From an uncultured SAR86 cluster bacterium (GTDB taxonomy: Bacteria; Pseudomonadota; Gammaproteobacteria; Magnimaribacterales; D2472): a stretch of DNA of 37,010 nt. Below the pieces are notes generated by a model, which did no database searches, was not told the DNA's origin, and worked only from the letters and a program-made list of their open reading frames with translations. Position numbers and translations under genes: made by a program. Position 1 is the stretch's first letter, and the number at the start of each line of letters is the position of its first letter. The stretch covers positions 1 through 37,010 of the forward strand of contig CACOEZ010000011.1 of the NCBI GenBank assembly GCA_902626385.1, written 5' to 3'. This document shows, piece after piece, positions 1 to 37,010 of this stretch.

Positions 1-452
1 TGTCTGAGATAAAAGACCATCTTAGGCCTTACTTAATTGATCTATCAATCGATATTGATAATCACTTAAAAGTTGATTTGCTAATTGATGCAATGAGGTC
101 CTCGGCAAATACGCTTAAAGGAATTGCAGTGGATCTAGTTCCATACTATAAAAATGTTACTGAATATAATGAAAATGCAGTTAGTAAATTTATAGACGAA
201 GAAGGACTCAAAATTCTCAAAGACTTAAGACTGGAATTGAGCGAGTTAGAACTTTGGGATGTTGAGAGTTTAGATAAAATATTAGTAGATTATCAGAGAG
301 ATAATAATTGCCCTGTACCAAAGGTAAATCAGCCAATCAGAATTGCACTTACTGGTAGCACAAAATCACCTTCACTAGGGCTTACATTGTCACTGTATGA
401 AAAAGAAGATGCTATAAATAGAATAGATGCTTTAATCTCTTACATTACATAA
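1..452 (+). CDS. gltX: Glutamyl-tRNA synthetase, C-terminal part (5' end outside window)
   Basis: The reading frame is open from base 3 with no stop before the TAA at 450-452, so this is the last 149 residues of a gene that begins upstream. It is not a short gene starting at the TTG at base 78. The tail matches the anticodon-binding domain of bacterial GluRS: a helical section followed by the signature PIRIALTG, then SPSLGLTL and a final helix with RIDALISYI. E. coli GluRS ends in the same order (PLRVAVTG, SPALDVTV, RINKALDFI). The enzyme charges tRNA-Glu in the cytoplasm. The HIGH and KMSK motifs would lie outside the window. Identification is from remembered family motifs. No terminator hairpin is visible after the stop. 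Confidence 0.9.
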   Translation, partial: SEIKDHLRPYLIDLSIDIDNHLKVDLLIDAMRSSANTLKGIAVDLVPYYKNVTEYNENAVSKFIDEEGLKILKDLRLELSELELWDVESLDKILVDYQRDNNCPVPKVNQPIRIALTGSTKSPSLGLTLSLYEKEDAINRIDALISYIT

Positions 453-493
453 AAAACATAAAAAATCATTTGCGAAATTTCAAGTCACAATGT

Positions 494-523
494 TGGACAA
501 TATCTTGTTTCTGAGCCTATAAT
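494..523 (+). promoter_or_regulatory. Sigma70-type promoter of TBDR 1 with palindrome at the start site
   Basis: TGGACA (494-499, 5/6 to consensus) and a perfect TATAAT (518-523) are separated by 18 bp. Transcription would start near 530, giving a leader of about 32 nt with an AGGGGAA ribosome-binding site at 550-556. A perfect 10-bp palindrome, TCAAATTTGA (527-536), sits on the expected start site and could be an operator. A palindrome this short can arise by chance in AT-rich DNA. I saw no Fur-like box. Confidence 0.6.
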
Positions 524-561
524 TAGTCAAATTTGAACGTTTTTTTCATAGGGGAATTAGC

Positions 562-3500
562 ATGCAAAACATTAAATATTTACTATCACTAACTTTATTA
601 CTTCCTTTAGCAATAATTGCTCAAGATTCTGATGATTCAGAAGTTGAAGAGGTTGTAGTAGTTGGTTCTCAAATAAAAGGAGCAAAGATTACCGGCGCTC
701 TTCCAGTCACAGTAATTACTGCTGAGGATATTGAAAGTCTCGGTGTGGAATCAGGTGAAGAATTATTTGCAGATTTGGCTGAGAATGGAAGTAATAACTT
801 CAACCAAACAGATTTTAGTGGTGGTTACAATGCTTCAAGGGGTGATGTTGGCTCACTTGATTTAAGAAATATTGGTACTGGTAATACCTTAACTCTTTTA
901 AACGGAAGAAGGCTAGTTCAATCTCCTGGATATGCTACTGAGTTTGTTGGTGGTAGTTTTGTTCCTGTTTCAAGCGTTAACTCAAACTTAATACCGGTAT
1001 ATGGCTCAGAGCGGATAGAAATCCTAAGAGATGGTGCTTCATCAATTTACGGTGCCGACGCTGTTGCAGGTGTTATTAATACTGTTTTAAAAGACGACTT
1101 TGATGGAACCACTGTTAGAGTCAGAAATAATTGGTATGACAGCTTTGAAGCAAAAGATACAAAGGTCAGTGTTCAATGGGGTAAGACTTTTGATGATGGA
1201 ACTAATGTTTCAGTTTATTTTGATAGATACAGAAGGGATAGAATAAGGGGTATTGAAGATCCAAAATGGGCTAATGGTGATATGAGAAGATTACTTGATA
1301 GTCCAACAAGTGGGACACCTGAGGGTGAGTTCAATGATACAACCTGGAGAAATGCAAGTGCGAGCTCCATTTGGGGTCAGTTCTATACAGGATCTGGTTC
1401 AAATGTTCATTCGATGTATAGACCAGATGATCCTAACTGTTTAAGTAATTCAAGCACTAATTTGTACTCAATTCCTGGTATCACAAATATGTGTCTATAT
1501 GACGCCAGCTCAATTAGAGATGAAAATAGAACTAGTTATGGACAGACTTATGATGCAAGAGGACCATTATTAAGAAATAATCTCGTTATTTTTGTTAACA
1601 GAGAATTAGATAATGGTGTGGAAGCTTATAGTGAAATTAGCTTTTACCAGTCTCAGTCTGAAAAAACATTATATGGCGGTACTCATTTAGGCTTAGGATC
1701 GTCTTCAAAACAAGGTGGTAATACACAACCATTTTTAATCCCATCAACTAACTATTGGTTAAATCAACTTCAAAGAGGTCCAATAGGTTCATCTGGTGGT
1801 TCTTTGTTTGTTGATAAAGAGGCTGACTATCTTTGGGCAAGATATTTCAGATTTTCAACTCCTAGAGCATGGGATTCAACAAGAGAAACTTGGAGAATTG
1901 TTCAAGGATTTAGAGGAAACTATGGAGATTGGGATTGGGATGCTGGTCTTGTAATGTCAGAGGCAACCTCAGTAATGTTAAACAGCGGTCGTGCAAATAT
2001 GACACTTCTTGATGCTGCTTTAGCAAGATCGACATCTGATGCATACAATCCATTCTGTGCAGGTGTAAATTGTGGTGAAGAAGAATTCATGACAACTATT
2101 TTTAGAAATAATAAAACAGATCTTTATATGGTTGACTTTAAAATGAGTAATCCTTCTGTTTATACTTTACCAGCTGGTGATGTAGCAATGCTTGTTGGTG
2201 CTGAAGTCAGAAAAGAATCCATGGAGGATCAAAGAGATCCTAACATTGATGGAACGATTAAATATTCAACACCTGCACTTGCAAAAAATCAGGTAACGTT
2301 CCCTTATATATCAAACATTTCAAACAGTAGTCCATCACCCAACACTTCAGGTGATAGAACTGTGGCATCTATTTTTGCAGAATTACAAATTCCGCTTGCT
2401 GAAAATGTTGAATCGCAGTTAGCTGTTAGAGCCGAAAATGCAGATGACTATGGTAGCAATGCAGTAGGTAAATTTGCTGTTGGTTATACTCCAACTTCGT
2501 GGATTAAAGTTAGAGGCTCTGCTTCAACTTCATTTAGAGCACCAAACCTTATTACTGTTAATGAAGGCATGGTTGTAAGAAATAATTCACAAGCAGATCC
2601 TTTATATACTAAAGCACTTGATGAAAGCAGAGATGGATATTCAATTCAAAGAGTTGCTAAAGGTAATGATAATCTAGAAGCTGAAGAAGCAACAAACACA
2701 TCAATCGGTGTCGTTTTAACTCCGGGTGATAACTGGGTTATCACAGTTGATAAATGGCAAATTGCCTCCGAGAACACTGTTGGTTTATTTGGTGAACAAA
2801 ATCACATGCTTCTCGATACTTTAATAAGAGCAAAAGGTGGACCAAATGAATGTACTGGTAACCCATTAGTTGTTAGGGGTGACTTTGTCGCTGATAATGA
2901 TCCAGAATCTGTTACTTATAACGGTGATTGGGATTCAAGTCTTTGTAAAGCTGGTCAGGTAATTAGAGTTGAGGATGTCTATACTAATTTAGATGATAGA
3001 ACTCTTGAGGGTACAGACTATGCGATTGAATACTCTATTGATACAAAAGTTGGATCTTTCTCAGCTAAATTTATGAGTGTTCAATTTGACAAGTTTGAGC
3101 AAGAAGCTGCTGGAGCTAGTGCTGAACTAATTGCTGCTACGGCACCTGGTGGAATACTAGAGGGCTCAACACCACCATCTGGTTTTGGAGACCTTCTTGG
3201 AACTTATAATAGGAGAGCATATTTTGAACAAAAGGATTCAATGAGGCTTTCATGGAAGTTTGGTCAGTGGGATGCTTTCCTATCTGGTTCAAAGATTGGT
3301 AGTTTCCAAGAACTAGCAGTTACAGATAATGCGAAGTCTGTTGATGTAAGCGGATCTTCTAATGATGTTTATGCATGTTCTGGTACAAACAAATATACTC
3401 CAGGTGAGGGTACTTGTGGTGACTATTGGACAGTAGATTCTATGATGACTCTTAATTTAACTGTTGGCTATAAATTCAAAAATGGTCTTAGATTAAGAGG

Positions 3501-3624
3501 AACAGTCAGAAACCTTCAAGATACTAGAGCTCCTCTAGCTGATGAATTTACTTGGGGCTTTGTAGGAGATGTTCATAGTGATTATGGTAAGAGCTATTCT
3601 GTAGAACTCTACAAGAAATTCTAA
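562..3624 (+). CDS. TonB-dependent outer-membrane receptor (TBDR 1)
   Basis: A 1020-aa protein for energised uptake across the outer membrane. It has a signal peptide of about 20 residues (cleavage after AIIA), a TonB-box-like stretch VEEVVVVGS (28-36), an N-terminal plug with the usual DLRNIG, LLNGRR and DGASSIYGADAVAGVIN motifs, and a long beta-barrel ending in aromatic F1020, as expected for BAM-dependent insertion. There is no STN signalling domain, so transcription control through an anti-sigma partner is unlikely. The start is fixed by AGGGGAA 6 bases upstream. Closely spaced cysteines (for example CAGVNC) suggest disulfides in surface loops. The next genes (SLC13 carrier, GGT) hint at organic-acid or gamma-glutamyl substrates, but the ligand cannot be read from the sequence. 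Confidence 0.93.
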   Translation: MQNIKYLLSLTLLLPLAIIAQDSDDSEVEEVVVVGSQIKGAKITGALPVTVITAEDIESLGVESGEELFADLAENGSNNFNQTDFSGGYNASRGDVGSLDLRNIGTGNTLTLLNGRRLVQSPGYATEFVGGSFVPVSSVNSNLIPVYGSERIEILRDGASSIYGADAVAGVINTVLKDDFDGTTVRVRNNWYDSFEAKDTKVSVQWGKTFDDGTNVSVYFDRYRRDRIRGIEDPKWANGDMRRLLDSPTSGTPEGEFNDTTWRNASASSIWGQFYTGSGSNVHSMYRPDDPNCLSNSSTNLYSIPGITNMCLYDASSIRDENRTSYGQTYDARGPLLRNNLVIFVNRELDNGVEAYSEISFYQSQSEKTLYGGTHLGLGSSSKQGGNTQPFLIPSTNYWLNQLQRGPIGSSGGSLFVDKEADYLWARYFRFSTPRAWDSTRETWRIVQGFRGNYGDWDWDAGLVMSEATSVMLNSGRANMTLLDAALARSTSDAYNPFCAGVNCGEEEFMTTIFRNNKTDLYMVDFKMSNPSVYTLPAGDVAMLVGAEVRKESMEDQRDPNIDGTIKYSTPALAKNQVTFPYISNISNSSPSPNTSGDRTVASIFAELQIPLAENVESQLAVRAENADDYGSNAVGKFAVGYTPTSWIKVRGSASTSFRAPNLITVNEGMVVRNNSQADPLYTKALDESRDGYSIQRVAKGNDNLEAEEATNTSIGVVLTPGDNWVITVDKWQIASENTVGLFGEQNHMLLDTLIRAKGGPNECTGNPLVVRGDFVADNDPESVTYNGDWDSSLCKAGQVIRVEDVYTNLDDRTLEGTDYAIEYSIDTKVGSFSAKFMSVQFDKFEQEAAGASAELIAATAPGGILEGSTPPSGFGDLLGTYNRRAYFEQKDSMRLSWKFGQWDAFLSGSKIGSFQELAVTDNAKSVDVSGSSNDVYACSGTNKYTPGEGTCGDYWTVDSMMTLNLTVGYKFKNGLRLRGTVRNLQDTRAPLADEFTWGFVGDVHSDYGKSYSVELYKKF

Positions 3625-3640
3625 TCTTTTTAGATAATAT

Positions 3641-3666
3641 AAAGGGAGCTTTTGCTCCCTTTTTTA
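3641..3666 (+). terminator. Rho-independent terminator after TBDR 1
   Basis: AAAGGGAGC and GCTCCCTTT form a 9-bp stem around a TTTT loop, followed by a T run. It lies 17 bp after the TBDR 1 stop and 26 bp before the next start, so the downstream carrier gene probably has its own promoter. Confidence 0.9.
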
Positions 3667-3691
3667 TAACATAAGAGTTAATATATAAATC

Positions 3692-5128
3692 ATGCCAGCA
3701 TATCAAAAGAAAGGCTTTTTAATTGGACTAGCATCTTTCTTTATATTGCTATTGTTGCCATCTCCTGAAGGATTAAATTCAACTGCATGGACTGTTGCTG
3801 CAATTGCAGTCTTAATGGCAATTTGGTGGGCAACGGAGGCTATTCCTGTTGCAGTGACAGCTTTACTTCCTTTGGCATTATTTCCGCTTTTAGGCATCAC
3901 ATCGTTTGAAGAGGCAGCAGTTCCATATGCAAATAAAAATATATATTTATTTCTAGGAGGTTTTATTTTGGCTCTTGGAATTGAGAGCTCTGGTTTGCAC
4001 AAAAGAATAGCATTGAAAATGATCATTGCTGTTGGCTCCAGTGGCGCAAGCTTGATTGGTGGATTTATGCTTGTCGCGGCATTAATTAGTATGTGGGTGA
4101 TGAATACTTCAACCACTTTAATGCTTCTCCCAATAGGATTGGCTGTTTGCACTGTGATGGCAGATACCATTCCCGGATTAAGTGAAAAACAAAAAAAAGA
4201 TTTTGATACAGCTTTGCTTTTGGGAATAGCATATGCAGCAACAATTGGTGGTATGTCTACATTAATTGGAACGGCTCCTAATATTGTTTTTAGCTCGTTT
4301 ATGCAGGATACATATGGCGTCGAAATATCGATGTTAAATTGGATGATGCTTGGGGTCCCACTGGCTGCAGTTTTGTTGTTAGGCGCATGGATTTCATTAA
4401 CTAAATATGTATTTAAAATAAATTTTGAAGCCTCTAGTGAATCTAAGCTTGAACTTAAAAAAATTCTTAATGAAATGGGAGCTCTTAGCAAAGATGAAAT
4501 TCGAATTTCTATTATTTTTGGTTTGGCTGTTTTTGCATGGGTATTTAGGAAACTTTTAGTTAATTTTGAACTATTTTCTGGCCTCACAGATGCAGGTATT
4601 GCAATTATTGCAGCAATCTTAATTTTTATGACACCATCTGCTACTAAAAAAGGTGATTTGCTCAAATGGGAAAAATCAAAAGATTTGCCATGGGGACTAT
4701 TGATTTTATTTGGTGGGGGACTCTCACTAGCTGCTCAAATAAGCTCAAGTGGTCTCGGCATATGGATCGGAGAAAGTTTAATTGTTTTAAGCACAATTCC
4801 ACCAATCTTATTAATATTAGCAGTTGCTACATTGATAATATTCCTTACAGAAATTACCAGTAATGTAACTACAACAACTACTTTTTTGCCAGTTTTTGGG
4901 GGTGTCGCAATAGCTATAGGAATATTACCGGTTTCACTTACAATCCCAGTCTGCTTAGCTGCAAGTTGCGCTTTTATGCTTCCGGTGGCAACTCCGCCAA
5001 ATGCAATTGTTTATGGATCAAATAAATTTACTATAGCTACAATGATGAAAGCTGGTATCGCACTAAATATAATAGGAATTCTTGTTGTTACATTATTTTC
5101 ATATTTTCTTGCTCCTTTAATTTTCTAA
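3692..5128 (+). CDS. SLC13/DASS-family sodium:anion symporter
   Basis: A 478-aa polytopic inner-membrane protein with about 11-12 hydrophobic segments. It carries the two repeated substrate/sodium-binding motifs of the DASS family: MNTSTT (137-142) in the first repeat, in place of the usual SNT, and SNVTTTT (390-396) in the second. The late signature LPVATPPNAIVYG (about 430-442) is also present. Family members import di- or tricarboxylates, or sulfate in some cases, with Na+. The Ser-to-Met change in the first SNT may alter specificity. The stop overlaps the start of ggt by one base (TAATG), so the two are probably co-translated; glutamate released by GGT would be a sensible substrate (inference). 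TAATAT (3679-3684) lies 7 bases before the ATG and there is no good Shine-Dalgarno sequence. Confidence 0.88.
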   Translation: MPAYQKKGFLIGLASFFILLLLPSPEGLNSTAWTVAAIAVLMAIWWATEAIPVAVTALLPLALFPLLGITSFEEAAVPYANKNIYLFLGGFILALGIESSGLHKRIALKMIIAVGSSGASLIGGFMLVAALISMWVMNTSTTLMLLPIGLAVCTVMADTIPGLSEKQKKDFDTALLLGIAYAATIGGMSTLIGTAPNIVFSSFMQDTYGVEISMLNWMMLGVPLAAVLLLGAWISLTKYVFKINFEASSESKLELKKILNEMGALSKDEIRISIIFGLAVFAWVFRKLLVNFELFSGLTDAGIAIIAAILIFMTPSATKKGDLLKWEKSKDLPWGLLILFGGGLSLAAQISSSGLGIWIGESLIVLSTIPPILLILAVATLIIFLTEITSNVTTTTTFLPVFGGVAIAIGILPVSLTIPVCLAASCAFMLPVATPPNAIVYGSNKFTIATMMKAGIALNIIGILVVTLFSYFLAPLIF

Positions 5129-6861
5129 TGAGATATTTTCTTCACATAATACTTATCTTTTCTCAACAAATTTTTTCTAACCAAAGTTATATTGATTATC
5201 AATCTCCTTATCATCCAGTTGTTTCAAATTCCGGAATGGTTGTATCTCAGAATTTTTTATCGTCAGATATTGGTATTGAGATCCTAAATAAAGGCGGTAA
5301 TGCAGTTGATGCGGCGGTTGCTGTTGGTTTTTCATTGGCAATAACTTTGCCTAGAGCAGGAAATTTAGGTGGCGGTGGTTTTATGCTTGTTTACATCAAA
5401 GAAAAAAATGAGATTTTTTACATTGATTACAGAAGCAAATCACCATTAAATTCATCAATCAATAAAATTTTTGATATTTCTAAAAATGAAAAGATTGATC
5501 CTAAGGACTTTACAAACGATATGTTTGATAAAACAAGATATGGATATAAAGCTCCTGCAGTTCCTGGAACAGTTGCTGGACTAATTGAGGCTCATGAAAA
5601 ATTTGGAAAACTAACTCTGGAAGAAGTTCTCGAGCCAGTGATAAAACAGGCAAAGGATGGCATCGTGGTTTCTTATGATTTACATAAAGCAATCGAGGAT
5701 ACTGATCAATTAAAATCTGATCCTGAGTCATCAAGAATTTACTTTAATAAAGGAACTGCTATAGAAGAAAACTCTATTTTTAAAAGACCAGATTTAGCAA
5801 AAACACTTACTAGAATCTCTGAATATGGCAGAGATGGTTTTTATAAAGGAGAGGTAGCTGAAAAAATTGTATTAGCAATGAAACAAAATGGTGGCATGTT
5901 TTCATTGAAGGATTTTGAAGAATACAAAGCTACATTTAGTGATCCAATTGTTGCATCTTACAGAGGCAACTTAGTCTTTACCGCTGGACCACCATCCGGT
6001 GGAGGTATTACCTTGCTGACTGCATTAAATGTATTGAGTTATTTTGATTTAAAAAAATTCAATAGTGATTCTGCGTTGACATATCATTTACTTTCTGAAG
6101 CGATTAGGCGAGGCCATAATAATAGATCTCATTACGTTGGAGATCCTGAATACTTTAATGTGCCCGTTGATCAGTTGCTTTCTAAGAAGAGAACAGAACA
6201 TTTAGTAAAATCTATTGATCTCAAAAAAGCAACAAAATCTACAGTTGTGAAACCTTTTGAGTTAATAACTGAGAGTAGAGATACAACTCATTATTCAATA
6301 ATTGATAGTGATGGAAATGCAGTATCAAACACATATACTTTAGGTTACTCTTTTGGATCTGGAGTCACTATTCCAGGGACCGGCATTTTGATGAATAACC
6401 AAATGAACAATTTTGCTTATAGATATGGTGATAAAAGTATAAGAGGGCGTTCGGCTAGTACAGGAAATAGATTTGAGCCCGGCAAAAAACCGATGAGCAC
6501 TATGGCACCAACAATGATCTTTAATAAGGATGGCGAACTTTCACTAATAACTGGATCACCAGGTGGCTCACTGATTCCTGCAGCAATTTTAAGAGTTGTG
6601 ACCGGAGTAATTGATTTTGAATTAGATATAGGTCAAGCAACTATGCTTCCTAGGGTTCATAAAGACTGGCCAACTACCGGCATTCTTCATGAGCGGACAC
6701 TCAATGCAGACTCAATCAGAGGTATAAGAAATATTGGTCATAAAATGACCCCTGAGCATACAATGGGGAGCACACAGAGTATTCATATCGTTGATGGGGT
6801 TAATTATGGTTATGCTGACCTAAGAAGGCCAAACGCATCAGTCTCAACTCAAGCTAATTAA
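5128..6861 (+). CDS. ggt: Gamma-glutamyltransferase (glutathione hydrolase)
   Basis: A 577-aa Ntn-hydrolase made as a secreted precursor (hydrophobic leader, cleavage near IFS/NQ) that self-cleaves into large and small subunits. It hydrolyses or transfers gamma-glutamyl groups from glutathione and related peptides in the periplasm. The new N-terminal nucleophile is Thr386 in TTHYSIID, followed by GNAVSNTYT and the NNQMNNF stretch, as around Thr391 of E. coli GGT. One family position differs: TYTLGYSFG has Gly where Asn or Glu is usual. The early GGNAVDAAVA and GGGGFML motifs and the late GSPGGS motif are intact. Translation is coupled to the SLC13 gene (TAATG). The 3' end overlaps the convergent M20 gene by 8 bp. 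Confidence 0.94.
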   Translation: MRYFLHIILIFSQQIFSNQSYIDYQSPYHPVVSNSGMVVSQNFLSSDIGIEILNKGGNAVDAAVAVGFSLAITLPRAGNLGGGGFMLVYIKEKNEIFYIDYRSKSPLNSSINKIFDISKNEKIDPKDFTNDMFDKTRYGYKAPAVPGTVAGLIEAHEKFGKLTLEEVLEPVIKQAKDGIVVSYDLHKAIEDTDQLKSDPESSRIYFNKGTAIEENSIFKRPDLAKTLTRISEYGRDGFYKGEVAEKIVLAMKQNGGMFSLKDFEEYKATFSDPIVASYRGNLVFTAGPPSGGGITLLTALNVLSYFDLKKFNSDSALTYHLLSEAIRRGHNNRSHYVGDPEYFNVPVDQLLSKKRTEHLVKSIDLKKATKSTVVKPFELITESRDTTHYSIIDSDGNAVSNTYTLGYSFGSGVTIPGTGILMNNQMNNFAYRYGDKSIRGRSASTGNRFEPGKKPMSTMAPTMIFNKDGELSLITGSPGGSLIPAAILRVVTGVIDFELDIGQATMLPRVHKDWPTTGILHERTLNADSIRGIRNIGHKMTPEHTMGSTQSIHIVDGVNYGYADLRRPNASVSTQAN

Positions 6862-8299
6862 TTTTTCTATAATTTAGTGGTGGCTGTCTATCTCCAAGAA
6901 GAGGTTTGTATTCAAAATCTTGACCAGTTCTGCTTGAAAGTTCTTCTTTAGCTTCTGAAATGACATCAGGATTCTCCATGATTTCCTTAATTGAATTTGC
7001 CATAGTGTGAGCTGCAAGTTCTGCACCTTTAAGACCAATTGAGGTTCCTCCAGCTGAAACAGCTTGCCATGAATGAGCTGCTGTGCCCGGTACCCACGTC
7101 GCAGTTCTCAAACCAGCTGTAGGAACAACCCAACTAACATCACCGACATCTGTAGACCCATAACTATGACTGTAACGATAAGGCGTGACGATTTCTTGAG
7201 AGCCGATTTCTAGACTTGGTTTAATTAGAGTTTTATATAACTCTTTTGCATATTCATTTTCACTCTTTGAGTACTTAATACCACCTAATTTTTCAAGATT
7301 TTTATAAACAATTTTTTGAACAGTATCGTTGGGAAGTAATGAGTAGTTTCCATGCATCACCTCATAACTCATATCGGTCTCTGTTCCCATGGCGGCACCT
7401 TCAGCTATCTTCACAACTCTCTGAAATAAATCATCAACCACTTTCATTTCTGGATGTCTCACATAGTAATAAACCTCGGCATCGTCAGGTACGACATTTG
7501 GAGCAAGACCACCTTTTGTTATTACATAATGAATTCGTGATTCTTGAGGTATATGCTCCCTCATCATATTAACCATATGATTCATTGCTTCAACTCCATC
7601 AAGTGCTGATCTACCTAATTCGGGTGCTCCAGCAGCATGAGCAGATATACCTTTAAATTTAAACTTACCTGATTTATTAGAATTTGATGTTCTTGAGTTT
7701 GCTGAGTTTACATCATCTGGATGCCAATGAAGGACAATATCAACATCATCAAACAAACCAGCTCTTACCATATAAACTTTTCCAGAACCTCCTTCTTCAG
7801 CTGGAGTTCCGTAGAATCTAATAGTTCCACTTATATTATTAGCTTCAATCCACTCTTTTACAGCTACAGCTGCCCAAGCAGATGCGGCACCAAATAGATG
7901 GTGACCACAAGCATGACCTGCACCTGTATTATTGTTCGCAACCTCTTTGAACGGTGCGTTAGTTTGAGCAAGCCCAGGAAGAGCATCAAACTCTCCTAAT
8001 ATACCAATAGTAGGACCACCATTATTGAACTCTGCTATGAAACCTGTTGGAATCCCTGCAACATTTTTTTGTATTGTGAATCCATTGCTTTCAAGCTCGT
8101 CAGCGAGCAATTTTGAACTTTCATTCTCTAAATAACCTAACTCAGCAAAATTCCATATGTCCAGAGCTATCTTTTGAAAAGTATCTTTTTTTGAATCAAT
8201 GATATTTTCAAATTGATCACTAAAAATATGATTGGTAAAACTCAATAAAACTAAGTAGCTAATTGCAAATCTTTGTATGTAATGTTTCTTCCTACCCAT
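6854..8299 (-). CDS. M20 amidohydrolase, AbgB-like (p-aminobenzoyl-glutamate hydrolase type), with signal peptide
   Basis: 481 aa, the same length as E. coli AbgB, with close motif agreement: LGEFDALPGL, GHACGHHL (metal ligands near C131/H133), RFYGTPAEEGGSGK (E168/E169), LHWHPDD, the GRSALD dimerisation-domain entry, STDVGDVSW and a late His in GTAAHSWQ. AbgB with AbgA splits p-aminobenzoyl-glutamate, a folate breakdown product. Here no AbgA or AbgT lies in the window, and the protein has an N-terminal leader (about 28 residues, basic then hydrophobic) absent from E. coli AbgB, which implies export to the periplasm. The leader supports the ATG at 8299 although it overlaps the thiolase-like gene by 49 bp. 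The substrate may be another N-acyl amino acid. Confidence 0.87.
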   Translation of the reverse strand: MGRKKHYIQRFAISYLVLLSFTNHIFSDQFENIIDSKKDTFQKIALDIWNFAELGYLENESSKLLADELESNGFTIQKNVAGIPTGFIAEFNNGGPTIGILGEFDALPGLAQTNAPFKEVANNNTGAGHACGHHLFGAASAWAAVAVKEWIEANNISGTIRFYGTPAEEGGSGKVYMVRAGLFDDVDIVLHWHPDDVNSANSRTSNSNKSGKFKFKGISAHAAGAPELGRSALDGVEAMNHMVNMMREHIPQESRIHYVITKGGLAPNVVPDDAEVYYYVRHPEMKVVDDLFQRVVKIAEGAAMGTETDMSYEVMHGNYSLLPNDTVQKIVYKNLEKLGGIKYSKSENEYAKELYKTLIKPSLEIGSQEIVTPYRYSHSYGSTDVGDVSWVVPTAGLRTATWVPGTAAHSWQAVSAGGTSIGLKGAELAAHTMANSIKEIMENPDVISEAKEELSSRTGQDFEYKPLLGDRQPPLNYRKIN

Positions 8300-9702
8300 T
8301 CATTATTCTCCATTTTATTGATAAATTCATTATCATAACTCTTTATGATATTTCTTTTACCAGATATATCTTCAATGTATATTACAGCTTTTTTTGCCGA
8401 ATTTTTATCATTTAAAACTGTGTATCCAATAATCTTACCATTACCATCTTTCTTATTAGATAATTCTTTAGCAATCTCTTTTTTTGAAGCTTTTAAAGAA
8501 ACATCTGTAAATTCATACTGACAGTTGGGTTCTCCTGACCATAATGCAAATGATTGCTTAGTCATCATTCCTGATACGCCAGTAATAATTCCTATATTTT
8601 TTTTATTTTCTCTAATTTTTTTAAATAGTTGCACAGTACTATTTATTACATAGCTATTTAATGGCCCGCCCGCAAAAGACATTCCGCCTGTTAATGAAGT
8701 TGAGGATATATTTTTTATCCTTAAAGCTTCTGCAAACATTTGAACAGCTGCAGGAAAACAACTATATAGATCATAATAAGTTGGCTTGAGATTATTTTTC
8801 TTACAAACATCCAGAATAAATTTAGCTGCAAGGTTCAAACCATAAGATTCGAATAAATTTTGTCTAAGTAAAGTTGGTATCATGTGATTGTTTTCAGAGG
8901 AAGCTAGGGGGTAGATTCTTTTTTTAGCATTTATATTTAACTTATCCGCCAATTCTTCAGAACAAAGAATCATTGCAGCAGCTTGATTAACATTCCAGCT
9001 TGTACAATGCAATTTATTATAGGGAAACGCCATTTGAGGATTTCTTTTACTAGAGTTAAGGATATCTTCAGAAGTAAAACTCTCTTTAAGCCAACCCATT
9101 TTATTCACTTTTGCTATTTTTGAAAATTTTGAATAAACATTGGCAATATTTTTATGATGTTCATGAAAGTCTTTATTTTTCATACATCGAAAAGCACTTT
9201 CCAAAATCGCATAATAACCGACTGCCATTGTTCCAAGATTTTCTATTTCTATATTAATGTTTAAATCATCACTAGGTTTAACGTAGAAATCAGGATTTTC
9301 ATTAAGCTCAGTTTCAATAAAATTTTTATTTTCTATTTGCGCTTTTATTCGTTTATATCTTGCTTCGCCTCCGACAATCAGACATGCCTTAATTTTTCCA
9401 TCAATTATTTTTTTACATGCATCATTAATTAAACTTTGTTGGAGGATACCAATTTTTGAAACTGTTGTTGTTACATTTGGAAAGTTATTCTTTTCTGCTA
9501 TCCATTTTCCAGGGTCTCTGTATTTCCAAAATCCTTTTGGGATTTGCACTTCATCTATATATTTTGTAATTTCAGAATTCTCACAATCTTTTATAGCCTT
9601 GATAGATGCTTTTTCCATAAGGATAAGCGCTTCATCAAGATTATCAAATTGATCTTTTTGTTGAATATCACCAATTCCAACAACAACAGGTCTATTTTTC
9701 AT
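8251..9702 (-). CDS. Thiolase-like protein (TLP1/SCP2-thiolase type), probably non-thiolytic
   Basis: A 483-aa thiolase-fold protein with a C-terminal extension. Recognisable landmarks are the N-terminal VVVGIGDI, GGEARY near 111-116, DLYSCFPAAV (311-320) where SCP2-type thiolases have HDCF, and TGGMSFAGGP (338-347) where active thiolases have GHP. The catalytic His of GHP is therefore Gly, and the nucleophilic Cys position seems to be Ser82 (alignment by eye). This agrees with the thiolase-like TLP1 group rather than a working acetyl-CoA acetyltransferase. The extra 120 or so residues at the end fit the added C-terminal domain of that group. It sits 6 bp after the methyltransferase gene in the fabI operon. 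Lys-rich and AT-rich. True function unknown; acyl-CoA or lipid binding is likely. Confidence 0.78.
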   Translation of the reverse strand: MKNRPVVVGIGDIQQKDQFDNLDEALILMEKASIKAIKDCENSEITKYIDEVQIPKGFWKYRDPGKWIAEKNNFPNVTTTVSKIGILQQSLINDACKKIIDGKIKACLIVGGEARYKRIKAQIENKNFIETELNENPDFYVKPSDDLNINIEIENLGTMAVGYYAILESAFRCMKNKDFHEHHKNIANVYSKFSKIAKVNKMGWLKESFTSEDILNSSKRNPQMAFPYNKLHCTSWNVNQAAAMILCSEELADKLNINAKKRIYPLASSENNHMIPTLLRQNLFESYGLNLAAKFILDVCKKNNLKPTYYDLYSCFPAAVQMFAEALRIKNISSTSLTGGMSFAGGPLNSYVINSTVQLFKKIRENKKNIGIITGVSGMMTKQSFALWSGEPNCQYEFTDVSLKASKKEIAKELSNKKDGNGKIIGYTVLNDKNSAKKAVIYIEDISGKRNIIKSYDNEFINKMENNEWVGRNITYKDLQLAT

Positions 9703-9708
9703 TTAAAC

Positions 9709-10332
9709 CTAAAGGGAAGCTTCTCCCCAGTAGTTGTAACCAACAATTTTCGGAGTACTTGGAAGATACATCTGCTCGAGTTTAGAAATTTTAAAACCTG
9801 AGCCCTGAATTATCTTTGGTATGTTTCTGTTTATATTACATCCACCAAATAACTTACTCCACAAGGGATTAATTCTGTTTTGCCATTTCATGATATTTTG
9901 ATCCGGAGCAATACCGTGTTCACAAAATAATAAGATACCGTTGTCTTTTATTACTCGTTTCATTTCTTTTAATGATTCTTTAAGTTCAGGAATAGTGCAT
10001 AGGGTGTATGTTATTAAGAGGGTGTCTATGGAATTACTGGGTAAAGCAATTTCCTCAGCTCCACCGATAACAAAATCAATATCAACAGAATATTTGGCTG
10101 CTTTTTTAATAGCTATTTCATTAAGTTCCTCTGAAGGATCAAGCCCAATTATTTTGTTAACTGACGATTTGTCGTAATGCGGGATGTTAAGCCCTGAACC
10201 AATTCCGATCTCTAGGACATTGCCTTTGGCCTTTGGTACAACTTTATTTCTCTGATAATTTATTGGTTTTGTAGAACAACATACGTCAAGAATTTTGGGT
10301 AAAACATATTTATCATACATCTCACCTATCAT
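9709..10332 (-). CDS. Class I SAM-dependent methyltransferase, METTL7/TMT1-like
   Basis: A 207-aa Rossmann-fold methyltransferase. Motif I is [14 protein letters not shown] (40-53), followed by the acidic GLDPS strand end, then [16 protein letters not shown] and FCEHGI. The C-terminal part ([18 protein letters not shown]) resembles human METTL7A/B, which methylate thiols. A small-molecule or lipid methyltransferase is therefore more likely than UbiE, though UbiE-type activity cannot be excluded. Its ATG overlaps the fabI stop by 4 bp (ATGA), which couples translation. A second Met at residue 5 is an alternative start. Cytoplasmic; no signal or membrane segment. Confidence 0.84.
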
Positions 10333-11117
10333 TCTTCTAACTCATTGAGAGGCATCGCTGATATATTAAAACCAGCATCAACGTATGTAATTTCACCAGT
10401 GATACCACTTGCGTAGTCAGAACAAAGAAATGCAGCCGTATTACCGACTTCCTCTGCGGTGACAGTTCTTCCTAATGGTGCTCTTTTTGAATGTTGGGAC
10501 AACATTTTTCTAAAATTCTTAACACCTGAAGCCGCAAGAGTCTTAATTGGGCCTGCTGAGATAGCATTAACTCTGATATTATCTTTACCCAAAGAAGCTG
10601 CTAAAAATCTTGTGTTAGCTTCAAGACTTGCTTTTGCAAGACCCATAACATTGTAATTTGGCATAGTTTGAACTGAACCCAGGTAAGTTAGTGTTAATAA
10701 AGCGGAATTATCATTCAAAAAAGGCTTTGCCTCTTTCGCCAGAGCAGTAAAACTATATGAACTTATGTCATGAGCAATTTTAAATCCCTCTCTATTTGTA
10801 ACATCTACAAAGTTACCTTCTAGTTGATCAGATGGAGCAAATCCAATGGAATGAACCAAACCATCAAATTTTCCCCAACTATTTGATAATTCTTGAATTG
10901 CCTTTTTTATTGAATCATCGCTAGAAACATCACATTCTATAAGGATATCTGAGCCATATTCTGCTGCAATTGGCTCTAGATTTTTTAATAAACGCTCATT
11001 CTGATAGGCAAATGCTAATTTTGCTCCTTGGTCATGCATTGATTTAGCAATACCTGCGGCTATTGAGTATTTGTTCGCAAGCCCAAAAATGACAATTTTT
11101 TTATCTTTTAACAACAT
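10329..11117 (-). CDS. fabI: Enoyl-[acyl-carrier-protein] reductase (NADH), FabI
   Basis: A 262-aa short-chain dehydrogenase/reductase of the FabI branch, which carries out the last reduction of the type II fatty-acid elongation cycle. Seen: the N-terminal [14 protein letters not shown] nucleotide-binding loop, HSIGFAP (89-95), and the FabI pair Tyr145 and Tyr155 with Lys162 in the Y-x6-K arrangement (E. coli 146/156/163). The C-terminal [12 protein letters not shown] is also typical. It is the first gene of a tight four-gene minus-strand operon. AAGGGG lies upstream at a long spacing of about 12 bases. The FabI type is the classic target of triclosan-like inhibitors. Confidence 0.95.
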
Positions 11118-11216
11118 TTATTTTTGTTTCCCCTTGTATGAATTAATTGTAAAAGAAAAACTACAAATAGAGTAGTCTATGGTGTATTTTAAAGATGCTT
11201 TAAAGAAGCCCAAAGC

Positions 11217-11222
11217 TATAAT
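11217..11222 (+). promoter_or_regulatory. Candidate -10 element upstream of TBDR 2
   Basis: A perfect TATAAT lies 147 bases before the TBDR 2 start, but no convincing -35 element sits 16-18 bp upstream. It would give a leader of about 140 nt containing the palindrome at 11310-11323. The 251-bp gap between fabI and TBDR 2 holds no other gene that I can see. Confidence 0.3.
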
Positions 11223-11309
11223 ATAAATTCTATGAATAATTAAATATAAATAATATAAAAAGTTGTTGCGTAATATTAAAAAGGCTGAAACAATACAAAA
11301 ATAAGCGTG

Positions 11310-11323
11310 AATGTGCGCACATT
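11310..11323. promoter_or_regulatory. Perfect 14-bp palindrome, candidate operator of TBDR 2
   Basis: AATGTGCGCACATT is fully self-complementary and stands out as a GC-containing island in very AT-rich intergenic DNA, 46 bp before the TBDR 2 start codon. Flanking AAGCGTG and CGTGCTT give an imperfect outer dyad. It could bind a dimeric repressor or activator. The motif does not resemble a Fur box. Not present upstream of the other two TBDR genes. Confidence 0.5.
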
Positions 11324-11368
11324 TGTTCGTGCTTTCATTAATTAAAACTAAAACTACAGGGGAAATGT

Positions 11369-14182
11369 ATGTTTAAAAAAGAGAATTATTTATTTGCAGT
11401 TCTCGCTATTACGATCGGCTTATTCAATACTGAAATAGCTGCTCAAGACGAGTCTGCGGATAATGTAGAAGAGGTTGTTATAACCGGTTCTAGAATCAAA
11501 AGAGATTCATTAAATAGTGCCGCGCAGGTTACAACAATCACTAGTGAGGATATTGCTGCATCTTCAGGTTTAATCACTGCAGATGTTCTTCAGCAAACTA
11601 TCTATAACTCTTTTGGATCTATATCACCAACTGCTGGTAATAGCGCTATGAGTAACGCTACTATCAACATGAGGGGTTTAGGATCTGCTAGAACATTAGT
11701 TCTCATGGACGGAAGAAGAATGCCTGGTTCACCACATCTTGGTGGTTCCGGTGCTGCTAACATCAATATGATACCAACTATAGCAATAGAAAGAATCGAG
11801 ATATTAGCTGATGGTGCTTCGTCTGTTTATGGTTCTGATGCTATCGCTGGTGTTGTTAACGTTATAACAAAAAAAGGCATTGATGGAATGGAAATGAACT
11901 TCAGACGTGGTGACAGAGATCGTGACGACGGTGAAGAGAATGCAGTTTCTTTCATATACGGTGCTACAAACGACAAGGGTTATATAACTCTAACCGTCGA
12001 ACATGACGAAAGAGACGAAATCTATCTCAAAGACAGATGGTACACAATGGCAACAGCTGAAGACAGAAATGGCGACGGCGTGATTGACCTTTATAATGAA
12101 ACTTATGGACTAAGCTGGTATTCAAGAAACTTAGCTGATCCAGTTACAGGTGACATTATGGCTACTCCAACTTGTCCTGGTTCTGCTGATAATCCAACTG
12201 ATGGTTGGTGGGGACCAAACTTTGGTGGTGCTGCTTTTGGTCAAGGTCCAACATCTACTCCATCTAATGGTGGAGCTCCTAGAGGTATTTGTGGATTTGC
12301 ATGGGCTGACATTATGGTAGCTGATGCTGCGACATTTAGAGATAGTATTACATCAAACTTTGAATATGCGATTACTGATGATTTAAATCTATATTCAAGA
12401 GTAAATTTCATAAGAAACGAATCAACAGGAAGATTTGCTCCTCCTGCTGCAAGATATCCAGGTATTCCAGTTGGAGATCCAGCTAACCCATATGACCAAG
12501 AAATTACTGGTTATTGGAGATGGACCGAAATTGGTAACCGTGGAATGCACTTTGTTGATACAGCTATGGATGCTGTAATGGAGCTTACATACTCTATCAA
12601 TGATGATGTAGAAGTTACTTATGGTAAACAAATTAATAAATTTTATGGTACTGACATTGGTAGATATTACCTAAGTTATGCTGGTCTAGGTTACAACATT
12701 AATTATGGAGAGCCATTTGGATCAGAGGCTGGTGCTGCAGCTATGAGTGCTACAACTCTAGTTGAGTACACTAACCACTATGAGAAGCAAGATGTTGTGT
12801 TGCAAGTTGACAACGTAGCTGACATGGCCGGTGGTTCTGTATCAGTATTAGTCGGTATCGAAAACATCACTAATGAATACAGTGCTGAATATGATAAGCA
12901 TTCTGAAAATAGTTTAGTCGGTGGTTCAGCTGGTAACTCAGGTTTTGGATATAGAGAAATTGACTCTGTATTTGCTGAAGTTTTATTACCAGTTATGGAT
13001 AACCTAGAAGTTACAGCTTCTTTCAGAAGAGATGATTATTCAGACGTTGGTGAAGCTGATTCATTTAAAGTTGGTGCTTTATGGGTGCCTGTGGATGGAA
13101 CTACTGTAAAACTAAACTTCGGTGAAGGTTTCAGAGCTCCTACTATGGATGACTTATACGGTGCTACTACTTTTAGTGCTAATTCAGCAACTGACTACAC
13201 AGCTTGTCAAGCTTCTGGAACACCATTTGATCAGTGTTCAAGTAAGCAAGTATCAACTCTAATTAAAGCTAACCCTAATTTGGGTGCTGAGTCTTCAGAA
13301 AGCTTTACATTTAGTGTTGAACAAGACATTGGTGCTTTAATAGGTGCTTTAGAAGGTCTTTCTGTAAGATTTGATTATTTCGATATTACAGTTCTTGACG
13401 CTATTTCTTCATTAAGCACACAAGACGTATTGTGGAATGACTTTATTGGTGGTTCTGCACTTTCAAATAATGTTACATTTTATGACTCTGCTGGTATTGC
13501 CGGTGACGGTACTGCTGCTGGTGCTCCTGTAGGAACAGGAACAGTAGGTGGTGCTTGTCCAGCTGGTGCAGCTTATGTTAAGAGAGAAGGTAACGATCCA
13601 GCTATCTATTTAATCAGATCTTGCGGTAACGGACGTGTTGATTATATCGGTGCTGGTTTCACAAACGTTGGTGAAACTCAAGTTGTTGGTCATGACATCT
13701 TTGTTAATTACACAAGAGACGTTGGTCCTGGTGTGATGAATATTGGTTTTGACTATACTGCTATGGATGAGTACAACGGTGATGCTTTCACAGGAAGTTC
13801 AAAAAAGGTTAACTCTGTTGGGTTCCCTGGAACACCTGAGACAAGAAATAACTTGTCACTATCTTATACATGGGATAAATACAGCGTAGCTCTTACAAGA
13901 AGACACATTGGTGACTACAGATTGAATTCTGTTCCTGGAAACGATGCTTCTGGTAATCCAGATGGTAGTATCGTTAAGTCAGGCGGAACTCAAGACGAGT
14001 ACGATGCTCTTGATCTTCAAGTTAGAGCTGATCTAGGTAAATACGGAACTCTTACTTACGGTATGTTTAATGTCGAAGATAAAGATCCATTACCAGATAG
14101 AGTGCAAAACTATGAAACTTATCTAAGCCTTTACGGTAACCAAGGTAAGATTTCATACTTGAAATGGAATGTTAAGTTCTAA
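11369..14182 (+). CDS. TonB-dependent outer-membrane receptor (TBDR 2)
   Basis: 937 aa. A signal peptide (cleavage after IAA, residue 25) is followed by a TonB box VEEVVITGS (33-41) and the SRIKR sequence common in this receptor type. The plug carries NMRGLG, VLMDGRRMP and DGASSVYGSDAIAGVVN, and the barrel ends in WNVKF with a terminal Phe. No STN domain. AGGGGAA at 11358-11364 fixes the ATG at 11369. Gly/Ala/Ser-rich loops and a CPAGAAY segment lie in the barrel half. The gene ends in a strong terminator and is followed by a secreted TonB-C-terminal-like protein. The substrate cannot be inferred. It differs in length and loops from TBDR 1 and TBDR 3, so it is probably not a recent duplicate. 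Confidence 0.93.
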   Translation: MFKKENYLFAVLAITIGLFNTEIAAQDESADNVEEVVITGSRIKRDSLNSAAQVTTITSEDIAASSGLITADVLQQTIYNSFGSISPTAGNSAMSNATINMRGLGSARTLVLMDGRRMPGSPHLGGSGAANINMIPTIAIERIEILADGASSVYGSDAIAGVVNVITKKGIDGMEMNFRRGDRDRDDGEENAVSFIYGATNDKGYITLTVEHDERDEIYLKDRWYTMATAEDRNGDGVIDLYNETYGLSWYSRNLADPVTGDIMATPTCPGSADNPTDGWWGPNFGGAAFGQGPTSTPSNGGAPRGICGFAWADIMVADAATFRDSITSNFEYAITDDLNLYSRVNFIRNESTGRFAPPAARYPGIPVGDPANPYDQEITGYWRWTEIGNRGMHFVDTAMDAVMELTYSINDDVEVTYGKQINKFYGTDIGRYYLSYAGLGYNINYGEPFGSEAGAAAMSATTLVEYTNHYEKQDVVLQVDNVADMAGGSVSVLVGIENITNEYSAEYDKHSENSLVGGSAGNSGFGYREIDSVFAEVLLPVMDNLEVTASFRRDDYSDVGEADSFKVGALWVPVDGTTVKLNFGEGFRAPTMDDLYGATTFSANSATDYTACQASGTPFDQCSSKQVSTLIKANPNLGAESSESFTFSVEQDIGALIGALEGLSVRFDYFDITVLDAISSLSTQDVLWNDFIGGSALSNNVTFYDSAGIAGDGTAAGAPVGTGTVGGACPAGAAYVKREGNDPAIYLIRSCGNGRVDYIGAGFTNVGETQVVGHDIFVNYTRDVGPGVMNIGFDYTAMDEYNGDAFTGSSKKVNSVGFPGTPETRNNLSLSYTWDKYSVALTRRHIGDYRLNSVPGNDASGNPDGSIVKSGGTQDEYDALDLQVRADLGKYGTLTYGMFNVEDKDPLPDRVQNYETYLSLYGNQGKISYLKWNVKF

Positions 14183-14200
14183 TTAAACGCTTATAAAATT

Positions 14201-14228
14201 AAAGGCCGGTTTTACCGGCCTTTTTTTA
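14201..14228 (+). terminator. Rho-independent terminator after TBDR 2
   Basis: AAAGGCCGGT and ACCGGCCTTT form a 10-bp GC-rich stem with a 3-nt TTT loop, followed by a T run. It starts 19 bp after the TBDR 2 stop. Confidence 0.93.
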
Positions 14229-14243
14229 TTTCATTATTTTATT

Positions 14244-14249
14244 TACAAT
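14244..14249 (+). promoter_or_regulatory. Candidate -10 element of a leaderless transcript
   Basis: TACAAT (5/6) ends 6 bases before the ATG at 14256, which would put the start codon at or next to the transcription start. No Shine-Dalgarno sequence is present. No -35 consensus is seen; the expected place is the terminator T tract. Confidence 0.4.
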
Positions 14250-14255
14250 CAATCT

Positions 14256-14780
14256 ATGAATTTTCCTCTAATTTTACTATCTACATTTATGCTCCAGAAT
14301 CTTGCATCAGAGGATTTAAATACCATTGAATGTAATACAAAAATGACGCAAATAATGAAACCAATGTATCCAAGAACAAATTATCAAGGCTTTGGAACCG
14401 TTCAATTTGATATAGATAAAACTGGAAGTGTAAAAGACGTTAAAGCAGTTCAGTCATTGTGTGCCGTAGGTAGAGATGAAAATGGTAAAATTGAACTTAA
14501 AGAATGTCCATTTTTTAAAGCTAATTCAGTTGGCGCTGCAAAATATATAAAGTACAAACCTCCACTTGATCAAAATGGAGATGCTTGTGAGATATCAGGA
14601 AAAGTCCATAGATATAAATTTACAAAATACAGAGTTAAAGATCTTGATTATGATGATTTTCTTCTAAGAGACGATTTTAAGAACAGAGATAATAAGTATA
14701 AAGATATACCTGTTGATCCTGGTGGGCCTATTTTAGAAGATTTAAATTCATACATGGATATTCCTGCAATAAATAATTAA
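14256..14780 (+). CDS. Secreted TonB C-terminal-domain-like protein
   Basis: 174 aa with a short hydrophobic leader (cleavage near LASE) and no retained membrane anchor. Residues about 35-120 resemble the TonB C-terminal fold: MYPRTNYQGFGTVQFDID, then GSVKDVKAVQS and AAKYIKYKPP. These match the family pattern YP..A...G.V...F.ID..G.V.D..V..S and R..YKP. There is no proline-rich spacer, so it cannot act as a normal energy transducer. Four cysteines in the mature part could form two disulfides. A charged Asp/Arg-rich tail follows. Placed directly after TBDR 2, it might dock to receptor N-termini or peptidoglycan (inference). Confidence 0.7.
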   Translation: MNFPLILLSTFMLQNLASEDLNTIECNTKMTQIMKPMYPRTNYQGFGTVQFDIDKTGSVKDVKAVQSLCAVGRDENGKIELKECPFFKANSVGAAKYIKYKPPLDQNGDACEISGKVHRYKFTKYRVKDLDYDDFLLRDDFKNRDNKYKDIPVDPGGPILEDLNSYMDIPAINN

Positions 14781-14786
14781 ATAAAT

Positions 14787-14882
14787 ATGAAATTTTTAAA
14801 ACTTCTGAGAGTAAGATTCATTATTAAGGTTTTCGCTTATTTCTCAAAAATATCAATATTTTTTTATGAACTTGTACATTAA
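14787..14882 (+). CDS. Possible 31-aa basic hydrophobic small protein
   Basis: An ATG 6 bases after the previous stop opens a 31-codon frame ending in TAA. The product is hydrophobic and basic (starts MKFLKLLRVRF, ends FFYELVH) and could be one membrane helix. No ribosome-binding site or homologue is known to me. A frame this short can arise by chance, so treat it as tentative. The rest of the 132-bp gap shows nothing else. Confidence 0.25.
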   Translation: MKFLKLLRVRFIIKVFAYFSKISIFFYELVH

Positions 14883-14901
14883 ATCTCAAGTTAAAAAATC
14901 C

Positions 14902-14907
14902 TAAAAT
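14902..14907 (+). promoter_or_regulatory. Candidate -10 element of a leaderless transcript (MBL gene)
   Basis: TAAAAT (5/6) ends 5 bases before the ATG at 14913. There is no Shine-Dalgarno sequence. Placement fits a transcript that starts at the initiation codon. Confidence 0.35.
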
Positions 14908-14912
14908 TTAAT

Positions 14913-15884
14913 ATGTTTTTTAAACTTGCTATCAGTATATTTTTACTATTTTCTCTAGATATTCTGGCCGAATATAAAAATACAGATGGCAAGGAACTAA
15001 ACAAATCTTTTAGAGATTTGCTTGAATGGCAAAGAAATAAATCTGAGCCTATTATTTCTTTTATAGATCTTTCAGAAGATTGGAAAAAATTTGATTTAAA
15101 AGAAATGGATAATTATTTTATCTGGATCGGACACTCAACTTTTTTAATAAAAAAAAATGGTATTACAATTCTAACTGATCCCATTTTCTCTGATAGAGCA
15201 TCACCCTTTAAAAGCATAGGACCACAAAGACTGATTCCCCCTGCATTATATTTAAAGGATATTCCTCATATAGATTACGTAACAGTTAGTCACAATCATT
15301 ATGATCACCTAGATATTAACTCTCTTAAAAAAATATCAAAACTTCACCCTAAAGCTATTTTTTTAGTTCCTGCTGGAGATCTCAAGCTTTTAAAAAGAAA
15401 AAAAATTAGAAATGTTTATGAGTTTAATTGGTGGGAGAAATTTGAAACAGAAAATATAAAATTTACATTTACACCGGTTCAACACTGGTCAAAAAGAGGA
15501 CTTTTTGATAGGAATAAAAGTTTATGGGGAGGGTGGTATATTAAGTACCCTGATTACTCTATCTATCATGCTGGTGATACAGGATATTCAAATGATTTTA
15601 TAACTACAAAGGAAAGGCTTGGATCGCCAAAATATGCTTTTATTCCAATAGGTGCATATGATCCTGAATGGTTTATGGCTAGGGGGCATGTTAATCCAGA
15701 AGACGCGGTTAAAATTATGATAGATCTTGAAGCAGAACAAGCTTTTGGAATGCATTGGGGTACTTTTGTATTAACGGATGAAGATACTTTAGAGCCTCCA
15801 CAAAGATTAAAAAAAGCTGTATCTAACTCAAACAATATTCAATTTAGATCACCTATTCCTGGTGAAGTAATAAAATTAAATTAA
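14913..15884 (+). CDS. Metallo-beta-lactamase-fold hydrolase, NAPE-PLD-like
   Basis: A 323-aa zinc hydrolase with a signal peptide (cleavage after ILA, about residue 19), so probably periplasmic. Ordered motifs: WIGHSTFLI, LTDPIFSDRASPF, GPQRLIPP, SHNHYDHLD (metal ligands H127, H129, D131, H132), FTPVQHWS (H192), YHAGDTGYS (D223), AYDPEWFM, HVNPEDAV and MHWGTF (H282). This is the layout of the N-acyl-phosphatidylethanolamine phospholipase D/UlaG-like branch, whose bacterial members are often annotated simply as MBL-fold hydrolases. A lipid phosphodiester substrate is possible but unproven. It is not a beta-lactamase by motif pattern. Confidence 0.88.
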   Translation: MFFKLAISIFLLFSLDILAEYKNTDGKELNKSFRDLLEWQRNKSEPIISFIDLSEDWKKFDLKEMDNYFIWIGHSTFLIKKNGITILTDPIFSDRASPFKSIGPQRLIPPALYLKDIPHIDYVTVSHNHYDHLDINSLKKISKLHPKAIFLVPAGDLKLLKRKKIRNVYEFNWWEKFETENIKFTFTPVQHWSKRGLFDRNKSLWGGWYIKYPDYSIYHAGDTGYSNDFITTKERLGSPKYAFIPIGAYDPEWFMARGHVNPEDAVKIMIDLEAEQAFGMHWGTFVLTDEDTLEPPQRLKKAVSNSNNIQFRSPIPGEVIKLN

Positions 15885-15930
15885 ATACATTTTACTTAAA
15901 AAATATACTTAGGTAACATGAACAAAATCT

Positions 15931-16006
<76 letters not shown>

Positions 16007-16036
16007 TTTAGTAAATAAAAACCCTTTAAAACCGTT

Positions 16037-16054
16037 GTGACCATACGGTGACCA
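16037..16054 (+). repeat. Left pair of GTGACCA repeats (candidate integrase arm sites)
   Basis: GTGACCA at 16037-16043 and again at 16048-16054, in the same orientation with an 11-bp period (about one helical turn). They lie 31 bp inside the attL copy. The same arrangement recurs at the right end of the element. Confidence 0.5.
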
Positions 16055-16115
16055 AAACAAAATCAGTATGATAATATATCTATTCAAGTAGGATGAGTAA
16101 AGTAGAGAATAAAAA

Positions 16116-16571
16116 TTGACAATCTTTAATCTTAAGAATATTTTTTTCTTTTTGAGTATATTCATAATTGTGTCTTGCTCTCCATCTCAAGAAAATACCG
16201 ATAAATCAGAAAAAATTACTATTGAAGAAATTCAAAATTTATGTTCTTTAGCAAATCGGTCTATCGTTAATAAAAAACTGGTCGAGGGGATATCTTTTTT
16301 AACTCGTGAGGAATGCTATGGTTATTGTGGGAGGAATTTTGCTGAAGATCTTATAGATCTTAGGATCAGCAAAAAACTTGAAAATCCTAAATATGTTTCA
16401 GAATTTAGTTATTTACTAATCGAACAAAAGCTTCTAAATATATCCTTGTCTGCAATGATGGTTGGAGACGATACAGGCACTTATGAATTTTATCCAGAAT
16501 GTGTTGAAGAGTTTTCTACTGACAAGCGTTATATTGATGATAGATACATAGGAAATAAAGAAATAGGTTAA
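16116..16571 (+). CDS. Hypothetical lipoprotein carried by the mini-element
   Basis: A 151-aa protein starting at TTG; an in-frame stop at 16110-16112 excludes any longer form, and a weak AGTAGAGA precedes it. The leader is basic then strongly hydrophobic and ends in the lipobox IVSC with Cys21, so this is a signal-peptidase-II lipoprotein. Asp is not at +2 (Ser is), so outer-membrane sorting is likely. Mature residues include four cysteines (43, 67, 71, 129), with a CYGYC pair, and a run of helix-forming residues. I do not recognise the family. It is the only gene between the two tRNA repeats and therefore the sole cargo. An effect on the cell surface, such as phage exclusion or envelope change, is conceivable but speculative. 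Confidence 0.7.
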   Translation: MTIFNLKNIFFFLSIFIIVSCSPSQENTDKSEKITIEEIQNLCSLANRSIVNKKLVEGISFLTREECYGYCGRNFAEDLIDLRISKKLENPKYVSEFSYLLIEQKLLNISLSAMMVGDDTGTYEFYPECVEEFSTDKRYIDDRYIGNKEIG

Positions 16572-16582
16572 ACTAGTTTTTG

Positions 16583-16600
16583 GTGACCAAATAGTTACCA
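16583..16600 (+). repeat. Right pair of GTKACCA repeats (candidate integrase arm sites)
   Basis: GTGACCA (16583-16589) and GTTACCA (16594-16600) have the same orientation and the same 11-bp period as the left pair. The first copy lies inside the palindrome TTGGTGACCAA (16580-16590). The pair ends 105 bp before the attR copy. The remaining 16601-16705 shows only a weak AAGGC/GCCTT stem and no gene. Confidence 0.5.
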
Positions 16601-16705
16601 ATATTTTAAATAGTCAATAATTCTTATAATTGTTTATACTTAAGGCGTGGCTTTGACTAGGTTTGTAAGCCTTTAAATTATTTTTGACACAAAGAGATCG
16701 TACTT

Positions 16706-16750
16706 ATGGCATTCAAGAGGTCCGCGGTTCGATCCCGCGTAGCTCCACCA
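16706..16750 (+). repeat. attR-like direct repeat (orphan tRNA-Ala 3' half)
   Basis: An exact 45-bp copy of 15962-16006 without a 5' tRNA half, so it cannot fold as a tRNA. It marks the far end of the integrated element and lies 5 bp from the stop codon of the small membrane ORF on the other strand. Confidence 0.88.
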
Positions 16751-16755
16751 ATAGG

Positions 16756-16878
16756 TTAACTAACTATTCCAAAATAACTGAAAATTGACCATAGACTGAA
16801 ATACACAACACCACTTATTGAAAGACCAATAAGAAGAGCTATTATCTTTACAAATGGTTTTTTCATGTCAATTTTCAT
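16756..16878 (-). CDS. Small single-pass membrane protein (40 aa)
   Basis: The ATG overlaps the stop of the upstream monooxygenase gene by one base (TAATG), the same coupling used twice elsewhere in this window. The product starts MKIDMKKPFVKIIALLIG and has one long hydrophobic helix (about residues 9-37) after a basic N-terminus, so it would sit in the inner membrane. A second Met at residue 5 is an alternative start. Its stop codon lies only 5 bp from the attR repeat. I do not know a family; it may be a helper of the monooxygenase. Coupled start, topology and codon pattern make it credible despite its size. Confidence 0.6.
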   Translation of the reverse strand: MKIDMKKPFVKIIALLIGLSISGVVYFSLWSIFSYFGIVS

Positions 16879-18329
16879 TATTGATTTTTTGAATTGTAAA
16901 AATTTAGGTTCGAGTCTTTTATCGAAAAAAGCCTAACCGCAAATATATCTTTAAGATAATTTTGATAATTCTTCCATGGAGCTTTATTACCTTGTTTTGG
17001 CATTTGATTAAGGCCTCTTCGAACATATCCAGAGCTAAAATCAATTAGCTCATCATCTCCATAAGCCGTCTCATCATCGATTGGTTCACAACAAGCAACA
17101 CCTTTTTTATCCATTAAATTTAATAACCTACAAACATATTCGCATGTAAGATCTGCGCGAAGTGTCCATGAAGCATTGACATAACCAAAAGAAATTGCAA
17201 AGTTAGGAACACCGCTCAACATCATACCTTTGTAAGTGAGCCTTTCATTAGGATTAACTTTTTCATTATCAATTGATACATTAATATCATTAAGAGAATT
17301 TAGTTCTATGCCTGTAGCAGTAATAATTATGTCTGCTTCAACTTTTTCTCCAGAACTAAGAAGAATTCCATCAGACTGAAACTCATCTATAGTATCAGTT
17401 ATTACAGAAGCCTTTTTATTATTTATTGCCTCAAATAAATCACTATCAGGAACTAAACATATTCTTTGATCCCAAGGTTTGTACGACGGCGTAAAATGTT
17501 TATCAATATCATAATCTGAACCCAGTTCATCTTTAGCTAATTCTAAAATCTTATGCTTGGTTCTTTCTGGATATTTTCTGGCCATGAAAAATGTAAAACT
17601 TTGGTATAGGATATTTTTCCACCTTATTAAAAAATACGTTAACTTTACCGGGAGAATTTTTCTCAAAGATTTATTGATTGAATCTTCACTTGGTCCTGAG
17701 ACAACATAAGTCGGTGATCTTTGAATCATAACAACATGTTCTGCTTTCTCTGCAATAGCAGGGACAATAGTTATAGCAGTGGCGCCACTTCCAATCACAG
17801 CAATTTTTTTATCTTCGTATTCTAAAGATTCATCCCAAAATTGAGGATGAATAATTTGGCCCTCAAAATTTTCTTGATTTTTAAAATCTGGCATATGAGG
17901 TTTTGTGTAGCTGTAATAACCACCACATAGAAATAGAAAGCTGCAAGTCATATTCACCAATTGATCGTTTTCTTTAATCTCTAGCTCCCAGAGAGATCTT
18001 TCAGAGTTCCAGTTAGCTGAACTAACTTTACTATTTAATAAAATATTGTCTTTTAATTTATATTCATCAATAGTTTCATATAAATACTCCATAATGGAGG
18101 GACCATCAGCAATTGACTTATCGTGAATCCAAGGCTTGAATCTGAAACCTAATGTATGCATGTCTGAATCAGAACGGATACCAGGATATTTAAACAGATC
18201 CCATGTACCACCAATATTATCTCTGCCCTCAAGAATAGAGAAAGATTTGTTTGGACAGGATTTTTTCAGGTTATATCCAGCTGCTATTCCTGAAATTCCT
18301 GCTCCAACTACTATTACGTCCTTATGCAT
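16878..18329 (-). CDS. Flavin-dependent Baeyer-Villiger monooxygenase, EthA-like
   Basis: 483 aa, near the 489 of M. tuberculosis EthA. FAD site GAGISG (9-14), then GGTWDLFKYPGIRSDSDMHTL as in EthA. The type I BVMO fingerprint F-x-G-x-x-x-H-x-x-x-W-D is exact at 155-166, and the NADPH site is GSGATA (180-185). Downstream KPWDQRICLVPDSDLF is also EthA-like. Such enzymes insert oxygen next to ketones using NADPH and O2; the natural substrate is unknown. Cytoplasmic or membrane-associated. TAATAT lies 6 bases before the ATG with no Shine-Dalgarno sequence. It shares a 49-bp divergent gap with the SGNH gene. Confidence 0.9.
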   Translation of the reverse strand: MHKDVIVVGAGISGIAAGYNLKKSCPNKSFSILEGRDNIGGTWDLFKYPGIRSDSDMHTLGFRFKPWIHDKSIADGPSIMEYLYETIDEYKLKDNILLNSKVSSANWNSERSLWELEIKENDQLVNMTCSFLFLCGGYYSYTKPHMPDFKNQENFEGQIIHPQFWDESLEYEDKKIAVIGSGATAITIVPAIAEKAEHVVMIQRSPTYVVSGPSEDSINKSLRKILPVKLTYFLIRWKNILYQSFTFFMARKYPERTKHKILELAKDELGSDYDIDKHFTPSYKPWDQRICLVPDSDLFEAINNKKASVITDTIDEFQSDGILLSSGEKVEADIIITATGIELNSLNDINVSIDNEKVNPNERLTYKGMMLSGVPNFAISFGYVNASWTLRADLTCEYVCRLLNLMDKKGVACCEPIDDETAYGDDELIDFSSGYVRRGLNQMPKQGNKAPWKNYQNYLKDIFAVRLFSIKDSNLNFYNSKNQ

Positions 18330-18366
18330 TTTTAAATATTAATATCTATAGATACTTATGTTGAGT

Positions 18367-18372
18367 TAGAAT
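18367..18372 (+). promoter_or_regulatory. Candidate -10 element of a leaderless transcript (SGNH gene)
   Basis: TAGAAT (5/6) ends 6 bases before the ATG at 18379. There is no Shine-Dalgarno sequence and no clear -35. The whole 49-bp divergent spacer must serve both this gene and the monooxygenase. Confidence 0.4.
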
Positions 18373-18378
18373 TTTACT

Positions 18379-19161
18379 ATGAAATTAACAATTTTGATTA
18401 TTCTTGCATATTCTAATCTTATATTTGCAGATGTGGTAGGCAATCTTGTGAAATTAGAGAATCCAAACCCAACAAGAGTGTTATTTATTGGCAATAGCTA
18501 TCTTTACTATAACGATAGCCTGCATAATCACGTAAGACGAATGGTTGAAGAAACATTCCCAGATAAAATAGATGAACTTGAATTTAAGTCAGCAACAATA
18601 GGCGGATCTAAATTAGCACACCATAATATTGATTACTTGCTAGATAATGAGAATATTGAAGTTTCAAAACCTTTTGAGCTAGTAATTTTACAAGGTGGAA
18701 GCACAGAACCTCTTTCTAAAAAATCGAGAGAAGCCTTTTCAAATAAAGCTAAGAGTTTTGTAAAAAAAATTAATCATACAGGTGCAGACGCTGCCCTATA
18801 TATGATCCATGCCTATGTTGAACCTCATGAAGACTTTGACCCCGATATGATTAATAAAGTTACGAAATCATACTCAGAAACAGGTTCGTTAACTAATTCT
18901 TTAGTTCTGCCAGTAGGGATAGCTTTTAAAAATGCTTATGCAGAAAAACCAAATATTCAACTTCATAAAGATTTTGATGGAACTCATCCAGATCTTCTTG
19001 GAACATACTTATCAGCATGTGTCTTGTTTGCATCGATTTATAAGATTTCACCAAAAGAAATCAAATATAACTATTTTGATCGAATAGGGGATAAAGACAG
19101 ATTATTTTTGCAGCAAATTGCTCACGATACGGTTGAGTCTTACTTTAAATTAAAGTTATAG
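18379..19161 (+). CDS. Secreted SGNH-superfamily hydrolase (DUF4886-like)
   Basis: 260 aa with a signal peptide (cleavage after IFA, residue 17). The SGNH blocks can be followed: VLFIGNSY with candidate nucleophile Ser40, VILQGGSTEP (103-111) in place of the usual GxND block, and DGTHPD with Asp200 and His203 as the remaining catalytic pair. It probably cleaves an ester (carbohydrate acetyl or lipid) in the periplasm; the substrate is unknown. Length and blocks match proteins annotated DUF4886. The stop overlaps that of the convergent alternative oxidase by 6 bp. Confidence 0.75.
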   Translation: MKLTILIILAYSNLIFADVVGNLVKLENPNPTRVLFIGNSYLYYNDSLHNHVRRMVEETFPDKIDELEFKSATIGGSKLAHHNIDYLLDNENIEVSKPFELVILQGGSTEPLSKKSREAFSNKAKSFVKKINHTGADAALYMIHAYVEPHEDFDPDMINKVTKSYSETGSLTNSLVLPVGIAFKNAYAEKPNIQLHKDFDGTHPDLLGTYLSACVLFASIYKISPKEIKYNYFDRIGDKDRLFLQQIAHDTVESYFKLKL

Positions 19162-19758
19162 TTTGTCAGCGTAGTTATGATTTGTTTCGCTATGGTGTTC
19201 TTCATCGGCACGAACACATCTAATTAAATCTGATAATTTTGAATCGCTACCAAGCTTGTAATAACTTATAGCTAATTTTGGAGCAGGAATATTTTCAACC
19301 TTACCAGTTTCTACAAGCTCAAGATATTCTGTATAACTTTTAACAGCTTCATCTTCAAAGTAACCAATCATTCTGTGTGCAGTTCTAGTGAAGAAGACAT
19401 ACATGAACAAATAAAACAAGCCAAAAACTATCTGAGCACAAAGAACAATTAATCTTTCAAAAAAATTAGGCTTAGCAATTTCTATGAAAAACATTAGATG
19501 CATTCTTTCATTTTCAGCTTCAGCAAGCATTTCTCTGATCTGTTCGCCGTAACCAGCTTTCATAACTCTTAAGCTCTTAAAATGCATCCAAACACCAGCA
19601 ACCATACCTGGGACTCCAGCAACAGTTTCCAATACAACAGCACGATGACCGTATCTTTTAGCAAAGAATGTATCTGCTGTAAATCTAAAAAACCTTGTCA
19701 TTGATAGAGCAAAGGCATCAGAGATATTTTCTCTGCTTATTTTATCTAGGATTTGCAT
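19156..19758 (-). CDS. aox: Alternative oxidase (ubiquinol:O2, cyanide-insensitive)
   Basis: A 200-aa di-iron quinol oxidase that passes electrons from ubiquinol directly to O2 without pumping protons. All six iron ligands are present by motif: Glu44 (LET), Glu84 and His87 (NERMH), Glu135 (FEDEA, usually LEEEA), Glu186 and His189 (RADEEHH). Hydrophobic helices at about 47-58 and 102-123 fit monotopic inner-membrane binding. Shorter than plant or fungal forms because it lacks a transit peptide. It stands alone with its own promoter, whose -10 is covered by a palindrome. In Vibrio fischeri aox is controlled by the NO sensor NsrR, so a similar trigger is possible here. Confidence 0.94.
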   Translation of the reverse strand: MQILDKISRENISDAFALSMTRFFRFTADTFFAKRYGHRAVVLETVAGVPGMVAGVWMHFKSLRVMKAGYGEQIREMLAEAENERMHLMFFIEIAKPNFFERLIVLCAQIVFGLFYLFMYVFFTRTAHRMIGYFEDEAVKSYTEYLELVETGKVENIPAPKLAISYYKLGSDSKLSDLIRCVRADEEHHSETNHNYADKL

Positions 19759-19781
19759 AAATAATATAAGAAATATATATA

Positions 19782-19813
19782 AAGTATTATACTTATTATT
19801 TATATTATGTAAA
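19782..19813 (-). promoter_or_regulatory. Promoter of alternative oxidase with palindrome over the -10 box
   Basis: On the minus strand, TTTACA (19813-19808, 5/6) and a perfect TATAAT (19791-19786) are 16 bp apart. The perfect palindrome AAGTATTATACTT (19782-19794) covers the whole -10 element, a classic place for a repressor. The leader would be about 20 nt and lacks a clear ribosome-binding site. Confidence 0.5.
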
Positions 19814-19851
19814 CCTTAAAATATTCAATCTCATAGGATAATATGTGATTT

Positions 19852-20634
19852 ATGAAGTTAGATATTTACTACATTGATGCATTTTCAAGTAACTTGTTTT
19901 CAGGTAACCCAGCTGCTGTAATATTCTCAGATCTTGACGATGAAGTATTAATGCAAAATATAGCTGCAGAAAACAATCTTTCAGAAACAGCTTTTATTAA
20001 TACTAACCAAAATGGAAATCACATTAGATGGTTTTCACCGACAACTGAGGTAAATCTTTGTGGTCACGCAACACTTGCCTCAGCTTATGCTTATTTTAAT
20101 TTCATAAGCCCTGATGAAACTTTAATTTCATTTCAGTCTGCAAGTGGTGAATTAAAAGTATCAAGAACTGATCAAGTATATGAATTAGATTTCCCAAAGG
20201 ATAATTTCGATATTACAGATGCTGTAGATGAAGTTAGAAGTGCAATAGGTATTGAGCCCCTTGAAACTTATTTAGGAGACATAAACATGTTTGCAGTTTT
20301 TGAAAATGAAAAAGCTATTGAAAATATGAACCCTGACTTTAACAAAGTAGCCAACTTAGAAGGTCAAGGTCTAATAGTTTCATCAAGGAGCGTAGATTAC
20401 GATTTTGTTTCAAGATATTTCTGTCCAAAGTATGGAATTAATGAGGATCCAGTTACTGGTTCTGCTCATACAACTCTTATACCTTATTGGTCTGAAAAAT
20501 TAGGTAAGACCTCAATGATTGCTAAACAAATTTCAAAGAGGGGTGGTGAACTGTTTTGCAAAAACTCTACAACGAGAGTTTATATTGGAGGAAAAGCAAA
20601 GTTATATATGAAGGGAGAAATTAAAATAGATTAG
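19852..20634 (+). CDS. PhzF-family epimerase/isomerase
   Basis: A 260-aa protein of the diaminopimelate-epimerase-like fold. Family landmarks: YYIDAFSSNLFSGNPAAV, NNLSETAF with the catalytic-type Glu45 (same number as PhzF Glu45), RWFSPTTEVNLCGHATLA (C70, G71, H72), and SRYFCPKYG with EDPVTGSAHTTL near the end. PhzF isomerises a phenazine precursor, but no other phenazine gene is present, so this is one of the many stand-alone homologues of unknown substrate. TAATAT lies 7 bases before the ATG. The 3' end overlaps the convergent reductase by 4 bp. Confidence 0.9.
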   Translation: MKLDIYYIDAFSSNLFSGNPAAVIFSDLDDEVLMQNIAAENNLSETAFINTNQNGNHIRWFSPTTEVNLCGHATLASAYAYFNFISPDETLISFQSASGELKVSRTDQVYELDFPKDNFDITDAVDEVRSAIGIEPLETYLGDINMFAVFENEKAIENMNPDFNKVANLEGQGLIVSSRSVDYDFVSRYFCPKYGINEDPVTGSAHTTLIPYWSEKLGKTSMIAKQISKRGGELFCKNSTTRVYIGGKAKLYMKGEIKID

Positions 20635-21644
20635 ATTTTAATAATCTGCTTACCAAAATTCTTTCCGGTCAAAACGTCTCTAAGCCCTTGAGGCGCATTT
20701 TCAAAGCCTTCTGTAATAGTTTCCTCATACTTAATTTCGTTATTCTCAACATGTTTCGAAAGAATTTCAGTAACTTCAGCCCATTCATCCATCCATTCAG
20801 TAACAACAAAAAATCTGTGTTCTGGTTTTTCATCTAACTGACCAAGAATTTTAAATGGAGTTTCAGCTTCGATCATATTCGCTTCGTTGTACTGAGATAT
20901 GAATCCACAAATGGGGACCCTTGCACCTTTATTTAAAATTGAAGATATGGCTTTGGTAACCGGGCCACCAACATTTTCGAAATAAACATCTACACCGTTT
21001 TTACAAGCTTTATGAAGATCTGATTCAAAACGTTCAGATTTATAGTCAACACAATCATGAAATCCTAAAGTATCCTTCACAAATGAGCACTTTTCAGGAC
21101 CTCCTGCAATTCCAATAACATTGCATCCATGCATTAATGCTAATTGACCTACAACAGACCCTACAGCACCTGATGCAGCAGAGACAACGACTGTCTCATC
21201 TTTTTTGGGTTTGCCAACTCTTTTAAGTCCAAAATAAGCTGTTCTACCAGGCATACCTACAGCACCAAGATAAGATGATAAAGGTATATTAGAAGAAGGT
21301 ACTTTAAAGATAGATGGATCTGTATCCTTTGTTTTTATAAAAGTTTGCCACCCTTTATGGATACATACATTATCTCCAACAGCATACAAATCTGATTTAC
21401 TTTCTACAATAGTACCGACAGTTTCACCTGTCATAGGTTCACCAATCTTTGCTGGTGCAGCATATGATACCCCATCATTCATTCTGCCCCTCATATACGG
21501 ATCTATGGACAAAAATTTAACTTCAATAAGAATTTCACCATTACCGATTGAATTTATATTTTCCTCAACAAGTTTCCAGCACTCATCTTGAGGCATTCCT
21601 TTTGGTCTTTTGTCTAACAAAAACTTTCTATTTGTGTATTCCAT
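20631..21644 (-). CDS. NADP-dependent medium-chain oxidoreductase, CurA/YncB-like
   Basis: 337 aa, zinc-independent MDR family close to E. coli CurA and the leukotriene B4 12-hydroxydehydrogenase/prostaglandin reductase group. Motifs: SIDPYMRGRM (47-56), MTGETVGTIV, the nucleotide-binding AASGAVGSVVGQ (156-167), YFENVGG and late GKQIIKI. It reduces alpha,beta-unsaturated carbonyls with NADPH; the physiological substrate is unknown and detoxification is likely. AAGGGA just upstream supports the start. It follows tdk by only 10 bp, so both form one minus-strand unit. Confidence 0.9.
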   Translation of the reverse strand: MEYTNRKFLLDKRPKGMPQDECWKLVEENINSIGNGEILIEVKFLSIDPYMRGRMNDGVSYAAPAKIGEPMTGETVGTIVESKSDLYAVGDNVCIHKGWQTFIKTKDTDPSIFKVPSSNIPLSSYLGAVGMPGRTAYFGLKRVGKPKKDETVVVSAASGAVGSVVGQLALMHGCNVIGIAGGPEKCSFVKDTLGFHDCVDYKSERFESDLHKACKNGVDVYFENVGGPVTKAISSILNKGARVPICGFISQYNEANMIEAETPFKILGQLDEKPEHRFFVVTEWMDEWAEVTEILSKHVENNEIKYEETITEGFENAPQGLRDVLTGKNFGKQIIKI

Positions 21645-21654
21645 AATTTCCCTT

Positions 21655-22236
21655 TTAAACTAAATTTGTTAATTCTCTAAAATGTTTTCTACATACAGTT
21701 TTGTAAATATCGTTTCCGCCAACCAGAACTTTTTCACCTTCAAGAATTACCTTTCCCTCAGCATCAAGTCTAACAACCATTGTAGCTTTTTTATCACACT
21801 CACTGCATATTGTTTTAAGTTCATTAAGATTATCAGCAATTGCAAGTAATTCAGAGCTACCATCAAACAACTTTCCTTGAAAATCTGTTCTTATCCCGTA
21901 ACACATCACCGGAATGTTGAGCTCATCTGCGACTTTAGATAACTGCTGTATTTGATTTTTTTCAAGGAATTGAACCTCATCTACAAAAACACAACTAATA
22001 TCATCATGAATAATATCTTTAATATATTTAAAAAAATTGAAATCGTTATCTATTGATATAGCTTCAGCTTCTAATCCAATTCTTGAAACAATTTTATTAT
22101 TAGATTTAACGGCAATATCTTTTGGTAAAAAAAGGATAGTTTTAAGATTACTCTCTTTGTAATTATGATTGGATTGTAATAGGGCGGTTGATTTACCAGC
22201 ATTCATTGTGGAATAAAAAAAATGAAGTTTTGCCAT
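21655..22236 (-). CDS. tdk: Thymidine kinase (type II)
   Basis: 193 aa, salvage of thymidine to dTMP with ATP. The N-terminus MAKLHFFYSTMNAGKST aligns directly with E. coli Tdk; the P-loop S-x-M-N-A-G-K-S is at 9-16, DEVQF at 86-90, and YGIRTDFQGKLF follows. A zinc-type CSEC pair and a later CRKH match the lasso/zinc domain. An ATG at 22245 would add three residues, but it overlaps a perfect TATAAT on the minus strand (22249-22244) that sits 7 bases before the chosen ATG. I therefore prefer 22236, probably on a leaderless mRNA. Confidence 0.93.
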   Translation of the reverse strand: MAKLHFFYSTMNAGKSTALLQSNHNYKESNLKTILFLPKDIAVKSNNKIVSRIGLEAEAISIDNDFNFFKYIKDIIHDDISCVFVDEVQFLEKNQIQQLSKVADELNIPVMCYGIRTDFQGKLFDGSSELLAIADNLNELKTICSECDKKATMVVRLDAEGKVILEGEKVLVGGNDIYKTVCRKHFRELTNLV

Positions 22237-22243
22237 ATACTTC

Positions 22244-22249
22244 ATTATA
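22244..22249 (-). promoter_or_regulatory. -10 element of tdk (leaderless)
   Basis: Perfect TATAAT on the minus strand, ending 7 bases before the preferred tdk ATG at 22236, with no Shine-Dalgarno sequence. It overlaps the alternative upstream ATG, arguing against that start. Confidence 0.5.
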
Positions 22250-22258
22250 TATGGAGAT

Positions 22259-22264
22259 TAGAAT
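22259..22264 (+). promoter_or_regulatory. -10 element of the Smr-like gene (leaderless)
   Basis: TAGAAT (5/6) ends 6 bases before the ATG at 22271. With the tdk -10 only 9 bp away on the other strand, the two divergent promoters are packed into a 34-bp gap. Confidence 0.45.
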
Positions 22265-22270
22265 TTCTGA

Positions 22271-22504
22271 ATGAAAGTTTTTTTAGAAAATGGAATTACA
22301 TGTCTTGATCTTCACGGTGAAAGACATCCAGATGTTGAAAATCTCGTAATAGACTTCGTATATAGAAATCAAGACTTGATACCGCTTTTAATTATTTGTG
22401 GTAACAGTCAGAGAATGATTGCAATTGTAGAAAACTCACTAGAGATTAATTCAATTAAGTTTTCATCGCCTAGATTTGGTATCATACGCATTGAAAAAAT
22501 TTAA
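22271..22504 (+). CDS. Mini Smr-domain-like protein (77 aa)
   Basis: The 77 residues cover little more than a single Smr (MutS2 C-terminal) domain: the LDLHG motif (12-16), an amphipathic helix, then [11 protein letters not shown] (39-49) in the place of the usual IIHGKG loop, and a final beta strand. Smr domains bind or cut branched DNA or cleave mRNA. The degenerate GNS loop in place of TGxG raises doubt about nuclease activity. It precedes glutaryl-CoA dehydrogenase by 4 bp, so both probably share one leaderless mRNA. Confidence 0.65.
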
Positions 22505-22508
22505 TACT

Positions 22509-23666
22509 ATGGAACATCAAGACATACTACTTTTTGAAGAACAGCTAACCGAAGAAGAGTTGATTATTCAACGCTCTGCTAAGGAATACTGTCAACAAGA
22601 ATTATTGCCAAGAATAATTGATGCTAATAGGAATGAAATTTTTGATAGATCTATTTATAAAGAAATGGGGAGTGTTGGATTTCTTGGGGCTCCAATTAAA
22701 GGTTATGGTTGCGCAGGAACAAACTATGTTTCTTATGGTTTGATTGCCAGAGAAATAGAAAGGGTTGATTCAAGTTATAGATCTGCTTTTAGCGTTCAAA
22801 CATCTTTAGCTATGTATGCCATATATGAATTTGGTTCTGATGAGCAAAAAGATTTTTATCTACCTAAGATGGCAACAGGCGAACTTATTGGGTGTTTTGG
22901 ACTGACAGAATCTGATGCAGGCTCTGATCCAGCATCTATGAAAACAAATGCAGTTGAAAAAGATGGCGGTTATATATTGAACGGCTCAAAAACTTGGATT
23001 ACAAATTCTCCAATAGCTGATGTTCTTGTTATTTGGGCAAAAGATCAGCAAGGCGTTTTGAGAGGTTTTATAGTTGATAGAGATAGTAAAGGGCTTTCAA
23101 CCCCAACAATTGATGGCAAATTTGCTTTACGAGCATCAGTAACAGGTCAAATTTTTCTTGAGGATGTTTTTGTTCCTGCAGATAAAATTTTACCTAATGT
23201 TCAAAGTTTTAGAGGACCATTCTCATGTCTTAATATGGCGAGATACGGAATAGCATGGGGAGCAATGGGAGCTGCAGAATTTTGTTGGGATGCTGCTCTT
23301 CAATATTCTCTTGATAGAGAACAATTTGGAAAACCTCTAGCTTCAAAGCAGTTGGTACAAAAGAAGTTGGCTGACATGCAAACAGAAATTACGTTAGGCC
23401 TGCAATCAGTTCTTAGACTTGGAAGACTAATAGATGATAAGAAAATGAAGCCCGAAATGATTTCCTTACTTAAAAGAAATAATTGTCAAAAGGCGCTTGA
23501 TATCGCAAGAATTTCAAGAGATATCCATGGCGGCAACGGCATTAGTGATGAGTATCATGTAATAAGACATTGCATGAACCTTGAAGCTGTAAATACTTAT
23601 GAAGGTACCTCAGACATTCATGGCCTGATTTTAGGTAAAAACCAGACCAATATAGAAGCGTTCTAA
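22509..23666 (+). CDS. gcdH: Glutaryl-CoA dehydrogenase
   Basis: A 385-aa FAD acyl-CoA dehydrogenase that oxidises and decarboxylates glutaryl-CoA to crotonyl-CoA in lysine/tryptophan breakdown. GcdH-type landmarks: [62 protein letters not shown] and NTYEGT with catalytic base Glu365. The ATG at 22509 aligns with known N-termini ([15 protein letters not shown]); a TTG at 22476 would add 11 unlikely residues inside the previous gene. Electrons go to ETF. Its 3' end overlaps the convergent peptidase gene by 4 bp. Confidence 0.92.
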
Positions 23667-25714
23667 TTCATTAAATATTTATTTAAAAAATCTTCCTGTA
23701 TTTGCAAATACTCCAGAGCAGCTAGTTCACCACAACCTGTAACACAGTGACCTTCATATGCTTGAAACATTGATTCATATGTTTTGCCAAGTGACTTTAA
23801 TTTACTTATAAGATCTTCAGCATGAAAAGGCGGAACAACATTATCATTGGAACCATGAAGAACTAAGACAGGCGCAGTGATATTTTCTATGTGAAGTATT
23901 GGTGAAATTTCCTTTGCATATCTTTGACCTTCCTCAGTTGATAAATCTCCCCATTCGAGTAAAGGCTCTTCATCCCAAGACTGGAACCTGCTAGCTTTTC
24001 TTGCAAAATTATCTAGGAGTTGTTGCTGATCAGTTACTCCTATAGCATTAATACCGCATCTATAGACATCAGGAGTAAATACCAATCCTGCCATAGTTGC
24101 ATAGCCGCCGTAACTTGCTCCAGCAATACAAACTCTATCTTTGTCAGCATATCCATTTTCAACAGCCCAATTAACAGCATCCGTGAGATCATCCTGCATT
24201 TTTTTACCCCACTCAAGATTTCCAGCCATATAATGAGATGCTCCTAAGCCAGTAGATCCCCTGAAATTTGGCTGTAGAACATTTATTCCTCTATTAACCA
24301 TGAATTGCGCCCAACCATCAAATCCAATCCACTGTTGAGTATTTGGCCCACCGTGAGGCATTATTACCATATATTTATGTTTGGTTTTTTTCTTAGTTAG
24401 AGTTAACAATGATGGGATTTCTAAACCATCTCTTGCTTTATAAACAACTTGTTTGGCTCTCACAAGTTTTGATCTGTCTAACCAAGGACTTCTTTGAAAA
24501 AGAAGTTTTACAGTTCCATTATTAAAATCTACTAAGTAGATATCTCCTGGATTATTTGTTCCTGAAACCTGAACTAAGACAACTTTGCTGTCCAGGCTTG
24601 AAGAAACAATAGAGACATTATCTTCTGGAAAAAGTGCTTTGACTGAATAGTAAGCTGTCTCGGATGTCTCATCTAGGAAAACATGTTCTAATTGCATGGA
24701 CCAGTATGACATGCCTGCAAATTCACTAGAGGCACTATATTCATAGGAATTAGCATCTGTTTCTCTGCAACTCCCTGTTAAACCACCAGCATCATAATCA
24801 GGGTCTTGAAAGAGCTTATCTGAAAATTCTCTTGTTTTGGTGTCATATAAATAAAGCGCATTAGTATCGTTTTCTTCAATAAGTTCACCAGATGGTGAAA
24901 ATTTTGATCCAGAAACAACCAATTTGCCTTTATAAGTTCCGATAGGAACAAATCCTGGCTCTTGACACTTAAATTTAAAGTGGACATTCCATTCTTTTGC
25001 ATCCCTATCATATTCATAGAGTGTTCTCTCAATACCCTCATCAATAAGCATACCTATTGGTGTTCCGTCTGGATCAGCAATTTGACCTAATATGGCTTTT
25101 CCTTTCATGTCACCAATATCTGGACCAAAAGCGATAACTTGTCTTCTCCCAGTATGAATATTAACTTTATAGTAGTCCATGATCGAAGGTCTTCTAGAAT
25201 TATTAAATACATATATGTGATCTGGATCATTATGAGCTACATTGTATACAGCCTCATACGCTCTTGAACCCGGCTCTATAATTCTCTTTTTTGAGCCATC
25301 TATATTCATTGCAAATTTCACATATGCATCTATCTTTGAACCTCTTTTAACTCTTGGTTGATACCAAATTCTAGAATCCGTTAACCATCCAGCTCCCCAA
25401 ACCGCGTCATCAGCAGAACCATTGCTTATAGTTCTAGTTTCGTTTGTTTCAAGATCTAGAATCATCATTCCTGAAAATCTCATTGATTCTTCGACTCTGC
25501 GAGATTTGTCTGGCTCAATGTCGCAAACATTATCTTTAATTGTATTTATTATCATGAGTTTTTTGCCATTAGGAGATAATTTGAATGTATTAAAATTTGA
25601 TTTACACGCAAAATGTTCTAACGGTATTAATCCTTCATCAGATTGAAGATCTAAAGAGGCAATAGAAAAAACCAGAACTGAAGAAATAATAGAAAGCTTT
25701 GTAAGTTTGAGCAT
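23663..25714 (-). CDS. S9-family (prolyl oligopeptidase-type) serine peptidase, exported
   Basis: 683 aa: signal peptide (about 20-25 residues), a beta-propeller-like middle with repeated WD/Y-rich blades, and a C-terminal alpha/beta-hydrolase domain. The triad can be placed: Ser534 in GASYGGYAT, Asp624 in HGSNDNVVP, His656 in YEGHCVTG (many relatives have EGHGF here). The oxyanion-side HGGPNTQ motif is present. It probably trims short peptides in the periplasm. AAGGA precedes the ATG. It is divergent from TBDR 3 across 165 bp, suggesting peptide-type cargo for that receptor (inference). Confidence 0.9.
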
Positions 25715-25776
25715 GATTAAAAATCCTTGTTTTAGTAATGTTATAAATTTATAGTATGTTTATATATATATTTCTT

Positions 25777-25795
25777 TAATAATATTCTATTATTA
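25777..25795. promoter_or_regulatory. 19-bp dyad, candidate operator between S9 peptidase and TBDR 3
   Basis: TAATAATA-TTC-TATTATTA is a perfect inverted repeat with 8-bp arms and a 3-bp centre. It lies in the 165-bp divergent gap, which is otherwise made of AT dinucleotide runs (25757-25805). In such DNA a chance dyad is possible. Not a Fur-box match. Confidence 0.3.
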
Positions 25796-25825
25796 TATAT
25801 ATATAGTGCATCTTTATTGCAATTT

Positions 25826-25831
25826 TATAAT
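25826..25831 (+). promoter_or_regulatory. Candidate -10 element of TBDR 3
   Basis: Perfect TATAAT 48 bases before the ATG at 25880, giving a leader of about 42 nt. No good -35 lies at the proper distance, which would suit an activator-dependent promoter with the dyad upstream. Confidence 0.4.
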
Positions 25832-25867
25832 AAAAAAAGCAAAATAACATTGTTATGGATATACATA

Positions 25868-25874
25868 AAGGGGA
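25868..25874 (+). promoter_or_regulatory. Ribosome-binding site that fixes the TBDR 3 start
   Basis: AAGGGGA with 5 bases to the ATG at 25880. It rules out the in-frame TTG at 25817, which would add 21 residues in front of the signal peptide. All three TBDR genes carry the same AGGGGA core. Confidence 0.8.
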
Positions 25875-25879
25875 TTTTT

Positions 25880-28800
25880 ATGAAAACTAACTATTATTCT
25901 ATTTTATTTTTAACATTTTTATTAAGTGGATTCGTTTACTCTGACAATCCAGGTGAGGAAGAAGTTCCAACACCTGAAGTAGTTGAGGAAGTTAACGATG
26001 ATACAACTGAAAACGTTGTAACTGAGGAGGTTGTTGAAGAAACAGCTTCTGATGTTGATGAAGATGTTGTAAGTCTTGAAAAGGTCGTAGTAACTGGCTC
26101 AAGAATTAAAAGAACTCAACAAGAGGGTGCATTACCACTTTTAGTCATTACTAGAGAAGATATGGATAACTCTGGTTTTAAAAGTGTTACTGAGGCATTG
26201 CAATCAATACCTTCAGCTAATGAGTACACTCAGAACGAGTCACTAACAAATAACTTTACACCAAATGCTAATGAGCTCGATCTCAGAAATCTTGGTCCTG
26301 GTAGAGTATTGTTTCTTATTAATGGCAGAAGAACAGCTGACTATCCTATCCCCTTTAACAATGCAGGTAATATAGTTAACACTGGCGTTGTTCCGGCTGG
26401 TCTTGTTGATAGAATTGAAGTTCTGTCTCAGGGTGCATCTGCTATTTATGGTTCTGATGCTGTCTCAGGTGTTGTAAATATAATTACAATTCAAGGTAAA
26501 GACTATAGTGAATTCCAGCTATATTCATCTCAAACAGAACATGGTGGAGATAACATCCATCAAGCTACTTTTACTACCGGTGGATTCTTTGGTAGTTCAA
26601 GCTGGACTCTTGGTATCAATGCTGAAGTTCGTGATCCAATGTACTACGCTGACAGAGATGGATTTAATTCATTCACTAATGATCCAGGATATGGAAGTGC
26701 TTATGTAGCACCAAGAGCTGGTCTTGTTTGGTATACACAAGCAAGTAGAGGCGGTGCAAACAGGTATTACGGTTCAGAAGAATTTGGAATTCCATGTAAA
26801 ACAATTTCACCTGACTTTTTTGATTTTGATAAGCAAGATCCTGAATTCAATTATAGAGGCTCATACCCAGGTCGTTTTTGTGGACATGATTATGGTTCAG
26901 ATAGATTTGGAGGTACTTCAGCTACTATGAGTAACGAAAGAGAAGATGCTTCTGTAATGTTCTCATTTACTCACAATTTTGATAATGGTATGACTTTTGA
27001 TTCAAGAGTCTACTCATATACTGATAGCGCTTATTATAGAAGTGAAGTAAACAGATATTTATTTATGCGTGGCGGTATTCTCGATCCTAGAAGAATTGGA
27101 GAATTTGTTGCGACTTCTACTGATCCAAGTAACCAAATTCCATTTGGATCAGTTGGTTATCACGAAGTTCCATACTTCTTAAGATATTTTTCTGCTAACA
27201 ATGCTCCTAATGCTGAAGCAAGAGCTGATATTGAAGAAGAGTTAACAGATGCATTTATGGGTTTATCTGGAACAACAGCTAAAGGTTTTGAGTGGTCAGT
27301 TGGTGTTAACACAACACAATACGACTATGAAGAAGATAGTCAAACATTCACAGATGCTATGTACGATTACTTTGCTGGTGTCGGAGCTACAGATGCTGAT
27401 GGAAATCTTTTAAGATCATCCTATCAAGAATATAGATATGGCTATGGTTACGATCAAGCAACGTTAAACTCATATGGAATTTTTGACCCTGTTTGTGGTT
27501 GGCAAAATTACTACGGTAGATCATCTTGTTTCTTAACGGATAGATTGTTTGGAGAAGTTACTAACGAAATGTTGGGTAGTTGGTTAGCTGACGACAGCAT
27601 GTTGGCCGAATCAAGTCAAACTACTGTTGATTTCCAAATGAGTGGTGAGTTTGAAGTAGGTGACAGATTTGTAGGATTTGCTCTTTCAATGGAACATCAA
27701 GAACAAGAGTATGATCTCACACCTGCACCCGGAAGATTGGATGATGATTCACAGCCTGGCGCAATTGTCTTTATTCAAGGATCAGCTATTAATGGCGGCG
27801 GTGAAAGAACAAGAGACTCAGTTGGTATTGAGTTATCAACAATGCTTACAAATAAACTTGAAGCAAACGTTGCTACTAGATTTGATAAATACGATGACGA
27901 TTCTTCAAATGTAGGCTCAAGAAGCTCTGTAATGGCTAGTTTTGCATACAGACCAAATGATGATGTGCTAGTCAGATTTTCTGCTTCTGAGTCATTTAGA
28001 GCACCAGATATGAATTATCTATTCCAGGAAGGAAGTTCTGGTTATTATAATGGATTCCAAGATTATGTAGCTTGCTATGCATACACCCTTGCAAATCCAG
28101 CTGTATACAATTATCAAGATTACACAGAATGTGAAATCGGACAAGGTAGTGTTCAAGCATTTTTATCAGGTAATACAACCCTTAAAGAGGAGGAAGGAGA
28201 AAACTTCCAGTTAGGTGTTGTTTGGAATATCAATAACAATCTTGACTTAACTGTCGACTTATATGAAGTTCTTCTTGAAGGAGCTGTTACAAGGGAGAGC
28301 CCTTACACAATTAACTATGCTGAGGGTAAATGTAGATATGGAGATGATTTCGAAGACTTCATGAATGATACATTCCCAGACAGAAATTGCGCAGATGTTT
28401 ATGCAAAGATTACTCGTGGACCTGCCGTTAATGACTTAACTGGAGCTCCTTTACCTATAGGTGCTTTCACACAAGTAAGACCAGCATATTCAAATCAGTC
28501 TTTCATTAATTATGAGGGTGCTGATTGGACATTAAGATATAGATTAGAAACAGAAAATGCTGGAGATTTCTTCTTTGGTGTATCTTCATCCCATATTCTA
28601 AAAAGCTCAACGAAGTTTGACGATTATTCTGACGAGGAAGATGCTTTAGATGTTTATCTATATGAGCCTAGATCGCAACAAAATATCTCAGTAAGCTGGA
28701 GATATAAAGATTTTGGTACAACTCTTTTTGCTGATAGAACTGGACACATGGAAATGTACAGAGGCTATTCAACTCCTGCGAAGAGTGATCCTCACATTAT

Positions 28801-28978
28801 CATGAATCTATCAAGTTACTATAACTATAGTCCTGATTTAAACTTCTATTTAAGTATTAGAAACCTTGAAGATAAAATGCCTCAGAGAGATGAAGCATAT
28901 GGATTCCCTTACTATAATAGATACTATTTCAGTGCTTTCGGTAGATACGTAACCGCAGGTATAGAATACAGGTTCTAA
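25880..28978 (+). CDS. TonB-dependent outer-membrane receptor (TBDR 3) with acidic N-terminal extension
   Basis: 1032 aa. A signal peptide (cleavage near residue 21) is followed by an unusual acidic Val/Glu-rich extension (about 22-65) containing PEVVEEVND and VTEEVVEETA. These echo the VEEVV TonB boxes of the other two receptors. The likely true box is SLEKVVVTGS (65-74) before RIKR. Plug motifs DLRNLG, LINGRR and GASAIYGSDAVSGVVN are present, and the barrel ends in GIEYRF with terminal Phe. Aromatic/Asp-rich loops and paired cysteines occur in the barrel. It ends in its own terminator just before the TonB2-type operon and is divergent from the S9 peptidase. Confidence 0.93.
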   Translation: MKTNYYSILFLTFLLSGFVYSDNPGEEEVPTPEVVEEVNDDTTENVVTEEVVEETASDVDEDVVSLEKVVVTGSRIKRTQQEGALPLLVITREDMDNSGFKSVTEALQSIPSANEYTQNESLTNNFTPNANELDLRNLGPGRVLFLINGRRTADYPIPFNNAGNIVNTGVVPAGLVDRIEVLSQGASAIYGSDAVSGVVNIITIQGKDYSEFQLYSSQTEHGGDNIHQATFTTGGFFGSSSWTLGINAEVRDPMYYADRDGFNSFTNDPGYGSAYVAPRAGLVWYTQASRGGANRYYGSEEFGIPCKTISPDFFDFDKQDPEFNYRGSYPGRFCGHDYGSDRFGGTSATMSNEREDASVMFSFTHNFDNGMTFDSRVYSYTDSAYYRSEVNRYLFMRGGILDPRRIGEFVATSTDPSNQIPFGSVGYHEVPYFLRYFSANNAPNAEARADIEEELTDAFMGLSGTTAKGFEWSVGVNTTQYDYEEDSQTFTDAMYDYFAGVGATDADGNLLRSSYQEYRYGYGYDQATLNSYGIFDPVCGWQNYYGRSSCFLTDRLFGEVTNEMLGSWLADDSMLAESSQTTVDFQMSGEFEVGDRFVGFALSMEHQEQEYDLTPAPGRLDDDSQPGAIVFIQGSAINGGGERTRDSVGIELSTMLTNKLEANVATRFDKYDDDSSNVGSRSSVMASFAYRPNDDVLVRFSASESFRAPDMNYLFQEGSSGYYNGFQDYVACYAYTLANPAVYNYQDYTECEIGQGSVQAFLSGNTTLKEEEGENFQLGVVWNINNNLDLTVDLYEVLLEGAVTRESPYTINYAEGKCRYGDDFEDFMNDTFPDRNCADVYAKITRGPAVNDLTGAPLPIGAFTQVRPAYSNQSFINYEGADWTLRYRLETENAGDFFFGVSSSHILKSSTKFDDYSDEEDALDVYLYEPRSQQNISVSWRYKDFGTTLFADRTGHMEMYRGYSTPAKSDPHIIMNLSSYYNYSPDLNFYLSIRNLEDKMPQRDEAYGFPYYNRYYFSAFGRYVTAGIEYRF

Positions 28979-28992
28979 TTAACCTATAAAAT

Positions 28993-29023
28993 AAAAGAGC
29001 TCTTATCAAAGAGCTCTTTTTTT
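28993..29023 (+). terminator. Rho-independent terminator after TBDR 3
   Basis: AAAAGAGCTC and GAGCTCTTTT form a 10-bp stem with an 8-nt loop and a T run. It separates TBDR 3 from the TonB2-type operon. Confidence 0.88.
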
Positions 29024-29042
29024 ATTAAATATCAAATATATA

Positions 29043-29048
29043 TATAAT
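29043..29048 (+). promoter_or_regulatory. -10 element of the TonB2-type operon (leaderless)
   Basis: Perfect TATAAT ends 6 bases before the ATG at 29055. The ATG at 29049 directly abuts the -10 and would lie upstream of the transcript start, so 29055 is the better start. No Shine-Dalgarno sequence is present. Confidence 0.5.
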
Positions 29049-29054
29049 ATGCGC

Positions 29055-29801
29055 ATGAAATCTTACTTATTAATACTTTTACTGTGTTCAACAGTTTTAC
29101 TTTCACAGGAAATTGTTGATACAACTATTAATTCTCAAGTTGAAGCAAGCAACGAATCTATTGTTTTGCAAAATAAAATTGATGAACTTGATATAGAATC
29201 AAAGAAAATTTATTTTGACTATAAAGACACTTTAAATGAATATAATTCTCTCAAGAATTATGACGATCAGCTCGCTAAAATTATTGAAGCTCAAATAGAA
29301 GAGATCGCTAGCATTAATGAACAGTTAGATTCTTTAGATAGTATTAATATTGATATATTGCCACTTCTCAAAAGAATGGTTGATTCATTATCAAAATTTA
29401 TATCAATAGATATTCCTTTTTTAATTGATGAGAGAGTTGCTAGAGTGAATGATTTAGATGAACTAATCGTTCGGGCAGATGTTACCACTGCAGAAAAATT
29501 TAGAAAGATATTTGAAGCGTATCAATTAGAAGCAAATTTTGGAAAGACAATTGAAGCGTATCAAGGATTCCTTGAAATCGAAGGCAATGAAAGAGCTGTC
29601 GATTATTTTAGATTAGGAAGACTCGGATTATTTTATCGAACTCCAAATGGACGTGAAACAGGTTATTGGGAATCTAATTCTGAAAACTGGGTTCATATGG
29701 GTTCATCGCTTGATGATGAAATTAAAGCTGCATTAGATATTGGAAACAGACAAGCTCCTCCAAACTTTATTACATTACCTGTTAAACCTATTTCAAATTA
29801 A
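29055..29801 (+). CDS. DUF3450-type periplasmic coiled-coil protein of the TonB2 operon
   Basis: 248 aa with a signal peptide (leader LLILLLCSTVLL, cleavage before QE). Residues about 30-105 form a long coiled coil, followed by a helical region and a C-terminal RLGRLGLFYRT/GYWES/NWVHM segment typical of DUF3450 proteins. In Vibrio and Shewanella a DUF3450 gene opens the ttpC-exbB2-exbD2-tonB2 operon, and the same order follows here. It probably helps assemble the energising complex in the periplasm; its exact job is not known. Two bases separate it from the next gene. Confidence 0.82.
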   Translation: MKSYLLILLLCSTVLLSQEIVDTTINSQVEASNESIVLQNKIDELDIESKKIYFDYKDTLNEYNSLKNYDDQLAKIIEAQIEEIASINEQLDSLDSINIDILPLLKRMVDSLSKFISIDIPFLIDERVARVNDLDELIVRADVTTAEKFRKIFEAYQLEANFGKTIEAYQGFLEIEGNERAVDYFRLGRLGLFYRTPNGRETGYWESNSENWVHMGSSLDDEIKAALDIGNRQAPPNFITLPVKPISN

Positions 29802-29803
29802 TT

Positions 29804-30682
29804 ATGAAAAAATTACTCATATTCAGCGTTATTATAAATTTAAATTTAGCAGCTCAAGAAACAGAAGAGATTCCTATTGATGAACTTAGAAATAATGAGA
29901 TCAATGATTTGCTTGAGATTGTAAAAAAGAATCGAAGCATATATGTAAATGAAGATAACAGAAGACTCCAGTTATTTTTAGATAAGATTGAAGAAAGAAC
30001 TAGGCTATTGAATGACGCTAAGCAGAAACTAGCTAACGAGAACGCTAGAAATAAAAGACTTGAAGCTGAATTTGAAAACAATGAAAAAACTCTTGCTGAT
30101 TTAGAGGAAAAACTTCAAATTAAAATTGGTGTTCTTGGTGAGCTATTCGGTGTTGCGAGACAATTTGCAGGTGAACTTGCTGCGGCTTCAGAGAATTCTG
30201 TAGTTTTCTATGAATTTCCACAAAGATCTGAGAGGCTCAAAGAGGTTAGTAAAATACAAGTACATAATTTAGTGGAGTTAGAAGACTTATGGTTAGCATA
30301 CTTCGATGAAATTGTTGCAGGAAGTGAAATAAAAAATATAAATGCGACAGTGACTGATCCTGATGGTGAAAGCTTTGACGCATCTATTACTAGATACGGT
30401 TTATTCTCTGCCTCATATGACAATAAATATGTTACTCCAGCATCTTCACTGAATTCTTTTAAACTTTTAGCAAAACAACCTGAATCTAGTATTACTAGAA
30501 CATTAAGAAAGCATTCAAGATCAGATGATTATACAAAAGTAGCAATTGATCCGACTAGAGGGTTTCTTCTATCTTTATATCTAGATAAACCAGGATGGTT
30601 TCAAAGGATAGCTCAAGGTAAGCTGATAGGTTTTATAATCATTTCTATTGGCATAATTGGTACTGCATTCAGCATTTTTTAA
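29804..30682 (+). CDS. ttpC: TtpC-like ExbB-family protein, N-terminal part (frame broken before ExbB core)
   Basis: 292 aa: signal peptide (cleavage near AAQ), a coiled-coil periplasmic region (about 30-110), a globular periplasmic part, and a transmembrane helix (LIGFIIISIGIIGTAFSIF) right before TAA at 30680-30682. TtpC proteins of Vibrio TonB2 systems continue from this helix into a MotA/TolQ/ExbB domain. That domain is present in the +1 frame immediately downstream (30657-31118). Skipping one base of the T6 run at 30675-30680 joins both into a normal 437-aa TtpC. So this is a gene split by a frameshift, by programmed +1 shifting or slippage, or by a one-base sequence error. Confidence 0.83.
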   Translation: MKKLLIFSVIINLNLAAQETEEIPIDELRNNEINDLLEIVKKNRSIYVNEDNRRLQLFLDKIEERTRLLNDAKQKLANENARNKRLEAEFENNEKTLADLEEKLQIKIGVLGELFGVARQFAGELAAASENSVVFYEFPQRSERLKEVSKIQVHNLVELEDLWLAYFDEIVAGSEIKNINATVTDPDGESFDASITRYGLFSASYDNKYVTPASSLNSFKLLAKQPESSITRTLRKHSRSDDYTKVAIDPTRGFLLSLYLDKPGWFQRIAQGKLIGFIIISIGIIGTAFSIF

Positions 30683-31118
30683 GATTTATAGATTAAGAGA
30701 TTATGTTGCTGAAGTTGAGAATGATTCTTCCGGAGTTATAGCTGAAATGTCTAAATCTGTTGAATCTAGTTCCTCAAGAGAATCTAAAGAAAATGTTATT
30801 GATGAAATTATTATTAACTACACAGGCACTATTGAATGGGGAAGCAATTGGATAAAGTTTTTTGCTGCTGTAGCACCTCTTTTAGGTCTATTAGGTACTG
30901 TTATTGGCATGATTGAAACTTTCCAAGCAATAACTTTATTTGGTACCGGAGATCCGAAGCAAATGGCAGGTGGAATCTCACAGGCTTTAGTTACAACAAT
31001 GCTAGGACTTATTGTTGCAGCACCATTACTTGGAATGTATACATATATATCTGAGAAAACCTCATCTGTAGTCCAAATATTAGAAGAGAAAGCTTCATAT
31101 ATTTTATCTAAGAGTTAA
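30657..31118 (+). CDS. ttpC: TtpC-like ExbB-family protein, C-terminal ExbB core (+1 frame)
   Basis: The open frame carries KIYRLRDYVAEVE continuing the truncated helix, then a polar linker and the ExbB/TolQ core: AAVAPLLGLLGTVIGMIETF, GDPKQMAGGISQAL and TTMLGLIVAAPLLGMYTY. No convincing start lies at its beginning. The TTG at 30657 encodes a poor N-terminus, and the ATG at 30747 would drop the first transmembrane helix. Expression is therefore expected by frameshift from the preceding frame; otherwise the gene is inactive. The stop is directly followed by the exbB ATG with no gap. Confidence 0.8.
   Translation: MVLHSAFFKIYRLRDYVAEVENDSSGVIAEMSKSVESSSSRESKENVIDEIIINYTGTIEWGSNWIKFFAAVAPLLGLLGTVIGMIETFQAITLFGTGDPKQMAGGISQALVTTMLGLIVAAPLLGMYTYISEKTSSVVQILEEKASYILSKS
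30674..30682 (+). other. Putative +1 frameshift site (ATTTTTTAA)
   Basis: In the upstream frame the codons are ATT TTT TAA. A P-site Phe-tRNA on TTT can re-pair on TTT one base forward, and the next codon becomes AAG. A stop codon in the A site resembles the prfB +1 shift (CUU UGA). No Shine-Dalgarno-like stimulator is seen just upstream. T6 could also allow polymerase slippage. Confidence 0.5.
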
Positions 31119-31631
31119 ATGTTTTTGACTGAGCTAATAAGTAAAGGTGGGCCGGTTTTATACCTTCTATTTATCCTTACCTTAATTATTTTTTATATAA
31201 TTTTTAGCAAGTATTTTTTTATTTATATAGAGCGAAAAGAATGGTCATCATCAAAACTAGATGATTTTGTAAAATTAAATCCTCCAAGTTCAACAAAACT
31301 CTTTCAGGCAGAAAAAACATTCCTTTCTGCTTACTATAGAGATTCATATCAGAATATTAAGTTACTTGATGGCTTAATAGGAATGTGTCCAATGATAGGA
31401 TTATTAGGAACTGTATATGGGATGATTGAGGTCTTTGAAGTTCTTTCATTTTTGGGTACAGGCAACCCAAGAGCAATGTCATCAGGTGTTGCTAAAGCTA
31501 CAATACCAACTATGGCTAGTATGGTAATCACACTATTTGGTTTATATTTTAGACAAGATTTATCACAAAGACTTGATAAATCTAACGATGAAATTAAGAA
31601 TTTATTAAAGAAAAGAGGCTACTCATATTGA
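31119..31631 (+). CDS. exbB: ExbB2-type proton channel subunit
   Basis: A 170-aa MotA/TolQ/ExbB inner-membrane protein: first helix about 10-32, a cytoplasmic loop, and the conserved block DGLIGMCPMIGLLGTVYGMI, GTGNPRAMSSGVAKA, TIPTMASMVITLFGLYF forming the other two helices. With ExbD it uses the proton gradient to drive TonB. Short like the ExbB2 proteins of TonB2 systems (about 175 aa) rather than E. coli ExbB (244 aa). It starts on the base after the ttpC stop and overlaps exbD by 4 bp (TTGA). Confidence 0.92.
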   Translation: MFLTELISKGGPVLYLLFILTLIIFYIIFSKYFFIYIERKEWSSSKLDDFVKLNPPSSTKLFQAEKTFLSAYYRDSYQNIKLLDGLIGMCPMIGLLGTVYGMIEVFEVLSFLGTGNPRAMSSGVAKATIPTMASMVITLFGLYFRQDLSQRLDKSNDEIKNLLKKRGYSY

Positions 31632-32032
31632 GAAGAAGAAATAGAAGAAAAACCGAAGAACAAGGTTTAGATTTAACACCAATGATGGATATTGTTTTCA
31701 TCATGTTAATATTTTTTATTGTTACTACATCCTTTGTAAAAGAGACCGGAGTTGATATTAATAGACCTAATGCTGAAACAGCAGAAAGGGACGAAAAAGG
31801 AAATATTCTTGTTGCCATAACTCAAAACAATGAGATCTGGATTGATAAAAGAAGAATTGATTTGAAAGCAGTAAGAGCAAACATAGAAAGATTAAAGATA
31901 GAGTATCCAGAGGGATCAGTAATAATTCAAGCTGATAAGGAGGCAAGATCAGGATTGCTTGTTGAAACAATGGATCAGATCAGGCTTGCAGGGGTTCAAA
32001 ATATCTCAATTGCAGCTAAAAATGATGATTAA
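31628..32032 (+). CDS. exbD: ExbD2-type proton channel subunit
   Basis: 134 aa, TTG start overlapping the exbB stop. One transmembrane helix (about 18-38) holds the essential protonatable Asp21 in LTPMMDIVFIMLIFFIV, equivalent to Asp25 of E. coli ExbD. The periplasmic part has the family VAI/IDLKAV/VIIQADKEA pattern. A basic N-terminus faces the cytoplasm. Length and sequence agree with ExbD/TolR. The 3' end overlaps tonB. Confidence 0.93.
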   Translation: MRRRNRRKTEEQGLDLTPMMDIVFIMLIFFIVTTSFVKETGVDINRPNAETAERDEKGNILVAITQNNEIWIDKRRIDLKAVRANIERLKIEYPEGSVIIQADKEARSGLLVETMDQIRLAGVQNISIAAKNDD

Positions 32033-32651
32033 GGATTATAGTCACTGGATAAAAATTCTTGTCCCTATTTTTGTGACATTAACAATATTTTTTATAATTC
32101 AGGGAATTATCTCACAAGGTTCAGGACTCGAAAAAAGAGCAGGCAATCCAAATTTTGTTGATTTTATTAGAGTAAAAGAGGATGACACTCTTCAAGAGAG
32201 AAAGAGAACAATCCCTGACAAACCACCAACACCAAAAAGGCCACCTCAGCCTCAAATAGAGTTAGATGTAAATAAACCGCCGCCAGTAGCTAACCTTGAC
32301 TTTGAAATGCCGGATTTTTCATTGCCAACTGATTTTTCTGGTGCTTTTTTAAGCAATTTAGAGTCAATGGGTAGTGGTATCAGTCAATTAATCCCTATTG
32401 TTAAAGTTGCTCCTAGATGTCCAAGAGAAGCACAGATAAATGGTATTAATGGTTCAGTTAAAATGCTTCTAAATGTAAGCGACTCTGGTAGAGTGAATAA
32501 CATAGTCATACAATCATTTACTCCCTCAAGAGTTTTTAATTCTGAGGCAATTAAAGCTGTTAAAAGATGGCAATTTAAACCAAAAACAATTGACGGAATA
32601 GCTGTTGATCAAAAAGGTGAATTAGTAGTAGAGTTTAGTTGTAATGTATAA
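32022..32651 (+). CDS. tonB: TonB2-type energy transducer
   Basis: 209 aa from the ATG at 32022, which overlaps the exbD end by 11 bp (a second ATG follows at 32025). An in-frame TTG at 31959 would put 21 extra residues before the anchor and is less likely. N-terminal anchor helix about 11-30, a proline-rich spacer (about 65-88), and a TonB C-terminal domain with VKVAPRCPREAQINGINGSV, then SDSGRVNNIVIQSFTPS and AIKAVKRWQFKPK. CPREA replaces the common YP.RA. The spacer is short, as in TonB2 proteins of Vibrio. It contacts the TonB boxes of receptors such as the three here. Confidence 0.92.
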   Translation: MMIKDYSHWIKILVPIFVTLTIFFIIQGIISQGSGLEKRAGNPNFVDFIRVKEDDTLQERKRTIPDKPPTPKRPPQPQIELDVNKPPPVANLDFEMPDFSLPTDFSGAFLSNLESMGSGISQLIPIVKVAPRCPREAQINGINGSVKMLLNVSDSGRVNNIVIQSFTPSRVFNSEAIKAVKRWQFKPKTIDGIAVDQKGELVVEFSCNV

Positions 32652-33852
32652 GTATTTAATATTATTTTTTCTATTAATAGTTCCAATTGAATCCTATTCA
32701 GACGATGACTCAATTAGTCAATTTGTTTACGGCTATCTCAAAAGAATTAATGACTTTATTGATGATGAGAAATTTGAGGATGCTCAACGAGAATTAGACA
32801 TATTTGTTAGAAGATATTTTGTAAATGAACAGAGTTATGAAAGAGCCCTTATAAATCAATTATATGGAAATTTTTGGGCTATTCAGGGAGAATATGAAAA
32901 AGCAATTCCTTGGTATGAAAAGTCTTTAAAATTTAAGAAAATGCCACTTGTGACTGGTTTACAAGTGAGAGTAGGACTGTCTCAATGTTACTTTCAAATG
33001 AGTAACTACAGTAAAACCATAGAGGTTCTTGAACAATATAAAGCAATAGCAGAACAAAGGAGGCTCCTTTTTCCGCCAACATATAGAGTTATGTTAGGTA
33101 TTTCTTATTTTCAAGAGAAAGAATATCTAAAAGCTTACGATAATATAAAAATGGCTAATCAGTTATCTACTGAATATAAGGAGAATTGGTTGGGTTATGA
33201 ACTTTCTCTTGCTATTCAATTAGAAAAATTTACTGAAGCTGTTGAAGTTGCACAATTATTAATTTTTGTGAATCCGGATAAAAAAGAATACTGGAAGCAG
33301 TTAAGTGGCTTATATTACACACAAGAGTCTGATGATGAGTCATTGGCAGGTTTGGAGCTCGCATATGAAAGAAACACACTTACAAAAGAAAAGGAATATT
33401 TAGACCTAAGCAGATATTATCTTTATAAAAATCTTCCACAAAAAGCAATAAAGGCTATTGATTATGGTATGAAAGCAGGCATTGTATCCTTGAATAAAGA
33501 AAATTACGAACTTCTTGCTGACTCGTACTTTATTTTAAAAGATAGATTTAAAGGAATAGAATATCTTATTAAATCTCTCGAAATTGAAAAAGATTCAAAA
33601 ACTGCATACAAAATAGGTAGATTTGCTTTTGAAGAAGAGGATTGGAAAACTTCATATGAATATTTACTTGAAGCACAAAAACTTGGTTATGATAAATTTC
33701 CTGGTCGATTAGATCTTTTAATGGGTATTTCTTTATACGAACAAGACAAATATGTCGAAGCTAGAACCTTTTTTAATAAAGCTCTTGAATTTGATGAAAC
33801 AAAGATATCTGCTGAAGGATGGTTGAAATATATCGAAGATTTATCAGCTTGA
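32644..33852 (+). CDS. TPR-repeat periplasmic protein, last gene of the TonB2 operon
   Basis: 402 aa with a signal peptide (leader LILFFLLIVPIESYS) and many helical repeats of tetratricopeptide type. Examples are GNFWAIQGEYEKAIPWYEKSL, GISYFQEKEYLKAYDNI and GISLYEQDKYVEARTFFNKAL near the C-terminus. It overlaps tonB by 8 bp. Vibrio TonB2 operons end in a similar TPR gene, which supports the assignment. It probably acts as a scaffold in the periplasm. No terminator is visible after it. Confidence 0.85.
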   Translation: MYKYLILFFLLIVPIESYSDDDSISQFVYGYLKRINDFIDDEKFEDAQRELDIFVRRYFVNEQSYERALINQLYGNFWAIQGEYEKAIPWYEKSLKFKKMPLVTGLQVRVGLSQCYFQMSNYSKTIEVLEQYKAIAEQRRLLFPPTYRVMLGISYFQEKEYLKAYDNIKMANQLSTEYKENWLGYELSLAIQLEKFTEAVEVAQLLIFVNPDKKEYWKQLSGLYYTQESDDESLAGLELAYERNTLTKEKEYLDLSRYYLYKNLPQKAIKAIDYGMKAGIVSLNKENYELLADSYFILKDRFKGIEYLIKSLEIEKDSKTAYKIGRFAFEEEDWKTSYEYLLEAQKLGYDKFPGRLDLLMGISLYEQDKYVEARTFFNKALEFDETKISAEGWLKYIEDLSA

Positions 33853-33878
33853 TATATTGAATTAGTTTCAAGTTTTCT

Positions 33879-33906
33879 TTGTCAATTAATAAAAAACAAA
33901 TACAAT
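33879..33906 (+). promoter_or_regulatory. Promoter of the MacAB-like exporter operon
   Basis: TTGTCA (33879-33884, 5/6) and TACAAT (33901-33906, 5/6) with a 16-bp spacer. The ATG at 33917 follows after 10 bases, so the leader is at most about 4 nt and lacks a Shine-Dalgarno sequence. Confidence 0.45.
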
Positions 33907-33916
33907 GCTTTGTTGA

Positions 33917-34594
33917 ATGATCATAAAAACTGAAAACATAACTAAAACCTATCAGACAGGTTCTCAGATTGTTTCTGCGTTGAATGGTATAGACCTCGAA
34001 GTTGAAAAAGGCGAGTTTATATCAGTCATGGGTCCATCAGGATCAGGCAAAACAACACTAATGAATATTATTGGTTGTTTAGATACGCCAACAAATGGTG
34101 AATATTTTTTAAATGAAAAACTTGTAAGCGATCTTACTGATGATGAGCTAGCAGTAATAAGAAATAAAGAGATTGGTTTTGTATTTCAATCATTTCATTT
34201 GTTAGCAAGAAATTCTGCGTTAGATAACGTCATGCTCCCACTTAAATATGCAGGCACAGATAAAAAAGATGCTCTCGAAATGTCTAAAAATGTCTTAGAA
34301 GAAGTTGGATTATCTGATAGATCTACACATTCTCCCTCTGAGTTATCAGGAGGTCAACAGCAAAGGGTTGCTATTGCCAGAGCTTTGGTGAATAAACCAA
34401 GTATTTTATTTGCAGATGAACCAACAGGTAATCTAGACTCAAAGACAGGCGCTGATGTGATGAATTTATTTAAAGAATTAAATAGAAATGGTCAAACTAT
34501 TATTCTAATTACGCATGAGGATAGTATTGCAAGGCAATCAAATAGAATTATTACAATTAGAGATGGTCTGATAAAATCAGATGACAGGGGTTAG
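33917..34594 (+). CDS. ABC exporter ATPase, MacB/LolD-like
   Basis: A 225-aa stand-alone nucleotide-binding subunit. Walker A GPSGSGKT (39-46), Q-loop Gln91, signature LSGGQQQR (143-150), Walker B ILFADEP (163-169) and H-loop His200 are all intact. The family (MacB/LolD/FtsE) powers mechanotransmission permeases. It is followed 1 bp later by a membrane-fusion lipoprotein and then by an FtsX-type permease, so MacAB-like export is the likely role. LolCDE is less likely because of the adaptor. Confidence 0.93.
   Translation: MIIKTENITKTYQTGSQIVSALNGIDLEVEKGEFISVMGPSGSGKTTLMNIIGCLDTPTNGEYFLNEKLVSDLTDDELAVIRNKEIGFVFQSFHLLARNSALDNVMLPLKYAGTDKKDALEMSKNVLEEVGLSDRSTHSPSELSGGQQQRVAIARALVNKPSILFADEPTGNLDSKTGADVMNLFKELNRNGQTIILITHEDSIARQSNRIITIRDGLIKSDDRG
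34586..34590 (+). promoter_or_regulatory. Ribosome-binding site fixing the adaptor start
   Basis: AGGGG with 5 bases to the ATG at 34596, inside the end of the ATPase gene. It favours this ATG over the in-frame ATG at 34581 and leaves an ideal lipoprotein signal peptide. Confidence 0.7.
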
Positions 34595-34595
34595 A

Positions 34596-35786
34596 ATGAA
34601 TAGATTAATACTAAGCTTTTTTACAGTAATCATATTATCTGGTTGTGGCGGAAGCGAAAATAATAAAGAAACACAATTTTATAAAAAACAACAAACTGTT
34701 CCTCAAACATTAGAGGTGTCAATTGAAGCATCTGGTGTCATTGAAGCAATTTCAGCAGTTGAAATTAAATCTAAAGCATCTGGTGAAGTCTTATTCTTAG
34801 GTGCTGAGGTTGGTGATTTTGTAACAAAAGGTTATATGCTTGCTCAAATTGATCAAAGGACTGCAAATAATATTGTTGATCAAACAAAATCTGATTTAGA
34901 AGCATCAAAAGTAAGATTGTCTAATGCTGAATCTCAATTTAATAGAGGAAAAGAACTTCATATGAATGCAAGTATTTCCGATAAAGATTTTGAAGATATT
35001 AAAGAAAATTATGCTCAAGCAAAGTCTACATTGGTAAGAAACGAAGTTTCTTATGAAAATGCAAAAATTGCACTTGATGATACTGTTGTTAAATCACCAA
35101 TTGATGGAACGGTCATATCAAGACCAGTTGAGGTAGGGCAGGTGATATCTTCTCCGACCTCTGCTTTTGGTGAAGGAAGTATCTTAATGACAATGGCTGA
35201 TTTATCAAAAGTAAGAGTCAGAGCTCTGGTTGATGAAATAGATGTTGGCAAAGTATCAATTGGTCAATCAGTATCTATTAAAGTTGCAGCATATAGAGAT
35301 AAGGAATTTATTGGAACTGTTTCGAAGATTGAGCCAAGAGCATATGTTCAGCAAAATGTCACAACTTTCCCAGTATTGATTGATATAGAAAATGATGAAA
35401 ATCTTTTATTAATCGGTATGAATACGGATGTTGTAATTGAAGTATTAAATAAAGATGTTGCTATGAGCATTCCTACAATGTCTCTGAGAACACGTAAAGA
35501 TATATACACAGCAACATCAATAATTGATATCAAAAAAGAAGATATCGATAAATTTTTAATTGAAAAAGTTCAAGGAGAAAATTTTAATAAGTTCATTGTC
35601 ATTAAAGATACAAAAAAAGGACCATATTTATCATGGGTTAAAGTTGGAGTGTCTGATCTTGCAAATGTTGAGATTATAGAAGGCCTCAGTCAAGATGATA
35701 TTGTTTACATATTACCCAGCAAGAGCTTATTTGATTATCAAGAAAGATTTAAGAAAAGAGTAAATGCTACGTTTAGTTTTGGCTAA
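34596..35786 (+). CDS. Periplasmic adaptor lipoprotein of ABC exporter (MacA/HlyD-like)
   Basis: 396 aa. The lipobox LSGC (Cys17) marks a lipoprotein. A lipoyl-like half-motif (SGVIEAISAVEIKSKASGEV, about 46-65) is followed by a coiled-coil hairpin (about 90-160), the second lipoyl half (VVKSPIDGTVISRPVEVGQV), a beta-barrel (VRALVDEIDVGKVSIGQ) and a membrane-proximal domain. It bridges the inner-membrane permease and an outer-membrane channel (TolC type, not in the window). The stop overlaps the permease start (TAATG). The substrate could be a peptide, lipid or macrolide-like compound; not decidable here. Confidence 0.9.
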   Translation: MNRLILSFFTVIILSGCGGSENNKETQFYKKQQTVPQTLEVSIEASGVIEAISAVEIKSKASGEVLFLGAEVGDFVTKGYMLAQIDQRTANNIVDQTKSDLEASKVRLSNAESQFNRGKELHMNASISDKDFEDIKENYAQAKSTLVRNEVSYENAKIALDDTVVKSPIDGTVISRPVEVGQVISSPTSAFGEGSILMTMADLSKVRVRALVDEIDVGKVSIGQSVSIKVAAYRDKEFIGTVSKIEPRAYVQQNVTTFPVLIDIENDENLLLIGMNTDVVIEVLNKDVAMSIPTMSLRTRKDIYTATSIIDIKKEDIDKFLIEKVQGENFNKFIVIKDTKKGPYLSWVKVGVSDLANVEIIEGLSQDDIVYILPSKSLFDYQERFKKRVNATFSFG

Positions 35787-36994
35787 TGTTAATAGAAGAA
35801 TCAGTACAATCAGCAATATCGTCTATCAAAACAAATGGTGTAAGATCTTTTTTAACAACTTTAGCAATAATAATAGGAACTGCAGCTGTTATAGCTGTAA
35901 TAGGAATTGGATCAAGTGCAAGTAAGGCACTCGAACAAAATATAGATGAATTAGGACCAAGAACTTTATCTATTTTTCCAAGTCAACGAAAAAGAGGGGG
36001 TATTTCATCAGGATTCAACCCGTTAGTTATCAAAGATGCTGAAGCGCTGGCAAAGAATAATGATCATAACTGGTTAATAGCCCCAGCCATGTCAGGTAAT
36101 CGCCAAGTTAAATATGAAAATGCGAATATAAATGGTGAGATCAACGGTTATTTACCTGTTAATTTTGAAGTAAGAGGATTTGATCTTGGTCATGGAAGAC
36201 TTTTCACTGAAAAAGAAAATTTAGGCAGAAAAAAAGTTGTGGTCTTAGGTTCAAAGGTTCCTGGTGAATTAAAGAAATCTGTTAAACAGATCCTTAATCA
36301 GGATATTTTAATAGCTGGAACTTCATATAAAGTTGTAGGCATTTTAAAAGAAGAGGGCTCAACTGGATGGCAAAATCCAGATGATGATTTGTATGTTCCG
36401 CTTTTGACAGCTTCACAGAGAATTTTTGGAACTGATAGATTAGGTTGGATTAACGTTGGAATTTCAAATGATACTAATGTTGATTATGTCATGATGACTA
36501 TAGAGCAAATCCTTAGGCAAAAACATGATATTGGACCAGGTGGTGAAAATGATTTCAGGATTAATGATTGGAGCCAATATTCAGATTTAAGACGCCAAGC
36601 AACAGGAATATTTACAGCTCTAATTGCAGGCATTGCTGGGATAAGCCTGATAGTAGGTGGCATTGGTGTAATGAATATTATGTTAGTCTCGGTTACTGAG
36701 AGAACTAGAGAAATTGGCTTAAGAAAGGCATTAGGGGCAACTCAAAAATCCATCATGATGCAATTCATTATTGAAGCTGTACTTCTATGTATATTAGGTG
36801 GTCTTGTAGGAGTATTTATCGGAACTTCTTTGTTATATATATTTGCCTCTTTCAATGATTGGCCATTTGCTATGCCTATTAGTGCTATTTTTGGTTCTAT
36901 AACCTTCTCAGCACTTGTGGGTTTATTCTTTGGAATATGGCCAGCCAAAAGAGCAGCTGAACTTGATCCAGCTGTATCTTTAAGATATGAGTAA
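35786..36994 (+). CDS. ABC exporter permease, MacB/FtsX-type
   Basis: 402 aa: helix 1 (about 21-43, TTLAIIIGTAAVIAVIGIG), a large MacB-type periplasmic domain (about 45-270), then three helices with the FtsX motif GGIGVMNIMLVSVTERTREIGLRKALGA between the first two. It is the permease half of a MacB whose ATPase is a separate gene (33917-34594). Start-stop overlap TAATG with the adaptor. It is complete within the window. Confidence 0.93.
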   Translation: MLIEESVQSAISSIKTNGVRSFLTTLAIIIGTAAVIAVIGIGSSASKALEQNIDELGPRTLSIFPSQRKRGGISSGFNPLVIKDAEALAKNNDHNWLIAPAMSGNRQVKYENANINGEINGYLPVNFEVRGFDLGHGRLFTEKENLGRKKVVVLGSKVPGELKKSVKQILNQDILIAGTSYKVVGILKEEGSTGWQNPDDDLYVPLLTASQRIFGTDRLGWINVGISNDTNVDYVMMTIEQILRQKHDIGPGGENDFRINDWSQYSDLRRQATGIFTALIAGIAGISLIVGGIGVMNIMLVSVTERTREIGLRKALGATQKSIMMQFIIEAVLLCILGGLVGVFIGTSLLYIFASFNDWPFAMPISAIFGSITFSALVGLFFGIWPAKRAAELDPAVSLRYE

Positions 36995-37010
36995 ACTTAA
37001 AGTAGTTCAA
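36987..37010 (+). CDS. Possible start of another gene (cut by window end)
   Basis: An ATG 8 bases inside the permease end opens a frame (MSKLKVVQ) that runs to the window edge. Such overlaps are usual in this region, but eight codons cannot identify a product. Low confidence. Confidence 0.3.

Follow-up and report, generated by a model that had tools for sequence, protein, structure and literature searches.

The window analysed here is the whole 37,010-nucleotide stretch of DNA, which comes from a SAR86 genome whose own assembly (G000) amounts to 1.09 Mb and is 72% complete. On the minus strand, at 19156..19758, it carries a gene for a 200-amino acid protein that matches the alternative oxidase model PF01786 (E 8.1e-69) with a score of 232 bits against a gathering score of 22.7 bits, which identifies the gene as aox. 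A PhzF-like gene encoding 260 amino acids (19852..20634, plus strand; PF02567, E 1.6e-53) lies divergently across a 93-bp intergenic gap of 86% A+T. This neighbour is present at aox in only some relatives, and opposite-strand starts similar to its own were seen at L023, L024, L026, L028, L029, and L031. The -10 box of aox is a perfect TATAAT at 19786..19791 (minus strand, read from 19791 to 19786), which doubles as the inner left half-site of the operator described below, and a -35-like TTTACA at 19808..19813 (read from 19813 to 19808) stands 16 bp from it; both elements were correct in letters and coordinates in the preliminary description. Among 35 aligned aox promoters, the first T of the -35-like element is kept in 30 rows and the second in 23, with the remainder looser.

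In that description, a perfect dyad over the -10 box was put forward as the site of a repressor. The dyad, AAGTATTATACTT, does lie at 19782-19794 with 6-bp arms and a 1-bp centre, exactly as claimed. When the 93-bp intergenic gap was shuffled 5000 times with its dinucleotides preserved, 44% of the resulting sequences contained a perfect dyad with arms of at least 6 bp and a loop of at most 1 bp, and when TATAAT was held fixed between random local flanks, a covering dyad (arms of at least 6 bp, loop of at most 4 bp) arose in 20% of 20,000 draws. Of the real TATAAT sequences in the window and 55 loci, 81 of 493 lie under such a dyad. In the window, the exact 13-mer has a single occurrence, and allowing up to two mismatches gives 4 matches against 3.3 expected; among 101 loci the exact form recurs only in L002, which is a copy of the window itself. 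Conservation upstream of aox in relatives had been named as the test, and there the dyad is kept in 1 of the 35 aligned SAR86 promoters, against 28 for TATAAT, which refutes it as a functional site. The dyad was therefore rejected on its frequency in shuffles, its near absence from the related promoters, and a match count in the window close to expectation; it is probably a chance symmetry within a larger operator.

What stands of the original idea is a palindromic operator over the -10 box that fits repression, in the form of this larger element rather than of the particular dyad. Alignment of the aox promoters needs no gaps between the -35 region and a point past the expected start site, and an ungapped block shared by 42 promoters, which belong either to aox or to a pseudoazurin-aox operon, contains two tandem 15-bp dyads, ATAAR-N5-YTTAT-N8-ATAAR-N5-YTTAT; the consensus of the operator family is TATAAAT-N6-TATAAT-N3-TTATAAA-N5-TTTATA. 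In the window, the whole operator occupies 19765..19804 on the minus strand. Site O1 (19788..19804, minus strand; 15-bp core 19789-19803) lies between the -35 and -10 elements and includes the TATA of the -10 box, and site O2 (19765..19781, minus strand; 15-bp core 19766-19780) runs from the expected transcription start into the leader. The AT steps at 19803/19802 and 19790/19789 in O1, and at 19780/19779 and 19767/19766 in O2, are invariant in all 40 rows of alignment A1 (the 42-row block minus L063 and L086), corresponding to columns -12/-11, 1/2, 11/12, and 24/25, where column 0 is the first T of TATAAT (40/40).

Over 20 positions in the 42 sequences, the proportion of complementary pairs about column 6.5 (19784.5) is 0.680, compared with 0.274-0.548 (mean 0.42) at 39 other centres and 0.494 at the centre of the small dyad. 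None of 2000 column permutations reached the operator symmetry; given the relatedness of the sequences, such counts should not be read as probabilities. The block also repeats itself by translation at 23 bp (0.655, against 0.274-0.533 for other shifts from 5 to 35 bp), and because two-fold symmetry at one centre is combined with this self-repeat, the operator was read as two tandem inverted repeats of 15-17 bp each whose centres are 23 bp apart. Its centre lies 3.5 bp from that of the small dyad, and it covers both the -10 box and the expected start. The window copy differs from the IUPAC consensus at 3 of 20 fixed positions; with up to three mismatches, the consensus has its sole window match at aox, against 0.28 expected for the window, and 24 of 100 shuffles contain at least one match.

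The 35-row alignment and the 42-row block leave out three loci with another promoter and no block (L038, L040, and L041), as well as L052-L055, L057, L058, L061, L064, L066, L072, L074, L080, L082, and L084. In the 700 bp upstream of aox in these latter loci, L082 scored 15.3 and L084 scored 14.7 with the aox matrix, and the other twelve scored -8.2 to 8.4; a second model (R2, described below) later matched aox in the genomes of the omitted L055, L057, L066, and L080. The weakest of the 42 rows is L086, from a genome titled Rickettsiales (G067) that has no R2 match at E ≤ 0.1.

Several features of individual aox promoters were noted along the way. No operator precedes the aox genes of L038, L040, and L041, from a related group, where the best scores upstream are -7.3 to 1.1; the promoter is a plain TTGACT...TATAAT in L040 and L041 and resembles this in L038, and the genomes of all three are without a LysR match. 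A less A+T-rich variant of the operator, with an inner pair of about CTTATA-N6-TATAAG and a longer leader before aox, is seen in L252, L258, L237, and L262, which hold the aox of the L055, L057, L068, and L066 genomes, respectively. A GCGTCAATCTGACACTT stretch unlike the SAR86 block lies upstream of aox in L077 (PS1) and L079 (OCS116 clade), and is perhaps another form of aox control in alphaproteobacteria. Finally, aox stands just downstream of a gene for a secreted pseudoazurin-like copper protein in L059, L067, L070, L071, L076, and L156, an arrangement that suggests joint expression of the two genes in one SAR86 group; an ortholog of the pseudoazurin-like gene passes the pseudoazurin cut-off. 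In the first five of these loci, the block is found ~480-500 bp before the aox match, ahead of the pseudoazurin-like gene.

The aox matrix was scanned against 375 kb of SAR86 DNA, comprising the window and 54 loci with aox promoters excluded. At a score of at least 8, one match was obtained, where 60 permuted matrices averaged 4.7, and at a threshold of 14 there was again one, against a permuted mean of 0.33 and maximum of 4. This sole match is a second, weaker operator copy in the window (11222..11261, plus strand; score 15.1, column 0 at 11235, last half-site poor). It lies 134 bp upstream of the start of a 937-amino acid TonB-dependent receptor (open reading frame at 11369..14182, plus strand), between that gene and a divergent gene named FabI-like by likeness (10329-11117, minus strand). 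The receptor is a probable regulon member, and its ortholog in L147 has the Plug domain PF07715. On its own, the single TonB site is not significant; it is counted because the orthologous gap carries model matches in L147, L150, and L195.

The 40 rows of aox promoters were then turned into a model of the block based on sequence alone (R1), which was run on 34 genomes of the genus and gave many matches away from aox. Among the matches listed, 70 places were examined (30 returned loci and 40 fetched), and 68 of them lie before nine gene sets: aox (13, by coordinates), rpoH (13), pseudoazurin/serine hydrolase (12), fadB/glutathione peroxidase (11), coxB (9), etfB/ETF-QO (4), TonB receptor/fabI (3), sdhA (2), and doxX/alcohol dehydrogenase (1). 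The two exceptions are L182 and L185. Further listed places (E ≤ ~0.074) fall outside the 70, namely aox of G001, G019, and G025, the pseudoazurin-aox operon of G024, and G023:C3:93447, G018:C1:48174, G019:C3:91348, G003:C13:575, and G014:C3:27099. Gene products were confirmed in one ortholog each for rpoH, pseudoazurin, serine hydrolase, fadB, gpx, etfB, coxB, and the TonB receptor; sdhA was matched to a general FAD domain only, and the names given to sdhA, ETF-QO, FabI, DoxX, and the dehydrogenase rest on likeness.

The preliminary description had suggested looking for the small dyad at other NO or respiratory-stress genes; it is the larger conserved operator that is found at other respiratory genes. 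Eight columns are invariant across 39 chosen sites from the nine gene sets, and the eight non-aox gene consensuses peak in symmetry at the same centre as aox (0.694, the next centre reaching 0.507). For six of these eight gene sets, none of 300 column-permuted aox matrices reached the real score, with 3 of 300 doing so for fadB/gpx and 2 of 300 for TonB/fabI; certain individual sites of these last two sets have low scores when the aox-only matrix is used (L195, -1.5; L187, 2.8; L190, 3.7). The block is conserved and symmetric, overlaps the -10 box, and recurs before non-homologous genes.

Such symmetry could in principle come from overlapping divergent -10 elements without any regulator. The near-symmetry of TATAAT is described, in the excerpted text of PMC10268837, as giving divergent starts 7-25 bp apart and mostly 18, several of the sites here lie between divergent genes, and the inner half-sites could serve as divergent -10 elements. 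This would leave the outer half-sites unexplained: their AT steps, which flank the expected start (~24 bp before it and 13 bp after it), vary no more than the -10 box does. In the rpoH and coxB loci listed, no divergent start was seen near the site, and if the block were a general property of promoters it would not be limited to these genes, with one match outside aox promoters in 375 kb. A purely bidirectional promoter is thus improbable, and an operator bound by a protein is the preferred reading.

To follow the operator across SAR86, a second model (R2) made from the 39 sites was run on 38 genomes, 27 of which gave matches at E ≤ 0.1. In the own genome of the window, all seven distinct sites at this threshold lie before regulon genes (sdhA, aox, fadB/gpx, coxB, rpoH, pseudoazurin, and etf/ETF-QO), the training set having included two of these sites (aox and fadB) and orthologs of the other own-genome genes. 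Most of these genes recur with R2 sites in other SAR86 genera, where aox, sdhC/sdhA, rpoH, coxB, pseudoazurin, and a gpx-like gene were matched, most of them named by likeness, and a Rieske-like (bc1) gene stands behind the match in L298. Among 27 R2 loci inspected, L247 has no assigned gene, and L260 (G034) and L261 (G036) lie within coding frames; of 20 further places, L296, L297, and L299 are unexplained. No R2 match at E ≤ 0.1 was found in G065-G070, which bear alphaproteobacterial, Porticoccaceae, SAR92, and similar titles. These sequence comparisons make it quite likely that aox belongs to a SAR86 respiratory regulon, with sdh, cox, ETF/ETF-QO, fadB/gpx, pseudoazurin, rpoH, and a TonB receptor, governed through the 40-bp operator by a repressive dimer-of-dimers factor; one regulator probably controls aox and the other operator-bearing respiration genes together.

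NsrR, or another NO sensor of the Rrf2 family, had been proposed as a candidate repressor by analogy with Vibrio fischeri, and the analogy is sound at its source, aox of that species being regulated by NsrR in the portion of PMC5156696 consulted, but it does not carry over to SAR86. A search with an Rrf2 model gave at most one protein per genome, in 27 of 34 genus genomes (including all six that are at least 90% complete) and in none of the other 7. Each of the 27 loci additionally contains a peptide motif of the IscS type, and iscS is the next gene in the own genome; the sole Rrf2 protein of the genus was therefore taken as IscR. A gene for a non-IscR Rrf2 protein such as NsrR was found in none of the 34 genomes, the own genome being just 72% complete. 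The 27 iscR loci are without a copy of the operator (best aox-matrix scores -3.0 to 6.8, compared with 17.5 to 33.3 for the 35 aox promoters behind the matrix). Overlap of the small dyad with the -10 box speaks for NsrR, but that dyad is not conserved, the block that is conserved has another form, and the Rrf2 proteins keep company with IscS; NsrR was accordingly rejected, and its control of aox here is extremely improbable.

The same loci bear on IscR itself, which might bind the operator with an altered, AT-rich specificity. Several regulon targets code for Fe-S or haem enzymes and one Rrf2 protein is found in the genus, as this would call for, but no copy precedes iscR-iscS, and known IscR sites differ from the SAR86 operator in motif and half-site spacing. 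We regard this as very unlikely.

Regulator searches covered the Rrf2, LysR, TetR, Crp/Fnr, MarR, Fis-type, and OmpR families. The Crp/Fnr model PF13545 gave nothing over cut-off in 17 genomes, and this family is not supported. The MarR model PF12802 gave nothing over cut-off in 10 genomes; six weak matches are short winged-helix-like proteins whose loci lack the operator (best score 3.9), and a MarR regulator is unlikely. Fis-type helix-turn-helix matches in 10 genomes were Fis-sized, plus one NtrC-sized protein, with none of RegA size. A single PhoB-like protein of the OmpR type was found in 11 of 17 genomes but not in G027, which has operator matches. The sulfide sensors BigR and HlyU of the ArsR family were considered as candidates on the strength of an excerpt of PMC4330345.

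The operator might be real and yet bound by a TetR-type protein or a member of another family. There are 2-5 TetR proteins per genome (17 genomes), one TetR type sits inside an acyl-CoA carboxylase operon, and the regulon includes fadB and etf; the TetR-type PsrA reportedly controls fad and etf genes in other bacteria. Against this, none of 18 TetR loci carries the operator, the best score (8.4) falling inside a coding frame, two of the types look, by likeness, like SlmA and an efflux repressor, and the T-N11-A pattern and four-half-site spacing fit LysR better. This alternative is a serious possibility, which we place somewhat below an even chance.

The preferred candidate for the factor is the single LysR-type regulator of the genus, BsrA/LeuO-like and sensing some carbon or energy-state signal, for which the chances are close to even. 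The invariant AT steps stand 13 bp apart at both sites, giving the T-N11-A with dyad symmetry of LysR-type (LTTR) sites, and the 23-bp translational repeat places two dimer sites about two helical turns apart, as for an LTTR tetramer. Exactly one LysR protein was found in 29 of 34 genus genomes and none in 5, which are 71-81% complete; the operator at aox is nonetheless present in at least two of these five (G010 and G029). The LysR gene has an operator match within 5 kb in at least 17 genomes, which is one inherited locus and not independent evidence. The ortholog in the own genome is at G000:C10:30444-31343. By NCBIfam, the protein is nearest to BsrA and LeuO and below both cut-offs; the best match, BsrA (NF050187), has an E-value of 2.4e-52 and 177.9 bits against a cut-off of 480, so that it is not a member of that family.

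Among related genomes, no LysR match was found in G034, G036, and G037, small assemblies (~0.9 Mb) in which aox is without the operator, an absence that may be a single evolutionary loss. G034 and G036 have two weak partial R2 matches each (E 0.036-0.094), one of each inside a coding frame. Operator matches without a LysR match occur in G042 and G053, LysR without an operator match at E ≤ 0.1 in G045 and G049, and neither in G044.

The LysR gene is divergent from an acyl-CoA dehydrogenase gene, and at this promoter of its own no clear operator copy was found in eight of nine loci (-5.3 to 2.3), the ninth, L204, being borderline at 8.7. An operator at the regulator's own divergent promoter is common among LTTRs but is not required. 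In L198-L205, the same gap holds another conserved dyad, about TACTATT-N12-AATAGTA, together with a TATAATAG-like element, which may be what the LysR protein itself recognizes there.

Relative to the expected start, the operator extends from about -25 to +14. A dimer-of-dimers transcription factor bound to 19765-19804 would cover the -10 box and the start site, and repression is its likely action, as judged from operator position alone. On this model, aox would share the switching of the main aerobic chain rather than belong to an NO response, and the signal would be some carbon or energy state, as the gene set of electron donors, carriers, two oxidases, β-oxidation, and a heat-shock sigma factor suggests. 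More tentatively, and on balance doubtfully, this one LysR protein could be a master energy switch of SAR86, acting through four-half-site operators over the core promoters of sdh, cytochrome oxidase, bc1 (in one genus), pseudoazurin, aox, ETF, β-oxidation, and heat-shock sigma factor genes in the role held by Crp, Fnr, and ArcA elsewhere in the gammaproteobacteria.

SAR86 is an abundant ocean lineage with streamlined genomes, and the regulation of its energy metabolism seems little described in the open-licence literature. No prior description of a SAR86 respiratory regulon and operator was found there, and neither a search for studies of SAR86 promoters nor one for LysR in connection with respiration yielded anything relevant. 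The form of the operator is an ordinary one; it is the regulon, and the part it plays in SAR86, that those searches did not find described. If the model holds, the alternative oxidase is tied to the main respiratory chain, β-oxidation, and rpoH by a single short site in the DNA, and the operator provides a testable definition of the regulon together with a named candidate regulator.

Among known systems, NsrR control in V. fischeri resembles the present case in that a bacterial aox is under transcriptional control, and differs in that no NsrR was found in SAR86 and that operator and regulon are different. The ArcA, Crp/Fnr, and PsrA regulons are respiratory or fatty-acid regulons whose targets, sdh, fad, etf, and oxidases, overlap those described here. 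They are set apart by the lack of a match over cut-off to the Crp model PF13545 in 17 genomes, and by the PhoB-like look of the sole OmpR-type protein, which was not found in G027, a genome with operator matches. The closest likeness in form is to the tetramer operators of LTTRs, such as those of OxyR, the nod box, and MetR sites, which share T-N11-A in each dyad, two dyads, and four half-sites. The SAR86 operator differs in its half-site, ATAAR, in a middle spacer of N8 compared with N7 for OxyR, and in lying on the -10 box and start site, whereas LTTR sites are mostly upstream. For OxyR, the excerpted text of PMC3953959 describes a tetramer that binds four ATAG elements spaced every 10 bp. 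The best NCBIfam match of the SAR86 LysR protein, BsrA (PA2121) of Pseudomonas aeruginosa, is described in PMC8407307 as a global regulator that represses TCA-cycle genes and has T-N11-A sites 3-184 bp from start codons. The preferred BsrA sequence differs from the SAR86 operator, and BsrA binds its own promoter, whereas the promoter of the SAR86 LysR gene has no clear operator copy.
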